From NCBI GenBank assembly GCA_026396835.1, contig JAPLWA010000006.1, positions 1 to 64,000 of the forward strand: DNA of 64,000 nt, read 5' to 3'. A program made the translations under genes and the position numbers. Positions within the stretch are counted from its first letter, which is position 1. Every line of letters starts with the position of its first letter. This document shows, piece by piece, positions 1 through 64,000 of the stretch. The notes beneath the pieces are model-generated. The model saw only the letters and a program-made list of their open reading frames with translations. It did not search any database and had not been told where the DNA came from. The stretch is from Candidatus Falkowbacteria bacterium (GTDB lineage Bacteria; Patescibacteriota; Patescibacteriia; Patescibacteriales; Patescibacteriaceae).

Positions 1-2175
1 CGTGTAATCCGTATTAGCAACTGGTGAAACAACTTGAGTTCCGCTGGTAGCAGTGCTATTAGTCCATGAAGCAGAGCAACTAGTAGAGTTTGTAGATGAC
101 CAAGTTAAGGTCGTAGAATCACCTTGGTTAATAGTCGCAGGTGAGGCAGAGAGAGAAGATACTGGTGGCGGAGTTACTTCGGTTAAAGTAAAGGCATTTA
201 AATAAGCTGCTCCTGCTCCATCAGCCGGAGAAATAGTTATATCAATTGTTCCTCCTACTGTCGGAGCAATTCCTTTAGCCGTAAATGTATTTTGGAAATT
301 TTGAAAAGCATTCAATGAACCTGACGCGGTATTTGATCCAGCGATTTGATAGTTCGAGGTAGACGCGGCGTTATAACCTGCTGTTCGTCCTATTGTAGAG
401 CCCAGTAATTTGAAAGCGTACAGTTTTGATGTATTTAGATTACTTAAGCGAAGTGTGCTAGTAACACCAGAGGCGCTAACAAATCCTTGCCTCATGTAAG
501 TATCAGGAAATGCTCCGGTGTTATTACTAGTAATAGAACCCTTTAAAGTGCCTCCGTCTAATTTGCTGCTAAAATTTTGAACGGTTCTAAGAGTTAGGCT
601 AGTCACTACAGCATCAATTGTTTGAACATTTGATAGAGTAGGATCTGTTGTTAGCAATTTACTATATGTGTTCCAAACTCCACCACTAGTAGAAGCGTTC
701 GTAAGGGCAAATTGAAATGTTCTTTCCGCGGCTGGAATAGCATCCAAACGATTTTGAAAAACCGTTTGTTCAGAGCCTGAAGGCAACAAATCGATCCATA
801 ATTGAGCTTTGTCTTTATCAGTTAACACTAAAGATTTTTCAGCAGTACTCAAAGCACTTTCAACATGCATATTCAGATTTCCTGAATAGTGTTCACCCCA
901 ATCAAGATTAATAAGCCCTGTCGCAGTATTGTGCGATGTGTAAGTAAATTCACCATCTGAATAGACAATTGAAGAAATAGGCGTATCAGCTTCGACTCTA
1001 AGCGACAAGGCTTTGCGCCTTAACGAGTCAGGAACATTAGTTGTATCTAGAGTAATAGTTAAAGTGCTTCCAGAAAGATTTTGACTTAAATCAGTCTTTT
1101 GATTGCTTAATAAATACTCGTAAACTTCCTGTTGACCAGCAACCCAAGCTGTATCATTTCCACTCTTTCCATAATTAGCTTCAATATGATCAACCACGGC
1201 TTTAAACTTTGTCCAATAAAAATTAGCTCCCATCGCACCAACTCCGTTGTAAACTCGATGTGTAAAAGCCTGGCGCCAGTAATTTGCTCCACCAGTACTA
1301 AACGAATACGTATTATCAGCATCAGCATAATAAACAGAATCAGCCGTTGGGTCCGGTCCAGTTGGACTAGAGTATAATTTTCGATACATTAAATAATCAT
1401 CAAGGCCAGTTGGTGAAGAAATTAATGGATTAACATCGATCGCATTAACTCCGTGAGGCAATGTCACAGTAGAACCGCCAACAGAAAAAGTAGTTGATTG
1501 ACTCATGACAGACCTAATGTTTGAATCAGCTAAAGCCGAATCAACATAAAGTTGATCACCTGAAGGTAGAGCAAATTGTGACATATCCTTTGATATACCA
1601 AGCTTAGCTTTAACCGTATTATTGTTTTGACTAATTTCGTATGGATAATCAATTGTTCTTGGACCACCGTTACCAGCTGGATAATTAATTATAGTATTAG
1701 CTGGACTTGGGGTGGCAATAGATTGCCAACCATGATTGATAACATCCCAACCATTATCATAAGAGTCTCGTAACTCTCCGTAGGTAATATTACCCGGAGT
1801 GTCATAGTGCAGGTCAGTAAAAGCCCCATTAACAGAATACCAGGCATAACCCGCTCTAAAAGGGACATCATTTCCAGCGCCGTCAGTGTAATACAATCCA
1901 GGATAAGGTAAGCTAGTACTCTGCACATCGACAATACCTCCGTTTAGGTAGCGGAAAGCATTCCTGTAAGCATCGCTTAAGCCATCATCGAACATCCATG
2001 AATAAGCAAAAGACTTACCATATTTTAATGGAAGCTTAGATGCTACGGCTGTTGTTGGAGGGCTAGAAAAATTAACTGTTATTGTCTTGGTGTTACTAGC
2101 ATAGACGCTTGCTGGAACCATTTGTAAAAAAAGAGACAAAACAAGCAAATAGTTTACTACCTTAAATAGTTTCAT
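1..2175 (-). CDS. Secreted polysaccharide-deacetylase-like surface protein (3' end cut off)
   Basis: Reading from an ATG at 2175 toward position 1 gives 725 codons without a stop, so the gene continues past the window. Residues 1-27 form a signal peptide (basic start, hydrophobic core, ...SVYA-SN). Residues about 45-60 hold an FDDG motif inside a SWMFDDG context and about 120 residues in there is NHGW, which resembles the metal-binding motifs of NodB-type carbohydrate deacetylases; the fold assignment is inference. The middle is rich in Ser, Thr, Asn and Gly, and the last visible 60 residues (after a TPPP linker) look like an Ig-like or PKD-type extracellular repeat with a TWSSTNSTSC core. 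Probably an exported cell-surface enzyme or adhesin. It follows the holA terminator, so it should have its own promoter. Confidence 0.75.
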   Translation of the reverse strand, partial: MKLFKVVNYLLVLSLFLQMVPASVYASNTKTITVNFSSPPTTAVASKLPLKYGKSFAYSWMFDDGLSDAYRNAFRYLNGGIVDVQSTSLPYPGLYYTDGAGNDVPFRAGYAWYSVNGAFTDLHYDTPGNITYGELRDSYDNGWDVINHGWQSIATPSPANTIINYPAGNGGPRTIDYPYEISQNNNTVKAKLGISKDMSQFALPSGDQLYVDSALADSNIRSVMSQSTTFSVGGSTVTLPHGVNAIDVNPLISSPTGLDDYLMYRKLYSSPTGPDPTADSVYYADADNTYSFSTGGANYWRQAFTHRVYNGVGAMGANFYWTKFKAVVDHIEANYGKSGNDTAWVAGQQEVYEYLLSNQKTDLSQNLSGSTLTITLDTTNVPDSLRRKALSLRVEADTPISSIVYSDGEFTYTSHNTATGLINLDWGEHYSGNLNMHVESALSTAEKSLVLTDKDKAQLWIDLLPSGSEQTVFQNRLDAIPAAERTFQFALTNASTSGGVWNTYSKLLTTDPTLSNVQTIDAVVTSLTLRTVQNFSSKLDGGTLKGSITSNNTGAFPDTYMRQGFVSASGVTSTLRLSNLNTSKLYAFKLLGSTIGRTAGYNAASTSNYQIAGSNTASGSLNAFQNFQNTFTAKGIAPTVGGTIDITISPADGAGAAYLNAFTLTEVTPPPVSSLSASPATINQGDSTTLTWSSTNSTSCSASWTNSTATSGTQVVSPVANTDYT

Positions 2176-2191
2176 ATACTACAAATATAGC

Positions 2192-2220
2192 AAAAAACTA
2201 GGAAAAATCCTAGTTTTTTT
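2192..2220 (-). terminator. Intrinsic terminator of holA
   Basis: Perfect inverted repeat AAAACTAGGA / TCCTAGTTTT with a 4-base loop, followed on the minus strand by a run of T. It lies 22 bases after the holA stop and separates holA from the secreted-protein gene. Confidence 0.85.
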
Positions 2221-2242
2221 AAAAATCATTAAAACAAGAAAT

Positions 2243-3274
2243 CTATATTTTTGAAAGCAAAGCCGGCAAAAGTTTATCAATTTCTCCGCGCCCGCTTTTA
2301 TGTCGATAATCAATCTCTACCAAACAATTTATAATGGTTTTCAAATAATCAAAACTAAAGCGTCTAACCTGATTAATATTTTTTTCTAAAACATAGGGGT
2401 GTAAACCAATCGAACCAGCTAAATCACGCGGCGTCGCCCCACTATCAAGCGCCTGACGAACTGAGGCTAAAATTTTATACTGCCACAACAGCATTGATAA
2501 AATATATTGCGAACTAACACCGCTATTAAATTGTTCTTCTAATAATTTCAAAGCTTGATCAGGCCGACGAGCTGCCAAAGCATCGGTTAAAGAAAAAATA
2601 GTTTCTGTAACCATATCAGCAGTTAATAACTTAACATCGTCCTCATTAATAATCGCCGTTTCATCCATGGCCACAGATTTTTTGAAAGCCGCTAATTTTT
2701 CTACCTCATTAGATAATTTCCATAAATCAGTTCCAGCAATCGAAACTAAATATTGGATGGTTTTAGGAGTGATGCTTGCACCACGATTCTTAGCAATGTC
2801 TGACAATAATTTTACAATTTGCGCTGGTGTTGGGCTAGCAAAAAATTGAACATGGCCATGCTTAAATAAAAAGTCCAATAATTTTTTTTCATCTTTTAAA
2901 ACTGCACCAACTTTACCATCGGCCGTAATGCGGCCCAAAGCTTTTTTTACACCCTTTCCTTTTTCAGATAAATTAGGTTCATACAGTACTAAAATATTCT
3001 CATTATCTTTTTCTCTTTCTAAAAATTCATTTAATTCAGCTGCCAACTCCTTGCGTTTTGAAGAAAAAATATCTTCCACAATAATAAAGCGGCGCTTGGA
3101 AAAAAGTGACTGCGGTCTATAAGCATCAGACAGAGTTTCAATCTTTAACTTAGAACCTTCCAATTCTAAAAGACTGGTCTCGCCAGGGTCCACTTCGGCA
3201 ATGAATTTTGCCTTTAATTGCTTAATTTTTTGCTTGGCCCGAAAGCTGTCAGGACCATAAAGAAAGAAGATCAT
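2243..3274 (-). CDS. holA: DNA polymerase III, delta subunit
   Basis: 343 residues, the usual length of the family. It opens with [16 protein letters not shown], the typical start of HolA, followed by the degenerate RecA-like module of clamp-loader delta (no Walker A lysine is expected), a middle helical domain (about 140-210, containing the [13 protein letters not shown] motif) and a C-terminal collar domain ending in [16 protein letters not shown]. Delta opens the beta sliding clamp in the clamp-loader complex and acts in the cytoplasm. Single gene with its own terminator, divergent from the endonuclease Q gene, with about 65 bases between the two starts. Confidence 0.92.
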
Positions 3275-3338
3275 AGTAGCGCTATTATAGCTTGTTATGA
3301 GTAGATTTTCAATGCTTTGATTGATATACTTAATTCAT

Positions 3339-4595
3339 ATGAAAAGCGTCCTAGATTTACATATTCACTCTAAATATTCTCGCGCTTGTAGCCCTCAACT
3401 GACCTTAAGTAATATTGAGGCAGCTTGTCGTATTAAAGGTATTGATATTATTGCGACTGGCGACTTTACTTATCCGGCTTGGTTTAAATCAATCGAAGAG
3501 GAGATTGAAGAAATTGGTAATTCTGGTTTGTATAAATTAAAATCAGCTAACGACTTTAAGGTTAAATTTATTCTATCAACCGAAGTAGCTTTAATTTATA
3601 AAGACGGCGGCAAGGCAAGACGAGTTCATATAATGATTACAGCACCAAACATTAAAGCGGTCAGAGAATTAAATAAACAGCTAGATGAAAACTTTAATAT
3701 CCGCTCTGATGGCCGACCAATTTTAGGCATGTCTTGTCCTGATTTAGTGAAGCTTTGTTTAGCAATCGATCCAAAATTTTTAATCTACCCCGCACATATT
3801 TGGACGCCGTGGTTTTCCATGTTTGGCTCAAAATCTGGTTTTAATACTATTGAAGAATGTTTTCATGAACAAGCTAAACATATTTATGCTTATGAAACTG
3901 GTTTATCAAGTGACCCGGCCATGAACTGGCAAGTCTCGCAACTTGATAATTTGACTTTACTTTCTTCATCCGATGCTCATTCTCTGGCCAATCTTGCTCG
4001 CGAAGCTAATGTTTTTGATTTAAACGAGCAGCCAAGTTATGAGGAAATCTATAACATCATAAAAAATCACGACACAAAAAAGATTTTATATACCATAGAG
4101 TTTTGGCCCGAGGAAGGCATGTATCATTTTGATGGTCATCGCGATTGTAATATTAGTTTTAGTCCCAAAGAATCTAAAAAACATAAAAACATTTGCCCGG
4201 TTTGCGGTAAAGAATTAGTAATTGGAGTTTTGAATCGCGTTATGGAACTAGCTGGTCGAGAAGAAGGCATAAAACCCAAAAACGCCGTTACCTATAAACA
4301 AGCTGTTGAATTAGATAAAATAATTTGTGAAGCCATTGGCGTAAAAAGTCGTCAATCTACTAAAGTACAAGCAATTCATCATGACATGATAAAACAACTT
4401 GGCTCTGAATTAAAAATCTTACTGGATATTCCACTGGAAGATATGAAAGACAAAGCGCCAGCTGAAGTAATTGAAGGTATTAAAAGAATGCGCGCCAATA
4501 AACTATACGTTAAACCTGGCTTTGATGGTCAGTACGGCGTCGTTCAAATTTTTTCGCCTGGAGAAAAGAAGGCACGACAAAAAACTTTATTGTAA
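3339..4595 (+). CDS. Endonuclease Q family DNA repair nuclease (PHP domain)
   Basis: 418 residues from ATG 3339. A TTG at 3321 would extend it by six residues, but TATACT at 3325-3330 in that stretch looks like a promoter -10, which makes the ATG more likely and the mRNA nearly leaderless. The N-terminus has the PHP metal motif HIHSKYSRA (residues 8-16), further His and Asp ligands (GDFTYPAW, YPAHIWTPW, SSDAHS), and a CPVCGKEL zinc-finger segment near residue 285 followed by a basic C-terminal domain. Family knowledge: EndoQ cuts 5' of deaminated bases (uracil, hypoxanthine) and abasic sites. It is known from Thermococcales and some bacteria. Function is assigned by family, not tested. Single gene, ends in a strong shared terminator. 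Confidence 0.88.
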   Translation: MKSVLDLHIHSKYSRACSPQLTLSNIEAACRIKGIDIIATGDFTYPAWFKSIEEEIEEIGNSGLYKLKSANDFKVKFILSTEVALIYKDGGKARRVHIMITAPNIKAVRELNKQLDENFNIRSDGRPILGMSCPDLVKLCLAIDPKFLIYPAHIWTPWFSMFGSKSGFNTIEECFHEQAKHIYAYETGLSSDPAMNWQVSQLDNLTLLSSSDAHSLANLAREANVFDLNEQPSYEEIYNIIKNHDTKKILYTIEFWPEEGMYHFDGHRDCNISFSPKESKKHKNICPVCGKELVIGVLNRVMELAGREEGIKPKNAVTYKQAVELDKIICEAIGVKSRQSTKVQAIHHDMIKQLGSELKILLDIPLEDMKDKAPAEVIEGIKRMRANKLYVKPGFDGQYGVVQIFSPGEKKARQKTLL

Positions 4596-4602
4596 ATTAA
4601 AA

Positions 4603-4640
4603 GGCTCAGATGAATTTTTCATCTGAGCCCACTTTTTAAT
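4603..4640. terminator. Bidirectional terminator (GGCTCAGATGA hairpin)
   Basis: Inverted repeat GGCTCAGATGA / TCATCTGAGCC at 4603-4629 with T runs outside. It ends the endonuclease Q gene and, from the other side, the 34-residue gene at 4636-4740. A near copy lies at 4792-4823. Confidence 0.8.
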
Positions 4641-4740
4641 AACTCCTTATTTTATCAAAATAATATAGAATCCAGTATAGAGTCCCGACTATATTTACCG
4701 CACTCCATAATATTGAAATAAATAGACCTACATTTCTCAT
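4636..4740 (-). CDS. Tiny membrane protein, 34 residues
   Basis: Starts MRNVGLFISILWSAVN and is almost entirely one membrane segment with a short basic tail (FDKIRSY). The upstream sequence AAAAGGAAAAATAAAA gives a Shine-Dalgarno site and closely resembles the leaders of the neighbouring small genes. It is the last of four consecutive minus-strand genes for small membrane proteins and stops inside the terminator stem region. No family recognised. Coding status rests on the ribosome site, the hydrophobicity and the repeated gene-plus-hairpin arrangement. Confidence 0.5.
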   Translation of the reverse strand: MRNVGLFISILWSAVNIVGTLYWILYYFDKIRSY

Positions 4741-4791
4741 TTTTATTTTTCCTTTTCTTAATATTTTTTGATTGTTTTTAATTTATGTAAT

Positions 4792-4823
4792 TCTGGCTCA
4801 GACGAATTTATCATCTGAGCCAG
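4792..4823 (-). terminator. Second GGCTCAGA hairpin
   Basis: Inverted repeat TCTGGCTCAGACGA / TCATCTGAGCCAGA with one mismatch, just after the stop of the 47-residue gene. It is nearly the same sequence as the hairpin at 4603-4629, so the gene-plus-hairpin unit may have been duplicated. Confidence 0.65.
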
Positions 4824-4833
4824 ATTTTATATC

Positions 4834-4977
4834 TTAATGTTTGAACATCGATTTAAATGTATACCAAAATAGTCGACCATTAAGAAATGCGCTCATCCAT
4901 ATAACATAAATATATAATGCTAAGAATAATATAAATGGCCAAAATATTATACAAGCAAACAGTATTGCATCTTTCAT
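4834..4977 (-). CDS. Tiny membrane protein, 47 residues
   Basis: MKDAILFACIIFWPF followed by a single long hydrophobic aromatic-rich segment and a basic C-terminus (FKSMFKH). A good ribosome site (AAAAGGAAGGTAAG) precedes the ATG. Third of four small membrane-protein genes in a row on this strand. Aromatic residues are frequent (W, F, Y), as in small membrane-perturbing or regulatory peptides. No family recognised. Confidence 0.55.
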   Translation of the reverse strand: MKDAILFACIIFWPFILFLALYIYVIWMSAFLNGRLFWYTFKSMFKH

Positions 4978-5000
4978 TCTTACCTTCCTTTTCTTAAATT

Positions 5001-5315
5001 TTAATTATTATTTAATTTATTTAAAAGAATAATCATAATTTGTTTGCCGTACTTAAATACAATTAAGGCAACAATAATTGAAATACAACAAGAAGCTAAT
5101 TTAATTACTACTAATAACCAGACAGGCAAGATTGTTGCTAAATATCCAAAAGTTAATTCAACACCGAGCCATTTTGCCAGTAAAAAAATCGGCATTAAAA
5201 AACAAAATCCCCCTATTTGCACTGTTAACATATCTAATAATGACACATCTTCATATTTCTCAAAATTCTTAACATTTTCACTAACTTGATCAAAACTAAA
5301 ATCTGACGTTTTCAT
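5001..5315 (-). CDS. Small two-helix membrane protein
   Basis: 104 residues. An N-terminal soluble stretch (about 1-28) is followed by two hydrophobic segments (about 30-52 and 62-95) and a KLNNN tail. The leader AGAAAAGGAAAAATTAA supplies the ribosome site and is shared with the neighbours. Its placement with the gene at 5351 and the two tiny genes downstream suggests one transcript. No known family is evident; it could be a phage-shock-like or toxin-immunity-like membrane protein, but nothing in the sequence decides this. Confidence 0.65.
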   Translation of the reverse strand: MKTSDFSFDQVSENVKNFEKYEDVSLLDMLTVQIGGFCFLMPIFLLAKWLGVELTFGYLATILPVWLLVVIKLASCCISIIVALIVFKYGKQIMIILLNKLNNN

Positions 5316-5350
5316 TTAATTTTTCCTTTTCTGTTCTTATTAAGAACTCT

Positions 5351-5668
5351 TTAGTTTTTTTTGTTTTTTTTCACGAAATCTTCTAACATCGTTTCTATTT
5401 TTTCTAACATTTCTTTTTTTCCCTCATGCCTACCATTGTCGGACCAATAACCATAGTAATAGTTATTTCTAATAAGCCTCGAGAGACTACTTATATCTTT
5501 TCCTATCTTTTCAATTACGTCTTCTGGGTCGTATTCAATATATTTAGAGAATAATATTGTAATAAGCTCAGATTGTCCAAGGTTATAACCTTGATTTTTG
5601 ATAACACCGACTAACGTAAGAATTATAACTATGAATACAAGTACTCCTATTATTACCAGAAGCTCCAT
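5351..5668 (-). CDS. Small membrane-anchored protein
   Basis: 105 residues. Residues 1-22 form one membrane anchor (MELLVIIGVLVFIVIILTL) and the rest is soluble and charged, ending in a helical KIETMLEDFVKKNKKN segment. The ribosome site AAAAAGGAGAG stands eight bases before the ATG. First gene of the small membrane-protein array, divergent from the TrmB regulator at 5815, so the regulator may control it. No family recognised. Confidence 0.65.
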   Translation of the reverse strand: MELLVIIGVLVFIVIILTLVGVIKNQGYNLGQSELITILFSKYIEYDPEDVIEKIGKDISSLSRLIRNNYYYGYWSDNGRHEGKKEMLEKIETMLEDFVKKNKKN

Positions 5669-5774
5669 TTTAACTCTCCTTTTTATGTCGTTATTTTAGG
5701 ACACTTATTTAATTTTCAAATAACTTTTTTTATTATGGCTTTACTATACAACGAAAGTATGTTATTGTGAATAC

Positions 5775-5792
5775 TGTCGACGAAACTCGACA
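5775..5792. promoter_or_regulatory. Inverted-repeat operator TGTCGA-N6-TCGACA
   Basis: Perfect 6-base half sites in the divergent region between the small membrane-protein array and the TrmB gene at 5815. The same half sites, spaced by seven bases, occur at the start of the second TrmB gene (29078-29096), which supports a TrmB-family operator. A possible -10 (AATACT) directly precedes it. Confidence 0.6.
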
Positions 5793-5814
5793 AATGGATT
5801 AAAACCACACAAAT

Positions 5815-6645
5815 ATGCTAGAAAAAACACTGGAAAAGCTCGGGTTTAAAAAAGAACACACTGATGTCTACCTCTCTCTTTTAGAGAACGGGGTTATGTC
5901 AGCCGGCAATTTGGCCAAACGTTTAAACATTCCTAGAACTACTTTATATGGTTTATTGGAAGATTTAGCTCAAGGTGGGCTAATACTACAGAGCGAAAAA
6001 GACAATATTAAGCTTTGGCAGGCTGTTGATCCTGAAAATATCAAAAATTTGATCAATGACAGAATTAATTCACTCGAAAATACCCGAAGTGACTTTGACG
6101 GGATTCTAGAAAAATTAAAGTCATCTCAGAAAACGGACTTTATCAGCCCCAAATTTAATTACTTTGAAGGAGCTGAAGAGATGAGACGAATGTTAAAAAA
6201 TGTTTTATTATATGATGACCTAGACACAGAACTATGTTGGCCAGCTAAAGATATGATTAAGGTTGTTGGCGAAGATTTTTTATTTGAATTCAATAAAAAG
6301 AGGGTTCGCAATAACATTAATATTCGAGTAATTTGGCCAATGGATAAGAGCGGTGATATCAAAAAAGATATATTTCTTGCTCCAGGCAAGGAAGTGAAGC
6401 GTGAAGTTAGGATTGCTCCTGAAGGTATTGATTTTTCAATGGGCTACTGGGCCTATGGCAATAAAGTTATCTTTATGTCATCTAAAAAAGAGAATTTTGG
6501 TTTTGTTGTTGAAAGTAAAGAACTAAGACAGCTTCTAAAAACTCAGTTTGAAATTCTCTGGAATATTTCTAAACCATTAACAGAAGACGAAGCAAGCAAA
6601 AAAGCGTTTATAAATAGCATGATGCGACCAACATTGATTAAATAA
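5815..6645 (+). CDS. TrmB-family transcriptional regulator
   Basis: 276 residues. A winged helix-turn-helix spans about residues 8-65 (GNLAKRLNIPRTTLYGLLEDL is the recognition region), followed by a short coiled stretch and the TrmB-type effector region starting at YFEGAEEMRRML. TrmB proteins are sugar- or metabolite-responsive repressors or activators, best studied in archaea and frequent in Patescibacteria. An inverted-repeat operator lies 23 bases upstream, so self-regulation is likely. A Nudix hydrolase gene follows after nine bases and is a likely co-transcribed partner. The ligand is unknown. Confidence 0.85.
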   Translation: MLEKTLEKLGFKKEHTDVYLSLLENGVMSAGNLAKRLNIPRTTLYGLLEDLAQGGLILQSEKDNIKLWQAVDPENIKNLINDRINSLENTRSDFDGILEKLKSSQKTDFISPKFNYFEGAEEMRRMLKNVLLYDDLDTELCWPAKDMIKVVGEDFLFEFNKKRVRNNINIRVIWPMDKSGDIKKDIFLAPGKEVKREVRIAPEGIDFSMGYWAYGNKVIFMSSKKENFGFVVESKELRQLLKTQFEILWNISKPLTEDEASKKAFINSMMRPTLIK

Positions 6646-6654
6646 TTTAAATAT

Positions 6655-7182
6655 ATGGCAAACGAACTAATCGATATATACGATGAAAACGGCAATTCAC
6701 TAGGCATAACGAAGCTGCGCTCAGAGATACACAAAAATGGAGACTGGCATAAAACAGTCCATGTTTACGTAGTTAATCCGCAGGGTCAATATTTAATACA
6801 TCTTAGATCACCATTTAAGGATTTACATCCAAGTCATTGGGGCACTAGATTCGGCGGGCATGTAATTGCCGGGGATGATTTTAAAAAAACTGTAATCAAG
6901 GAGCTAAAAGAAGAAATTGGACTAGACATTACACCCAATGATTTAATTGAAGGCCAAATTTCAAACTATAACAGTGCAAATAACAATGAAATAGTTAAAT
7001 ATTATTTTTATGATTTTGAAGGCGATATAAAAGATTTATCCTTTAATGACAATGAAGTCGTAGAAGTAAAGTGGTTAAGCCCAGAAGAAATTATAAATTC
7101 AATGGAAAAAGAAAGGGAAATTTGGGTAGGCGGACCTGATAAATTTAAAGAAATTAACGATTATTACAAGTCTAAAAAATAA
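6655..7182 (+). CDS. Nudix hydrolase, IPP-isomerase/YfcD-like
   Basis: 175 residues. The Nudix box is GGHVIAGDDFKKTVIKEL-KEEIGL, with Asp in place of the first Glu and Lys in place of Arg, but the metal-binding EE pair is intact. The N-terminal region (DIYDENGNSLGITKLRSEIH, GDWHKTVHVYVVN) is that of the isopentenyl-diphosphate-isomerase-like branch of Nudix proteins. Substrate cannot be told from sequence. It lies in an operon with the TrmB regulator, which may sense the same metabolite. Confidence 0.85.
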   Translation: MANELIDIYDENGNSLGITKLRSEIHKNGDWHKTVHVYVVNPQGQYLIHLRSPFKDLHPSHWGTRFGGHVIAGDDFKKTVIKELKEEIGLDITPNDLIEGQISNYNSANNNEIVKYYFYDFEGDIKDLSFNDNEVVEVKWLSPEEIINSMEKEREIWVGGPDKFKEINDYYKSKK

Positions 7183-7200
7183 ATCAACTTTATATTTTAC

Positions 7201-7229
7201 TTGTACACGCTGACGTCGTGCTGTATAAT
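7201..7229 (+). promoter_or_regulatory. Promoter of the sugar-phosphate isomerase gene
   Basis: TTGTAC, 17-base spacer, TATAAT, located 24 bases before the start codon at 7253. The spacer contains the palindrome TGACGTCG-like core. Confidence 0.75.
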
Positions 7230-7252
7230 AAGTCTATAAACAAATATAAAAT

Positions 7253-8314
7253 ATGTTTCTATTTCTAAAAATAAAATCAAATAAAAATATTTACCGCGAT
7301 TCTCTTTTGTCGCTCAGTAAACAAATTACTGACACTATTAAGAATGGAGCGTGGACAAATGCTGATAAAATTACTGGCCCTGTTAGGCAAGTAGTTATTA
7401 ACGGAATGGGAGGATCAAATCTTGGTCCAGAAATTGCTCGTTCAATTTTCAGAGATGAATTAAATCTACCAATCATCATTGACCCTGGCTATGACATCGC
7501 TAGCTATGTTAATCGCGAAACTGTGTATATTGTCATGTCTTATTCTGGTACCACTGAAGAGCCGCTAGTTGCTTACTTAAAAGCTAAAAAGCGCGGCGCT
7601 CTTGTTATTGCCGTAACTGCTTCAGGCGACAATCCAATGGCACGACTAGCTATTAAACATGAAACTCCATTATTCCAATTTCCAACTACAGCTAATCCTT
7701 CAAATCAACCACGACTTGGCTTAGGCGCTGCCTTAACTGCTTTTATCATGGTTCTAAGTAAACTCGATATCATAAAGAAAAGTATTACTAAAGAGCTTTT
7801 AAAGAGCACTAAGAAATTAAATGCTAGCGGAAAAACTTTGGCTAATAACTTAAAAAGTCCGGCTCGGTTAATGGCTAAAAAAATAAAGAATCATGAAATC
7901 TTATTAGTTAGCGGACCACTATTTATTGGTAACCTAAAAACTTTGCGCAATCAATTATGCGAAAGTGCTAAAAACATGGCTGGCTATTTAGCTGTGTCTG
8001 ACATGAACCACTTTGCGCTAGAAGGTTTACAATTTCCTAAAAATAATCCAAAGCGTTTAGTCGCTATCTTTTTTGAATCTAAATTAGACAATCCAAAAAT
8101 CACTAAAAGACTAGAATTAACCAAAGAAGTCTTTAGGAAAAATAAGGTTTTAGTTATTAGTCACAAATTAGTCGGCAACAATACTTTAGAGCAAGGACTT
8201 GAGCTCTTGCAATTCAGTGGCTTTTTGTCTTATTATTTATCTATTAACAACCATGTTAATCCAATGGAGATTCCTTGGGTTGATTGGTTTAAACAGCAAC
8301 TGGCTACGAAGTAG
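7253..8314 (+). CDS. Bifunctional phosphoglucose/phosphomannose isomerase (SIS fold)
   Basis: 353 residues, typical of the SIS-domain PGI/PMI family found in archaea and Patescibacteria. First SIS domain: NGMGGSNLGPEIARS (about 50-65) and MSYSGTTEEP with catalytic-site residues near 90-100; second domain with VSGPLFIGNLKTLRNQLCESAKN and a conserved DMNHFALEGL. It interconverts glucose-6-P or mannose-6-P with fructose-6-P, feeding glycolysis and surface sugar synthesis in the cytoplasm. Transcribed from its own consensus promoter and closed by two hairpins. Confidence 0.88.
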   Translation: MFLFLKIKSNKNIYRDSLLSLSKQITDTIKNGAWTNADKITGPVRQVVINGMGGSNLGPEIARSIFRDELNLPIIIDPGYDIASYVNRETVYIVMSYSGTTEEPLVAYLKAKKRGALVIAVTASGDNPMARLAIKHETPLFQFPTTANPSNQPRLGLGAALTAFIMVLSKLDIIKKSITKELLKSTKKLNASGKTLANNLKSPARLMAKKIKNHEILLVSGPLFIGNLKTLRNQLCESAKNMAGYLAVSDMNHFALEGLQFPKNNPKRLVAIFFESKLDNPKITKRLELTKEVFRKNKVLVISHKLVGNNTLEQGLELLQFSGFLSYYLSINNHVNPMEIPWVDWFKQQLATK

Positions 8315-8355
8315 CCATCCCGTCGCATGACGGGATTTCAAAATTAATTACCCAA

Positions 8356-8380
8356 CCCCGCCCACAAGCGGGGTTTTTAT
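8356..8380 (+). terminator. Terminator after the isomerase gene
   Basis: CCCCGC / GCGGGG stem at 8356-8373 followed by TTTTTATTATT. A second hairpin without a T run (ATCCCGTC / GACGGGAT, about 8316-8337) stands just before it. Confidence 0.85.
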
Positions 8381-8386
8381 TATTAA

Positions 8387-11260
8387 GTGAAAAATATGAA
8401 ACATAAAGGAGGGATGTTTTGTGCCATATTTATTATAGTTATAAGCACTTTAACTTATAGTTATTGTGCTCAAGCTGTTTCAAATGGCGACTTAGTTATT
8501 AGTAAAGTTCAAATTACCGGTGGAGTCGGTAAGACGAACCAGGACTATATTAGCATCTATAATAAATCTAACGCCGTAATTGACTTAAATGGTTTGCGCT
8601 TAGTTAAAAGAACCAAAACCGGCACTAGCGACACAAGTATTAAATCATGGGTTAACCCAACTTTATTAAATCCCGGCGACTATCACCTCTGGGCAAATAA
8701 TAGCGATGGTTTTGCTGTTTCTCTAAATGCTCAATCAGACTCAAGTCAAACGATTGCTGATGATAATGGCGTTGCTATAAGAGAGGGCGCTGAAAATACT
8801 GGCACAATTATTGATAGTTTTGCCTGGGGCAGCGCTGCTAATATTTTTGTAGAAGGCGCACCTTATACAACGAACCATAGCGGCGGACAATTTTATGAAA
8901 GAATTAATAATCAAGACACTAATAACAATTTACTGGACTGGCAGATTAAAGATTATATAGCACCAGTTGTCTGCGGCAACTCTTTACTTGAGAGTGGCGA
9001 AACTTGTGATGATGGGAATGCTGTTTCTGGCGATGGTTGTTCTAATATGTGCCAAACTGAAACTAATACTACCGCAGCCGATGATATCGTCATCAATGAA
9101 ATCGTCTCTGATGCGAGTGAAGAATGGATTGAGTTATATAGTAATAAAAATCAAGCTAGCTCAATCGATGGCTGGACAATTGAAGATGGTTCAGACAGCA
9201 AAACTTTATTAAGTGGCACAATTGATAGATGGCAAGTTATCTCAAAACCCAAAGGCGCGCTTAATAACTCTGGTGATATAATAATTTTAAAAAATAAAGA
9301 TGGCGACACAATTGATTCAGTAACTTATGGTGATTGGGATGATGGTGATTTAAGTGATAATGCTCCGGCAGCTGACAACCCTTATTCTTTAGCTCGCAAT
9401 AAAGATGGCGAAACAACTCATAATAACAAGAATGACTTTAGCATAACGAACACCATAACAAAGGCAGGCGCAAATATTATTACTAGTACGGTGGAAAATA
9501 ATTCAAGTGAAACAGTTGTAGAAAATAATTATGATTATAGTAAAGATATAATTATTTCTGAAATTTTTCCAAATCCCAAGGGCATTGATAGCGAAGCCTT
9601 GAACGGAGAATTTATTGAACTCTTTAATAAAGGGCAGGCCATGGTTAATTTAAATGCCTGGCGCATTGAAGTCGGAGAAAGTGTCATGACAATTAACGCC
9701 AATATTTCAGCTGGAGAATATTTAAGTCTGAGTACAAAAAATATTTTACCATTAGCTAACGACGGCGCAACTGTAAAATTGTTCCAAGCACTAAAACAAA
9801 CTAGCTATCAATCCGTGACTTATAAAAAAGCTTTAGAAGGCCAAAGCTATGCTTATTTTGATTTAGGTGCTTGGCAGTGGACAGCTCAAGCAACTCCGGC
9901 CAAGGCTAATTTTCTAGCCGCTCTACCCTCCGCTAGCTTTGAAATTTTGGACGACCCTGTCGTTAGTCAAACCGTAAGATTTGATAGCTCAGACAGCCTT
10001 ATAAGCCCTAAAAACAGCTTTTATCAGTGGTCTTTTGGCGATGGCGGTAGCTCAAGTCTCTCTAATCCGACTCACAGCTTTTTGAAAGCTGGTAAAACAA
10101 AGGTTAGTCTAACAATCAAAAATGACTATGGCTCATCGACTATTTCCAAAACTATTAATGTCTTAAAAAATGAGACTGAGGCGATTGAGATAAATGACGA
10201 ACAAACTACTAACGTCAATGTAGTAATTACAGATTTAATGGCTAATCCATTGGGCGCAGACTCTGATAAAGAATGGCTGAAGCTTAAAAACAATAGTGAT
10301 GTCGCAGTTGATCTTAAGGGCTATAAAATAGTTGACTCGAATAATAAAACCATCGGAGCTTTTAAAGATTCATTTATTATTAAAACTGGCGAAGAAAAAA
10401 TAGTTGATAATAAAATCCTGACTGGTTCATTGGGCAACACTAAACAAACTATTTCTTTACTTGATCCAAGCAATAAAATAGTTAGTACTCTGACTTATGA
10501 TAAAAGTGAAGAAGGTAAATCATATCTTGAAAGTCAGTCGACAGAAAATTCGCTTAGCATCGCCTCGCTTGCAAAAAATAATTCTGAATTCACTACGGCA
10601 GGAACAGCGATTTGCTCACCTGGCTTATTTGGTAGTCAATATTTTTATTTTTTACCTGAACATGGTGAACCACTTTATGAAATCTATAATTCAAAAAAAC
10701 TTTTTCCAAAAATTAAAGCTGGCGATCAACTTATTATAACCGGTGAATACTCAGAAACAGAAACTGGCCCTCGTCTTAAGACAAAAGATATAAATAATAT
10801 TCAATTGATTGGTACCAATGAAATCATAGTGCCCGAATTAAGTACCAGCGCCGATCTAAAACAAGCGCCCTATCCACGCCTAGCCTTAGTTCAAGGTGAA
10901 ATTGTTTCGAAAAAATATCCGCGAATTTATTTAGCTGATGAGACTGGCGAAATAGAACTATATTTATCAACTAACACTAAATTAAAAAGTAGTAATTTTA
11001 ATATTGGTGATAAAATCTCTGTTTTTGGAGTTTTAAACTTAAGTGGGGGAACGCCGCGCTTACAGCCTCGCTCAGAAGATGACATTAAAAAAGTTGAGCA
11101 AACTGATTTTAGTGCGACTAGTGCCTCTAGTCCAAGCGATACTATAGCTAGTAATCTAGATAGTAGTAAAACTTCTTCTAAACAAGTAATTTTTTATTAT
11201 TTAATCGCAGGCGGGGTTATTGCTTTGGGTGGCCTAATATATTTCTTATATAAAAAATAA
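8387..11260 (+). CDS. Large surface protein with lamin-tail and PKD domains, C-terminal anchor
   Basis: 957 residues from a GTG (an ATG at 8396 is an equally good start). Signal peptide at about 5-30 ending in SYCAQA. Several lamin-tail-type beta domains follow (about 30-150, 230-330, 395-500, 615-700; recognised by phrases such as DYISIYNKSNAVIDLNG and EFIELFNKG). A cysteine-rich CGNSLLESGETCDDGN repeat lies near 195-225, a PKD domain (WSFGDGGSSS) near 520-600, and an OB-like domain near 760-900. A single membrane helix and basic tail (YFLYKK) end the protein. Likely anchored outside the cell. Lamin-tail domains often occur with secreted nucleases or competence proteins, but no catalytic motif is visible here. 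Confidence 0.85.
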   Translation: MKNMKHKGGMFCAIFIIVISTLTYSYCAQAVSNGDLVISKVQITGGVGKTNQDYISIYNKSNAVIDLNGLRLVKRTKTGTSDTSIKSWVNPTLLNPGDYHLWANNSDGFAVSLNAQSDSSQTIADDNGVAIREGAENTGTIIDSFAWGSAANIFVEGAPYTTNHSGGQFYERINNQDTNNNLLDWQIKDYIAPVVCGNSLLESGETCDDGNAVSGDGCSNMCQTETNTTAADDIVINEIVSDASEEWIELYSNKNQASSIDGWTIEDGSDSKTLLSGTIDRWQVISKPKGALNNSGDIIILKNKDGDTIDSVTYGDWDDGDLSDNAPAADNPYSLARNKDGETTHNNKNDFSITNTITKAGANIITSTVENNSSETVVENNYDYSKDIIISEIFPNPKGIDSEALNGEFIELFNKGQAMVNLNAWRIEVGESVMTINANISAGEYLSLSTKNILPLANDGATVKLFQALKQTSYQSVTYKKALEGQSYAYFDLGAWQWTAQATPAKANFLAALPSASFEILDDPVVSQTVRFDSSDSLISPKNSFYQWSFGDGGSSSLSNPTHSFLKAGKTKVSLTIKNDYGSSTISKTINVLKNETEAIEINDEQTTNVNVVITDLMANPLGADSDKEWLKLKNNSDVAVDLKGYKIVDSNNKTIGAFKDSFIIKTGEEKIVDNKILTGSLGNTKQTISLLDPSNKIVSTLTYDKSEEGKSYLESQSTENSLSIASLAKNNSEFTTAGTAICSPGLFGSQYFYFLPEHGEPLYEIYNSKKLFPKIKAGDQLIITGEYSETETGPRLKTKDINNIQLIGTNEIIVPELSTSADLKQAPYPRLALVQGEIVSKKYPRIYLADETGEIELYLSTNTKLKSSNFNIGDKISVFGVLNLSGGTPRLQPRSEDDIKKVEQTDFSATSASSPSDTIASNLDSSKTSSKQVIFYYLIAGGVIALGGLIYFLYKK

Positions 11261-11284
11261 CCCCGCTACACGAATGTAACGGGG
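11261..11284 (-). terminator. Hairpin between convergent genes
   Basis: CCCCG-c-TACA / TGTA-a-CGGGG with a CGAA loop. On the minus strand it is followed by TTATTTTTTA, so it best serves the gene at 11302-11811; on the plus strand no T run follows. Confidence 0.7.
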
Positions 11285-11301
11285 ATACAGTATTGAGGAA
11301 T

Positions 11302-11811
11302 TTAACGACCTGAGAAAATATATCTACTCTTTAGAGGTTCGCATGGTATGTCGGGGACAAAAGAATGAACTCTCTTATCTTCATTTGGGCTTCTGGGTGA
11401 TTGTAAATAATCAGCCCACATATCAGACTTAGTATGATTTAACTTTATGCCTAAATGATTATAAGCAATTAAATTAATTCTTTTTATCTTGTTATAAATC
11501 TTGTCTCTGTCTCTCTTTGGCTTTAACGAACAATTACGTTCTTGCATAAAGGCCAGAGTTAAAGCATACTGCAAAGCTTCTTGCGTAGTTGGAGGTCTGT
11601 GAAAGACATTATTACGTAAGTATTTTATAGCTTCAGTGTTTAATGCTATGCGACGCAAGAAAGCAATAAAATGATCTCCGTGATAATGCTCCGGATTTTT
11701 AGCCAAATTAGCACGATCAAGACTTATCATACTGATTGTATCCAACCTGCCCGGTGGTACTAAAAAATTACAATGCGGGCAAGGCACACCAATAACGTTC
11801 TTATTTCTCAT
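11302..11811 (-). CDS. Hypothetical protein with CPHC motif
   Basis: 169 residues, preceded by the ribosome site AAAGGAAA. An N-terminal CPHC pair (about 11-14) could be half of a zinc site. The middle contains a basic, helical region (KPKRDRDKIYNKIKRINLIAYN) that suggests nucleic-acid contact. No family recognised. The gene sits alone between the surface-protein gene and the rRNA genes and is transcribed in the same direction as the rRNA. Confidence 0.65.
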   Translation of the reverse strand: MRNKNVIGVPCPHCNFLVPPGRLDTISMISLDRANLAKNPEHYHGDHFIAFLRRIALNTEAIKYLRNNVFHRPPTTQEALQYALTLAFMQERNCSLKPKRDRDKIYNKIKRINLIAYNHLGIKLNHTKSDMWADYLQSPRSPNEDKRVHSFVPDIPCEPLKSRYIFSGR

Positions 11812-11906
11812 TATTTTCCTTTCGATTAAGGGTTTATAAAAGGGCTTTATTTAACTCATTTAAACACATAAAAGAGACAAAGTCAATAGTAAAATAGGGT
11901 AACAAA

Positions 11907-12070
11907 AAACACCGATGCTAAAAAACATTGTCCTGGCGCTGGCCTACTTTCCCGGAGCTTGGACGGCTCGAGTATCATCGGCGCTGAAAGGCTTAACTTC
12001 TGTGTTCGGGATGAGAACAGGTGTGACCCTTTCGCTTGGAGCACCAAGACGATGCTTTCTAACATCGGTG
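11907..12070 (-). terminator. Long-range stem around 5S and end of the rRNA transcript
   Basis: CACCGATG (12063-12070) upstream of 5S pairs with CATCGGTG (11908-11916 region) downstream. On the minus strand the second arm is followed by TTTTTTG. This gives a processing stem enclosing 5S and ends the transcript. Confidence 0.6.
11930..12050 (-). rRNA. rrf: 5S ribosomal RNA
   Basis: About 121 bases. The 5' GTCTTGGTGC pairs with the 3' GCGCCAGGAC; the internal GAACACAGAAGTTAAGCC and the CCGATGATACT region are standard 5S signatures. It follows 23S by about 55 bases in one transcript. Confidence 0.93.
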
Positions 12071-12106
12071 CTTGAGTATAAAAAATAATATTGAGAACAA
12101 GAAAGT

Positions 12107-15664
<3,558 letters not shown>

Positions 15665-15832
15665 CACATTCTTGTTATCAAACAAAATGTAGTTAATCAT
15701 TCTAAAAATTATTTTTTATTTGTAATCTATACATATTCTGTTTTTAAAGTTCTGTTCCGCTCATCATTCGCGGATAACGATTCACTTTTATGAAGCAGTA
15801 TCCAAGAACCATGTTTTAAATTTTTAACTAAA

Positions 15833-15858
15833 AAAGCCGCCCTTTAAGCGGCCGGAGT
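15833..15858 (-). terminator. Terminator-like hairpin in the 23S leader
   Basis: GCCGC-TTAAAGG-GCGGC followed on the minus strand by TTTTTTAG. It stands between the rRNA promoter and the 23S gene, about 75-100 bases into the transcript. It could be an attenuator or the end of a short leader RNA. The rest of the 15665-16079 gap holds this leader (with a TCCGC/GCGGA hairpin near 15752-15772), the promoter, and the upstream region of the next gene; no tRNA or 16S was found in it. Confidence 0.55.
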
Positions 15859-15938
15859 ACACGATAATTCGGTAAGCCTTAGCCACTTATGAATATAGAT
15901 GATAGTAGAGTGTATTGCATAGAGATTAGTGTGTATAC

Positions 15939-15966
15939 ATTATACATTATATAAAAAACCTGTCAA
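15939..15966 (-). promoter_or_regulatory. rRNA promoter
   Basis: TTGACA (15966-15961), 16-base spacer, TATAAT (15944-15939) on the minus strand: a perfect match to both consensus hexamers. Predicted transcription start near 15932, leaving a leader of about 270 bases before 23S. Confidence 0.85.
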
Positions 15967-16079
15967 GAACAAAGGGGTCATTATCATGAGACAGCCCAAG
16001 TCTTGACAAAAATCACTGATTATTACAATATACAAAGCATATAATTCTTTTAAAACTGCCAAAAACAAAGGGGATTTTA

Positions 16080-16427
16080 ATGAAACTAATCAAAAAGCGG
16101 CCCATTGGAGATTTAGGTTACATAGAGGTCAAAAAGGAGCTTGATATTATAAAGCTTGATCCTAAGAAAAAGAAGGGGGTTAAATATGTCTTTGATGAAG
16201 AAGATATAAACAGCCTAAACACGCTAATAAGGTCACTCGAAAAGAAATATTTAACCAGCAAGGACGATGATCTTATCTATAAGATAAACAAGAACCTTCA
16301 TATGAAAGAGCAAAAGTCTGCTCGTTCTGCCTTATTAAAACTATTGCCGCGCATAAAAAGATTAAGCGCCAAAATAGAAAAAAGAAAAAACACTCCTAAT
16401 TGGTACGAAAAAAACAAAGTTTACTAA
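16080..16427 (+). CDS. Hypothetical basic helical protein
   Basis: 115 residues, very rich in Lys (for example DPKKKKGVKYVF, IKRLSAKIEKRKN), probably all-helical in the second half. Ribosome site AAAGGGGA is seven bases before the ATG. A TTGACA at 16003-16008 upstream suggests its own promoter, back to back with the rRNA promoter. No family recognised; the charge pattern fits a nucleic-acid or ribosome-associated protein, which is inference only. Confidence 0.65.
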   Translation: MKLIKKRPIGDLGYIEVKKELDIIKLDPKKKKGVKYVFDEEDINSLNTLIRSLEKKYLTSKDDDLIYKINKNLHMKEQKSARSALLKLLPRIKRLSAKIEKRKNTPNWYEKNKVY

Positions 16428-16431
16428 ACGA

Positions 16432-16465
16432 AAAGGCTTCGATATTCATCGAAGCCTTTAGAATT
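16432..16465. terminator. Bidirectional terminator between convergent genes
   Basis: AAAGGCTTCGA / TCGAAGCCTTT, six-base loop, T-rich on the plus side (GAATTTTTAC) and A/T-rich on the other. Serves 16080-16427 and ftsK. Confidence 0.8.
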
Positions 16466-16479
16466 TTTACTAAGTTTAT

Positions 16480-19014
16480 CTAGCGAGAAAAATATTTTCC
16501 AAAATCATCCTCATCATCATCTTTAGAAGAAGCTTTTTTTTCTGACTTTGCTTTAGGCTCAGCTTCATCAGTTTCTATGGGAATAATTTCTTCTTCAACC
16601 AAAGTTACTTCTTCTACAATATTATCTTCATCATTATCTTCATCTTTTTCTACTTCTTCGCTAGCTTTTTTAAGCGCCGGAATTTCGTCGATTTCTTCAG
16701 CTGGCATGTCAACAAAAATACTCTCCTCTTCAACAATGTCTTCTTCGTCGTTTTCATCAGCTGGCAGATATTCATCTGGCGCAACTGCTTCGGCTTGGTT
16801 ATGGAGACGAACGCCGCTTACACCTTGATCAATAATTGAAGCGTACTGTTCTTGTGAAATTAAAATTTCTCTTGGCTTAGCGCCGTTAGAGGGACCGATA
16901 ATTCCCGACTCTTCAAGTAAGTCTAATAAACGTGCGGCACGAGCATAGCCAATGCTTAAGCGTCTTTGCAAATAAGAGGCCGAGGCTTTGCCAGAATTAA
17001 TAATCAACTCTTTAGCTTCAGATAACAGCTCGTCATCGTCATCGCTGCCCCCATCAATTCCAACTCCGGCCATACCTTTAACTTTTTGTCGTTCAGTAAT
17101 TTCTTCAAGATAATTTGGTTCACCACTTTTATCCTTAATGTAACTAACAATGCGTTTAATTTCTTGATCAGTAATCAAAGCACCTTGCAATCTTTTTGGT
17201 TTACTCAAAGAAGCGTTAGAGAATAGCATGTCTCCGCGACCCAATAGTTTTTCAGCACCAGAAGAATCTAAAATAGTACGAGAATCTATCCCTGAAGCAA
17301 CAGCGAAAGCAATACGGGCCGGCATATTGGCTTTAATTGTACCGGTAATAACATTAACGCTTGGACGCTGAGTGGCTAAGACTAAATGAATACCAACAGC
17401 ACGGGCCATCTGCGCTAGGCGAACGACGCCGGTTTCCATATCTTTAGCCGCGACGACCATCAAGTCAGCCAATTCATCAATAATGAAAACGATGTAAGGC
17501 ATTTTTTCTTTAGCCCCTTCGTTATAACTTTCAATGTCTCGCTTATGAACCTTAGACAAGGTATCAAAGCGACGATCCATTTCATTCAAACACCACTTCA
17601 AAGCATTGATTGTCTTAGAAACTTCGGTAATAACCGGGGTTAGTAAATGTGGCAATCCATTATAAATAGTTAATTCAACTCGCTTAGGGTCAACTAAAAT
17701 AAATTTCAAATCATCTGGATTGTTCTGATATAGCAAACTAACAATCATTGTGTTCAACATAACAGACTTACCAGAACCAGTTTGTCCTGCTACGAGCAAG
17801 TGAGGCATCTTAGCCAAGTTATCAAGCCAAACCTGACCAGCCACGTCTTTGCCTAAACCAATCATTAAATTGCTCTTACGCTTGCGGAAGCTATCGCTAT
17901 CCAAAACTTCTTTAAGTGGAACAGCGGCCACGGTTTTATTTGGCACTTCAATACCAACTAAAGACTTACCAGGAATTGGCGCCTCAATACGAAGCGGATG
18001 CGCCGCCAGGGCCATTGATAAATCATTATTCAAAGTTGTAATACGAGATAACTTAATGCCCTCGATTGGCTTAAGCGTATATTGAGTAACAGTTGGACCA
18101 ACACTAACTTCTCCCATCTCAACCGGGATACCAAATTTCTCCAAAGTATTTTTTATAATTTCTCCATTGGCTTTAATGTCTCCGCTAGTTGGCTTAGTAG
18201 TTCTGCCATTTAATAAATCAAAGGGCAGATCAATTTTAACATTGGTCGGCTTCCACTGTGATTTTTCTTCAACAACTGCGGCGACCTTCTTGGAAATTTG
18301 GGCCTTATCACCTTTTAGTGGGCGCGCGGAAAAATTATCTTCTGATGGGCCACTATCTTCAATAGGAAATTCTTCGCTTCTCTGAATTTCATCTGGCAAA
18401 AATTCTTTATCATACTGCTTGGCCAAATTATTTTCTTTCATGCGGTTTAAGAGCCAAGCAAAAGGATGAAAGGCTAGTCTGACCGGCGCTGTGCCTTTAG
18501 CAAAAATTGCTGACAAGGTTGAATTAAACATCAACATCAAACCGATAAACAACAAAGCAAATAAAACGACAAAGCCGGCCCAAAAACCAACCAAGTTCAT
18601 AACCATTATTGCTAGCGACCAACCAATATAACCGCCACCCTTACCTTGTTCGATAGCTAAATCCCAATCAGCTGGTTCTACTAGAAACTGAAGTAAGGCC
18701 GAGACAGCCCAAAGGAAAATTAAAACACCAATATAATGTAGAGCACCCAAGCTTCTTTTTTCCTTGCCAACCATTAAAAATCCCATGGCTAAAAGCAAAA
18801 AAGGAATTATCCATTTTGCCCAACCAGCCATATAAGATAAACCGCTAGACAAATATGGTCCAACAGCGCCGGCTAAATCAATCAGACTTAAAAATAAAAT
18901 TGCGGCAAACACAAAAATAAGTACCACAAAAATACTCCTCTTTACATCAGGGTTCATATTGAAGTTCGGTAGTGAAATATAGTCGAGCGGACTCTTCTGC
19001 TTTCGTTTTGCCAT
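16480..19014 (-). CDS. ftsK: DNA translocase FtsK/SpoIIIE
   Basis: 844 residues from the ATG of MAKRKQKSP; an in-frame ATG six codons upstream (19032) is less likely. The N-terminus has four membrane segments (about 30-190). A linker is followed by the motor: Walker A AGQTGSGKSVML, Walker B FIIDELADLM, and ATQRPSVNVITG. The winged-helix gamma domain (SASYLQRRLSIGYARAARLLD) reads polar DNA sequences. After gamma there is an unusual acidic tail of about 120 residues rich in Asp and Glu, ending in DDFGKYFSR. FtsK pumps chromosomal DNA at the division septum during segregation. Single gene, terminator-bounded. Confidence 0.95.
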   Translation of the reverse strand: MAKRKQKSPLDYISLPNFNMNPDVKRSIFVVLIFVFAAILFLSLIDLAGAVGPYLSSGLSYMAGWAKWIIPFLLLAMGFLMVGKEKRSLGALHYIGVLIFLWAVSALLQFLVEPADWDLAIEQGKGGGYIGWSLAIMVMNLVGFWAGFVVLFALLFIGLMLMFNSTLSAIFAKGTAPVRLAFHPFAWLLNRMKENNLAKQYDKEFLPDEIQRSEEFPIEDSGPSEDNFSARPLKGDKAQISKKVAAVVEEKSQWKPTNVKIDLPFDLLNGRTTKPTSGDIKANGEIIKNTLEKFGIPVEMGEVSVGPTVTQYTLKPIEGIKLSRITTLNNDLSMALAAHPLRIEAPIPGKSLVGIEVPNKTVAAVPLKEVLDSDSFRKRKSNLMIGLGKDVAGQVWLDNLAKMPHLLVAGQTGSGKSVMLNTMIVSLLYQNNPDDLKFILVDPKRVELTIYNGLPHLLTPVITEVSKTINALKWCLNEMDRRFDTLSKVHKRDIESYNEGAKEKMPYIVFIIDELADLMVVAAKDMETGVVRLAQMARAVGIHLVLATQRPSVNVITGTIKANMPARIAFAVASGIDSRTILDSSGAEKLLGRGDMLFSNASLSKPKRLQGALITDQEIKRIVSYIKDKSGEPNYLEEITERQKVKGMAGVGIDGGSDDDDELLSEAKELIINSGKASASYLQRRLSIGYARAARLLDLLEESGIIGPSNGAKPREILISQEQYASIIDQGVSGVRLHNQAEAVAPDEYLPADENDEEDIVEEESIFVDMPAEEIDEIPALKKASEEVEKDEDNDEDNIVEEVTLVEEEIIPIETDEAEPKAKSEKKASSKDDDEDDFGKYFSR

Positions 19015-19053
19015 ATTAGATAACAAAATCATACCATATAAAAACCTAATAAA

Positions 19054-19081
19054 AAAGGCTTATCCGGTGGATAAACCTTTT
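19054..19081 (-). terminator. Terminator after the acyl-carrier-like gene
   Basis: AAAGG-c-TTATCC / GGATAA-a-CCTTT with a GGT loop; on the minus strand followed by TTTTTTATTAGG. Confidence 0.8.
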
Positions 19082-19102
19082 ACGGCTTTGCAGCTATGGC
19101 TA

Positions 19103-19777
19103 TTATCTTTTTATTCTTGTTCTTTTCAGCTTATTGCTAAAACTTTCAATAAATGAATCCTGTAAGAACCTGATAACTAACGCCTGTACTTCGGCCAAGC
19201 TAAAGTCTTTGTTTCTTGTATAGTGAAAATAAAGATTAGGCTGGCCCGGCTTTTTGAATCTTTTCTTAAGGTAAGCTTGAAAAGCGAGCACTTCCTCGCG
19301 ACTCATACTAAGATCCTTTTTAATTCTAAGGTCATCACTTATAAGACCCTCGAAATTAATGTTTTTCCTGCAAAAGAACATGATGGATTGACGCACATCA
19401 ATCATTAACGCAGTTGCCTCTGATTCAAGATCCTCGACACTCTTAATACCAAAACGCTCGAATATTTTATTACACAACGCTTCGAATATACTTTCTGCAT
19501 CAAGACGCTCATAGGCCGGCTTGGCTGACAGAGAGTACTTTAAGTAAGACAAATTTTCTATCTCAAGTTTAAAACCCCAGATTTTTTCTAACCTTGAAAT
19601 AATTTCTATAACATCAAGGGAATCGACGCCGAGATCTTTCTCGAAAACTGAAAATGGATTAATGTCTTTCTCTGGTAACATGCAGACCGATCTTATTACC
19701 CTAACTATATTACGGAAAATCTTTGAACCTACCGGCCTTTCATGAAAGCCGGGGTTAAGGGCGATTGTTGTAGACAT
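19103..19777 (-). CDS. Acyl-carrier-protein-like protein, possibly two carrier domains
   Basis: 224 residues from the ATG at 19777, chosen because TTGGAGGTAGAA is an excellent ribosome site; the open frame extends 24 codons further upstream without one. The first module (about 30-90) has FEKDLGVDSLDVIEIISRLEK, where DSL is the phosphopantetheine attachment motif. A second, diverged module (about 125-185) has LRIKKDLSMSREEVLAFQAYLKKRF, where the expected Ser in DSL is not clear. Carrier proteins hold acyl chains as thioesters for fatty-acid or related synthesis. The organism type usually lacks a fatty-acid pathway, so the partner is unknown. No synthase is nearby. Confidence 0.7.
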   Translation of the reverse strand: MSTTIALNPGFHERPVGSKIFRNIVRVIRSVCMLPEKDINPFSVFEKDLGVDSLDVIEIISRLEKIWGFKLEIENLSYLKYSLSAKPAYERLDAESIFEALCNKIFERFGIKSVEDLESEATALMIDVRQSIMFFCRKNINFEGLISDDLRIKKDLSMSREEVLAFQAYLKKRFKKPGQPNLYFHYTRNKDFSLAEVQALVIRFLQDSFIESFSNKLKRTRIKR

Positions 19778-19936
19778 TTCTACCTCCAAATATTTTAATT
19801 TACAAAATTTAGTTACTATTAATAAACAACAAATACTTAAAAAAGTCAATATTATAGCTTTATTAAGCTAACTTATTGTGATATAATTTAGAGGTAAAGG
19901 TCGATCTTTAAACTTAATAAAAAGATAAGATACTTT

Positions 19937-20161
19937 ATGAAAATGTTACACAAAATTGCTCATATCTTACTAATCATCGGTGGCTTAAACTGGCTTTTGA
20001 TCGGTCTATTCAACTGGGGAGTTGGTAATATCTTGGGCACGACTCTTTCCACTATTGTTTATGTGTTAGTTGGTTTGTCAGCGGTATATGACATTGTTAC
20101 GATTGGCGATTGTAATCGTTGCAAAGAAAAAGATATGCCAAAGGCAACTCCAGGCATGTAA
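19937..20161 (+). CDS. DUF378 family membrane protein
   Basis: 74 residues with two membrane segments: IAHILLIIGGLNWLLIGLF is the family hallmark, and the second segment is followed by VYDIVTIGDCNRCKEKD. The C-terminal CNRC pair could bind metal or form a disulfide. Function of DUF378 is unknown. A TATAAT-like -10 lies near 19881. It ends in a terminator. Confidence 0.85.
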   Translation: MKMLHKIAHILLIIGGLNWLLIGLFNWGVGNILGTTLSTIVYVLVGLSAVYDIVTIGDCNRCKEKDMPKATPGM

Positions 20162-20180
20162 TTTTCCAAGGTTTCGAAAG

Positions 20181-20218
20181 ACAATTCCTGCGGCCCCCAT
20201 GCTCGGGAATTGTTTTTA
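20181..20218 (+). terminator. Terminator after the DUF378 gene
   Basis: ACAATTCC / GGAATTGT stem with a large GC-rich loop, then TTTTTATTTAT. Confidence 0.75.
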
Positions 20219-20290
20219 TTTATCCGATTTGCCAAGAACTTTCCGAGACATTATAATGACCCTACTGGACTAGAAATTAGAAGACAAACT

Positions 20291-20815
20291 ATGTTTATTT
20301 ATTTAATTATTGGCTTAGCCATTATTTCTCGCTTAATACCGCATATTCCAAATGCCGGAGTTATTACGGCACTCGCTATTTTTAGCGCCGCTTACTTGCC
20401 AAAAAAACAAGCCATAGTAATTCCTTTAGCTGTACGATTAATTTCTGATTTAATAATAGGATTTTTTTCTTGGCCACTAATGATTGCAGTTTATGCCTCT
20501 CATTTAAGTGGAGTTTTATTTGGACTCTGGATTAAAGGAGCCAAGCAATCTAATCGCTGGTTAAAAATTGTTTTTTCTGGACTCGGCAGTGCCAGCATTT
20601 TCTTCTTAGTAACAAACTTTGCTTTTTTGTATCCCGAATACCCTCATACAATGACGGGTATCATGCAAAGTTATATTAATGCTTTACCATTTTTACGCGG
20701 CACAATGGTTGGCGACATTGGTTATGTGGTTAGCTTATTTACTGTTTATGAATTGGCTAAATACCTCATTGGGAATAGAGCTAAAAAAAATATTTTAATA
20801 GCTGAAAAAATTTAA
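20291..20815 (+). CDS. DUF6580-like integral membrane protein
   Basis: 174 residues from the ATG at 20291. The open frame starts 27 codons earlier, but that part overlaps the terminator. Five to six membrane segments are visible. The IPHIPNAGVITALAIFSAAYLPKK region and AVRLISDLIIGFF are characteristic of DUF6580 proteins, which resemble the substrate-binding (S) components of ECF transporters. No ATPase partner is nearby, and the transported molecule, if any, is unknown. Confidence 0.75.
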   Translation: MFIYLIIGLAIISRLIPHIPNAGVITALAIFSAAYLPKKQAIVIPLAVRLISDLIIGFFSWPLMIAVYASHLSGVLFGLWIKGAKQSNRWLKIVFSGLGSASIFFLVTNFAFLYPEYPHTMTGIMQSYINALPFLRGTMVGDIGYVVSLFTVYELAKYLIGNRAKKNILIAEKI

Positions 20816-20834
20816 ACACTTTTCAACCAATCTA

Positions 20835-20880
20835 TAACTCACCCCTTACCCCTCTCTACGCTAACGCGTAAAGAGGGGTA
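20835..20880. repeat. Repeat family A, left copy beside the DUF559 gene
   Basis: TAACTCACCCCTTACCCCTC followed by a hairpin (TACCCCTCT / AGAGGGGTA). Its first 25 bases match the reverse complement of 21304-21328 with one mismatch, so the two copies bracket the DUF559 gene as inverted repeats. Confidence 0.8.
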
Positions 20881-20914
20881 TTTTGTATATTGCGATTTTT
20901 ATTAAAATTAATAT

Positions 20915-21280
20915 ATGAAGATTCAAAAAATATTATTTGCCAGAGAACTAAGAAAGCTACAAACTCCTAGTGAAAATATTCTATGGCGAGCCTTAAGAAA
21001 CAGGAGATTATTAAATCTAAAATTTCATAGACAATATATAATATTGGGTTTTATACTAGACTTCTATTGCCCAGCCTTGAGACTAGGTATAGAGGTAGAT
21101 GGCGGTATTCATAATCTAAAAGAAAACAAAGTTTATGACACGGAAAGAGAAAAAATTATTAAACAATATAAAATTAATATCATAAGATTCGCCAACGAAA
21201 ATATTAAAAATAATTTAACAGAAGTTATAGATCAAATCGAAACACAAATCATAAAAATAAAACGAAACTTATATCCATAG
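20915..21280 (+). CDS. DUF559 (very-short-patch-repair-like) endonuclease-fold protein
   Basis: 121 residues. Conserved DUF559 features: ARELRKLQTPSE near the N-terminus, LWRALRNRRL, KFHRQYIILGFILDFYCP and GIEVDGGIH, where Asp, Glu and Asp fit the PD-(D/E)XK-type nuclease core shared with Vsr. The protein ends KRNLYP directly at the edge of a repeat. DUF559 genes often sit between short GC-rich inverted repeats, suggesting a small selfish or mobile unit; that link is inference. Confidence 0.85.
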   Translation: MKIQKILFARELRKLQTPSENILWRALRNRRLLNLKFHRQYIILGFILDFYCPALRLGIEVDGGIHNLKENKVYDTEREKIIKQYKINIIRFANENIKNNLTEVIDQIETQIIKIKRNLYP

Positions 21281-21328
21281 TTTCCCCTCTTTACCCCGCA
21301 GGGGTAGAGAGGGGTCAGGGGTGAGTTA
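21275..21328. repeat. Repeat family A, right copy beside the DUF559 gene
   Basis: Starts with ATCCATAGTTTCCC, which includes the DUF559 stop codon, then a hairpin (CCCCTCTTTACCCC / GGGGTAGAGAGGGG) and TCAGGGGTGAGTTA. The ATCCATAG prefix recurs at 63127, and the C-rich and G-rich arms recur at 62967 and 63141. Confidence 0.8.
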
Positions 21329-21373
21329 AAGTAAAATTTTGCCTTTTATAGAAATTATGATTAATATTAACTA

Positions 21374-22105
21374 ATGAGAGAAAAAATTTATTTAATTCTA
21401 ATAATTATATTTTTAACGGTTCCTTTAGGGCCAATTTTTGGGGCTGAGAAAAAAAACCAAGGAAAAAAGATACCAATTTTAATGTACCACTACATTAGAG
21501 ATTATTCTGATATAAATGACCCCCTAGGAATAAACCTATCAGTCGCACCAAAAATATTTTCTGAACAACTTGATACTATTAAAAAGTTAGGCTATAAAAC
21601 AATCAACTTTCAAGATGTAGTTAATAACAATTTACCCGCCAAACCAATTATACTAACTTTTGATGACGGCTATGAAGATTTTTATACGGCGGCGTTCCCC
21701 GAGTTAAGAAAAAGACACATGAAAGCGGTGACCTACGTTATTGCTAGTACAATAAATTTGCCGCGCTACATGACACTAGAACAAATAAAAGTTCTAGCTA
21801 AAAGCAATATTGAAATCGGTGGCCACACTTGGTCACATCCTGACTTGAGGTTTGTTAATAATAAAAAATTAACCTGGGAAATATCTAGCTCAAAAAAATA
21901 TCTAGAAGATACTCTTAAAAAACCAATTATTAGTTTTGCTTATCCGTCTGGCAAATACGACAATCGAACCATAAAAGAAGTTAAAGGAGCGGGCTATAAA
22001 TTTGCTGTCACTACACAAAATGGTTTAACTGATATGTCTAGATCGCTGACTTTAACCAGGCTAAGAATACAAAATAAAACAAACCTAGAATCATTTCTAA
22101 AATAA
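21374..22105 (+). CDS. Secreted polysaccharide deacetylase (NodB domain)
   Basis: 243 residues. Signal peptide at 1-23 (IYLILIIIFLTVPLGPIFG-AEKK). The NodB domain shows ILMYHYIRD, the metal-binding LTFDDGYEDF (about 93-102), HTWSHPDLR (H-x3-H) and AYPSGKYD with a terminal CE4-type arginine/tryptophan region reduced. It removes acetyl groups from N-acetylated sugars of peptidoglycan or surface polysaccharide, outside the membrane. The neighbouring glycosyltransferase and deacetylase-like protein at 1-2175 fit a surface-sugar theme. Ends in a strong terminator. Confidence 0.9.
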   Translation: MREKIYLILIIIFLTVPLGPIFGAEKKNQGKKIPILMYHYIRDYSDINDPLGINLSVAPKIFSEQLDTIKKLGYKTINFQDVVNNNLPAKPIILTFDDGYEDFYTAAFPELRKRHMKAVTYVIASTINLPRYMTLEQIKVLAKSNIEIGGHTWSHPDLRFVNNKKLTWEISSSKKYLEDTLKKPIISFAYPSGKYDNRTIKEVKGAGYKFAVTTQNGLTDMSRSLTLTRLRIQNKTNLESFLK

Positions 22106-22137
22106 AAAGACCCGCACAAAAAGTGCAGGTCTTTTTT
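22104..22137 (+). terminator. Terminator after the deacetylase gene
   Basis: AAAAAGACC-c-GCAC / GTGC-a-GGTCTTTTTT with an AAAAA loop. Confidence 0.9.
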
Positions 22138-22148
22138 AAAAACAAAAA

Positions 22149-22586
22149 TTATTTATAGTAACTCTTAACCTGGAAAATAATATACATTCCAATTGCCAAG
22201 CTAAGGAGTGACCAAATAATATCGCCAAAATTATAATCTGACAATATTGCGTAGACAAAAGAAATTAAATTCGAATAATAAACCAGCTTCCAGCCTTTAA
22301 TCTCTCTTTTTAACAAAGGCGAAATTGAGAGGGCCATCATAATTAACTGAACAAACAGAGCTATCATGCTTACGTAGTACATGGCACCAAATCTTCCGAA
22401 CATGCCCATACCACTTAAAGCTGACCCAAAACCAAACAACGCTAAAATCGCTGGCAAAGAAATCACTAGAATTACTAATGTTACCCAAGGGGCAATTTGC
22501 ACAATAACTTCCTTAGCCTTCACTGGAAGTTGGTAAGTAATCTTTTTCAAGAAAAGATCCTCAAAGAATTTTTCTAATTGTTCCAT
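22149..22586 (-). CDS. Four-helix membrane protein, unknown
   Basis: 145 residues from the ATG at 22586 (MEQLEKFFEDLF); a GTG 13 codons upstream is possible. A soluble amphipathic N-terminus is followed by four membrane segments (about 32-55, 65-90, 98-118, 123-140) with a Gly/Phe/Met-rich loop (FGSALSGMGMFGRFG). Similar short proteins are common in Patescibacteria but I cannot name a function. Confidence 0.7.
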   Translation of the reverse strand: MEQLEKFFEDLFLKKITYQLPVKAKEVIVQIAPWVTLVILVISLPAILALFGFGSALSGMGMFGRFGAMYYVSMIALFVQLIMMALSISPLLKREIKGWKLVYYSNLISFVYAILSDYNFGDIIWSLLSLAIGMYIIFQVKSYYK

Positions 22587-22691
22587 ATGTTTTTTAATAA
22601 TTAAACTATATTTATATTTTATCACTAGCCAGCGGAATAAGCCATCTAAGCAGCTTCTCTATGTTAAATACCATAAGAGTAATTAACTCTT

Positions 22692-23699
22692 TTAGTTAAT
22701 CTCAATATCAATATATTTCACATGAGGGTTTTCAGCTTTTAACTTTTTTTCTATATCATCAATCTTTTTTCCAACCAAACGTGGAATACGATCTGCAAAA
22801 TCAACACAAAACTTTTTAAAATCTTCAAAGTCATCTTTTATTTCATCATATTGTTCGCGTAAACCTTGATCACGATAAATTTCTTTCAATAATATATAGC
22901 CATTAAATTCAATCTCACACTTTATTCGATAAACTCCAATATCAAGAATAGATGATTTAAAATCAATTACTTTTTCAACCGCTGGCTCCGCTTCTAATAA
23001 TTCAATTATGTCTTCTTCTAAATCATGAGGAATTGAGCGACCTAAAAGGTAGGAACGATTTTTTAAAATTAAAATAATCGCCACGGCGCCGAGCAAAAGT
23101 CCGATCACAATTGAACCAAGCGCATCGTAAATATGATGACCAGTGTATTTAGTTAAAATAATACTGATAAAAGCAATTATAATACCAATGACGGCGACGC
23201 CATCCTCAAAAAATACTGCCAAGGTTGTCGGGTCACCAACCTTCATTCTTTTCCAGTAAGTCATGTTGGGGTAAGAATGTTTTAATTCCCTGGCAGCAAC
23301 CAAAAAAGTCCAGCCTTCAACAACAAAAGAAATTATTAAAACCAAAAAAATTGACCAGTTTAAGAAAATCTCTTTTTCATGAAACAAAGCGCTGACACCT
23401 TGATAAGCAGTGGCTCCTGCGCCGATGAAAAAAATTCCGCAGGCTGAAATCAAGGCCCAAAAAAATCTTTCTTGACCATAGCCATAGCCAAAATCATTAC
23501 TCGGTTTTTTAACCGAGCGCTTTAAACCAATTAGCAAAAAAGTTTGATTAAGCGTGTCAGCGACGCTATGAATTGATTCTGATAGCAAAACACTAGAGCC
23601 TGACATTAAGGCGATAATCATCTTAATTAAGGCCACAAATGCATTGCCGAAGATAGCAGCGAAAACCGGGAAATACCCAGCAGTCTTTGAATGATTCAT
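22692..23699 (-). CDS. Cation diffusion facilitator (CDF) transporter
   Basis: 335 residues. Six membrane segments over about 10-220, including the CDF signature LLSESIHSVADTLNQ with His and Asp of metal site A (HSVAD) and FFEDGVAVIGI in helix 5, where the usual HxxxD is EDxxA-like, which may shift metal preference. The C-terminal cytoplasmic ZT-dimer domain spans about 225-335. CDF proteins export Zn, Fe, Mn or Co using the proton gradient. It stands alone, divergent from the glycosyltransferase gene. Confidence 0.88.
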   Translation of the reverse strand: MNHSKTAGYFPVFAAIFGNAFVALIKMIIALMSGSSVLLSESIHSVADTLNQTFLLIGLKRSVKKPSNDFGYGYGQERFFWALISACGIFFIGAGATAYQGVSALFHEKEIFLNWSIFLVLIISFVVEGWTFLVAARELKHSYPNMTYWKRMKVGDPTTLAVFFEDGVAVIGIIIAFISIILTKYTGHHIYDALGSIVIGLLLGAVAIILILKNRSYLLGRSIPHDLEEDIIELLEAEPAVEKVIDFKSSILDIGVYRIKCEIEFNGYILLKEIYRDQGLREQYDEIKDDFEDFKKFCVDFADRIPRLVGKKIDDIEKKLKAENPHVKYIDIEIN

Positions 23700-23790
23700 A
23701 TTTGAGAGTGTGTTTACACTACAATTATAGCAGTTTTCTAATAAATAAAGTAAAAAACGAGTTTTTTGGCTGTAATTAAATAAAATTTAA

Positions 23791-23819
23791 TTGACCTCAG
23801 GTCAACTTACTGAGATACT
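23791..23819 (+). promoter_or_regulatory. Promoter with overlapping palindrome, glycosyltransferase gene
   Basis: TTGACC, 17-base spacer, GATACT, nine bases before the ATG at 23828. The -35 is the left arm of TTGACCTCAGGTCAA (23791-23805), a perfect palindrome around a 3-base centre, a likely repressor site. Confidence 0.65.
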
Positions 23820-23827
23820 TAGAGCCT

Positions 23828-24985
23828 ATGAAAGTAGCCTTTATACATAATGAAAAAAAAGCTGGAACTGGAGCAGCCTATATAAACGACCTAATATGCT
23901 TAAAATTAAAAAAGCACGGGGTTAAGGTAAAGAATTTTTACCCAACCACAAACCTATTAGGTAAAAATGTTCATTTATCAGATCCTCCAGTACAGCTAAG
24001 AGGCTTAAGTAACATTTTATTTTTCTTTTCTTTGCTAGAACATCGTAAGGAAATATTAACTTACGATTTAATTCAAGGAACAACTTATACACCACTAACT
24101 TTTCTGGCTTATGATATTCCAGTCATAAGTCATTTTGGTTCTACGACCAAGGGTTTTCTAGACATGACGCCACAAACCAATAAACTCGAACCAAATCTAC
24201 AAAAATTTTGGGAAATGCTTAAGTGCAAGGGAGCGCTTAAAGAAATTCAACTTAAAACTAGACGACCATTGCGTGACGTAGCTGAAATAGAAAAATTAGT
24301 TGCTAGCAGGTCTGATGCGGTTATTGCTTCCTCAAAAAAAGTAAGGCATGAAATTATTTCACTAGGCACAAAGCCAGCCAATATTTCAGTTATTCATAAC
24401 GCCATAGAGGATTTTTGGTTTGCCAAACCCTTGCCTAAAATAATAAGCAAACCATCATTAATATTTATCGGCCGATTAGGCAACGGGGTGTTTGATCTAA
24501 AACTTAAAGGACTTGATCGAATTTGGGATTGGTACAAACATTTTCCATTAGAAAACAAAACCACGATTGCCATCACAACCAATGAAGCACTAACTGACAT
24601 ACTAACCATGGGAATACCCAGACACCGTGTTTTAGCTAATTACGACAAAACACTAATTCCTGAATTATTTGATTCTTTAACTGGTTCAATTGTTTTTATC
24701 TCTTCACGCTATGAAGGATTCTCCTTGAGTCTAATTGAAGCTATGTCTCGAGGCATGGTACCGCTAAGCTATCCTGTTGGTGTGGCGCCAGAAATTATTA
24801 TTAATGGACAAAATGGATTTCTGGTGAAAAACCAAAGAGAGGTTATCAGCTACACTAAACTACTACTAGAAAACAATGCTTTACGTAAAAAAATGTCCCT
24901 GGCGGCCTATGAAACAGCTCAACAATTTACAGCCGATAAGATGATTGAACAGTTTATTGATCTATATAAAAAAATCTTAAACTAA
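23828..24985 (+). CDS. Glycosyltransferase family 4
   Basis: 385 residues. GT-B fold: N-terminal half with the glycine-rich EKKAGTGAAYINDL start, C-terminal half with LIFIGRLGNG and the GT4 donor-site motif EGFSLSLIEAMSRGMVPLSYPVG (E-x7-E). It transfers a sugar from a nucleotide or lipid donor, probably for surface polysaccharide. No membrane segment, so it acts at the cytoplasmic face. It has its own promoter and terminator and no other polysaccharide gene adjoins it. Confidence 0.88.
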   Translation: MKVAFIHNEKKAGTGAAYINDLICLKLKKHGVKVKNFYPTTNLLGKNVHLSDPPVQLRGLSNILFFFSLLEHRKEILTYDLIQGTTYTPLTFLAYDIPVISHFGSTTKGFLDMTPQTNKLEPNLQKFWEMLKCKGALKEIQLKTRRPLRDVAEIEKLVASRSDAVIASSKKVRHEIISLGTKPANISVIHNAIEDFWFAKPLPKIISKPSLIFIGRLGNGVFDLKLKGLDRIWDWYKHFPLENKTTIAITTNEALTDILTMGIPRHRVLANYDKTLIPELFDSLTGSIVFISSRYEGFSLSLIEAMSRGMVPLSYPVGVAPEIIINGQNGFLVKNQREVISYTKLLLENNALRKKMSLAAYETAQQFTADKMIEQFIDLYKKILN

Positions 24986-25015
24986 AAAATTCCTAACAAC
25001 AGCTAGGAATTTTTT
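24984..25015 (+). terminator. Terminator after the glycosyltransferase gene
   Basis: AAAAAATTCCTA / TAGGAATTTTTT, eight-base loop. Confidence 0.9.
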
Positions 25016-25108
25016 ATTTGAGACAACTATCTACTTGCTTCTGAACAAGCAATCGCTCGAACAATATTGCAAGACAATGGTAAGTTGCTCAAACAATCTA
25101 CTGAAAAG

Positions 25109-25759
25109 CTAGCGCTTTTTCTTGCTAAATTTTTGTTGTTTAATAAACAAATATATTATCAAACTAAGAATGGCTGCGAAAAAACACCAGACCGAGGCAA
25201 AAGTAACTGTGTAAAAATAGTAAGAGATAATAAGGAAGATAATCGCGGCGACGCCAAAGATTTTTATTAAGCGATGACTAGAGATCAAACAAACTAAGCA
25301 AGTAGCGATTAGATAAAGCGCGCTGTGAATAAAAAATGGTAAACCGAGAGACGAAAAAATATACTGCAGACTATTACAATTTATTTGCGAACTAACCGGG
25401 AACATAATCATTAGTAAAAACGAATAAAAACTCGCTATTAGACCAAGGGCGCCGCAGAACATAATTATTTTTTTTCGCCTAAGATCAGTTTCAACTAAAA
25501 AAACAGCGATCGGAATAAAAATTGGCCAAAGTATGTGTGAAAAGAAAGTAAAACCATAAGTGGCAATAATATTAAGTTTCGGCATTCCCCAGCCAAAAGA
25601 AATCCAAACAAAGCCTTCGATGATTTGCTGTATACCAAACAGCAATGGCACCAAAGCCAAAGGAATTTGTTTTTTATTTTTAACTTTTTTTAGAGTTATG
25701 ACACCGGCTGAGGATAAAACCGCACCAGCAACAAAACTAGCAGGAGCAGAAAAGCACAT
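25109..25759 (-). CDS. DUF6629 family membrane protein
   Basis: 216 residues, six or seven membrane segments. The start MCFSAPASFVAGAVLSSAGV is the hallmark of DUF6629 (the MCFSA start with a conserved Cys), followed by ALVPLLFGIQQIIEGFVW. Function unknown. The plus-strand reading frames here are overlaps without coding signs. It stands alone, 65 bases from the divergent TfoX-domain gene. Confidence 0.82.
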   Translation of the reverse strand: MCFSAPASFVAGAVLSSAGVITLKKVKNKKQIPLALVPLLFGIQQIIEGFVWISFGWGMPKLNIIATYGFTFFSHILWPIFIPIAVFLVETDLRRKKIIMFCGALGLIASFYSFLLMIMFPVSSQINCNSLQYIFSSLGLPFFIHSALYLIATCLVCLISSHRLIKIFGVAAIIFLIISYYFYTVTFASVWCFFAAILSLIIYLFIKQQKFSKKKR

Positions 25760-25823
25760 AAATTATATTAATTGACAGCTATGTATTCCAGTTATAGCAT
25801 AAAGAATAATATATAACCAGGTT

Positions 25824-26162
25824 ATGGCGACAAAACAATCAACCATTGATTTTATCTTAGATCAATTAACTAAAGTAAGCGGCATAAGCACCAGAAAAAT
25901 GTTTGGTGAATATGCGCTATATTGTGACGGAAAAGTTGTAGCTTTAGTTTGTGATAATAATTTGTACATGAAAATAACTGAGGCCGGTAAAAAATTCCTT
26001 GGTGATAAATACAAAGAAGGCTTTGCTTATCCTGGCGCTAAAGCTTCGATGTTAATTGAGGGTGATTTAATTGAAGAAAAAGATTGGTTAGCTAGATTAG
26101 TTGTGATTACCGCCGACAGTCTACCACTACCTAAACCCAAGATCAAAAAAACTAAGCAATAA
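25824..26162 (+). CDS. TfoX N-terminal domain protein
   Basis: 112 residues forming one TfoX/Sxy N-terminal domain: GISTRKMFGEYALYCDGKVVALVCDNNLYMKI is diagnostic. Full-length Sxy activates competence genes in gammaproteobacteria with CRP; stand-alone N-terminal domains in other phyla have unknown roles. The C-terminal tail is Lys-rich (KPKIKKTKQ). Competence regulation here is only a possibility. Confidence 0.85.
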   Translation: MATKQSTIDFILDQLTKVSGISTRKMFGEYALYCDGKVVALVCDNNLYMKITEAGKKFLGDKYKEGFAYPGAKASMLIEGDLIEEKDWLARLVVITADSLPLPKPKIKKTKQ

Positions 26163-26187
26163 TCAACTTACTTATTGTTGTATCTGA

Positions 26188-27492
26188 TTAAACTACTCCG
26201 CCTAAAAACGGTATAGCTAGTCTTTTTCTAGCGGTTTCACCCTTAAACAGCTCGGTTTTTCTATCGCTTTTGAGCTGACGATCACCCTGATGCTGAACAC
26301 CGTCCATGGCCGAAAAACTTGAGCCTAAAAATAAAGCATGTTTTCCATAACGTTTAGCCATAGCATCAACGCTACCAAAAATTTTAGAAATCTTTTCTGC
26401 CTGAACGCTTTCACTAAACAAATCTGGTTGATGCAATAAATTGTCAGTTAAATCCATTAGCACGATTCCTGTGGCTCTAAATAATTTTGTAGTCGAAAAA
26501 ACATTGGCAAAATATTTATCAATCATTTTTACAATCTCAACCGGGCTATCAGTTGGACGAATAAGCTTAAACTCAAAACCCACTACTTTAAAATCTTGAG
26601 TTTTTAAAAAGAAAAAAATCTTTTTAGTTGCTAGATGGTAACGCCTTAATTTAATACAGGCATTTTCTGTGTTTTTAGATAGCTGACTAAAGACATGTTC
26701 ACGCTCACGAGAGGGTGGAGTAAATGTTTTGGTTTTACTAATTGATTGATAGCTTTGTTTTTTTTCTTGATCAACTTCATAAACCATATTACCTCGTAAC
26801 TCCTGCCAAATTTCTTGATGCGGCTTAGTTAAATTTCGGTTAATCCAAGTTATATTTTTCTCAGCAAAATCCAGCGCGCTTTTAATGCCGCATTTATTTA
26901 AATAGGCCGAAGTCTGCGGACCAATGCCCCAAATTTTATCAACGTCTAGCTTTGCTAAATACAGATGAATCTCGCGGCCAGGAATAATCGTTAAGCCGGA
27001 AGGTTTTTTCCATTTAGATCCGACCTTAGCTAAAACTTTAGTCGGCGCCAGACCAACAGAAAATGTAAAACCCAATTCCGAGTCTAGAGCGGCTTTAATT
27101 TTCTCCGCCATTTTTTCATAAGACATATTAAGTGGTCTCTGCAAACCAGTTAAGTCAGCAAAACATTCATCGATACTATATTCTTCAACCGCCGACGTAA
27201 AACGCCTAACAATATTAAACATGCGCAAAGAATACAAACTATAGCTTTCATAATCTGATGGTAAAAAAATAGTTGAAGGACAAATTCTTTTAACTTCACT
27301 TAAAGACATAGCGCGTTTAACGCCCAAGGCTTTAGCTTCATAACTCAATGATGAGACAATGCCTCTTTCTGAACCAGTAACGACTGGTTTGCCTTTTAAT
27401 TCCGGCCGACGCGCTACTTCGCAGGCAGCAAAAAAACAATCGCCATCAACGTGCAAAACAGCCTGCGGAAATGATCTTAAATTAAGCGGCAT
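26188..27492 (-). CDS. Y-family translesion DNA polymerase
   Basis: 434 residues from the ATG at 27492 (MPLNLRSFPQ); a TTG seven codons upstream would overlap lexA. Catalytic region: HVDGDCFFAACE (first Asp), SLSYEAKALGV, and YSIDECFADLTG (SIDE motif with the two metal ligands). Helix-hairpin-helix region KIWGIGPQTSAYLNKCG and a little-finger domain follow. The C-terminus (FLGSSFSAM...) is unlike DinB and closer to UmuC/ImuB-type proteins. It copies past damaged bases. It lies four bases after the lexA-like gene under an SOS-type promoter, so damage induction is expected. Confidence 0.92.
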   Translation of the reverse strand: MPLNLRSFPQAVLHVDGDCFFAACEVARRPELKGKPVVTGSERGIVSSLSYEAKALGVKRAMSLSEVKRICPSTIFLPSDYESYSLYSLRMFNIVRRFTSAVEEYSIDECFADLTGLQRPLNMSYEKMAEKIKAALDSELGFTFSVGLAPTKVLAKVGSKWKKPSGLTIIPGREIHLYLAKLDVDKIWGIGPQTSAYLNKCGIKSALDFAEKNITWINRNLTKPHQEIWQELRGNMVYEVDQEKKQSYQSISKTKTFTPPSREREHVFSQLSKNTENACIKLRRYHLATKKIFFFLKTQDFKVVGFEFKLIRPTDSPVEIVKMIDKYFANVFSTTKLFRATGIVLMDLTDNLLHQPDLFSESVQAEKISKIFGSVDAMAKRYGKHALFLGSSFSAMDGVQHQGDRQLKSDRKTELFKGETARKRLAIPFLGGVV

Positions 27493-27496
27493 AAAT

Positions 27497-28063
27497 TTAA
27501 TAGCGTCTAACAACTGCTTTAACTACGGCCGCAATTTTTAATTCTTCTCTAGGATAGATTAAAGGATATCTTATATTAGCTGGCTCTAAATAAATCGTAC
27601 TGCCTTTTTTTCGTAAATATTTTATAGTCCATTGATTATCAACTTCAGCAATGACAATATTACCTGGGACTGGCGTTAAACTGCGATCAACTAAAACCAT
27701 ATCACCAGCCATAATACCAGCATCTTTCATTGAATCGCCGCTAACTTTAAGCATGTAAGTTGCTTCTTTGTTTTTAATTAAATATTCATCCATGCTTATA
27801 GTGTCAGACAATTCTTCTTCGGCTGGCGAAGGAAAGCCGGCTTCAACCTGACCTAAAACTCTTAGTTCACCATAAAGATTTTTAGGAATTAATTTGCCCG
27901 AGCTGTCTTTAGATAAAAAATTTTCTTCAATCAATTTGTTAACCAATTTGAAGACAGCGTTCTTAGATTTAAAATCAAGCAGAGTCATGATTTCCGAATA
28001 GCTCGGCATCCGTCGACTTTTTTGGTAAAAACGAATAATACTTTTTTTATACTTCTCTATCAT
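27497..28063 (-). CDS. LexA/UmuD-type S24 repressor
   Basis: 188 residues. Winged HTH about 1-65 (IIRFYQKSRRMPSYSEIMTLL resembles LexA). The cleavage site appears as EAG-FPSP near 75, and the S24 protease domain has the catalytic Ser in SGDSMKDAGI and Lys in WTIKYL. It represses and self-cleaves upon RecA filament formation. A near-consensus GAAC-N4-GTTT operator lies in its own promoter. It is paired with a Y-family polymerase gene, the usual mutagenesis-operon arrangement. Whether it is the genome's main LexA cannot be told from the window. Confidence 0.9.
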   Translation of the reverse strand: MIEKYKKSIIRFYQKSRRMPSYSEIMTLLDFKSKNAVFKLVNKLIEENFLSKDSSGKLIPKNLYGELRVLGQVEAGFPSPAEEELSDTISMDEYLIKNKEATYMLKVSGDSMKDAGIMAGDMVLVDRSLTPVPGNIVIAEVDNQWTIKYLRKKGSTIYLEPANIRYPLIYPREELKIAAVVKAVVRRY

Positions 28064-28083
28064 GGGTCTTATTTAGTCCTTTC

Positions 28084-28112
28084 ATTATAGTAAACAATCG
28101 TTCACCTGTAAA
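28084..28112 (-). promoter_or_regulatory. SOS promoter with LexA box in the spacer
   Basis: On the minus strand: TTTACA (28112-28107), exactly 17 bases, TATAAT (28089-28084). The spacer holds GTGAACGATTGTTTAC (28105-28090), a match to the Gram-positive-type SOS box GAAC-N4-GTTC with one change. Bound LexA would block RNA polymerase. Confidence 0.82.
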
Positions 28113-28123
28113 GCTTAAAAACT

Positions 28124-28150
28124 AGCAGAACCCTTTATCAAGGTTCTGCT
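28124..28150 (-). terminator. Terminator after the second TrmB gene
   Basis: AGCAGAACC / GGTTCTGCT stem; minus strand continues AGTTTTTAAG. Confidence 0.75.
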
Positions 28151-28278
28151 TAGATTAAATCGATAAATTCCATTGTTTCGGACCGTCCCCGCGCGGCCTT
28201 ATAAAAGAATGCGTTAACGCCAAGCGAGCTCTAAAACAAATTGGCTAAAATTTTGAAGACACGGTCTTAGATTTATAG

Positions 28279-29067
28279 TTAGGAAATTGTTTTAGATTTG
28301 CTCCACACAAAATCAAACCAGCTCTTTAGCATAATCGCGAGCGCTTCATTTTCAATCAAGGTCCCAAAGATATCATCTGACAAAGAACAGAAAGCAATGT
28401 TTGAATCCCAAATTATAATTATTGATTTTAGGCGAATTAAGCCTTCGGGACGAAGACGAGTCTGTCTTAAGTACTTTTTATCATCTTTAAAAACTTCATG
28501 AGCGCCGCGCTCTTTGCCTGGACGTAGAGCCTTTGTAAATAAATGCTTTGCAACTCTTCGCACATGATAATCAATCAAGAATTCTTTGCCTAACTTATCA
28601 ATCATATCAAGCTCTGATCCCGCAATACGAATATCTTTCTCTGTGGCTTGCAGCGATAGTCTAATTAATTTTCTAACACTCTCTTGTCCCTTAAAATATG
28701 ACACCTGAGACTGAGCTGTTGGTCTATAAAAATCTAAACCTTTGAACGTTGGCAATAATTCAATCAGCTCATCTTTTAAATAAACTATTTCCTTTTCCTT
28801 GGCTTTAAGTATATCAACTAATTCCGTGGGCGGATTGGCTTTAATTTTTCTACCATAGGCAGCACCTAAGTTAAAACAAAGTCCTCTACTTTCCAGCTTC
28901 TTAATAACATCGTAAGCATTAGTGCGAGTTAAGCCACAAGCCTTAGCGATATAACTAGCGCTTTGTGGCCCGGTTGATAATAAATAGACATAAACCCGTA
29001 CCTCCTTATCATCTAAACCAGCTTTACTTAAAAATTCTTTAATTTTACTAGGTATTTCCTGTTTCAT
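28279..29067 (-). CDS. TrmB-family transcriptional regulator (second copy)
   Basis: 262 residues if it starts at the ATG of MKQEIPSKIKEFL. An ATG ten codons upstream (29097) is possible, but that codon falls at the predicted transcription start and on the operator. HTH about 15-65 (SASYIAKACGLTRTNAYDVIKKL), coiled linker, then a TrmB effector domain starting at YFKGQESVRKLI with PLD-like fold features. Divergent from the radical-SAM operon, whose promoter region shares the operator, so it most likely controls that operon and itself. Confidence 0.85.
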   Translation of the reverse strand: MKQEIPSKIKEFLSKAGLDDKEVRVYVYLLSTGPQSASYIAKACGLTRTNAYDVIKKLESRGLCFNLGAAYGRKIKANPPTELVDILKAKEKEIVYLKDELIELLPTFKGLDFYRPTAQSQVSYFKGQESVRKLIRLSLQATEKDIRIAGSELDMIDKLGKEFLIDYHVRRVAKHLFTKALRPGKERGAHEVFKDDKKYLRQTRLRPEGLIRLKSIIIIWDSNIAFCSLSDDIFGTLIENEALAIMLKSWFDFVWSKSKTIS

Positions 29068-29077
29068 AAAATCATGT

Positions 29078-29132
29078 TGTCGAAAGTCGTTCGACATATG
29101 TACAAAATACCATGAGATTGATATTCTGTCAA
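29078..29132. promoter_or_regulatory. Divergent promoter region with TGTCGA-N7-TCGACA operator
   Basis: Minus strand: TTGACA (29132-29127), 17-base spacer, TATTTT (29109-29104), then the operator at 29096-29078 covering the predicted start of transcription. Plus strand: TTGTCG at 29078-29083 and TACAAA at 29101-29106, spaced by 17, may serve the radical-SAM operon, so the operator lies over the -35 region there. Confidence 0.6.
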
Positions 29133-29152
29133 CAAATAAACAGGAGAAAAAA

Positions 29153-30469
29153 ATGGATCTTTTACAATTTATTAAACAGTCAGCTTCAATCCCCTACATA
29201 TACTCATACCCGACTACCCGGGCCTATGAAAGCAATACAAACTTTGATATTTCTAAGGTTAAGTTTTCTGAAAATATCAATCTGTACTTTCATATTCCGT
29301 TTTGTAATCAAAAATGTTCTTTTTGTGGTTACTTAACAACCGTGGGTAATAAGCAAAATGACTATGAGTCTTACGTCGAGGCCTTAATACAAGAAATAGC
29401 TAGTGCAACACATGTTCATGGAAGAAGAATAAATACCATCAATTTCGGAGGTGGCACGCCAATGCTTTTATCAGAAAACCAAATTATAAAAATCATGAAA
29501 CAGATTGAAAAATCATTTCCAAATTTTTTAAATACGGCCACTGAAATTAGTATCGAAGCAACACCGGAATCAATTAATTCAAACAAAATTGAATTACTAA
29601 GTCAGTTAGGTTTTAATCGCATTAGCATTGGCGTTCAAAGTCTCAATGACAATGAGCTTAAAGGCGTTAGGCGCTGCCATATCTCAAAACAAACACAAAC
29701 CGCGATTAACCAAATAAAAAATAGTAATATCAAAAATTTGTGCTGCGACCTGATGTATGGGCTACCAGGACAAAACTTAACTAGCTGGCAACAAACAATT
29801 AAAGATTTAATATCGTATAGACCAGAAACCATCGAGCTTTATAGAACAGTCGCCATACCGGGCACAAGTTTTATTAGTTCAAAGCAAGAACAAATGTCTT
29901 TGATTGAAAAACATAGAGCCTACGAGCTAGCGCGCAATCAGTTATTAAACAGTGGCTATGTCCAAGACTCTCATCTTCGCTTCATACTACCAAACAAAGG
30001 ATTTTATCAGCAGCAAGTTAATGTCTTTAAAGGTGAATCACTTTGTGGCTTTGGAGTTGGCGCTAGAAGCTATACAAATAACTTTCACTATCGTAATTCT
30101 TACAGTTCAAGCAAGCATCAACTAGCTATCCGACGCTACATAGATCTACGACCGGGACCAGGTTCAAAAATAGAATCAGCTGTCTTTCTTAATCATGAAG
30201 AAAGGCTGCGCCGATTTATTATCTATAACCTTGAATCACTCGATCTAAAAAAAATACAAAATGAATTTAGTTGTGATTTAGCTGAAACTCATAAGAACAT
30301 CTGGGAGATACTAAGAAGCCTAGGGTTTATTTCAATTGAAAAAAATTTCATTAGATTAAAACCCAAAGCCGCTTACTATCGAGATACTTTGGCTTATTAC
30401 TTCTTTTCTCGGTCCTCAAAAATTAAAGAGGCGAAATATTACAAAGGGTTGAACGGTATTGGATTATGA
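29153..30469 (+). CDS. HemW/HemN-like radical SAM protein
   Basis: 438 residues, ribosome site CAGGAG. The radical SAM cluster motif is CNQKCSFCGY (about residues 59-68), followed by GGGTPMLL, IEATPESI and GVQSLND, all typical of the oxygen-independent coproporphyrinogen oxidase/HemW branch. A C-terminal HemN-like domain is present (about 310-438). HemW itself is a heme chaperone; Patescibacteria generally lack heme synthesis, so another substrate is likely. First gene of a three-gene operon, overlapping the next by four bases. Confidence 0.85.
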   Translation: MDLLQFIKQSASIPYIYSYPTTRAYESNTNFDISKVKFSENINLYFHIPFCNQKCSFCGYLTTVGNKQNDYESYVEALIQEIASATHVHGRRINTINFGGGTPMLLSENQIIKIMKQIEKSFPNFLNTATEISIEATPESINSNKIELLSQLGFNRISIGVQSLNDNELKGVRRCHISKQTQTAINQIKNSNIKNLCCDLMYGLPGQNLTSWQQTIKDLISYRPETIELYRTVAIPGTSFISSKQEQMSLIEKHRAYELARNQLLNSGYVQDSHLRFILPNKGFYQQQVNVFKGESLCGFGVGARSYTNNFHYRNSYSSSKHQLAIRRYIDLRPGPGSKIESAVFLNHEERLRRFIIYNLESLDLKKIQNEFSCDLAETHKNIWEILRSLGFISIEKNFIRLKPKAAYYRDTLAYYFFSRSSKIKEAKYYKGLNGIGL

Positions 30470-31065
30470 AAAATGAAAAACAAAAAATTAGAATTATCGT
30501 CTTTGGTTTTTCTGGGTCAGGAAAATCAACTATTGCCAAAATGCTTGCTCGAGAACTCAAGCTTAGAGTTATTCATCCTTCAAGTATTTTACGAGATCTA
30601 GCGCTTAAGAAAACGCCGGAAATCACTAAATCTAAATCTGGGCGTGGTTTTTGGGAAAGCGCAGCTGGAATCAAGCTATTTAAAGACCGACTTAAGGCAA
30701 AAACTCCAGCAGATTTTGAATGCGACAAAATACTCCTAAAAGAACTAAGGAAAGGAGCAGTTGTAATAGATAGTTGGAGTCTTGCCTGGCTCACAAAACA
30801 TGCTTTTAAGATTTATCTTCAATCAAGCAGAGAAACAAGAGTTAAACGAGTAGCGAGACGCAGCAGAATAAACCAGACTAAAGCTCGCTCAGTTATTATC
30901 ATGAAAGACGGAGAAACAAGAGAGCTATATCGCGAACACAAAGGCTTTGACATTAAAAGAGACACTCATGTTTTTGATCTAATAATTAACACCGATAAAT
31001 TAAACCTAAAAAATGTTTTTTCAGAAATTCTAAGCACCCTTAACTTAAGGGGAATTAGAAAATAA
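30466..31065 (+). CDS. Cytidylate-kinase-like P-loop kinase
   Basis: 199 residues. Walker A GFSGSGKST (about 14-22), IDSWSLAWL as the Walker-B-like strand, and an R-rich lid (RETRVKRVARRSRINQTKA). The size and layout fit the short CMP-kinase-like family with the archaeal-type fold. It phosphorylates a nucleoside monophosphate or another small molecule; the substrate is unknown. Its start overlaps the radical SAM gene by ATGA, so the two are translationally coupled. Confidence 0.78.
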   Translation: MKNEKQKIRIIVFGFSGSGKSTIAKMLARELKLRVIHPSSILRDLALKKTPEITKSKSGRGFWESAAGIKLFKDRLKAKTPADFECDKILLKELRKGAVVIDSWSLAWLTKHAFKIYLQSSRETRVKRVARRSRINQTKARSVIIMKDGETRELYREHKGFDIKRDTHVFDLIINTDKLNLKNVFSEILSTLNLRGIRK

Positions 31066-31087
31066 AAAAATTAAAAAAGGAGATAAA

Positions 31088-31906
31088 ATGAAAATTCCAA
31101 TTGTTCCTAAAAAGAATTTAGACCTTGAGACAAGACAAAGTCGTTTAGATAATTGGAAGCAATTTCTACAAAAGCAGAAAATTATTAACTGTATTACAGA
31201 CAAGCCTGAAATAAACAACCTTCTTACTAGCCTTATAGATGAGCTAAGGTTAACTAAAGATAAGATTGCTTTTATCGTTAGCTTTCCTAAATCAAGTAAG
31301 CACCTTAATGACTTTAACAATCATTTACCTAACGCCATCGCCCATGCAATTTTTCACGAAACTGGTAAAGTAGAAATTATAGGGACAGGCATCAAGCAAA
31401 GCTATAACTTTAATTCAGCTTGGGAAGAAATAATACAACGAAGCACTAATAACGATGACCTACTAATTATTTCGAGTCCACCAATTAAAAGTAAGATTGA
31501 CGAGGCGATACGAAAAGCAACAAGAGCTGAAAAAACATTGGCTCGTAACCTCAATAGATGGTTAAAAATATTCAACGCTACCCCTGGGATAAGAGCCAAA
31601 GCTCCTTATCAGCTCGAAAACTCGGATACGATTCTATATATTTATTATCATGACAATCCTGCATATTTAATAGATGCAAAATTGTCCGAGTCTAAAGGAA
31701 ATAGCTATGCTTCTCTTTATTCGGACGGCAGCATTAGATTCAACACTGTTGATGAAAATAAAAAGTCGTCAGCACATGACACATGGAGAGGAGATATGGA
31801 AGAGGCAGCAATAGAAAAACATAGTTTGCAATGGCTATATGAAAATATATTAGCATTATACAAACAATACAGCGATTTAATTCCTGAAATAACTTTTAAA
31901 AAATAA
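31088..31906 (+). CDS. Protein of unknown function in the radical SAM operon
   Basis: 272 residues, excellent ribosome site AAAAGGAGATAAA. Soluble, mixed alpha/beta, with a charged N-terminal helix and conserved-looking segments LIIDELRLTKDKIAF, HLPNAIAHAIFHETGKV and SHTWRGDMEE-like AHDTWRGDMEEAAIEKHSLQWL. No domain I recognise. Third gene of the TrmB-controlled operon, 22 bases after the kinase, so it likely acts with the two enzymes. Confidence 0.75.
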   Translation: MKIPIVPKKNLDLETRQSRLDNWKQFLQKQKIINCITDKPEINNLLTSLIDELRLTKDKIAFIVSFPKSSKHLNDFNNHLPNAIAHAIFHETGKVEIIGTGIKQSYNFNSAWEEIIQRSTNNDDLLIISSPPIKSKIDEAIRKATRAEKTLARNLNRWLKIFNATPGIRAKAPYQLENSDTILYIYYHDNPAYLIDAKLSESKGNSYASLYSDGSIRFNTVDENKKSSAHDTWRGDMEEAAIEKHSLQWLYENILALYKQYSDLIPEITFKK

Positions 31907-31912
31907 ACTAAA

Positions 31913-31952
31913 AAGCCGTAAACAAAAGTAAATGTTTACGGCTTATTTTTTT
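31913..31952 (+). terminator. Terminator of the radical SAM operon
   Basis: AAGCCGTAAAC / GTTTACGGCTT, ten-base loop, followed by ATTTTTTTAT. Confidence 0.9.
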
Positions 31953-31959
31953 ATAACCA

Positions 31960-32640
31960 TTAACTACTAATTATTCCTCTTATATAAGAGGCCAAACTAA
32001 CGCTATCCGAAAACCTTTTAACGCGCTCATTTTCATCATGATTAAAATTAGTACTAGATAAATATAAAACATCCATTTCAGCCGCTAAGCCGCCCATTAA
32101 ATCTGATTCACCGTCACCAACTACAAACCATTTAATCTTTTCATCAGCTCCGGCCTTGATTAATCTTTCTTTAGCTAATAAGAAAACATCTGGCGCTGGC
32201 TTACCGTTTTTACATTCTTCAGCTGAGACAAAATTATTTTCAAAAACTTCTCTAAAGTTATGTTCCGAATTGTTTATTAACTGATCAAGACACAATTCAA
32301 TCCAAAAGGCGGGCGACGCCGAAGCAATTATTATCGGAACTTGCTTAGCTTTAAGAAACTGACAAACTTCAAACATACCAGGTAAAGCGACGGGCGCTTT
32401 AGCTTTAACCAGAGAAGACATTATTTCCCATTTTTCTTTAACTAAATCATCAGCCTTTTCATTGGGCAACAATTCACTAAAAATTTTACGGGTCGATATG
32501 CCAGCATAGCGCTCAGAAATTTCTTCGGGCAATAAATGCAAACCGTATTTATCAAAAATCATGCTTTCAGCAAGAGCATGAAAAGGTAGCTGAGTATCAA
32601 TCAACAAACCGTCTAAATCGAAAATAAATCCGTAAGACAT
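31960..32640 (-). CDS. HAD-family phosphatase/phosphoglucomutase-like
   Basis: 226 residues. HAD motif I FDLDGLLIDTQ (nucleophile Asp9 and Asp11), cap domain about 15-95, motif II IIASAS, motif III K in GKPAPDVFLLA, motif IV VVGDGESDLMGGLAAEM. Closest to the beta-phosphoglucomutase/ sugar-phosphate phosphatase branch. Substrate not determined. The ATG overlaps nothing; an acidic 53-residue gene lies 19 bases upstream and may be co-transcribed. Confidence 0.88.
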   Translation of the reverse strand: MSYGFIFDLDGLLIDTQLPFHALAESMIFDKYGLHLLPEEISERYAGISTRKIFSELLPNEKADDLVKEKWEIMSSLVKAKAPVALPGMFEVCQFLKAKQVPIIIASASPAFWIELCLDQLINNSEHNFREVFENNFVSAEECKNGKPAPDVFLLAKERLIKAGADEKIKWFVVGDGESDLMGGLAAEMDVLYLSSTNFNHDENERVKRFSDSVSLASYIRGIISS

Positions 32641-32659
32641 ATTTTTAGATTAAATATTT

Positions 32660-32821
32660 TTAACTAGCCCGTGTAAAAGGATTATCTTCGGGGTTAACTA
32701 AATTATTTTTAAACCAATCAGACATATCATCTAAATCTTCTAATTCACCTTCTGGTTTATTGTTTTCTTTAGGAGTCTTAATTGGCGGGGTATTGGGTTT
32801 TGGATCTGGTTGATTTACCAT
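32660..32821 (-). CDS. Short acidic protein, 53 residues
   Basis: MVNQPDPKPNTPPIKTPKEN, then a Glu/Asp-rich middle and NLVNPEDNPFTRAS. A second ATG two codons upstream exists. Disordered and acidic by composition. It lies between the SemiSWEET gene and the HAD gene with 9- and 19-base gaps, so it fits an operon. No family recognised. Confidence 0.5.
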   Translation of the reverse strand: MVNQPDPKPNTPPIKTPKENNKPEGELEDLDDMSDWFKNNLVNPEDNPFTRAS

Positions 32822-32830
32822 AAACATAAT

Positions 32831-33094
32831 TTAATAAACTTTCTTAGCATAAACTAAATACAGAACCATGACAATGTTAAAAATATAGTTTACATATAAT
32901 GGGTAATGAGTTATACCGAGAGCCGCATCATCTATAATTAAATAGATAAGCATCAATATCTCACCAAACAACCAAAATAGCAAAAAGAGCCAGGACAAAT
33001 CGTCGGCTTTTTTTGTTTGCCAGGTTTTAATAACTTGAGGAACAGCGCAGATAGCAAACAGAAAGGCGCCGATCCAACCAATGTATTCATGCAT
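32831..33094 (-). CDS. SemiSWEET-type PQ-loop sugar transporter
   Basis: 87 residues with three membrane helices, the size of a SemiSWEET half-transporter. The PQ motif is AICAVPQVIKTWQTKKADDLSW (about 15-37), followed by LFWLFGEILMLIY. Homodimers move small sugars or other metabolites down their gradient. The HAD sugar-phosphatase-like gene downstream suggests a sugar-related pair, by context only. Confidence 0.85.
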   Translation of the reverse strand: MHEYIGWIGAFLFAICAVPQVIKTWQTKKADDLSWLFLLFWLFGEILMLIYLIIDDAALGITHYPLYVNYIFNIVMVLYLVYAKKVY

Positions 33095-33124
33095 AATTAT
33101 ATAGTAGCAGTAAATCTTAAAAAT

Positions 33125-33156
33125 AAAAAACAGACCACCTCTAGTGTAGTCTGTTT
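33125..33156 (-). terminator. Terminator after the acidic-protein gene
   Basis: AAACAGAC / GTCTGTTT stem on the minus strand followed by TTTATTT. Confidence 0.75.
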
Positions 33157-33187
33157 AAAAATATACTAATTTTTTTCTAAAGCTAAA

Positions 33188-33589
33188 TTAACTAGCCTTG
33201 TTTGTCTGCTCTCGATCCATGAACTCCTGCAGTTGTTTCTTTCTACCCTCTGATAATGGTTCGTTAGCATCATCTTCGTCGCCAAGTTTTTCTGAATTAC
33301 CATCTAAATTGTCTTCATCTGCTTCTTGGCCCGAGCTTGGCACATAAGCTTTCGCCTCTTGTTCGTCTAAAAACTCAGTATCAGATAAATCTTTATCAAC
33401 GATTTCTTTATACTCTGAAACTTCCTCTTCTTCGCCTTCTTCATCTTCTTCGTTTTCTACGGACTTATCACCACGTAAGTAGTGCTCTTCATCATCACTA
33501 TCAACCGGAATGCCTAAACGTCTTTTCTCTTCATCCTCTGACGGCATGTCATCATTGTCGTTTGACTGTTTTTCAATACCTTTAAACAT
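33188..33589 (-). CDS. Highly acidic disordered protein
   Basis: 133 residues, dominated by Glu and Asp (EDEEGEEEEVSEY), with a basic C-terminal end (GRKKQLQEFMDREQTNK). No cysteine, no membrane segment. Likely intrinsically disordered. No family recognised. It has its own terminator and a 75-base upstream gap. Confidence 0.65.
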   Translation of the reverse strand: MFKGIEKQSNDNDDMPSEDEEKRRLGIPVDSDDEEHYLRGDKSVENEEDEEGEEEEVSEYKEIVDKDLSDTEFLDEQEAKAYVPSSGQEADEDNLDGNSEKLGDEDDANEPLSEGRKKQLQEFMDREQTNKAS

Positions 33590-33664
33590 AGATTTGATTT
33601 TAAATAATTATAATTTTATTATACACTATAATAATCACCTTGTCAAGCTAAACTTATGAAATAA

Positions 33665-33982
33665 TTACTCTTTTTCAGACACAAACTCACGTAAATAAAA
33701 ATAAAAAGGTAGCGCAAAAGCTAAACCAAAAACAAAAGTCCCGACAATTGGTAGCCAAAAATATTTAACAGGCTTTTTCTTTTGTTGAACTAAAATATAA
33801 ATAATTAAAATAACTGCGGCGGTTAAGGCGTCGAGCGCAATCCCTGCAGCAATCTGATTAACAAACATAGCCTGACCCATTTTTACTAAATCCATCCCAT
33901 TAGTCATTGTCCAAGGGACAAACTGAGAATAAGGCAAAACTATGCCGATCATAGCAAGAAAAAAATAAACGTATTTCATCAT
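33665..33982 (-). CDS. DUF2834 membrane protein
   Basis: 105 residues, three membrane segments (about 3-22, 40-65, 72-95). The LPYSQFVPWTMTNG stretch followed by a membrane segment matches the DUF2834 pattern. Function unknown. It is the last gene of the operon running from 37661, 11 bases after the AarF gene. Confidence 0.78.
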   Translation of the reverse strand: MMKYVYFFLAMIGIVLPYSQFVPWTMTNGMDLVKMGQAMFVNQIAAGIALDALTAAVILIIYILVQQKKKPVKYFWLPIVGTFVFGLAFALPFYFYLREFVSEKE

Positions 33983-33993
33983 ATAGTTATTAA

Positions 33994-35202
33994 TTAAATT
34001 TCTTTTTTATAAGCTTGAATAAATTGACGCATGTCCTCCATCAATATTGCATTCGGATTACATTTTAAAACCATACCATCAAGATACATAAGACTGCGAA
34101 TGATGGCGAAGATTCCTTTTTCGAAAACCATGCCCGAATTAACACCTAGCTTAATCGTGAGCATCATCTGCTTAGTTAATGAAGCTTGGCTGACGGTTTT
34201 ACCAGCATAGTCTTTATAAACTTCCTTAAAATCTAGCTTAAACTTTTCGTAAGCCTCACCTTCAATTCTAATTTCTGCCATTTCATTTAAGTACTTAGCG
34301 CAATCATCATAATTATAGAAGGACAAAGCTTCAAAAAAGAAAAATAATCCGCGGCGAATTCTTTCACTAACCTCGCCAATAAATGCCATGTCAACAAAAT
34401 AGAACTGTTTACCATCATATAAAATATTTCCCGGATGAACATCACCATGAAACTTACCAGCAATAAAAATATAAAAGCCTTGTAAGTAGAAAAACTTTAG
34501 CATATCCTCATAACTAAAACGACCAGCAGTTAATAATTCATCAACCGTTGGCGCATTTATAAATTCGGAAACTAAAATATTTTCACCGGAATATTCTTTA
34601 TAAATCTTTTGGAATTTAAGCATTGAAAGATCAAAGTGATCTTTGTACTTCAAATATATTCCCTCGAGTACTGCGGCGCCCTTCGCCTCATTACGTAAAT
34701 CAAGTTCAGTTAAAGTATAAGTTTCTATGTCATCTAAAATCCCCAAAGGATTACCAACACTTTTTAATTTTGGATTAAACTTTAGCACTAACTTAAAAAA
34801 GCCACGCAAACGTTTTATATCATATGAAAAACTTTTCTTAAAACGCGCTTTAATTACTTTAATAACAACATCACTGCCGTTCTTAAGTTTAGCTTTATAA
34901 ACCTGGCCAACCGATGCGGTCGCTAAAGGCTGTTCTTCAATCAATGAAAAGTTGTCTGTAAAACTTGCGCCACCATGCTCTAACAGTAAGACCTTAACTT
35001 CTTCGGCTGGAACTGGGTTGTTACTGCGATAGAGCGTTGCTAAAGCCTGACACTTTTCAGCCGACAAAAAATCTAGGCGCAAAGCATGAATTTGCCCAAT
35101 TTTAACCGCTAAAAGACCAAGCGATTGTATTTTCTTAAGATTCGGCAAACCCTTTTTATAATATAATTCCCTAACCAGCCAAAGAGATTGCCAAGTATTC
35201 AT
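33994..35202 (-). CDS. AarF/ABC1/UbiB family atypical kinase
   Basis: 402 residues. The diagnostic A/Q-loop ATASVGQVYKAKLKNGSDVVIKV (about 115-135), KxGQ-type N-terminal motif KIGQIHALR, GKFHGDVHPGNILYDG as the catalytic/metal motif (H-G-D-x-H-x-x-N) and YFVDMAFIGE. UbiB proteins are ATPases that help extract or process isoprenoid lipids such as ubiquinone precursors. It stands directly after a phytoene-desaturase-like gene, which strengthens an isoprenoid link. Confidence 0.9.
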   Translation of the reverse strand: MNTWQSLWLVRELYYKKGLPNLKKIQSLGLLAVKIGQIHALRLDFLSAEKCQALATLYRSNNPVPAEEVKVLLLEHGGASFTDNFSLIEEQPLATASVGQVYKAKLKNGSDVVIKVIKARFKKSFSYDIKRLRGFFKLVLKFNPKLKSVGNPLGILDDIETYTLTELDLRNEAKGAAVLEGIYLKYKDHFDLSMLKFQKIYKEYSGENILVSEFINAPTVDELLTAGRFSYEDMLKFFYLQGFYIFIAGKFHGDVHPGNILYDGKQFYFVDMAFIGEVSERIRRGLFFFFEALSFYNYDDCAKYLNEMAEIRIEGEAYEKFKLDFKEVYKDYAGKTVSQASLTKQMMLTIKLGVNSGMVFEKGIFAIIRSLMYLDGMVLKCNPNAILMEDMRQFIQAYKKEI

Positions 35203-35210
35203 AGTAAATA

Positions 35211-36689
35211 TTAATTCTGTTCAATTAAATCGGCCGCGATTCGACCTGATTCTAAAATAGTTGGCAGACCTGAGCCAGGATGTGTTCCTCCACCAACAAT
35301 ATATAATCCTGAAATATCTTCAAATTTATTGTGCGGACGCAGATAAAGCATTTGTCCTAAAGTGTGCGCCAAATTAAAGACCGCTCCTTGATAAACAAAT
35401 TTATCATTTTGCCAATCAAGTGGGGTGATAATTTTTTCAATTTCAATTTGCTCGCGAATATCTTTCATTTCAGTATCGCTAGCTAATTTGTCTAGCACTA
35501 AATCACGAAAAGCGCTTTTTTCTTTTTCCCAGTCTATGCCAGTCACAAGATTTGGCACAGGAACTAAAATATAAATTGCTGATTTACCTTCCGGCGCTAA
35601 ACTAGGGTCAGTTACTGAAGCATTTTGAACATATAGAGAAAAATCTTTTGATAAAATTCCTGCTGAAATTTCATCAACATTCCTCTTATAGTTGTTAGCA
35701 AAAAATATATTATGATGTTCAAAATCATATTTCTTCTTCAAACCCAAATATAACATAAAGGTTGAGCAAGAATATGAGCTACGAGCTAATTTACGATTAG
35801 ACCAACTTGGTCGAGTTTCATTTTTAACCATGTCAATCATGCCTTTAGCGAAATCCGTGTTCATAATTACAATGTCAGCTTTTTTTTCTTCGCCATTTTC
35901 TAGTTGCACACCAACAGCTTTCCCGTTTTCAACTAAAATCTTCTTCACTCCGGTATTTAATAATAATTTCCCGCCATTCTCTTGCAAGACTTTCGCCATG
36001 GCTTCAGTTAACTTATGAACTCCGCCCATAGGATGAAAAACACCGAAGGCATGCTCCATGTATGACAAAATAGAAAATGGTCCAGGACAAGCCCAAGGTG
36101 ACATACCCAAATACTTGGCTTGGAATGCCATCGAAATGCGTAAATCTTTATTTTTAAAATAACCGGATAAAACCTGATAAAGAGTTTTGAATATTTGCAT
36201 CGCCGGCAAAGCGCGCAATAGCTTGGGGTTAAGGTAATTTAGTGGTGTTAGATAAGGAATTTTCAAGCAAGGATACATTTTATCAAACTTAACTTTTTGT
36301 TCTGCTAGATAGCGATCGTAACCAGCTTCATCGCCAGGAAAGAGTCGAGTAATTTCTTGCTTTAATTTTTGCTTATCAAAATAAACATGAAAATCTCGTC
36401 CATCACTAAAGTGAAGACGATACATTGTTTCTAGCCTTTTAAGTTCAACGTAATCAGACAATTTTTTCCCAGACATTGCAAAAACTTCTTCGAAAATTTG
36501 TGGCAGCATTACAAAGGTAGGACCTAGTTCAAACAAAAAATCTCCTTCTTTGTGCGGCGACGTTCGACCGCCGACATAACTTTGTTTTTCGTACACCGTA
36601 ACATCGTAGCCGCGATGAGCTAAAATCATGCCTGAGCTAAGACCGCCAGGACCGGCGCCGATAATTATGACTTTCTTTTTGCTATTCAT
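35211..36689 (-). CDS. Phytoene desaturase (CrtI)-like FAD oxidoreductase
   Basis: 492 residues. N-terminal dinucleotide fold IIIGAGPGGLSSGMILA and VYEKQSYVGGR, long CrtI core, and the C-terminal motif YIVGGGTHPGSGLPTILESGRIAADLI that marks the carotenoid-desaturase family. Such enzymes dehydrogenate or isomerise long isoprenoids or retinoid-like lipids at the membrane. No phytoene synthase or prenyltransferase is seen in the window, so the substrate may be scavenged. Overlaps the DUF2892 gene upstream by eight bases. Confidence 0.9.
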   Translation of the reverse strand: MNSKKKVIIIGAGPGGLSSGMILAHRGYDVTVYEKQSYVGGRTSPHKEGDFLFELGPTFVMLPQIFEEVFAMSGKKLSDYVELKRLETMYRLHFSDGRDFHVYFDKQKLKQEITRLFPGDEAGYDRYLAEQKVKFDKMYPCLKIPYLTPLNYLNPKLLRALPAMQIFKTLYQVLSGYFKNKDLRISMAFQAKYLGMSPWACPGPFSILSYMEHAFGVFHPMGGVHKLTEAMAKVLQENGGKLLLNTGVKKILVENGKAVGVQLENGEEKKADIVIMNTDFAKGMIDMVKNETRPSWSNRKLARSSYSCSTFMLYLGLKKKYDFEHHNIFFANNYKRNVDEISAGILSKDFSLYVQNASVTDPSLAPEGKSAIYILVPVPNLVTGIDWEKEKSAFRDLVLDKLASDTEMKDIREQIEIEKIITPLDWQNDKFVYQGAVFNLAHTLGQMLYLRPHNKFEDISGLYIVGGGTHPGSGLPTILESGRIAADLIEQN

Positions 36690-36891
36690 ATTTGATTGGG
36701 CAAGTATTTTTGCCGATTAAAGCATAAAAGGCACACCAACCAGCGAGGGCTTCGTAAATCGTAAATAAACCTACTAAGGCAACAATAATTCTTACGACCA
36801 CAGAGAACGAAGCTAATAAAGCTATAATTAGACAAACAATACCTAAAAAGAGCCGCCCTAATCGATCTAATTTACCTATATTTTTTTTCAT
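36682..36891 (-). CDS. DUF2892 (YgaP-like) membrane protein
   Basis: 69 residues, two membrane helices: GKLDRLGRLFLGIVCLIIALLASF starts the domain, and WCAFYALIGKNTCPIKYE carries two cysteines at the end. DUF2892 is the membrane domain of YgaP-type rhodanese proteins; stand-alone copies are thought to act near sulfur or redox chemistry. Second gene of the operon from 37661; another copy lies at 38868. Confidence 0.85.
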   Translation of the reverse strand: MKKNIGKLDRLGRLFLGIVCLIIALLASFSVVVRIIVALVGLFTIYEALAGWCAFYALIGKNTCPIKYE

Positions 36892-36899
36892 ATGTTTTA

Positions 36900-37661
36900 T
36901 TATTTTTTATAAATAATTTTAACTACAAAAAATATAAACGAAACCAAACACACAACAACAGTAATAATGATACTTGGATACTGCCCACTAAAACCATCAG
37001 ATGATAAATGCTTAAGCAATATTCCTGAGTAAGCCCAGACAAGCACTAAACCATAAGCAATATTTTTATCATGACGCATACGCAAAATTCCAATCAGCGC
37101 TCCGACAAGTAAAATTATACTTGTCCAAATAAAGTCAGCTACTCCAAAGCCATTCCAACCAAGACTGACTAAGAAGACTGTGATGTTGGCGATCGTCGCC
37201 ACGGTAATCCAACCAAAGTAGATACTAAAAGGTGCCCAAACAAAAAGTTTTTCTGTTGAAGTAAATTCTTGTCGGCGGATAATATCGGCAATCTTAATCA
37301 GTAAAATTAACAAGACAGCCATTATGACAACTGAAAGACCGATAAAATCATAGTGCCATGAAAATATCCAAGAGATATTAGCGATCGAACTAGCAATAAA
37401 CAGAGGATTAATTTTACTAAAAAGCTCTTTAGATTTATGATCCTTTTTTATAAACTGATAAACTACATAGCCAGCTAGTAAAAGGTAAATCAGCCCCCAG
37501 ATTGAAAAAGTTAAACCAGCAGGAGCAAACAGGTTAGGATAAGCATCAGAGATTGCTCCAGTCGAGCGATTATTAATTGGCAAAGCATTGGCTAAGAAAT
37601 TGACTACAACCATGGCAATATAGGCGATTGCTGCGAAAACCTTAATTAGCATTGATTTCAT
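36900..37661 (-). CDS. TspO/MBR-like tryptophan-rich membrane protein
   Basis: 253 residues with about eight membrane helices. FAPAGLTFSIWGLIYLLLAGYVVYQF is the TspO-like signature, and SWHYDFIGLS plus the NISWIFSW segment fit the tryptophan-rich sensory family, here in a longer version than the 160-residue TspO. Such proteins bind porphyrins or isoprenoid-like ligands. First gene of the operon with the CrtI-like and UbiB-like proteins, a context of hydrophobic small molecules. Confidence 0.8.
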   Translation of the reverse strand: MKSMLIKVFAAIAYIAMVVVNFLANALPINNRSTGAISDAYPNLFAPAGLTFSIWGLIYLLLAGYVVYQFIKKDHKSKELFSKINPLFIASSIANISWIFSWHYDFIGLSVVIMAVLLILLIKIADIIRRQEFTSTEKLFVWAPFSIYFGWITVATIANITVFLVSLGWNGFGVADFIWTSIILLVGALIGILRMRHDKNIAYGLVLVWAYSGILLKHLSSDGFSGQYPSIIITVVVCLVSFIFFVVKIIYKK

Positions 37662-37730
37662 AAATTTTTGTTAAATATACACTATTTTAGCATATTTTAT
37701 TCAAATTTAATAGCTACATAAAATAACAAA

Positions 37731-37751
37731 AAACTGGGCTTAACCCAGTTT
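37731..37751 (-). terminator. Terminator of the ArsR operon
   Basis: AAACTGGG / CCCAGTTT stem with a short loop; the minus strand continues TTTTTGTTATTTT. Confidence 0.85.
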
Positions 37752-37767
37752 AATGCAGTATTACAAA

Positions 37768-38502
37768 CTAAGCTTTAATCGCTTCAAGCGCCAAACTCTC
37801 TAGCGGCAGACCTTCATACTGTTTTTTACTAATTTCTTTATTTTCTCCTAAAATATTTATTTCAAAAACAGCCTGTTTTACAATCTCAAGATAATCATTT
37901 TTTAACAAAGCCCCACCAACACAACCAGCAATAAGTTTTTCATCATTTCTTTGCTCGCTTGTTAAATCAGCCAATAAAACAATATCTGAAAGATACATCT
38001 TCCCGCCTGGCTTTAAAACTCTATTAGCTTCCTTGAAAACTTTTAATTTATCCGGGGCCAAATTTATCACGCAATTACTAATAATAATATCAATTGAATT
38101 ATCCTCAAGCGGTAATTCTTCAATATCACCTAACTTAAATTCAACATTTTTATAATTATATTTTTTAGCATTTTCATTTGCCTTAACAATCATTTCCTTT
38201 GTCATATCAACACCAATAACTTTGCCATCAACGCCAACTTTGTCAGCTGCTAAAAAAGCATCAAAGCCAGCGCCACTACCTAAATCTAGGACTATATCGC
38301 CGGCTTTGATTTTACTTAAAGCAATCGGGTTGCCACAGCCCAAACCTAAGTTAGCTTCAGGCACGGCGTTCATCTCCTCATCAGAATAACCAATGCTTTT
38401 AGATATTGTTTGAGCGCTACGGCAACCACAACAAGTTTTCTTTGTGCTTGCAATTTCAGCATAGCTTTTTTTAACTACATCCTTAAGCTTAGCGTCTTCC
38501 AT
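37768..38502 (-). CDS. arsM: Arsenite S-adenosylmethionine methyltransferase
   Basis: 244 residues. ArsM signatures: a CCGC cysteine pair near residue 24 (KKTCCGCRS), [15 protein letters not shown], the SAM motif [21 protein letters not shown] with the substrate cysteine, and [10 protein letters not shown] with another. Three or four conserved Cys bind As(III); the enzyme makes methylated arsenicals. It is the last gene of an ArsR-controlled operon. No efflux pump (ArsB, Acr3) is nearby. It may detoxify arsenic or make a methylated product. Confidence 0.93.
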
Positions 38503-38506
38503 ATAA

Positions 38507-38845
38507 TTATATATTTTTTAAAGCGCTGGTTAATTCATCCGAGAAATCATCGGCACTTTTATAACCAAGATAATCTTTAATAATTTTCCCGCCCTTAAAA
38601 AGTTTTAAGGATGGAATAGACTGAATTTGAAAATCAATCGCTAAGGCGCGATGAGCTGGCTCATCAATGTTTAGCTTGGCGATTGTTATTTTACCTTCAA
38701 ACTCATCAGCCAAATCATCTAAGACCGGGATCATCATCTGACAAGGACCACACCATGGTGCCCAAAAATCAACCAAAACCGGAAGTTCAGATTGCATAAC
38801 ATCTTTATCCCAGGTTTCTTTAGTAAGAGCTATTACTTTACTCAT
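38507..38845 (-). CDS. trxA: Thioredoxin
   Basis: 112 residues, standard thioredoxin: [11 protein letters not shown] active site (about 31-38) and the cis-proline [11 protein letters not shown]. Cytoplasmic disulfide reductase. It lies four bases upstream of arsM in an operon, fitting its role as reductant for ArsM, which needs dithiol turnover. Confidence 0.93.
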
Positions 38846-38867
38846 AATTTTATAGTTAGATTATTTA

Positions 38868-39068
38868 TTATTTTGCGCAAGTATTAATGCCCAAAATTTT
38901 ATACACACCACAAAAACCAATGATACCGGTTATTAACACAACGGCACCGAGAACATAAAAAACAATTTGTAGAACGCCGGAAACAAAAACTGATACTAAC
39001 AAAAGAACGAAACCTAAAATAATACGCACCGTACGATCAAGCTTACCTTCGTTTTGAAATTTATTCAT
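38868..39068 (-). CDS. DUF2892 membrane protein
   Basis: 66 residues. Two membrane segments with the family opening NEGKLDRTVRIILGFVLLLV and a Cys-containing end (GFCGVYKILGINTCAK). Paralogue of the N-terminal domain of the neighbouring 39094-39996 protein and of 36682-36891. In the ArsR operon, redox or metal-related. Confidence 0.85.
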   Translation of the reverse strand: MNKFQNEGKLDRTVRIILGFVLLLVSVFVSGVLQIVFYVLGAVVLITGIIGFCGVYKILGINTCAK

Positions 39069-39093
39069 AAATTTATATATAAATAATTAAATT

Positions 39094-39996
39094 TTAACCA
39101 CGGACTAAATAAACTTTTATAAAACTACTTTTTAATTCGGCAGCCTTTTTAGATAACTCCTCTGACTTATTGTTATTAGCCAAATCAAGCAGTGCGTCTA
39201 AATTAGATCTAATAGCTTTTATTTCATCATCAGCTGCAACTTCTTCTACGGCCTTTAGTTTATCGCTAACTTCGTCGTAAACAGCTATGACTTCCTGAGA
39301 ATTTTTATTATCTGCGGCTGTAATTATTTTTTCCATAGCGTCATGAAAATCCACCAAAGAAACAGCCAGCATTGAAAAACCATTGCGTTTTAAGATGTCC
39401 TGAAAAATTGGTCTTATTTCTTCTAGGTCTTTATGCAATAAAGTTAAATCACCATTATATATTTTATCTTTAGCGTTAATCACCTTTTCTGAAACGATAA
39501 TTAAGTCGTTGTTAAAATTGGCATCATTTTTAATTACATAAGGATGATAGGAAAGATATTTATCATTAAACTTTTTATATTCGATAGCTAATTTTTCATA
39601 ATTGTCTGCACTTTCAGTTTTTTTATTTTGCCCAGTATAAAATAAGGTTTGTTTATAATAATTATTCATCCGATTATAATCTTCTAGAAAAATCTTCTTT
39701 GTAAAAAAATTACTGTAATAACTTCCAGCTAAAGGCAGGGCTATTAAAATAACTACAATTGAATAGATTAATTTTTTATTTAATGGCTTTATAAATTGCT
39801 TAAATGTATTAATCTTAAAAATTTTATAAATTGCACAAAACCCAGTAACAGCCGTAAACAATAAGATGGCTCCTAGGATATAAAATATAATTTGCCAAAC
39901 TCCGCCCACCCAAAAGAAGGCGAGCAATAATAATATTTCACTCAAGAAGATTCTAAGCAAACGATCCAATGAATTCTCGTTTTTAAATTTATTCAT
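39094..39996 (-). CDS. DUF2892 fused to a secreted helical domain
   Basis: 300 residues. Residues 1-62 are a DUF2892 domain (SLDRLLRIFLSEILLL), followed by one more membrane segment (about 73-92) and then about 205 residues of charged helices on the outside, starting FLEDYNRMNNYYKQT and ending LKSSFIKVYLVRG. The external part suggests a four-helix bundle. I know no such fusion. It is second in the ArsR operon, two bases after arsR. Confidence 0.72.
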   Translation of the reverse strand: MNKFKNENSLDRLLRIFLSEILLLLAFFWVGGVWQIIFYILGAILLFTAVTGFCAIYKIFKINTFKQFIKPLNKKLIYSIVVILIALPLAGSYYSNFFTKKIFLEDYNRMNNYYKQTLFYTGQNKKTESADNYEKLAIEYKKFNDKYLSYHPYVIKNDANFNNDLIIVSEKVINAKDKIYNGDLTLLHKDLEEIRPIFQDILKRNGFSMLAVSLVDFHDAMEKIITAADNKNSQEVIAVYDEVSDKLKAVEEVAADDEIKAIRSNLDALLDLANNNKSEELSKKAAELKSSFIKVYLVRG

Positions 39997-39997
39997 A

Positions 39998-40261
39998 TTA
40001 ATTCAAATAATTTTTTAACTCTTTTAAATTACTTTCTAAAAATTCTTCATTCAATTTATATACGACCTTCAAACCCATCTTTTTTGAGGTTATTAATTTA
40101 GCTTCTTTCAAAACCCTTAAATGGTGGGAACACAAATTTTGCGGCAGATTCAATTTTTGCCAAAGATCACCGACGCAGCACTCTTTCTTTAGATGATTAA
40201 GAATCCTTAAACGAGTTGGATCACCGATGGCTTTAATAAATACAAGTAATTTTTTATTCAT
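39998..40261 (-). CDS. ArsR-family metalloregulator
   Basis: 87 residues, one winged helix-turn-helix: KAIGDPTRLRILNHLKKECCVGDLWQKLNLPQNLCSHHLRVLKEAKLI. The CCVGDL cysteine pair in helix 3 region is the classic As(III)/heavy-metal site. It binds its operator without metal and lets go when metal binds. A perfect palindrome overlaps its own promoter and start codon. First gene of the operon with thioredoxin and arsM. Confidence 0.92.
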   Translation of the reverse strand: MNKKLLVFIKAIGDPTRLRILNHLKKECCVGDLWQKLNLPQNLCSHHLRVLKEAKLITSKKMGLKVVYKLNEEFLESNLKELKNYLN

Positions 40262-40311
40262 ATTATATCAATATATATTGATATAATACACCTTGCAATA
40301 AATTAAGTCAA
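40261..40311 (-). promoter_or_regulatory. ArsR operon promoter with 28-base perfect palindrome
   Basis: TTGACT (40311-40306), 17-base spacer, TATTAT (40288-40283). The bases 40261-40288 are a perfect palindrome (TATTATATCAATAT repeated in reverse complement) that covers the -10, the transcription start and the first base of the arsR ATG. No Shine-Dalgarno lies in the short leader. Confidence 0.85.
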
Positions 40312-40318
40312 ATACAAC

Positions 40319-40346
40319 AAAACAGGGTCTAAAAACCCTGTTTTTA
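40319..40346 (-). terminator. Terminator of the ECF sigma operon
   Basis: AAAACAGGGT / ACCCTGTTTT with a six-base loop, T-rich beyond. It lies 16 bases after the stop at 40364. Confidence 0.88.
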
Positions 40347-40363
40347 TTAATTTACAATTAAAG

Positions 40364-40861
40364 CTAGCGAAGATTATTTTGCATCATTCTACGGCCAGAT
40401 CCCCTCATCATGCCGCCATCATATTGTTGATACATACCTTTTAGCGGTCCCCGTTTAAGCCAGATATTATCAAGGCCTAAATAATTAATTAGCCAACCAC
40501 TAATTATAATAATCGCGACGACTGCAATAACGACACTTAAAAAGTTTTTCTTATAGGAAAAATCAAATTTCTTAAAAACTTTCGCTCCGAAATATAGACC
40601 AGCTAAAGCTAAAATCGGCGCCCACCCCGGAAAGCTTGAAACTAATTCTTGATATCGTAACTCACCCATTGGACCATGAGTCCGCAGAGAAAAAGCAATC
40701 AAACTGACCAAAAAGATTAACAAAATAACTAGAGCAATTAGGCCAATAACCATCGCTAAAGAGCCGAGTAAAAAATACCAGCGTGGTTTCATTTTAATTT
40801 CACCGCTCTTAATTAGAGCCACAATGTTTTCTTCTAATTTTTCTTTTGTTGAGTCTGACAT
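40364..40861 (-). CDS. Probable anti-sigma or ECF-associated membrane protein
   Basis: 165 residues. N-terminal short soluble part (KEKLEENIVALIKSGEIKMK), then three membrane segments (about 28-58, 78-92, 105-125) and a Met/Gly-rich C-terminal tail (GMYQQYDGGMMRGSGRRMM). It overlaps the ECF sigma gene by 28 bases, the common layout of an anti-sigma factor. No zinc-finger anti-sigma motif is seen. Function inferred from context. Confidence 0.65.
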   Translation of the reverse strand: MSDSTKEKLEENIVALIKSGEIKMKPRWYFLLGSLAMVIGLIALVILLIFLVSLIAFSLRTHGPMGELRYQELVSSFPGWAPILALAGLYFGAKVFKKFDFSYKKNFLSVVIAVVAIIIISGWLINYLGLDNIWLKRGPLKGMYQQYDGGMMRGSGRRMMQNNLR

Positions 40862-41388
40862 ATTTTCTTAATTAAAGTTTTTCCTCGATTAATACGACTA
40901 CCAACTGTCCCTAAGGGTAGACGAAGAATGTCGCTAATTTCTTCGTAGTTCTTTTCTTCAAAAATAAATAGTAGTAAGGGTTCCGAATATATTAACGGCA
41001 ATTTGTTAGCACATGTTTTTAAAGCTTCTCTTTCTTCTTGATGCATTAAGTCTTCAACCATGTCTTCTTTAGCCGGAAAATCCATCTCTTCTAAAATTGG
41101 TTGTTCTTTTTTATGTTTAAGCAAACTATTAATGGCTTCATTATGAACGATGCGATAAATCCATGAAGAGAATTTAAGTTTAGCTTTAAAACTATTTAAA
41201 TTTACAAAAGCTTTAATAAAAGAGGTCTGAACAATATCAGCCGCTTCTTGAGAATCATGAACTAAATAATTAGCGTAGCGCAATAATTTCTCCTGATAAC
41301 GCGCAATTATTTCGCGATATAATTCTTGATCCTGATGAACAACCTGCTCGATCACTACTTCATCAGCTAATATTGATAGTTCTTTCAT
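40834..41388 (-). CDS. ECF-type RNA polymerase sigma factor
   Basis: 184 residues. Sigma region 2 is YREIIARYQEKLLRYANYLVHDSQEAADIVQTSFIKAF, with FSSWIYRIVHNEAINSLL; region 4 is LPLIYSEPLLLFIFEEKNYEEISDILRLPLGTVGSRINRGKTLIK. It redirects RNA polymerase to stress or envelope genes. It is followed by an overlapping membrane-protein gene and preceded by a secreted Met-rich protein gene, a signalling cassette. Confidence 0.92.
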   Translation of the reverse strand: MKELSILADEVVIEQVVHQDQELYREIIARYQEKLLRYANYLVHDSQEAADIVQTSFIKAFVNLNSFKAKLKFSSWIYRIVHNEAINSLLKHKKEQPILEEMDFPAKEDMVEDLMHQEEREALKTCANKLPLIYSEPLLLFIFEEKNYEEISDILRLPLGTVGSRINRGKTLIKKICQTQQKKN

Positions 41389-41422
41389 ACAATTTAGTCT
41401 AACACAAATGACTAACTATCTC

Positions 41423-41452
41423 TCTAGGACTTTAAATTCTTAAAATCCTAGA
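41423..41452 (-). terminator. Hairpin between the Met-rich protein and sigma genes
   Basis: TCTAGGA / TCCTAGA stem with an A/T-rich inner part; probably terminates 41465-41866. Confidence 0.6.
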
Positions 41453-41464
41453 TTAGATAATTAA

Positions 41465-41866
41465 CTATTTATTTAAGCAATTATCATGTCCCATGCCCTT
41501 GCCCATGCCTTTACCCATACCTTTACCCATTCCCTGTCCATTGCCTAAGCCTAATTCTTTACGAATAGCTAGGGCTTCGGCAGTTTTGCCTTGTTCAGAT
41601 AAATTGTGAGCTTCAATGAATTTAGAGAAATTGTCTTTATTAATTACTTGAGTTACTCGACCGCGACCGTTCATTAATGCTTTCCAAGCTTCATAATTAT
41701 TATCAGCCATGGATTTTTCCATAGCCTCATGACGTTCAACAGTATAATTTGGACCTTGCTTAGTAGCATCTCCTTGATAAGCTGAAGCATAATTTGAAAC
41801 TACTACGCCAGCGACAATTATCAAAGATAAGACAAAAAGAGAGATATATAGCTTTTTATTCTTCAT
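41465..41866 (-). CDS. Exported small protein with GMGK repeats
   Basis: 133 residues. Signal anchor about 5-29 (LFVLSLIIVAGVVVSNYASA). The middle has a conserved-looking helical segment (NYEAWKALMNGRGRVTQVINKDNFSKFIEAHNLSEQG). Residues about 110-126 are GMGKGMGKGMGKGMGH, encoded by 12-base repeats, a likely soft-metal (copper) or Met-oxidation-sensing stretch, with a final DNCLNK. Similar to small periplasmic Patescibacteria proteins found beside ECF sigma genes. It may be regulated by, or signal to, the adjacent ECF sigma system. Confidence 0.72.
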   Translation of the reverse strand: MKNKKLYISLFVLSLIIVAGVVVSNYASAYQGDATKQGPNYTVERHEAMEKSMADNNYEAWKALMNGRGRVTQVINKDNFSKFIEAHNLSEQGKTAEALAIRKELGLGNGQGMGKGMGKGMGKGMGHDNCLNK

Positions 41867-41958
41867 ATATTGTATTTATTAATTAATTTTAAAATCGACC
41901 TTTTGCTCTGCAATATATATACAAGCGAAAAGTGATTTTTCTTCCAAGTTAATAAAAA

Positions 41959-41984
41959 CAGCAGAATCATAAATGATTCTGCTG
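41959..41984 (-). terminator. Terminator after the VIT transporter gene
   Basis: CAGCAGAATCAT / ATGATTCTGCTG with a two-base loop; minus strand continues TTTTTATTAAC. Confidence 0.85.
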
Positions 41985-41999
41985 AAATTTAACTCTATT

Positions 42000-42722
42000 T
42001 TATATTCCTGCAATCCCGAATAATTTACCAATAGCAAAGGTTACAATCATCGCAAGTATACCACCAAAAACAACGCGTACAGCCGCTCTTATTTTTCTGG
42101 CTCCACCAAAATGCGCACTTAGCATACCGGTTGTAATCAAAGCGAGTAAGACGCCAAAAAAAGTTGCTGGAATTCGAATCTCGACCGGAGAAAGAATCAC
42201 CATAGCAATCGGTATAATAGCGCCGCAAACAAAAGCTGCTGACGAAGCAAAAGCTGCATGCCAAGGATCAACTAAAGCATTAGGATCAATGCCGAGCTCG
42301 GCGTTAAGATGCGCGGTAACAGAATCATGCTCAGTTAATTCTCTGGCTACCATGCGAGCTGTTTCTTCTGACAAACCTTTGCTGACATAAATTTTATAAA
42401 GCTCTTCAAGTTCAAAATCGGAGTTATCTTTAAGCTCCTTTTTTTCTTTTTCAATAAGAGCTTTTTCTGTATCGCGCTGAGCGCTAACCGAAACATACTC
42501 ACCAACTCCCATCGAAAGAGCGCCGGCGACTAAGCCGGCGATACCAGCGGTCAAAATAAAACTCGTAGTATTTGATGCACCAGCCACACCGACAATCAAA
42601 GAAGCCGTTGAAACAATTCCGTCGTTAGCGCCTAAAACCGCCGCTCGCAAGCGGTTTAATTTTTCACCGGATTCTTTTGAGTGTGGCTCACTATGTTCTA
42701 ATATTTGTTCAGGTGTTTTCAT
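42000..42722 (-). CDS. VIT1/CCC1-type iron or manganese transporter
   Basis: 240 residues. The family motif is LRAAVLGANDGIVSTASLIVGVAGA and SMGVGEYVSVSAQRD, a cytoplasmic Glu-rich metal-binding loop (ALIEKEKKELKD...ARELTEHDSVTAHLNAELGID), and three C-terminal membrane helices. It exports Fe(II) or Mn(II) from the cytoplasm or into a compartment. Single gene; a metal theme with the ArsR operon and CDF transporter. Confidence 0.9.
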   Translation of the reverse strand: MKTPEQILEHSEPHSKESGEKLNRLRAAVLGANDGIVSTASLIVGVAGASNTTSFILTAGIAGLVAGALSMGVGEYVSVSAQRDTEKALIEKEKKELKDNSDFELEELYKIYVSKGLSEETARMVARELTEHDSVTAHLNAELGIDPNALVDPWHAAFASSAAFVCGAIIPIAMVILSPVEIRIPATFFGVLLALITTGMLSAHFGGARKIRAAVRVVFGGILAMIVTFAIGKLFGIAGI

Positions 42723-42763
42723 AAAATAAAATGCATTTATATACTATTATTATAGACTAGTTC

Positions 42764-43285
42764 CTAAGATAGACACAAAACATTCTCATCTTCACTCGGC
42801 GCTTCAAAATCATTAACCGTTTTATCTAACAAGGCCTTATCTAAAACAAATCTTTTTGGATCTAGTTTATTCTCAGACCAGCGTTGTCTAACTATTTCCT
42901 CTGAGGTATTAACAAATAGGACAACTGTCTTGCAATCAAGTTCGCTAGCAATTTTTCTTAAATCATTTCTGCTTGCCAGAGTATGATTAGTTGAGTCATA
43001 TAAAGCATTCTTCTTATTAGCTAAACTAGAGCGAATCATGTCGTATGATTTATTCATAACTTCTTTCCAACCTAATTCGTCTGGTAGCTTATTAGTATCC
43101 CAATCATAACCGAGCGAATCTAAAATATTATCAATACTAATATAATCAATCGACGTTTTTTCTATAATACTATTAGCTAAATAAGTTTTGCCCGAATAAG
43201 GCAAGCCACACAAAATAAATAATGTGCTGTTAGATTTTTTTATTAACTCGATAATGCTGTTTATATTGTTGATCATAGAGCGCAA
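42764..43285 (-). CDS. P-loop kinase-like AAA protein
   Basis: 173 residues. Walker A GLPYSGKTYLA (about 27-37), ISIDNILD, Walker-B-like ALYDSTNHTLASRNDL, and an R-rich lid region (RQRWSENKLDPKRF). It resembles small zeta-toxin-like or phosphotransferase-like kinases (AAA_33). Third gene of a three-gene minus-strand cluster with gaps of 9 and 16 bases, likely an operon. Substrate unknown. Confidence 0.72.
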   Translation of the reverse strand: MRSMINNINSIIELIKKSNSTLFILCGLPYSGKTYLANSIIEKTSIDYISIDNILDSLGYDWDTNKLPDELGWKEVMNKSYDMIRSSLANKKNALYDSTNHTLASRNDLRKIASELDCKTVVLFVNTSEEIVRQRWSENKLDPKRFVLDKALLDKTVNDFEAPSEDENVLCLS

Positions 43286-43301
43286 AGTCTAAATTTAAAA
43301 T

Positions 43302-43931
43302 TTACCTTTGAAACAAATGCTTTTCAATTAAATCAATCTGCTGCTCAAAATCATTATCCATAACAAAAACATCAAATCCATACTTCTTGGCCTCTGTCTC
43401 AAAATAGCTAGAATATCCAACAATCATTTTCGCGATTTTATCAAAAGTAGAATCATCTTTTGTTTTTCGTAATATCCAGTCATTTGGCGTTGTTGATTTA
43501 TGAACATTTTGAACAAATTTATCTTTATCATGCTTTAGAAGAAAAACCACTTTAATATGCTCCTTGCCAAATTTAGTAAAAATATCATTTACTATTTCAG
43601 GTGTAACTTCATAACCCTCAACAATAAAATCGTCCTTATCGGTCAGATAAGTCTCCGCCATCATACTAATAGCCGCATAAGTATTTCTACCCTGAATAAT
43701 ATAATTCTCAATTATATCTTCCGTGGAATTTTTCGAATAAAATTCATCATTACTATTGCCTCTAGAATACTTATGAGGAAAAATTTCTCTATGATTTTCT
43801 TTCGGCGTATATGCCCAGACAATATTCTGCAAAGTATCTGCGGATATCCAGGGAATATTAAAATCTTTCGATATTTTTTTTGCCAAAGTTGTTTTCCCGC
43901 ATTTTGGAGCACCACCTATTAAGTAAATCAT
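43302..43931 (-). CDS. P-loop nucleoside kinase-like protein
   Basis: 209 residues. Walker A GGAPKCGKTTLAKKI (about 6-20), ISADTLQNIVW, FIVEGYEVTPEIV as Walker-B-like strand, and a C-terminal region with basic lid residues. Similar to small kinases often annotated as adenylate- or shikimate-kinase-like. Second gene of the GrpB cluster. Substrate unknown. Confidence 0.75.
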   Translation of the reverse strand: MIYLIGGAPKCGKTTLAKKISKDFNIPWISADTLQNIVWAYTPKENHREIFPHKYSRGNSNDEFYSKNSTEDIIENYIIQGRNTYAAISMMAETYLTDKDDFIVEGYEVTPEIVNDIFTKFGKEHIKVVFLLKHDKDKFVQNVHKSTTPNDWILRKTKDDSTFDKIAKMIVGYSSYFETEAKKYGFDVFVMDNDFEQQIDLIEKHLFQR

Positions 43932-43940
43932 AATGAAAAT

Positions 43941-44453
43941 TTATAATTCTATAACTTTATTAATATAAGCTATTTTTATGGCGTAATATTTCCTGGTCGA
44001 CAAACCATTGGCTTTAATTTTTAACCGCTCGTATTCTTTTAGAACCCTAGGATTGTTTTTTAAATATTTTTCAAATCTTACACTCGCTTTCCAGCCTTCG
44101 TCATTTTTGTTTATTACAAATATTTCTATTTTAGTATTTTCAATATACTTAACAAATCGTGCTCTTACAAATTCATATACGCTGCCTGGTTTGCCTAAAT
44201 ATTTTTCTAACTTCTTTATCGTTATATTAAAATCTTTTTTACTCACGGGAATATATAAATCTATCTCGCCTTGACCTGAAATTTTTAAAGCAGTAGAACC
44301 ACGATGAGAAATTCTAATATTGCCCAATATTTTTATCAGTTCGGCCTTAATGATCTGAAAAACTTCTTTAACGCTGGGATTATATGGAATGATTTTTACA
44401 TGGTCAGAGTCATTTAAATGATTAAGCCAGGCTTGCTGTTCTTGATTGATCAT
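43941..44453 (-). CDS. GrpB family nucleotidyltransferase-fold protein
   Basis: 170 residues. The GrpB pattern is VKIIPYNPSVKEVFQIIKAELIKIL followed by ISHRGSTALKISGQGEIDLYI, which corresponds to the IxHxGSTxxxGLxxKPxxDI motif of the family and its nucleotidyltransferase-like active site. The family links to dephospho-CoA kinase in some genomes. First gene of the cluster, divergent from the TrmB-PLP fusion. Confidence 0.82.
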   Translation of the reverse strand: MINQEQQAWLNHLNDSDHVKIIPYNPSVKEVFQIIKAELIKILGNIRISHRGSTALKISGQGEIDLYIPVSKKDFNITIKKLEKYLGKPGSVYEFVRARFVKYIENTKIEIFVINKNDEGWKASVRFEKYLKNNPRVLKEYERLKIKANGLSTRKYYAIKIAYINKVIEL

Positions 44454-44469
44454 ATATTAAGTATAAATC

Positions 44470-44562
44470 AGATATATTAATATAACAAAAACACCAATAA
44501 ACAGCCCCTCTTGACAAATAATTCATTATAGGATATAATCGGATATATTAGTATATAATTGG
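44470..44562. promoter_or_regulatory. Divergent promoter with repeated GATATATTA operator
   Basis: Plus strand: TTGACA (44511-44516), 17-base spacer, TATAAT (44534-44539), for the fusion gene. Minus strand: TTGTTA near 44490, 17-base spacer, TATACT near 44465 for the GrpB gene. Near-identical sites GATATATTAATATAA (about 44471-44485) and GATATATTAGTATATAA (about 44542-44558) flank the region. Downstream of the plus -10, ten-base units starting GGATATAATC, GGATATATTA, GTATATAATT, GGACATATGA recur with helical-turn spacing. Confidence 0.65.
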
Positions 44563-44566
44563 ACAT

Positions 44567-46213
44567 ATGAAACATACACTATCTGTGAACCAACAAAAAA
44601 CCTTAGCTTTATTTGATAGCCAGGGACAAATCAGCACTAACGACGTAGTCGAGAAACTTGCTATCCCCCGACCAACTGTTAAGCAAATTCTTAATCGCCT
44701 TAAAGAGCTTGATCTTATTGAACAAAAAGGACTAGGCCGAGCGTCTTATTATACTTTAAGACAAGAGAGCGAAATTCTAGACCCTCAGGGAAAACAATTG
44801 ATAACCGTCTATAAAGGCATGGAATCATTCCGTGGTTTATTCGACAGATTAACCCGTAATCTTTCTCAAGGAGACTTTTATTGGTCCTTTGCTTTTAAGA
44901 ACGAACACAATGATCCAACGATCAGTAATCTTTTAATTAATTTCCACGCTGAAATTAACCGCAAAGGCGTTGATGATAGAACTATTGCCAGTAAAGACGT
45001 TGAAGGCTTGATGCGCAGGAACTTTAAAGCAGTTCCTAACTTCAAGCTTCGTTTTACTCGTTTAGAAATTCCGGTTGGTATTATTATTCTTAAAGATTGC
45101 ATTATTAATCTTGTGTGGGGAGAGCATCCTTTAGCTATTGTTATTAAAACTCCAGAAATTTATAAACGTTATCATAGCTTTTTCTTATCTGCCTGGGAGC
45201 AAGCCGATGATATTTCTAATGACAGACTTGTTAAAGCTGGTAACACTCCGCTAGTTGCGTTGCATAATAATTTCGGCGTTAAAAACCTTTGGATGAAAGA
45301 CGAAAGTAAAAATCCAACCGGAACCTTTAAGGATAGATTAGCTTACGAAATGGTTAGACCGCTTTATGAACAGCACAAGAATAATGAAAAAATTACTAAA
45401 GCAACTTTTTCTTCTATTTCTTACGGCAACACCGCTAAAGCCATGGGCTTTTATTCTAAGCAATTAAATAATATTGTTGGCCAAGAGGTTTCTCGCGCCG
45501 TAGTTTTTGTTCCACCAGCATTAGAACAGAAAAAATTTGGGCCTGACACTCACAACACAATTGTTCCAGCCAAAAAAATTCTAGATGAGATTGAAAGAAC
45601 TTGTCAGATACTACCAATTGATTTAAGTAAACAAATTTATCGCGCTAAAGATTTAGAAAATCTAGCCAAAGAAAACAAAGCGGTTCTAGGAGAATTTATT
45701 GATATCACCGAAGGACTTAATCGACCGGCTTATGTACAAATTATTATTGAAGCCATTGAACAACAATTAAAAGAATCACCTGATTACGTCATTGTGCCTT
45801 TTGGTGCCGGAATTCTCTGTAACGAAATCATAGATTATATCAATGATCACAAATTACACACCAAAGTCATTCCTGTAAGCTCAGGCGATCCTAAGACTAT
45901 AGCTATTATGCTTTATGGCCCTATTTGGGTCGATACCAAGAGTCTTTTAGCTAAAGGCTGGGGCTGGACAAGACATGAAGAAACAGACAGAAAAGGACGA
46001 TTACGCGCGCCTTATAAAGTTTTCCATGTTAGCGATAATGAACTTAAAAAGGCCATGAAAACTTTAACCGAAAATTCAGTTGACGCTGAACCAAGCGCTG
46101 CTTCTGGATTTGCTATCTTACCTCGCTTACAAAAAATTGATCCGAGCTTTAATCCTAAAAAACATTCAGTTTTAGTTATTAATACTGGTGACTCGCTAGT
46201 TCAATATAAATAA
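44567..46213 (+). CDS. TrmB-type regulator fused to a threonine-synthase-like PLP enzyme
   Basis: 548 residues. Residues about 1-70 are a winged HTH (ISTNDVVEKLAIPRPTVKQILNRLKEL). Residues about 80-225 look like a TrmB effector module (TVYKGMESFRGLFDRL and LKDCIINLVWGEHPLAIVIKTPEIYKRYHSFFLSAWEQA). Residues about 230-548 are a fold-type II PLP enzyme: NTPLVALHN, KDESKNPTGTFKDRLA with the PLP lysine, ISYGNTAKAM, and IVPFGAGILCNEI as the phosphate-binding loop. A bacterial analogue of MocR (regulator plus PLP enzyme) is suggested: PLP or an amino acid may be sensed. A catalytic role is equally possible. Five bases before the methyltransferase gene. Confidence 0.85.
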   Translation: MKHTLSVNQQKTLALFDSQGQISTNDVVEKLAIPRPTVKQILNRLKELDLIEQKGLGRASYYTLRQESEILDPQGKQLITVYKGMESFRGLFDRLTRNLSQGDFYWSFAFKNEHNDPTISNLLINFHAEINRKGVDDRTIASKDVEGLMRRNFKAVPNFKLRFTRLEIPVGIIILKDCIINLVWGEHPLAIVIKTPEIYKRYHSFFLSAWEQADDISNDRLVKAGNTPLVALHNNFGVKNLWMKDESKNPTGTFKDRLAYEMVRPLYEQHKNNEKITKATFSSISYGNTAKAMGFYSKQLNNIVGQEVSRAVVFVPPALEQKKFGPDTHNTIVPAKKILDEIERTCQILPIDLSKQIYRAKDLENLAKENKAVLGEFIDITEGLNRPAYVQIIIEAIEQQLKESPDYVIVPFGAGILCNEIIDYINDHKLHTKVIPVSSGDPKTIAIMLYGPIWVDTKSLLAKGWGWTRHEETDRKGRLRAPYKVFHVSDNELKKAMKTLTENSVDAEPSAASGFAILPRLQKIDPSFNPKKHSVLVINTGDSLVQYK

Positions 46214-46218
46214 AATTT

Positions 46219-46971
46219 ATGACCGAAAAAGAATTCAATCAAGTTGATAGTGTTTTTATTGCCAAACAAATAATAAAACAACTTAATATTAACTATGACG
46301 ATAATAATTCTTTAACAGATACTGAAAACTCTGATTTAGAACAAGCGATTAGCTATGTTGAAAAAATTGAAAGCGACTGGCAGCCAAGTGAAACAGATGA
46401 TAGCCATTCTTTTGGTAGAAAAAATAAAGATGAAATTATTCGTTTATGGTCAGTGCCGAAAAAGAGCGCTGAGGTTCTTAAATATTTAGTTAAGTTGACC
46501 GATGCTAAAAATATTCTTGAGGTCGGCACTTCCGCGGGCTACGCCGCACTTCATCTTGCTGCAGGCGCAATTAAAAACAATGGCAAAGTTTTTACCATTG
46601 AATTAAATCCTGAAAAAATTAAATTAGCCAAAGAGGTTTTCACTAAAGCCAAAACTAACAAAATTACTTTACTAGAAGGTGAAGCTTCTGAGATTATTGC
46701 TGATTGGGATAAGGGCGTACTCGATTTTGTTTTTCTTGATGCTGATAAAGAAAATTATGGAAAATATTTTGAGCAACTAATTCCCTTAATGAAAGTTGGC
46801 GGGATAATTGTTGCTGACAATGTAAATGATTATGGGCACATGATGCAAGATTATTTGCAAAAAGTTAGCGGCACTCATTTACCTCTGTCCCGTTGTGACA
46901 AAAGAGTTATTAGTTATTATCTTGCGGCATTAGATAATGGGTTGATGATCACAAAGAAAATTTCGGATTAA
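46219..46971 (+). CDS. Class I SAM-dependent O-methyltransferase-like protein
   Basis: 250 residues. SAM motif I ILEVGTSAGYAALHLAAGA (about 95-113), motif II VFTIELNPEKIKLAKEVF, acidic DFVFLDADKENYGKYFE (metal-binding Asp as in COMT-like enzymes), and GGIIVADNVNDYGHM. There is an extra N-terminal region of about 90 residues. Substrate unknown. It shares the transcript of the TrmB-PLP fusion, so its substrate is probably the metabolite that protein sees. Confidence 0.85.
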   Translation: MTEKEFNQVDSVFIAKQIIKQLNINYDDNNSLTDTENSDLEQAISYVEKIESDWQPSETDDSHSFGRKNKDEIIRLWSVPKKSAEVLKYLVKLTDAKNILEVGTSAGYAALHLAAGAIKNNGKVFTIELNPEKIKLAKEVFTKAKTNKITLLEGEASEIIADWDKGVLDFVFLDADKENYGKYFEQLIPLMKVGGIIVADNVNDYGHMMQDYLQKVSGTHLPLSRCDKRVISYYLAALDNGLMITKKISD

Positions 46972-46974
46972 AAA

Positions 46975-47005
46975 CCGTCACAGTCTCTAATGGAGATTGT
47001 GACGG
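46975..47005 (+). terminator. Terminator of the fusion operon
   Basis: CCGTCACA-g-TCTC / GGAGA-t-TGTGACGG with a TAAT loop; no long T run, so termination is somewhat uncertain. Confidence 0.65.
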
Positions 47006-47022
47006 GGCGGAGTTGATTAATT

Positions 47023-47514
47023 TTATTTATAAGTATTAACCAATTTATAAAACTCTTCCACTTTCTTCCAGCCTGATGGATTTTCACTACCATCCTTATT
47101 AAAATATTCTTCATTAGAGTTCGGAAAACCTATTGCAGCTGAATTAATTCTAGTATTTGCCAGAGCGTCATTAAGAACTATATAATACGGGCCATTAGCG
47201 ATCTCGGAGTCATAGTACTCGGTCACATATAAACAGGAGTTTATCTTTTTACTATAAAATAAATCCTTCAATTCTATTTCTCTGACTAAAAATGCCGATT
47301 CTTTAATTTTTTTTATTCTTGCGTTTATATCATTTATTAATTTTGCGCATTCCATGTTTTTATTAAAAATTTCCGTTTGCATTCTTAAATCAGCTTCTTG
47401 TTTATCTATTGCTGCCTGCCTTTTAGATTGAGCCACATAATAAACTCCTCCTAAGATAAAAAATCCTAATAAAATACCAACCGGTAAAATTAATTTATTT
47501 TTATTCATACACAT
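47023..47514 (-). CDS. Membrane-anchored hypothetical protein
   Basis: 163 residues. One membrane anchor near the start (LILPVGILLGFFILGGVYYVA), then a coiled-coil (QSKRQAAIDKQEADLRMQTEIFNKNMECAKLINDINARIKKIKES) and a C-terminal domain with two Cys and YVTEYYDSEIANGPYYIVLNDAL. Exported. An ATG two codons later is an alternative start. No family recognised; C-terminal part resembles short uncharacterised Patescibacteria proteins. Confidence 0.65.
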   Translation of the reverse strand: MCMNKNKLILPVGILLGFFILGGVYYVAQSKRQAAIDKQEADLRMQTEIFNKNMECAKLINDINARIKKIKESAFLVREIELKDLFYSKKINSCLYVTEYYDSEIANGPYYIVLNDALANTRINSAAIGFPNSNEEYFNKDGSENPSGWKKVEEFYKLVNTYK

Positions 47515-47597
47515 AATCTTTATTATATACTAAATCATAATTGAGATTATTTCGCTGCGGCAAAATCTCTCGCAAGAGGACTCTACCGGAACGGAAA

Positions 47598-48566
47598 TTA
47601 ATCGCACTTATCAACATACTTTTCTATCGCTCTGGATCTAGATAATAGATAATCTTCTACCCAAACACGAATCTTTCTATTTGATCCTGTATAAAAATCT
47701 TTAAAACCATATCCAGAAAAATCCCCATATAGAGCGTCGCCTTCATTTGGAAGAGCTCCACCAAACCATTCAAACAAAGAATAACCTAAGGAAGATTCAA
47801 CTATAAAATAATCGCATCCACTCGGAGCATAAGTAATAACTCCACCGCCGTTATAGAATATCGGATAATAATTATTTTGATATATTACTTTTTCTTTACA
47901 GTAATTAGTGTTGCTAGTTAGTGGATATGCCCACTCATAACCACTCTTACAGTAACATACCAATGAACCATCTGCATTCTTTTTGCCAAAAATAGAATAT
48001 AGCCCGTAAGAATTAGAGCAGGACTGATCATACGTAATGCAGATATTATTACTTAGAACATACCCAAAATCACATGTAATAACTTTTGGCTCCTCTACTA
48101 CGGGATTTTCTATAATAATATTCTCTTCATTAGCTATAATTTTATTTAAATCATTATTTTTAATTCCTGAGCCCAAGGACCACATTGCATTATAAGCTGC
48201 GTCACCATCTTTTAAGTAATAAAGCGTACCGTCCGAATTTACATAATATGCCTGACCCTTATCTTCAACTTGTAAAAAGATCTTACCGCTCTGTTTTTTT
48301 GCTAAGTTTTTATTATTTTGCAGTTTTACTAAATTACTATTAGTAATACCCACCCCAAGATTACGCATTATATTGTAAGCTGCATTTCCATCGGCCATGT
48401 AATATCTATTTAAATTAGCCGGATTTACATACCATGCCTCACCGTGAGATTCAACTTGGAGCAGAATCTTACCACTTAGTCTTTGAGCTAAGCTTGGAGC
48501 ACCAACAGTAACAGCTGGAAACAATAAAATGAGTACGAAAACAAAACTTAATATAAATTTTTCCAT
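47598..48566 (-). CDS. Secreted protein with two internal repeats
   Basis: 322 residues. Signal peptide 1-22 (FVFVLILLFPAVTVGA). Two repeats of about 50 residues: LSGKILLQVESHGEAWYVNP and QSGKIFLQVEDKGQAYYVNS, each followed by an RYYM/LYYL-DG-AAYN-G segment. This repeat is common in Patescibacteria extracellular proteins. The rest is Cys-rich and ends in a KYVDKCD tail. Probably a cell-surface or secreted binding protein. In a group of four secreted-protein genes. Confidence 0.78.
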   Translation of the reverse strand: MEKFILSFVFVLILLFPAVTVGAPSLAQRLSGKILLQVESHGEAWYVNPANLNRYYMADGNAAYNIMRNLGVGITNSNLVKLQNNKNLAKKQSGKIFLQVEDKGQAYYVNSDGTLYYLKDGDAAYNAMWSLGSGIKNNDLNKIIANEENIIIENPVVEEPKVITCDFGYVLSNNICITYDQSCSNSYGLYSIFGKKNADGSLVCYCKSGYEWAYPLTSNTNYCKEKVIYQNNYYPIFYNGGGVITYAPSGCDYFIVESSLGYSLFEWFGGALPNEGDALYGDFSGYGFKDFYTGSNRKIRVWVEDYLLSRSRAIEKYVDKCD

Positions 48567-48571
48567 ATTTT

Positions 48572-48922
48572 TTAGTAATTATCTTCTACATAAGATTCGC
48601 AGCCTTCGATAAAAGACTGGGAGTTACCCCCGCAATCATCGACGTCATCTATGCCTTTTTCATCGGCCCAGTCATAGCCTGCCTCGTGGCCACTACAATC
48701 ATCCGTACATTCATAACCATTAAAATACTCTGTGTCATCTACCCCTACTTCACTTTCGCTATAATATTCTTCGTCATCACTATTATCAATATAATCGGGT
48801 TCATCATAATTTATTTCTGGCGGGTTACTATTATAATCATACCCCTCATAAGAAGATGAGTCCTGGCTTGAACAGCCAGTGAATGCAAAAACTACAAAAA
48901 TAAATATAAAAAAATATTTCAT
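48572..48922 (-). CDS. Acidic lipoprotein
   Basis: 116 residues from the ATG at 48922 (MKYFFIFIFVVFAFTGC-SS); an in-frame ATG 18 codons upstream (48976) overlaps the next gene and is less likely. Lipobox FTGC gives a lipid-modified Cys at about 16. The mature part is acidic (DDEEYYSESEVGVDD) with Cys pairs (ECTDDCSGHEAGYDWADEKGI). Likely an envelope protein. No family recognised. Confidence 0.72.
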   Translation of the reverse strand: MKYFFIFIFVVFAFTGCSSQDSSSYEGYDYNSNPPEINYDEPDYIDNSDDEEYYSESEVGVDDTEYFNGYECTDDCSGHEAGYDWADEKGIDDVDDCGGNSQSFIEGCESYVEDNY

Positions 48923-48969
48923 GTTATCTACAAAAAACGAGCACAGAACTTGTACTCGTTTAATTTTAA

Positions 48970-49215
48970 TTACCACAACCTCTTGGTACCCGCTTTTCCG
49001 GTCATTGGATTATAGTTTCCCTTGGTTGACCAATTATCTATCTTGGTTCTATTAGGCGTTGAACGATAATGTGGAGCAACATATGTGCCCCTAGATGTCG
49101 TATAACCCCTTACTCTGCTAATAGCATCAACAGACTTAGGAGACGCGAATAAAAGAGGCAGCGCTATAAAAGAGATTGATATAATCCCAATAGCAATTTT
49201 CTTTAATATTTTCAT
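48970..49215 (-). CDS. Small secreted protein, RGTYVAPHYRS family
   Basis: 81 residues. Signal peptide about 1-30 (IAIGIISISFIALPLLFASP). The mature part is VRGYTTSRGTYVAPHYRSTPNRTKIDNWSTKGNYNPMTGKAGTK, a widespread short motif (GTYVxPHYRSxPN...NWSTKGNxNPxTGKxGT) of small exported proteins of unknown function. Confidence 0.78.
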   Translation of the reverse strand: MKILKKIAIGIISISFIALPLLFASPKSVDAISRVRGYTTSRGTYVAPHYRSTPNRTKIDNWSTKGNYNPMTGKAGTKRLW

Positions 49216-49373
49216 ATTATTGTTTAAAAATGATTATAATTTAATGCTATACCTAATATGATTATTTTTAAATATTAGCCAATTACCGTGGCTTTTAAAA
49301 AACCGTTAGAGACTCTATTAGGGACTGTGAAGGAGACAAATAAATTTATGGTTTAGGTGTATTCGGGCATAAA

Positions 49374-49970
49374 TTACATCCATGGATAAGGGATATCTAA
49401 GGCATTTTCATTCTTGCCCCACCTTGGATACATTTCAACCATATACTTAATAATTCTTTCCAAGGCCTTTTCTGATAATTTTAGGTTTCTTTCGGTAAAA
49501 AACTTACTTTCGTTTTCTTTAGAATCCTGAATATGTACTTTATTTCTTACATCTCTTAGCAAAGAAAGTGATTTATAAAAATTATCATTTTCACCAAAAA
49601 TATTATGCTTTTTAACTATGTCTATATAATGAGTAAACTTCTCTAATTTTTTTACCTCTAAGCTTTGACCTTTCTTTTTATATTTAAAATCATCAATCAC
49701 ATCTCGCGTTATATTTGGCAAAGAGTCTTGCGATCTTCCTTTTACTCTATTTACGAAGTCATCCAAAATGCATTCGATTATAGAAATAATTATTATTGTT
49801 ATTGGCTTATTATATAATAACCCGTCGTTTTTGTAATTCTTTTTTGCCTCAAATAAAGCTTTAAGAATTTCAAAATTATAAATTATATTATCACCTTTCT
49901 TAAAATCCCAAATAAAAACTCCCGTTATTTTATTCTGTAGTATTTTTTTATCTTTCTCTTTTGTTGGCAT
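49374..49970 (-). CDS. HEPN-like protein of unknown function
   Basis: 198 residues, all-helical. It contains SLLRDVRNKVHIQDS, resembling the RNxxxH-type HEPN RNase motif (R-N-K-V-H), and a basic N-terminal IIISIIECILDDFV helix. Directly downstream of the TIR-like gene (22 bases). HEPN proteins cut RNA in toxin and anti-phage systems. HEPN identity is inference from the motif and helix content. No other family recognised. Confidence 0.6.
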   Translation of the reverse strand: MPTKEKDKKILQNKITGVFIWDFKKGDNIIYNFEILKALFEAKKNYKNDGLLYNKPITIIIISIIECILDDFVNRVKGRSQDSLPNITRDVIDDFKYKKKGQSLEVKKLEKFTHYIDIVKKHNIFGENDNFYKSLSLLRDVRNKVHIQDSKENESKFFTERNLKLSEKALERIIKYMVEMYPRWGKNENALDIPYPWM

Positions 49971-49992
49971 AATTATAATATTTAATATCAGC

Positions 49993-51414
49993 TTACAGGG
50001 TTCCTATATTGCTAATATCTTCTTCTCTTACTCCGACATCCCAGAGACCGCCAGGAAAAAGTTCGTGTATATTAGAATATCTCTCTCGTAGTCTTTTCTT
50101 CATTTCATCAATACTTGAAATATTGAATGAATTAGCAAGCTCCTGAGCGTATTTCCTATGATCTGCATTTTTTATAAAAGCGGGTGTTCCTTTCATATAT
50201 AGAACGCTCCATGGACGCCAAGCCCACTTGCCTCTATCATTATATTCAACCGGCGGTAATTCGCTTAGCAAGAAAAGATAAAAATCTGCAGCACTAAACT
50301 CATCTATTGGCATAACTGCAGATAACCCTCCAGAGGTATGGCGAGTATTTAATATATCAGAATGAAGTGATAAACGACTTCTCTTTCTAGCCTCGTCTCC
50401 GAGTAAATATACATATCGTGAACACTCGTGCCAAGGAATATTATGATGCTCACCTGGATATTTAGAATACTTCACGGGTATATTTTCTAACAAAACATCA
50501 TGAATAATATCCCATCTTTTTTCACGAATACAAAGAGCTACCATGGTCACAAGCATTTCATGTCCGATAAATCTGAAATAATCTCCATCAGCATCACTTA
50601 TACGCCCACTCTTAGATTCGGAATAATACTTCGCCAAAATATTCCCTAGCCACTTATAGATTTCCATTGCCGAATCCCGATCATTCATTACAGACACAGT
50701 TTCTGTAATCTTTGTAAAATCAACAATGCTTTCCTGAGTAGAATCTATTGCCGTAATTAATTCTTCGGCGGTTCCGCCTTCGCTATGTATTTTAGGCTGA
50801 AGCTCACATATTTTTTTAAAAAAATTTGCTAATTTTCGTCGCAATATAATTATTCTATTAGCTTGAATATTCTCTATTGCTATAGTTACTGACTTTGTTT
50901 CATTGCTTTCTATTGGAGTATGGTCTAGAGCGGACCTGATAGCGGCCTCAAATTGTCTTTCTAGCCCTCGCCTCTCCTCTGCTTTATCTTTATCGTCTTG
51001 TGATATGTTATAAATCATTAATCTTCTCATTCGTAAATCAAATGGTAAGTTTTCGATATTACCAAAAAATTTATTAAATACTAAGATTACTCGTTCGTGA
51101 CCCATGCTTTTTAAAGCATACCCTAACTCTAATAATACATTTGGATTTGGCGTAGCTCGACCATTTTCAGATCGTGCAACTAAAGAAACGTCGGCCACGA
51201 AAACATCTGCGGCTGATATCTTTGCAAAAATAGTAGCAGAAATATCTGGTGACCCTGAGACCCCCTGAGTGTCTCGATCAACTACAGGCTCAATCTCTAC
51301 GCTATTATCCGAAACAATAGCCTTTGTGGCGTTCTCCAGCGATTGCTGAATAAAGCCCCTGTTAGTAGCGTTTGGTAAGTCTGATTGCCAAGAATAAAAT
51401 ACAACTTTTTTCAT
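49993..51414 (-). CDS. TIR-like nucleotide-binding effector protein
   Basis: 473 residues. Residues 1-165 begin VVFYSWQSDLPNATNRGFIQ and include ISAADVFVADVSLVA and PNPNVLLELGYALK, an uncharacterised TIR-like fold used in many defence-island proteins. Residues about 180-473 form a helical region with no recognised motif (for instance EEHHNIPWHE-like HHNIPWHECSRYVYLLGDEAR). It sits with the HEPN-like gene downstream. A defence role is inferred. A hairpin stands just before its start. Confidence 0.7.
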   Translation of the reverse strand: MKKVVFYSWQSDLPNATNRGFIQQSLENATKAIVSDNSVEIEPVVDRDTQGVSGSPDISATIFAKISAADVFVADVSLVARSENGRATPNPNVLLELGYALKSMGHERVILVFNKFFGNIENLPFDLRMRRLMIYNISQDDKDKAEERRGLERQFEAAIRSALDHTPIESNETKSVTIAIENIQANRIIILRRKLANFFKKICELQPKIHSEGGTAEELITAIDSTQESIVDFTKITETVSVMNDRDSAMEIYKWLGNILAKYYSESKSGRISDADGDYFRFIGHEMLVTMVALCIREKRWDIIHDVLLENIPVKYSKYPGEHHNIPWHECSRYVYLLGDEARKRSRLSLHSDILNTRHTSGGLSAVMPIDEFSAADFYLFLLSELPPVEYNDRGKWAWRPWSVLYMKGTPAFIKNADHRKYAQELANSFNISSIDEMKKRLRERYSNIHELFPGGLWDVGVREEDISNIGTL

Positions 51415-51427
51415 AGAATAATCAAAA

Positions 51428-51446
51428 GACTGATCTCGGATCAGCC
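51428..51446 (-). terminator. Hairpin with T run just before the TIR-like gene
   Basis: GGCTGATC / GATCAGTC with a 3-base loop; the minus strand continues TTTTGATTATT, eight bases before the start codon. It could end an upstream transcript or act as an attenuator. The region 51447-51645 holds no gene I can support; it has one 9-base inverted repeat (TTGTTTTAT / ATAAAACAA, about 51456-51496). Confidence 0.5.
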
Positions 51447-51645
51447 TTTCTAATTGTTGTTTTATTAAGCGTCCGGGTCACCCGATAAAACAAACTAAGT
51501 GCGGGGCTTACGGGACGATTTTAGGACTATGGACTGGGTCAGCGTCCTAGATGAGCTTGGTTATAACTCCAACCAAAAAATAGAAACTTTCCTAAAAAGC
51601 CACGAGGCAATCAAGGTTTAATTTAATGTTAAAATTAGGGGGTTT

Positions 51646-51747
51646 TTGCAATTTTTGGATTTTAGGGGTATACTATAAGTAATCCGTTTATCGGAGGGGG
51701 ATGTCCCGTTTGGGCATCGTAGTAATCCAGCGCAAGCTGGATTTTCT
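51646..51747 (+). ncRNA. Candidate structured small RNA with promoter and terminator
   Basis: Promoter TTGCAA (51646-51651), 17-base spacer, TATACT (51669-51674). From about 51681 three hairpins follow: TCCG / CGGA, GATG-TCCC / GGG-CATC, and AATCCAGC / GCTGGATT with TTTTC behind it. Predicted RNA about 67 bases. No ORF. It may regulate the TIR-like gene or the DUF3800 gene, but no such pairing was shown. Confidence 0.55.
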
Positions 51748-51749
51748 AT

Positions 51750-52538
51750 TTATCTGATAAGTTTTCTTCCATAACCATTTATAGATTTACCAGTAGGGTG
51801 GCGATAATTTTTTTGTATTTTTTTAACAATCTCTTTGCAAAAATTTTCGGTTAATGTTGGTATTTCATTATAGCTTTGTAGAATATCTAATTTAGTCGCA
51901 AGGGACAATAAATCGGCGAATTCAAGCCCAACGAACATTTTGCTCTTGGGTTTTATTTTTATCTCTTTTGATGTCAAGAAGTTTTGAACGTAGGAGTTTT
52001 TACAAAAATAAGTTCCATTTTCATAAAAACGTTGATATTCAGTCTTAAGAGCGCAATCTTCTTTTTTGCCGCGAGCTTCAGCCACAACATCTCCTCTCCC
52101 GCCTTTTTCTTCTAAACAAAAAACATAGCGTTCTATAAGAACATTCATACAGTAATGATAAGGATGAAATGCTGATTTTTGATACCTTTCGTGATGAGAT
52201 TTTTTATCTAAAACTACTGCGCATAAAGTAAAATCCATATTATCTAATAAATCAAACAATATATCATTAAACTTCTTTTCTACTTCTGGGTCATTTAGTT
52301 TCGCAAAATCTCCAGTTTTATTTATAATTTCTTCTCTATGAAGTATAGGCAATTCATCAATATCATTCGCTACTAATCTTTTCATCTCTAAAAGTTTTGG
52401 TTGTAATACTTCTATATTTTCTTTTTCACTAATAATAATACCAGTCAATCCAAGATAGCGGTTTTTAATATCATCGATAGTTGAATAATCGTGTGTGCCC
52501 GATTCGTCAATATATAATCTAAACTTTTTTTCATCCAT
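51750..52538 (-). CDS. DUF3800 protein
   Basis: 262 residues from the ATG at 52538 (MDEKKFRLYIDESGTHDYS). The opening YIDESGTH, LGLTGIIIS and C-terminal GLEFADLLSLATKLD are the DUF3800 hallmarks, an RNase H-like fold with acidic residues. Such proteins are frequent in mobile islands. The upstream open frame runs into tRNA-Arg, so the internal ATG is right. It follows tRNA-Arg on the same strand. Confidence 0.85.
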   Translation of the reverse strand: MDEKKFRLYIDESGTHDYSTIDDIKNRYLGLTGIIISEKENIEVLQPKLLEMKRLVANDIDELPILHREEIINKTGDFAKLNDPEVEKKFNDILFDLLDNMDFTLCAVVLDKKSHHERYQKSAFHPYHYCMNVLIERYVFCLEEKGGRGDVVAEARGKKEDCALKTEYQRFYENGTYFCKNSYVQNFLTSKEIKIKPKSKMFVGLEFADLLSLATKLDILQSYNEIPTLTENFCKEIVKKIQKNYRHPTGKSINGYGRKLIR

Positions 52539-52546
52539 AATTTTAG

Positions 52547-52619
52547 TGCCCCCGAGAGGACTTGAACCTCTAAAAACCCGATAGAAGCGGGATAGTTTAT
52601 CCAATTAGCTTACGGGGAC
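52547..52619 (-). tRNA. tRNA-Arg (TCT)
   Basis: Acceptor arms GTCCCCG and CGGGGGC, D-arm with AATTGG, anticodon stem CCCG / CGGG with loop CTTCTAT giving TCT, T-arm AGAGG-TTCAAGT-CCTCT. CCA is not encoded. It reads AGA codons. It borders the mobile module. Confidence 0.92.
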
Positions 52620-52739
52620 AAAGACAAATAACCGTCATAGTAGGCGGTTTTATTATTGTCTTCTTTTTTGTGTCCTTATAAGCATTTTGGTTTGAGGGTT
52701 GAAAAACTATGTATACTATTGTATACCATAAGAAAGGAT

Positions 52740-53873
52740 ATGACCAAACCCGAAGAAACACAAGAGAGCCAATTTTTTATTAAAGACGCTTATTTTTTCA
52801 GTCTTTGGGTTTATGCTACTCGGGATTTCTGGCCTCAGCGATATTTTGGGTTTAGGGACTTATGTCTATGTAGTATGTGGCACTATTCTGAAACTTATGA
52901 GTTTTTGAAAAAAGCTTTTTCTAAGGCGGGCGTTAAAATGGGCTCTATAGGCCGTTATTCAGATGTGCCTGATGAAGATTTACATTTTCCGCCAAGCGAT
53001 GAGAGATTAAAGGATTATACACTTGAAGAAAAACAGGCAATCCTTGAAGCGTGTGGTTCGTTTGTTCACGACGGCGACATTACAATAGAACAGCTTGATT
53101 TACTCAAACCATTTTTCCCTAGCGTTTTGCCTCAGCTTTATTTTCAGCCCGATTTATCAGAAAAGGATATTAGTAAGCTGAGAGCGTTTTTAGATGAATA
53201 TATTGACCGTTTCTTAAATGGGGAGCTTATTATTTATGATAAAAATTGCTTGACCTTTGAAAGACAAAAAGCCGACTTTATTCAAGAGGTAAAATTCGGA
53301 CAATTTTTAGAAAAATACGGAAATAATTTTGTTATACGAGATTTTTCTTTTAAGGACAGTGATGGCGATGCTAAATACGGCACACTGTTTGTCCATACTT
53401 TATACGCACTTGAAAAACTTGGGTTTATTAAAGTTAGACGGTTATGGCAAGACAAAGAGATTACTGACACCGAAAGTAAAGCGTATGCTAGTATTATGGT
53501 TCTTGAGCCATTGTTAGAGGAAATGACAAGCAATTATAAAAAAGAAAATCCTGAAAACATTTTTGAGAAATACGAAGAAAGCCAAAACATTCTTCTATTC
53601 GCAGGCAAAGAAATTGAACTATCTAGAAAGAAAAAGCAGACCGACCCAGTTTTGCTTATCAAGACACTCTTGCAAGAACCTGAGCGTTATTGGCACGAAG
53701 ATGAAATAACAGAAGATTGGGGCTACAATGAAGAAGATGAAGTTAAAAAAAATAAAGTTTATTATGCGGCCAGAAAACTTAATGATTTGGTTCAGCTAAA
53801 GACAGGGATTAACGATTTTATAGACCATAATACTGATAAGTTTAGGATTAACCCAAAATATCTAAAAAGTTGA
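52740..53873 (+). CDS. Probable replication/partition protein of the mobile module
   Basis: 377 residues from the ATG at 52740 (MTKPEETQE), with AAGGAT as ribosome site. A longer frame upstream is not needed. Soluble, mixed, with a winged-helix-like C-terminus (RYWHEDEITEDWGYNEEDEVKKNKVYYAARKLNDLV). No family recognised. It is the first gene of the mobile module, upstream of a gene II-type replication protein, so an initiator or regulatory role is likely. A promoter-like TTGAAA-N17-TATACC with a GTATAC palindrome lies at about 52700-52725. Confidence 0.65.
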   Translation: MTKPEETQESQFFIKDAYFFSLWVYATRDFWPQRYFGFRDLCLCSMWHYSETYEFLKKAFSKAGVKMGSIGRYSDVPDEDLHFPPSDERLKDYTLEEKQAILEACGSFVHDGDITIEQLDLLKPFFPSVLPQLYFQPDLSEKDISKLRAFLDEYIDRFLNGELIIYDKNCLTFERQKADFIQEVKFGQFLEKYGNNFVIRDFSFKDSDGDAKYGTLFVHTLYALEKLGFIKVRRLWQDKEITDTESKAYASIMVLEPLLEEMTSNYKKENPENIFEKYEESQNILLFAGKEIELSRKKKQTDPVLLIKTLLQEPERYWHEDEITEDWGYNEEDEVKKNKVYYAARKLNDLVQLKTGINDFIDHNTDKFRINPKYLKS

Positions 53874-53950
53874 TAAACTTTTCATCAACTTGTCGTCAAC
53901 ATTTATCAACCGTCCATTTGTTAATCTGAGAGTATAATGCTCTCAGATTT
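53869..53950 (+). promoter_or_regulatory. Inverted repeats and hairpin upstream of the Rep gene
   Basis: GTTGATAAA (53869-53877) and its reverse complement TTTATCAAC (53902-53910) bracket ATCAAC/GTCAAC motifs, and AATCTGAGAG / CTCTCAGATT forms a hairpin (53923-53949) followed by TTTT. The hairpin probably terminates the 52740 gene. The repeats could be an origin. Confidence 0.45.
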
Positions 53951-54004
53951 TTTATGTCCGAAAAATGTCAGAAAAAACAAAATAACAACGACGACCATAT
54001 TTTA

Positions 54005-54121
54005 ATGGAAGCGTTTGATTTATCAGAAGAAGAAGTTTTAGAAGCAAAGTATAATTTGCTTGGTTTTTTTGGCACTCTGCAAAAGATAAAATGGCGACTA
54101 GAAAAGGAGGGTAAGTTATGA
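54005..54121 (+). CDS. Small protein before the Rep gene
   Basis: At least 38 residues (MEAFDLSEEEVLEAKYNLLG, ending RLEKEGKL). The stop codon overlaps the ATG of the Rep gene as ATGA, and AAAAGGAGGG inside it is the ribosome site of the Rep gene. A longer version with a start near 53953 depends on the exact base count at 53990-54002. Likely a small partner or leader ORF. No family recognised. Confidence 0.45.
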   Translation: MEAFDLSEEEVLEAKYNLLGFFGTLQKIKWRLEKEGKL

Positions 54122-55239
54122 TTGATAGTATTACTATTATTTTACAAGACGACCAATATAAGTTAGAAGAAAAAAATAAGCTGTATGGAAAAAAAGAGAT
54201 TGGTGGTAAGGGCTATGGAGTTAGCTCTCAAAATTGCGGAGAGTATTTGAAGCTTCAACATAAAAAAAGGCGATACTTTCCGTCTATAACACTATCAAAT
54301 AAAAAGGCAGGGCTAGGAGAAATTAAAGAAAGCTTAGAAATACAAATTTCTTTACCCAAGGCAATTTATGGCACGAATTTAGCAGAAATTGACGACGCAC
54401 AACTTGATAAAATTTATAGATTATTAAAGGGCTATTTAGAAGAGGTTGGCATAACAACGACAATAGATGAAATTAAAAAGGCAATAATTAGACGGGCTGA
54501 TTTTTCAAAGGTTATAGCATTGCCAAGCTACCTAGGCCAAGCTAATCAAGTTATTCATATTCTTTCAAGATTTAACTATAAACAACAATCTGATTTTACC
54601 CTTAAAGAATTTTATGACGGATGCGAGGGTATAGCTATGAAATTCTGGAATAACACACAGGGATATTGTATTTATGACAAATTCAGCGAAATTATAAACA
54701 ATGGATACACTGAAAATGAGAAAAAAATTATTGCATCAGTAAAACAAAATCAAACTCTAAGATGTGCTATAAAATTTGAACTTTCCCTACAAAGGAAAAC
54801 AAGCTTGGAGGCAGTTGTTTGGAGACGACTAAAAAATGGAAAAAAGAAAGATTTTACCCTAGAAGAGATATTAAACAAAGACCTAGCCAAAGGCATTTTA
54901 TTAGACAGCTTTAATAAAGTTTTTGATGACGTTTCAACAGGACTTGTTTCCTTATCAGAAATGGGAGAAAACGAACTTTTAACATATCTAGACCGCTCAA
55001 AAATAACTCAGTGTCAGCAAGACAAGCTGTTTCGCTGGGTGCGTATGGCTACTATATTTGGTGTAAAAGGAACTTGGGAGAAAATAAAGACAAACTATAA
55101 CGGAGGGAGCGTTAATCGGTTAAAAAAAGAGGTGTCTTTAATACTTACTGAGCTGGGAGAGATTGATAGTAAACTACCAAATTTAATAGCTTTTTTAAGG
55201 GAACAGCACGAAAAATTTGAAATTATAAAAACTGACTAA
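54118..55239 (+). CDS. Gene II/X-type phage or plasmid replication protein
   Basis: 373 residues. The N-terminal half contains SLEIQISLPKAIYGTNLAEIDDAQLDKIYRLLKGYLEEVGI followed by RRADFSKVIALPS, the pattern of filamentous-phage gene II/X replication proteins. The family nicks one strand at the origin and starts rolling-circle replication. It lies in the mobile module with an excisionase and recombinase, so an integrative element able to replicate as a circle is plausible. Family call is moderate. Confidence 0.6.
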   Translation: MIDSITIILQDDQYKLEEKNKLYGKKEIGGKGYGVSSQNCGEYLKLQHKKRRYFPSITLSNKKAGLGEIKESLEIQISLPKAIYGTNLAEIDDAQLDKIYRLLKGYLEEVGITTTIDEIKKAIIRRADFSKVIALPSYLGQANQVIHILSRFNYKQQSDFTLKEFYDGCEGIAMKFWNNTQGYCIYDKFSEIINNGYTENEKKIIASVKQNQTLRCAIKFELSLQRKTSLEAVVWRRLKNGKKKDFTLEEILNKDLAKGILLDSFNKVFDDVSTGLVSLSEMGENELLTYLDRSKITQCQQDKLFRWVRMATIFGVKGTWEKIKTNYNGGSVNRLKKEVSLILTELGEIDSKLPNLIAFLREQHEKFEIIKTD

Positions 55240-55247
55240 AAATCTAC

Positions 55248-55276
55248 TTGTCAACCATTGTTAAATGAGGTAAAAT
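55248..55276 (+). promoter_or_regulatory. Promoter of the excisionase and R-M genes
   Basis: TTGTCA (55248-55253), 17-base spacer, TAAAAT (55271-55276). A short hairpin (GCACG / CGTGC, about 55285-55298) follows in the leader. Confidence 0.65.
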
Positions 55277-55320
55277 GTAATTAAGCACGTTTCCGTGCTC
55301 AACAACCAAGCATTACCCCA

Positions 55321-55542
55321 ATGGACAAGCTAAATTTGGTTGGGCTAAAAACATATAAAAATATGACCGAAAAAAAAGAGTTTTATCTAGTTGAAGAGCT
55401 CGCCAAGAAAATAAGAGTTTCTAATATGACAATTTACCGATACATTAAGGCGGGTAAAATTTTAGCATATAAAATCGGCAAAGAATTCAGAATAGACGAA
55501 AATGAATTTACTAATTTTCTTAAAAAAGTAAGCACCAAATAA
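55321..55542 (+). CDS. Excisionase-like HTH_17 protein
   Basis: 73 residues; an internal ATG at 55363 (MTEKKEFYLVEELAKK) may be the real start. The HTH is FYLVEELAKKIRVSNMTIYRYIKAGKILAYKIGKEFRIDENEFTNFL, the MerR/excisionase-type winged helix. Such proteins direct excision or regulate the integrase. It is four bases upstream of the methyltransferase gene, one operon with the restriction genes. Could alternatively control the R-M genes. Confidence 0.78.
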   Translation: MDKLNLVGLKTYKNMTEKKEFYLVEELAKKIRVSNMTIYRYIKAGKILAYKIGKEFRIDENEFTNFLKKVSTK

Positions 55543-55546
55543 CACT

Positions 55547-56449
55547 ATGAAAACAAAGAAAAATAATAAAAAACCTAAGAACAAGAAATACACCTTTATT
55601 GACCTATTTGCTGGTATTGGCGGTTTTCATTTCGCATTTCATAATGTTGGTGCTGATTGTGTCTTTGCATCAGAATGGGACGAACCAGCAAGAAAAACAT
55701 ACCAAGCAAACTTTGAAAAAGTTAGCCCTAAACTGTTTTCATCAGGAAACTTTGTTGGAGATATTACAAAAATAGACAAAAAATCAATTCCTGATTTTGA
55801 TATTTTAACTGGTGGGTTTCCCTGCCAACCATTTAGCCAAGCTGGTTTCAAAAGGGGGTTTGAAGATACACGGGGCACATTGTTTTACGACATAGCTGAA
55901 ATTATACGTGTTAAAAAACCAAAGGCATTTTTTATTGAAAATGTTAAACACCTTTATGCTCACGATAATGGAAAAACGTTTGAAACTATAAAGAAAATTA
56001 TAACGGAAGAGCTCGGCTATTCTTTCTATCACAATATCGTAAAAGCATCAGAGCACGGGCTACCTCAAAATCGTCCTCGTTTATTTATGATTGGTTTTAG
56101 GGACAAAAAAATACCTTTTGAATTTCCTAAAAAAAGACCGCTTGCTTTTAATATGTCTGATGTATTTGGTGGTGCAAAGGTAAACAGAGAAATTGGATTT
56201 ACTCTAAGGGTTGGTGGTAAAGGTTCAAAAATTACAGATAGAAGAAACTGGGATAGTTATTTAGTAAATGGGAAAGTGAGAAGAATTACTCCAAAAGAGG
56301 GGAAAAAAATGCAGGGCTTCCCTGATGATTTTATGTTTCCTGTTTCAGATAGCCAAGCTATGAAGCAATTGGGCAACAGCGTTGCTATTTATGCAATACA
56401 AGATTATGCAAAAAAAGTTATTGAAGCACTAAAAAAACACTATGAATAA
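55547..56449 (+). CDS. C5 cytosine DNA methyltransferase (CCGG type predicted)
   Basis: 300 residues. Motif I FIDLFAGIGGFHFAF, motif IV GGFPCQPFSQAG with the catalytic Cys, motif VI ENVKHL, motif VIII QNRPRLFMIG and the C-terminal motif LGNSVAI. Short target-recognition domain around GFTLRVGGKGSK, VRRITPKEGKKMQGFP, typical of HpaII/MspI-like CCGG enzymes. It overlaps the HpaII-like endonuclease gene by eight bases, so the pair forms a type II R-M system. Protects the host from the partner enzyme. Confidence 0.88.
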   Translation: MKTKKNNKKPKNKKYTFIDLFAGIGGFHFAFHNVGADCVFASEWDEPARKTYQANFEKVSPKLFSSGNFVGDITKIDKKSIPDFDILTGGFPCQPFSQAGFKRGFEDTRGTLFYDIAEIIRVKKPKAFFIENVKHLYAHDNGKTFETIKKIITEELGYSFYHNIVKASEHGLPQNRPRLFMIGFRDKKIPFEFPKKRPLAFNMSDVFGGAKVNREIGFTLRVGGKGSKITDRRNWDSYLVNGKVRRITPKEGKKMQGFPDDFMFPVSDSQAMKQLGNSVAIYAIQDYAKKVIEALKKHYE

Positions 56450-57524
56450 TAAAAAACAAACAACAGGAAATGTTGGCGAATGGAGCGAACTATATGCTTT
56501 AGCTTTCCTTTTAGCAAACGGTGGTGTTTATGGTGCTGATAAAAACCAAAATAGAAAAGAGGATTTATTTTATAAAGTTTTGAAAATAATTTTTGCAGAA
56601 AAAATAGGTAAAGAAAAAATGACCTATGAAATCAACGATAAAGTTATTGATATTTTTACTGGCACGAAAAAACTAACCTCAATAAAGGTTCAAAAAATAC
56701 AAAGTATTTTGAAAAAAATGTTTGAAAGCTTATCAGCAAAAAATGAGGGACGAGCTTTCCCTCTAGTAGCTGGTTCTGAAATGATGCAAGTTTTACAAAA
56801 AGAAATTATAAAAGCATCTAGCTATAACAAAAAGGATTTAGACTTAGTAGTCTTTGATGTAAAAACCAAACGACCAAGCCCCGAGATTGGCTTTAGTATA
56901 AAATCACAACTTGGTAGCCCCTCAACTCTGATAAACGCATCAAAAGCAACAAACTTCACTTTTGAGGTTCTTGATGCAAATATGAAAATTCCGAAAGATT
57001 TACCTAAACTACACGACAAAAACGTAAAAGATAATATAAACTTATTGATAAATTCTGGTTTCAACATTGTATTTAATAAAGTTGACAGCAATACATTTCA
57101 AAATAATCTTTCCCTGATTGATAGCAATTTACCAGCTTATATTGCAAAAATACTTTTATCTTATTATTCAAAAGATGCAAATAATCTTTCTCCATTAGTT
57201 AATCTCAACTTTCCTACTACTGATAAACAGAGCAAACAGCCAACTCATAAGATAAAAGAGTTTCTAAGTATTATGGCCTTAGGAATGATGCCCAATACTG
57301 ATTGGAACGGAATACTTACAAGCTTGGGTGGCTTTTTATTAGTAAAAAAAGACGGCGACGTTCTTTGCTATTATTTATACAATCTAGAGGATTTTCAAGA
57401 GTATCTTTTGAATAACACTAAGCTTGATACGCCAAGCACGACAAGATACGGAATAGGAAAAATCATTGAAGAAAACGGTCGTTTCTTCATCAAACTGAAC
57501 TTACAAGTTAGATTTATAAAATAA
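56442..57524 (+). CDS. HpaII-family type II restriction endonuclease
   Basis: 360 residues, usual length of HpaII-type enzymes. The start NKKQTTGNVGEWSELYALAFLLANGGVYGAD fits HpaII family, and PEIGFSIKSQLGSPSTLINASKATNFTFE contains the catalytic-type E-x-K motif (E-I-G-F-S-I-K). Predicted target CCGG from the family and the paired methyltransferase, not tested. It is translated with the methyltransferase gene through an eight-base overlap. Confidence 0.85.
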   Translation: MNNKKQTTGNVGEWSELYALAFLLANGGVYGADKNQNRKEDLFYKVLKIIFAEKIGKEKMTYEINDKVIDIFTGTKKLTSIKVQKIQSILKKMFESLSAKNEGRAFPLVAGSEMMQVLQKEIIKASSYNKKDLDLVVFDVKTKRPSPEIGFSIKSQLGSPSTLINASKATNFTFEVLDANMKIPKDLPKLHDKNVKDNINLLINSGFNIVFNKVDSNTFQNNLSLIDSNLPAYIAKILLSYYSKDANNLSPLVNLNFPTTDKQSKQPTHKIKEFLSIMALGMMPNTDWNGILTSLGGFLLVKKDGDVLCYYLYNLEDFQEYLLNNTKLDTPSTTRYGIGKIIEENGRFFIKLNLQVRFIK

Positions 57525-57525
57525 T

Positions 57526-57603
57526 ATGAAAATAAAAACCGCAAAACCTGCAGACCTAAAAAAGGGTCCAATACGAATAGCAGAAACCTTATATGAGAAA
57601 TAA
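57526..57603 (+). CDS. Very short ORF, 25 residues
   Basis: Starts MKIKTAKPADLKKGPI and overlaps the start of the next gene. No ribosome site beyond AAAATA. May be a leader peptide or not translated. Listed because it fills the gap with an in-frame overlap; low certainty. Confidence 0.25.
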   Translation: MKIKTAKPADLKKGPIRIAETLYEK

Positions 57604-58066
57604 ACTTATCAAACTATTGAGATGCTTGGAAGACGAAAGTGGCTTCAAGAATGAATACACTGAGTTTTTTGAGCAATACGAATGTGATTACTCTGTTGAA
57701 GAGTATCTTGATTTTCCTGATTATAAATTTGTTATAAAGCGTTTCAACGACAAGCACTCTATAACTAAAGAAAATGGTTTGATTTCTCCTATTTCAAGCA
57801 ACAGTATTAGGGCAGAAATGAAAAGAATGGAAGCAGACGGACTTGTGATGATAGGCACACAGGAAGGAATAAAATATGCTACAACGGCAACCAATCAAGG
57901 ACCTGATTTTGATGAAGGTGCAAAGTTCACTATTGAAAGTATTGTCCTCACAACAAAAGGAAAAAGTAATTGGCGTTATTTCATCCATAAGGCAACGGAA
58001 AATCCAATCACAACTGTGTTGTCCTTAATCGCTATCATTATTTCCATAATTTCTTTATTTCTATGA
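57593..58066 (+). CDS. Hypothetical protein with C-terminal membrane anchor
   Basis: 157 residues. A soluble part (FEQYECDYSVEEYLDF, IRAEMKRMEADGLVMIGTQEGIKYATT) and one C-terminal helix (ITTVLSLIAIIISIISLFL). The tail-anchored form and an internal winged-helix-like stretch are visible. No family recognised. Between the restriction enzyme and the recombinase genes, so part of the module, possibly an immunity or regulatory protein. Confidence 0.65.
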   Translation: MRNKLIKLLRCLEDESGFKNEYTEFFEQYECDYSVEEYLDFPDYKFVIKRFNDKHSITKENGLISPISSNSIRAEMKRMEADGLVMIGTQEGIKYATTATNQGPDFDEGAKFTIESIVLTTKGKSNWRYFIHKATENPITTVLSLIAIIISIISLFL

Positions 58067-58134
58067 AAGCGATTATCTTAGCCCGAGAAATTGATAAAAA
58101 TGAAGAAATTGAAAAAGTAATTTTAAGAAAATAA
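58063..58134 (+). CDS. Very short ORF, 23 residues
   Basis: MKAIILAREIDKNEEIEKVI, overlapping the stop of the previous gene as ATGA. The start looks like the MKAIILAR opening of some serine recombinases, so it may be a leftover of an earlier recombinase start. No clear ribosome site. Low certainty. Confidence 0.3.
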   Translation: MKAIILAREIDKNEEIEKVILRK

Positions 58135-58139
58135 AAAAT

Positions 58140-59669
58140 ATGAAACAAGCTGTTATTTACGTCAGGGTTTCCTCAAGGGAGCAAAAGGAAGAGGGCTACT
58201 CAATACCCTCTCAAAAAAAATTGCTTTGGGATTATGCCAGAGTAAATGACTTTGAAATTGCCAAGGAGTTTGAAGACGACGAAACAGCTAAACGTTCGGG
58301 GCGAAGTAATTTTGGCGAAATGGTTGAATTTCTAAAAAAGAATAAAAAAATTGATACCATATTAGTTGAAAAAACAGACCGCCTATATCGCAACTTCAAA
58401 GATTACGTCATTATTGACGAGCTCAATGTCTCGGTTATTCTAGTTAAAGAAAATGAAAAAATTGGTAAGGATGCTTCATCTCATCAAAAGTTTATTCACG
58501 GCATTAAATTGTTAATGGCTAAAAATTATATTGATAACCTTAGCGAAGAAGTTAAAAAGGGCTTAAAAGAAAAAGCTGAGAGTGGAATTTTTCCTTGTAG
58601 CACTCCCCCGCTAGGTTATAAATTAGAAAAAAGAAACAACAAAAGCGTTTTAATTATTGATGATAAAAATAAAGATTTAGTTATTAAAATGTTTGAATGG
58701 TATGCTACGGGATTATACTCAATCAAAAATCTAACTAAAAAAATTGAAAGCGAGGGTTTGCTAATACTGGCTAATTTACCAAGCACTTCAAAAATAACAA
58801 CTTTAACTAAAAGCAGTATTCAGCGTATTCTAAGAAACCCCGTTTATTACGGCGATTTCTTTTGGAAAGGCAAAACTCATAAGGGCTCGCACGAACCATT
58901 GATAACCAAACAACTTTGGGACAAGGTGCAAAGTATTTTGGGTAGTTTTAGAAATAAAAAAGCATTATCTAAATATAATACCCAAGAATTTATTTATAAG
59001 GGTTTATTGGATTGCGGATATTGCGGAAGACACGTTATCGGCACAAGAAAAACCAAACCGAATGGCAAAAAATATGTTTATTATAACTGCACAAAGTTTA
59101 AGACAATTTGTGAGCAAACACCGATTAAGGAAGAGAAACTAGATGAGCAGGTTATAGGCAAGCTAGGAGGCCTTAAAATACCCCAGCAGGCGATTTCATA
59201 CGTAGCTAGCGGACTAAAGACCTCTTTGTATATGAAACGAGAAACAGAGGATAAAACAAAAGAATTTTTAGAAACTGAGAAAAAACGTTTGGAAAATAAT
59301 TTGAGCGTTTTATATGAAGACAGATTAGACGGCACAATAAGCAAAGAGTATTACTCACAAAAAGCCAGCGAGCTAGCAGACAGCATAAAAGACGTTGAGG
59401 GCAAAATAGCCAAGTATACGCAGGCCAACATTGATTATTACCAAACTGGCGTAGATATTCTAGAACTCGCAAATATGGCAAGTTTTCTTTATGAAAATGC
59501 AAATCCCGACGAAAGACAAGATTTACTAAATTTTCTACTCTTGAACTCAACACTAAAGGACAAAAACCTAACGATTACATACAAAAAACCCTTTGATAAG
59601 ATATACCAAAGGGCTCTGAGTTGCGATATGCGGAGCGGACGGGACTCGAACCCGCGACCTCTGCCGTGA
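58140..59669 (+). CDS. Large serine recombinase (integrase)
   Basis: 509 residues. Resolvase domain: AVIYVRVSSREQKEEGYSI with the catalytic Ser (about 10), VEKTDRLYRNFKD and the YxRxSS core. Recombinase domain (FVHGIKLLMAK..., SIQRILRNPVYYGDF) follows. Zinc ribbon DCGYCGRHVIG and C-terminal coiled coil. It performs site-specific integration. The last residues, MRSGRDSNPRPLP, read through tRNA-Asp on the opposite strand; the true functional end may be earlier. Presence next to tRNA-Asp supports integration there. Confidence 0.92.
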   Translation: MKQAVIYVRVSSREQKEEGYSIPSQKKLLWDYARVNDFEIAKEFEDDETAKRSGRSNFGEMVEFLKKNKKIDTILVEKTDRLYRNFKDYVIIDELNVSVILVKENEKIGKDASSHQKFIHGIKLLMAKNYIDNLSEEVKKGLKEKAESGIFPCSTPPLGYKLEKRNNKSVLIIDDKNKDLVIKMFEWYATGLYSIKNLTKKIESEGLLILANLPSTSKITTLTKSSIQRILRNPVYYGDFFWKGKTHKGSHEPLITKQLWDKVQSILGSFRNKKALSKYNTQEFIYKGLLDCGYCGRHVIGTRKTKPNGKKYVYYNCTKFKTICEQTPIKEEKLDEQVIGKLGGLKIPQQAISYVASGLKTSLYMKRETEDKTKEFLETEKKRLENNLSVLYEDRLDGTISKEYYSQKASELADSIKDVEGKIAKYTQANIDYYQTGVDILELANMASFLYENANPDERQDLLNFLLLNSTLKDKNLTITYKKPFDKIYQRALSCDMRSGRDSNPRPLP

Positions 59670-59704
59670 CAGGGCAGCATTCTAACCAACTGAACTACCG
59701 CTCC
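59631..59704 (-). tRNA. tRNA-Asp (GTC)
   Basis: Acceptor GGAGCGG / CCGCTCC, anticodon loop CTGTCAC giving GTC, T-arm GCGGG-TTCGAGT-CCCGT. 74 bases, CCA not encoded. The recombinase coding sequence runs through its 3' half on the other strand. A broken copy lies at 59745-59806. Confidence 0.95.
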
Positions 59705-59744
59705 AAGGTAGTGAACTATTTACTTATTTATTTTATTAAAGATA

Positions 59745-59806
59745 GAGGGCAGCATTCTAACTTCACCCCGCCCATCTGGGCGGGGCAAGCTGAACTACCG
59801 CTCCAA
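59745..59806 (-). pseudogene. Broken tRNA-Asp fragment with D-loop insertion
   Basis: On the minus strand GGAGCGGTAGTTCAG... and ...GTTAGAATGCTGCCCT repeat the 5' half of tRNA-Asp, but the D-loop carries a 26-base insertion with the hairpin GCCCCGCCC / GGGCGGGGT. The anticodon and 3' half are missing. It may be an attachment-site remnant. Confidence 0.75.
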
Positions 59807-59811
59807 CGGTC

Positions 59812-59926
59812 GTCATCCTGAACTTGTTTCAGGATCCATGATAACGAATTTAACACGGAATAATAACTAGTAAGGCTATGTCGTATTACTACGAAATAAT
59901 GGATCCTGGCCTTCGCCAGGATGACA
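59812..59926. repeat. REP-like inverted pair (family B)
   Basis: Left unit CGTCATCCTGAACTTGTTTC-AGGATCCAT and right unit ATGGATCCTGG-CCTTCG-CCAGGATGACAC are inverted copies, each forming its own hairpin, around a 57-base centre. No protein coded. This resembles a BIME or MITE. Confidence 0.75.
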
Positions 59927-59987
59927 CAAAAAAACAATAAAATTACTAAACCATACTAACATCTAGGCAATAAACAGTCAATATAAG

Positions 59988-60662
59988 CTATTTCTTCTTC
60001 TTTCCCTTCTGTTCTGCTCTATATATAAAATAAGAATAAACTATTGGCACCACGGCAATAACCACGATAGTTATAATAAGCAGAGTTGCCTTATAAATAT
60101 CTTCAATCGGGAAAGCGCACAAAGTTAGCAGTACTCCGCCTAACAACATTAAACGCGCCATTAATTCGTTAGTTCTTTTCCAAACCGTAGGACTTTCCAT
60201 TGTCCAGGGTGTGCGCACACCAATCGCCCAATTCTGTTTAACTGACTTTATAAAATAGCCAATACCAATAAATAATAGACCAATTCCAACCGGCATCAAT
60301 GAGCCAACCGGAATATCAAAACCTAAACCAGTAGCGCTAATTAAAATATAAGTTACAAAAAAGAAAGTAACCATTAAATTCTTTAGGCCATGATAAGCTT
60401 CAACGAAGTTTGCATAATGCTCTTTCTTGGGATCAAAATAAGGCAAAGCTAAAAATAATAGATAAATTCCGATCATTAAAGCTGGCACAAACCAAGCGCC
60501 AAAGGTTCGACTACTATAGCCATCAACCTCGCCATTAAAACCCCAGTGCGATGGCACTAAGTTTGGTAAGTAAACTTGAAGATAAGAGCCGACACCAATT
60601 GAAATACCAATTAGAACAATCGGTAACCAATCAGTTTTCCAGCTGGGTTTTACAGGATTCAT
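59988..60662 (-). CDS. SdpI/DUF1648 family membrane protein
   Basis: 224 residues. DUF1648-type N-terminal segment with LVPSHWGFNGEVDGYSSR (about 35-52), then several membrane helices and the SdpI motif KQNWAIGVRTPWTMESPTVWKRTNELMARLM (about 145-175). SdpI binds the SDP toxin receptor in Bacillus; other members have unknown roles. Single gene with its own upstream gap. Confidence 0.88.
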   Translation of the reverse strand: MNPVKPSWKTDWLPIVLIGISIGVGSYLQVYLPNLVPSHWGFNGEVDGYSSRTFGAWFVPALMIGIYLLFLALPYFDPKKEHYANFVEAYHGLKNLMVTFFFVTYILISATGLGFDIPVGSLMPVGIGLLFIGIGYFIKSVKQNWAIGVRTPWTMESPTVWKRTNELMARLMLLGGVLLTLCAFPIEDIYKATLLIITIVVIAVVPIVYSYFIYRAEQKGKKKK

Positions 60663-60828
60663 AAAGACAATTTTAAATTATAAATTATAAATTTCAAAAT
60701 AATGACTTAATTTTAAATTTTTTAAACATTAACTCATTAAACATTGTTTTAAAATTTAGAATTTAGTATTTGAAATTAAAGACTACATCTGCTAACCTAT
60801 AACCATATTATAACACTTTTTACCATTT

Positions 60829-61896
60829 ATGCCCTTATCTATTGGAATTGTCGGTTTACCTAATGTTGGCAAATCAACTTTATTTACTGCTCTAACTAAA
60901 AAGCAAGCCGAAGCGGCTAACTATCCTTTTTGTACCATCGAACCAAACGTTGGCTTGGTTAAAGTACCTGATAGCCGCCTCGACGCACTGGCTTTGATAT
61001 CACAACCTGAAAAAATAATTCCAACCGTAATTGAATTCGTTGATATTGCCGGACTGGTTAAAGGCGCTTCTCAGGGCGAAGGTTTAGGTAATCAATTTTT
61101 ATCACACATTAGAGAGTGTGATGCAATCTGCGAAGTCGTTAGACAATTTGAAGACACAAATATTATTCACGTCAGTAATAAAATTGATCCTGACTCTGAT
61201 CGTGAAACAATTCACCTTGAATTAGCTTTGGCTGATTTAGCGAGCGTTGATAAAAGATTAAAAAAAGCTATCGGCGATACTAAGGCAGGCGCGACTAAAG
61301 AGGCTTTGCGAATTAAAGATGTTTTACAAAAAATAAAAGACGAACTTGAGAAAGGCGGCGCCGTTCGCAATTTGGAATTTCATGAAGATGATAAGCCCTT
61401 TGTAAAAAGCTTATGTCTAATCACTGCCAAGCCTTTAATGTACGTCTTAAATGTTAATGATAAAGATAATGAAGCGCGACATGGTTGGGATGACGGATCA
61501 GTAATTGCGATTGATGCTAAATTAGAAGCTGAAATTACATCTTTACCAGAAGAAGAGCAAGCTTCTTACATTCAAGAATTAGGTTTGAAAGAAAGTGGTC
61601 TAGATCGTTTAATTAGAGCTGGCTATAAATTGCTTGGCCTAATTACTTTCTTTACAACCGGAAAAGACGAGACTCGCGCTTGGACTGTTCGCGATGGTGC
61701 TTTAGCGCCCGAGGCGGCAGGAGTGATTCACACTGATTTTATTAAAGGGTTCATTAGAGCCGAAGTTATAAACTGGGAAAAATTTGTTGAAGTTGGATCT
61801 GAAGCTGAAGCTCGCTCTAAAGGATTGATGCGTACTGAAGGTAAAGACTATAAGATGCAAGATGGCGATGTCTGTAATTTCCTGGTTAATCGTTAA
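60829..61896 (+). CDS. ychF: Redox-responsive ATPase/GTPase YchF
   Basis: 355 residues. G1 GLPNVGKSTL, G3-like DIAGLVKGAS and QGEGLGNQFL, NKIDPDSD-like motif (with an N-V-S-N-K replacement pattern) and the C-terminal TGS domain (FFTTGKDETRAWTVRDGALAPEAAGVIH...GKDYKMQDGDVCNFLVNR). Universal Obg-related P-loop protein that prefers ATP and is associated with ribosomes and oxidative stress. Standard length. Single gene. Confidence 0.95.
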   Translation: MPLSIGIVGLPNVGKSTLFTALTKKQAEAANYPFCTIEPNVGLVKVPDSRLDALALISQPEKIIPTVIEFVDIAGLVKGASQGEGLGNQFLSHIRECDAICEVVRQFEDTNIIHVSNKIDPDSDRETIHLELALADLASVDKRLKKAIGDTKAGATKEALRIKDVLQKIKDELEKGGAVRNLEFHEDDKPFVKSLCLITAKPLMYVLNVNDKDNEARHGWDDGSVIAIDAKLEAEITSLPEEEQASYIQELGLKESGLDRLIRAGYKLLGLITFFTTGKDETRAWTVRDGALAPEAAGVIHTDFIKGFIRAEVINWEKFVEVGSEAEARSKGLMRTEGKDYKMQDGDVCNFLVNR

Positions 61897-61899
61897 AAT

Positions 61900-62389
61900 T
61901 TGACAGAAATTTAATTTAATATTAAGCTACAAAACAAATAGTTCATTGTTCTCCCTAATAGTGATTAAGAGTCGTCTAGCTAAGGCAAATCCATACCTAT
62001 ACAAATCATTTGTGTAGTTGCCATTAGCTAGATACTCTTGTAAAAGTTGGTGGTAAAAAAATTACCTCTAATGCAATAAGCCCTCGAACTGATACCCTGA
62101 GCTAAGGCTCAGAATATGCACTTTGAGGCAAAAAAAAAGTTAGCGTTGATAAGCGCAGGCTCTTGGTGACTAACCAACACTTTGAATTAATCAAAAGCAC
62201 TTGTCTCGCTAACTTTTAAAAATCGTTCATTTGTTACTTTCAAGAATACTGTGTTCACAGGAACGGATTAAATCTAATAACTAGACTACCGTTGGGGATA
62301 GTCGAAGTTAATAGGTTTAACCTATGAATACAAAAAAGACCTGCGAGCTGCGTTGTAATATGACAAAGCTCAAGGGTCTTTTTTATTTT
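61900..62389 (+). ncRNA. Candidate 455-base structured noncoding RNA
   Basis: Promoter: TTGACA (61900-61905), 17-base spacer, TAAGCT (61923-61928). No ORF follows. From about 61935 to 62389 a series of strong hairpins: 61967-62039 (AAGAGT, TCTAGCTAA, GGCAA and their complements, with CTATACAAA / TTTGTGTAG at the tip), CTGAGC / GCTCAG (62096-62112), AAAAGTTAGCG / CGCTAACTTTT (62134-62215), CGTTC / GAACG (62223-62266), GACTA / TAGTC, ATAGGTTTAACCTAT. It ends in AAAAAGACC / GGTCTTTTTT. I do not recognise a tmRNA, RNase P or SRP signature. Confidence 0.6.
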
Positions 62390-62477
62390 TCTAAAATTGA
62401 CAAAAAATAATTTAAGAATAAATTACCAGTCTATAGTACTTTACAATTAACCCGAGAAAATAAGGAAGGAATATAAA

Positions 62478-62768
62478 ATGCCTAAAAATTTTAAGTTAGT
62501 CGGCGGAACCAAATGTCCTGATTGCAAAGGATCAGGCACAGTGTGGAAAGACCCCCAAAAAGGCTACGTTGAAGATTGGGACATGCCAAAAGAAATCCCT
62601 ACCAAAGTAGATTGTGATACGTGCAATGGCCATGGCAGAATCAATACACTTAATGGTTGTTCCGAATGTAATGCAACAGGAAGAAAAAATGGTTGGATCT
62701 GCAATCATTGCAAAGGTAGCAGCATAAGTCCATTCTTGTTCAACAACAAAAAATATGAGGTTCGCTAA
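62478..62768 (+). CDS. DnaJ-type zinc-finger protein
   Basis: 96 residues with four CxxC pairs in CxxCxGxG-like style: CPDCKGSG, CDTCNGHG, CSECNATG, CNHCKGSS. This is the cysteine-rich (zinc-binding) domain of DnaJ without a J domain. Ribosome site AAGGAAGGAA. Such stand-alone modules occur as thiol-active chaperone-like proteins. Partner unknown. Confidence 0.85.
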   Translation: MPKNFKLVGGTKCPDCKGSGTVWKDPQKGYVEDWDMPKEIPTKVDCDTCNGHGRINTLNGCSECNATGRKNGWICNHCKGSSISPFLFNNKKYEVR

Positions 62769-62902
62769 ATAAACAGTTTAAAAGAAGATTCGAAAAAGCT
62801 TGTAACCATAAGACCGGGCTCATGAATCTACTACCTTCCAGCTACAACCAATTATAATCTCTTATGGAAAAAATCGAAAACAAAAAATCTCTAAACACAC
62901 AG

Positions 62903-62932
62903 AAAAAAGCCCGCAAGAATGGGGCTTTTTTA
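62903..62932 (+). terminator. Hairpin with T run
   Basis: AAAAAAGCCC / GGGGCTTTTTT stem at 62903-62932, after a stretch (62769-62902) with no gene that I can support beyond a 24-codon ORF running into the stem. Confidence 0.8.
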
Positions 62933-62966
62933 TTTTTCTAAAATAATAGTCATACTAACTAACATA

Positions 62967-63022
62967 ACCCTACCCCCAACCCCTCCCCGCCCGCCGATTC
63001 GGCGGACAGGGAGGGGTGACTT
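62967..63022. repeat. Repeat family A, third copy
   Basis: AACCCTACCCCCAACCCCTC followed by a hairpin (CCCTCCC...CCGCCG / CGGCGG...GGGAGGGG) and GTGACTTAT. Same C-rich/G-rich arms and length as the DUF559 repeats, no gene inside. Confidence 0.65.
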
Positions 63023-63126
63023 ATATTCACGTAAACACGGAGATATTTTTTAAGACTAATAAGTATAGTACTGTAACAGTGTGGCGATTCTTAGAATATT
63101 TAATTTAAAATATAAATTAAATATTT

Positions 63127-63180
63127 ATCCATAGTCTCCCTTCCCTGCGCTATGCGCGGGGAAGGGCTGGGGATAGGGCT
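63127..63180. repeat. Repeat family A, fourth copy, overlapping the methyltransferase end
   Basis: ATCCATAGTCTCCCTTCC, hairpin (CCCTTCCC-TGCGC / GCGCG-GGGAAGGG), then CTGGGGATAGGG. Its ATCCATAGT start equals that of the copy at 21275. The stop codon and last eight codons of 63150-64000 are made by this repeat. Confidence 0.7.
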
Positions 63181-64000
63181 TTTTCCAAAACAATTATTTC
63201 TCTAAAAATAGTTTGGTTATCGCGGCCGTAAATAAATGACTGGCGCGGCGTTAAACCTTCTTTAACTTGTAAATCTTCAGGTAGATAATTTATCACCTTA
63301 AAACTAGCTAAATCTAGCGGCAAATAATTTAAGTCGTGACCCTGTCTAAAAATTGGTAAAGCCAAAACAATTCTTTTGCCTGGTTTTATGACTTTATAAA
63401 AATCTTTAAGACAAGCATTGTATAAAGTAGTTAATTCTTTAACTACGTTTTTTAAATCTAGCTTACCGCGTTGTGGTCCAAGATAAACTTCGGCCACTAT
63501 CGCATCAATGCTATTGGCTTTATATAAAACTGAAATTTCTTTAGCATCTGCTTTCTCTAATTTAGGAAAATTTTTCAAAGCATAGCGCTTCGCAATCCAA
63601 GCGATATTTATTTCTGAGTCAGTTATAGCTTTAGCTGAAATATCTGAGCCTAAAATATTACTATAACCCATTAGCATTGCTTCGGTTAAAATTGTGCCTG
63701 AGCCACAAAATGGATCAACTACTAAATCAGTTTTTTTAACGGCCGCTAAGTTCAACATAATTTGTGCTAGCTTTGGTGGCAACATACCGGAATGATCATC
63801 GCGTGCTGGACGACCATAATCTCTTTGTGACAAATCCTTAAATGGTTGCACGGCTAAGGTTACGCCAACTAAAGTTTTTTTATTAGCTGTTAAAAAAACT
63901 AATTCGCGGCCCGAGTTTGATAATAATTTATTTTGTTCGACTACTACGCTTGATAAAGTTGTTTCGCGACTAGTTACCCAACGACAAGAAACACCTTGAT
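63150..64000 (-). CDS. THUMP/Trm11-like RNA methyltransferase (5' end cut off)
   Basis: The frame is open to the window edge; the first visible in-frame codons read QGVSCRWVTSRET. The family region is QRDYGRPARDDHSGMLPPKLAQIMLNLAAV, then VVDPFCGSGTILTEAMLMGY (motif I) and IVAEVYLGPQRG. DPFCGSGT identifies the Trm11/TrmG10-like N2-guanosine tRNA methyltransferase family, here without the visible THUMP part. It methylates tRNA at G10 or a similar position. The last residues LSPALPRA come from a repeat. Confidence 0.88.
   Translation of the reverse strand, partial: QGVSCRWVTSRETTLSSVVVEQNKLLSNSGRELVFLTANKKTLVGVTLAVQPFKDLSQRDYGRPARDDHSGMLPPKLAQIMLNLAAVKKTDLVVDPFCGSGTILTEAMLMGYSNILGSDISAKAITDSEINIAWIAKRYALKNFPKLEKADAKEISVLYKANSIDAIVAEVYLGPQRGKLDLKNVVKELTTLYNACLKDFYKVIKPGKRIVLALPIFRQGHDLNYLPLDLASFKVINYLPEDLQVKEGLTPRQSFIYGRDNQTIFREIIVLEKALSPALPRA

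Follow-up and report, generated by a model that had tools for sequence, protein, structure and literature searches.

Introduction

The large bacterial RNAs OLE, GOLLD and ROOL are conserved families that build homo-oligomeric three-dimensional assemblies (PMC12286853). The boxA element of rRNA recruits NusB/S10, and putative boxA sites are also located upstream of other genes in diverse bacteria (PMC5725501). Here, we analysed a window of 64,000 nucleotides from the genome of an uncultured Patescibacteria bacterium, which has a size of 1.05 Mb and is divided into 6 contigs. Patescibacteria have tiny genomes and, to our knowledge, their RNA biology is nearly unknown. An original prediction, made from the sequence of the window, had placed a gene-free structured transcript at 61900-62389. 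Judging from sequence, we favour with modest confidence the reading that the plus-strand segment 61928-62389 is a stand-alone, self-terminating, untranslated and fast-evolving non-coding RNA transcription unit.

Results

The proposed untranslated structured transcript is located between two convergent genes. Its upstream neighbour is the gene of the GTPase YchF (60829-61896, plus strand; Pfam YchF-GTPase_C, 9e-37), and no terminator was seen between ychF and the RNA region, either in the sequence or by a motif scan. Among named organisms, the nearest relative that YchF led to is a Candidatus Falkowbacteria MAG. The convergent neighbour is a UPF0020 RNA methyltransferase gene (63150-63998, minus strand; Pfam UPF0020, 8.5e-17). 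The gap between these two genes comprises 581 ORF-free bases, the gene of a 96-residue zinc protein and, at the methyltransferase end, a MITE-like palindromic element. The zinc protein (62478-62768, plus strand) is an orphan of the DnaJ type CXXCXGXG (Pfam DnaJ_CXXCXGXG, 1.4e-6, under the curated cut-off) and is preceded by a second promoter-like site, TTGACA-16-TAAATT, at 62397-62424 on the plus strand, with 10 of 12 consensus matches. Relatives of this protein are absent in 110 other genomes of the order, and a cassette formed by the RNA and the zinc protein was rejected on this ground. The 24-nt tail of the RNA terminator (direct repeat D1, 62374-62397, plus strand) has a 96% identical copy at 62921-62944, 3' of the zinc-protein gene, which suggests that this gene may have been inserted behind the RNA unit as a second cassette running from promoter to terminator. 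The MITE-like element (62965-63180), which has GC-rich imperfect terminal inverted repeats, is found at the 3' end of the methyltransferase gene, whose product seems to have an altered C-terminus as a result (extension ALSPALPRA). Elsewhere in the window, the 23S and 5S rRNA genes (11931-15664) are apart from the 16S gene, which is on contig C1; the 23S gene exceeds the bacterial model by about 600 nt, so that it probably contains an insertion.

A perfect -35 element, TTGACA (61900-61905, plus strand), begins 4 nt past the last sense codon of ychF. The only -10 element at a spacing of 17 nt from it is TAAGCT (61923-61928, plus strand), which is weak, and the pair at 61900-61928 was not listed by a consensus promoter scan. 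The consensus -35 of the original prediction was thus confirmed, while its description of the -10 as plausible was generous, since TAAGCT agrees with the consensus at 3 of 6 positions. At the other end, the predicted U-run terminator is plain in the fold: hairpin 7 (62333-62383) and the U-run that follows it form an intrinsic terminator (62333-62389, plus strand; domain z -4.7). It was missing from the output of a simple terminator scan, probably because of the loop size limit of that scan. The -35 box and the terminator frame the structured part, which consists of seven different hairpins in a row. Sequence features of a self-terminating non-coding unit, namely a promoter, the lack of an ORF and an intrinsic terminator, are all found here, the -10 being weak.

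There is no ORF of more than 32 amino acids inside 61928-62389. Six-frame translations gave nothing in Pfam beyond noise at E=0.06, and tblastn against the sampled loci gave no protein match. A decayed protein gene, the outcome that was to speak against an RNA, was thus not found: no residual similarity was seen in any frame. A cmscan against Rfam 15, from which support had been hoped for, returned no family at the gathering score and, at E<=10, chance matches only, far under threshold; no riboswitch aptamer of Rfam was matched. The original prediction had seen no signature of the large bacterial RNAs in the region, and rightly so: OLE, GOLLD and ROOL are below their curated thresholds, RNase P RNA (RF00010) has no match in it and its genuine copy is located at C3:40049-40429 (235 bits), and tmRNA (RF00023), for which both ARAGORN and cmscan were negative in the region, has its genuine copy at C5:92474-92855 (138 bits).

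The RNA strand of 61928-62389 has a minimum free energy of -153.9 kcal/mol, compared with -94.5 +/- 5.4 for shuffles (z = -10.9). In the minimum free energy fold, the first hairpin of the plus strand (61943-61964, z -2.1) is followed by the longest one, hairpin 2, with about 31 pairs (61966-62040, z -8.2, the strongest domain). These are followed by hairpin 3 (62046-62072, z -2.9), hairpin 4 (62082-62128, z -4.1), the branched hairpin 5 (62135-62217, z -4.8), hairpin 6 (62250-62332, z -5.4) and the terminator hairpin. Of the seven strong hairpins that had been announced, six are each structured beyond shuffles, with sub-domain z values between -2.9 and -8.2, and hairpin 1 reaches only -2.1. 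Ten coding control stretches have z values from +1.4 to -2.1. The 19 other gaps of the window reach -5.6 at most, which makes 61928-62389 its most structured intergenic stretch. A wider background of 83 gaps was taken from about 400 kb of the same genome, sampled as stretches that include the window, and among these gaps the unit ranks third. The structure is thus real and exceptional against coding stretches, window gaps and genome gaps, with the caveat that z is < -6 in 20 of the 83 gaps, because MITE-like palindromes and leader hairpins abound in the genome and a group I intron and tmRNA are also present. The group I intron (L152:517-823, 73 bits) appears to interrupt a tRNA gene.

The sequence of the unit has no relative that we could detect. 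Searches with blastn gave none in its own family, nor in 379 Patescibacteria genomes; phages and plasmids contained no sequence relative, and two exact probes found none in viral contigs. Covariance models, each built from a single sequence (61964-62129 and 62246-62333) and searched against 108 (R1) and 40 (R2) genomes of the order, retrieved only the source, so that the search across Patescibacteria, which was to provide homologues with covarying stems, brought none. Within its own genome, the unit has no repeat copies beyond short chance matches, and a multi-copy element was rejected for lack of a second copy.

Across the order, ychF and the methyltransferase gene are in most genomes convergent, with 40-130 nt between them. 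What is new here is the TTGACA behind ychF in half of the family's genomes: in 5 of 10 (the present genome, G001, G002, G005 and G009) it starts within about 40 nt past the ychF stop, compared with 4 of 83 genomes from the rest of the order (Fisher p 5e-4, shared ancestry ignored). As a background, 6 of 407 gene ends of the present genome have a TTGACA at such a distance. In the four family relatives, TTGACA is followed by 190-460 nt without a convincing gene and by a terminator before the opposite-strand methyltransferase, and the same arrangement of TTGACA, gene-free stretch and terminator is found behind ychF in G051, which belongs to another family of the order. In these five genomes, no substantial gene follows before the methyltransferase, which is on the opposite strand, so that the unit is not its leader; as the units end before it without a gene of their own, they must be non-coding. 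Each of the five has a better fold than its shuffles, and with ours counted as the sixth unit, the RNA strand is superior to its complement in five of the six. In G005 (gap L209), folding beyond chance is limited to the RNA strand, with z -4.7 versus -0.8. The closest relative, G003, has no unit, and neither do G006, G010 and G012; in these genomes the gap between ychF and the methyltransferase is 0-3 nt.

Neither local nor promoter-anchored alignments revealed significant pairwise similarity among the six units, and their homology is therefore positional only. An alignment anchored at the -35 looked significant at first sight, and sequence homology was rejected when the effect disappeared with the anchor behind the -10. 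Weak matches that other genomes gave to the G051 unit were also discarded as chance, being located in coding-like DNA and in a terminator-like stretch.

In many protein genes of the present genome, a TTGACA promoter precedes a boxA-like motif (GATCTTTGAAAA, GTTCATTGAAAA), after which come a single long near-perfect hairpin and the start codon, about 100-130 nt from the -10. Examples of such leaders are L156:1153-1280, L156:3003-3155, L160:6392-6507 (minus strand), L162:12082-12198 (minus strand) and L147:4446-4580. The motif tested, expected close behind the start, was G A/T A/T C T TT A/G A A/C A A. Its core is found behind 8 of 56 promoters of the genome versus 0.27 expected, an enrichment of about 30-fold, and a profile trained on the leaders of this genome gives high scores to the rRNA-leader boxA of the genome itself and of its relatives. 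At roughly the usual distance from the -35, the unit contains a partial boxA-like core, GTTCATTG (61941-61948, plus strand), which is not significant alone (profile p = 0.39-0.75). The idea of a boxA-led unit, attractive since AATAGTTCATTG is common to another leader of the genome, was rejected by the profile statistics. The units downstream of ychF are collectively boxA-positive (Fisher p 0.0009 for the five without ours, shared ancestry ignored), but ours alone has p 0.75, and we therefore do not claim a boxA for it. The gap of G005, where a transcript candidate of about 380 nt with a terminator is convergent to the methyltransferase, has a clear boxA, GTTCTTTTAAAA (p 0.0015).

Discussion

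RNA polymerase would start near 61930, or read through from ychF, and produce an untranslated RNA of about 455 nt, predicted to fold into a series of hairpins that are largely independent of each other. These hairpins would confer stability on the RNA, and the terminator would end transcription near 62384. Most probably, the RNA would be species-restricted and serve in regulation or protein binding rather than in catalysis, since several relatives keep a non-coding unit at this place, with a length (about 190-460 nt) and a sequence that change freely.

The unit and the zinc-protein gene are on the same strand, with the terminator about 90 nt before the gene, so the RNA from 61930 could instead be a long 5' leader whose terminator gates entry into 62478-62768. 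This genome has many long structured leaders; one of them, L158:4562-5038, is an ORF-free stretch of about 470 nt (z -10.9) before a gene for a surface-type protein of 1267 amino acids. The 5' arm of the terminator also has a 10-pair match to about 62153-62163, by eye a possible antiterminator. However, the terminator arm does not pair better with upstream RNA than it does in shuffled sequences (p 0.09), and the partial transcript, from which the 3' arm is left out, forms no strong antiterminator. Moreover, a promoter-like site at 62397 belongs to the zinc-protein gene itself, and the four family relatives and G051 have a unit without this gene. We consider such a leader or attenuator unlikely. 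A structured 3' UTR of ychF, made mainly by read-through and either protecting the message or terminating it before the convergent methyltransferase, agrees with the lack of a terminator behind ychF and with the need of convergent genes for termination. Against it stand the perfect -35 directly behind ychF in several relatives, the 40-130 nt that suffice in most of them, and G003, which does without any unit; this reading appears unlikely.

The stretch could also be non-functional DNA, in which palindromic remnants of mobile elements fold without selection as RNA. MITE-like palindromes are frequent here, as illustrated by the one near 62965-63180, and the complement of 61928-62389 also folds (z = -7.7 versus shuffles), as DNA palindromes would. 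However, apart from short chance matches, no part of the unit recurs in the genome, and the seven different hairpins in a row are framed by promoter and terminator signals; this origin, too, appears unlikely. As a candidate orphan non-coding RNA gene outside all known families, the stand-alone unit that we prefer is well supported. It looks like a fast-changing RNA gene, as it matches no known family and a different non-coding unit is found at the same place in several relatives.

This positional pattern is the most interesting part of the results, and it rests on few genomes that are phylogenetically non-independent. The original prediction is supported in part, and what independent evidence there is for it is indirect, coming from family members that have a unit with promoter and terminator at this place, which in four relatives is non-coding. 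It is conceivable, though doubtful, that the family keeps a non-coding transcription unit between ychF and the convergent methyltransferase that is conserved by position, transcription, folding and termination, with sequence and length turning over between species and possibly with boxA antitermination in some members. If true, a genome of about 1 Mb would have a large untranslated RNA that was apparently re-invented, or very rapidly rewritten, at one spot in relatives. Non-coding RNAs of Patescibacteria would then escape homology-based discovery, and position, structure and transcript data would be needed to find them.

Like OLE, GOLLD and ROOL, the unit at 61928-62389 is predicted to be a non-coding, intergenic and highly structured RNA of hundreds of nucleotides; it differs from them in having no Rfam match or homologue and in being a linear hairpin chain. 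It is similar in size to tmRNA and RNase P RNA, but the genome has separate, complete copies of both. With attenuators and riboswitch leaders it shares a structured RNA with a terminator upstream of a same-strand gene, whereas here there is no known aptamer and no supported antiterminator, and the zinc-protein gene has a separate promoter-like site. It also resembles the boxA-led mRNA and rRNA leaders of its own genome, in which a TTGACA promoter is followed by a hairpin-rich untranslated stretch. However, its boxA core is not significant, and it terminates rather than leading into a gene.
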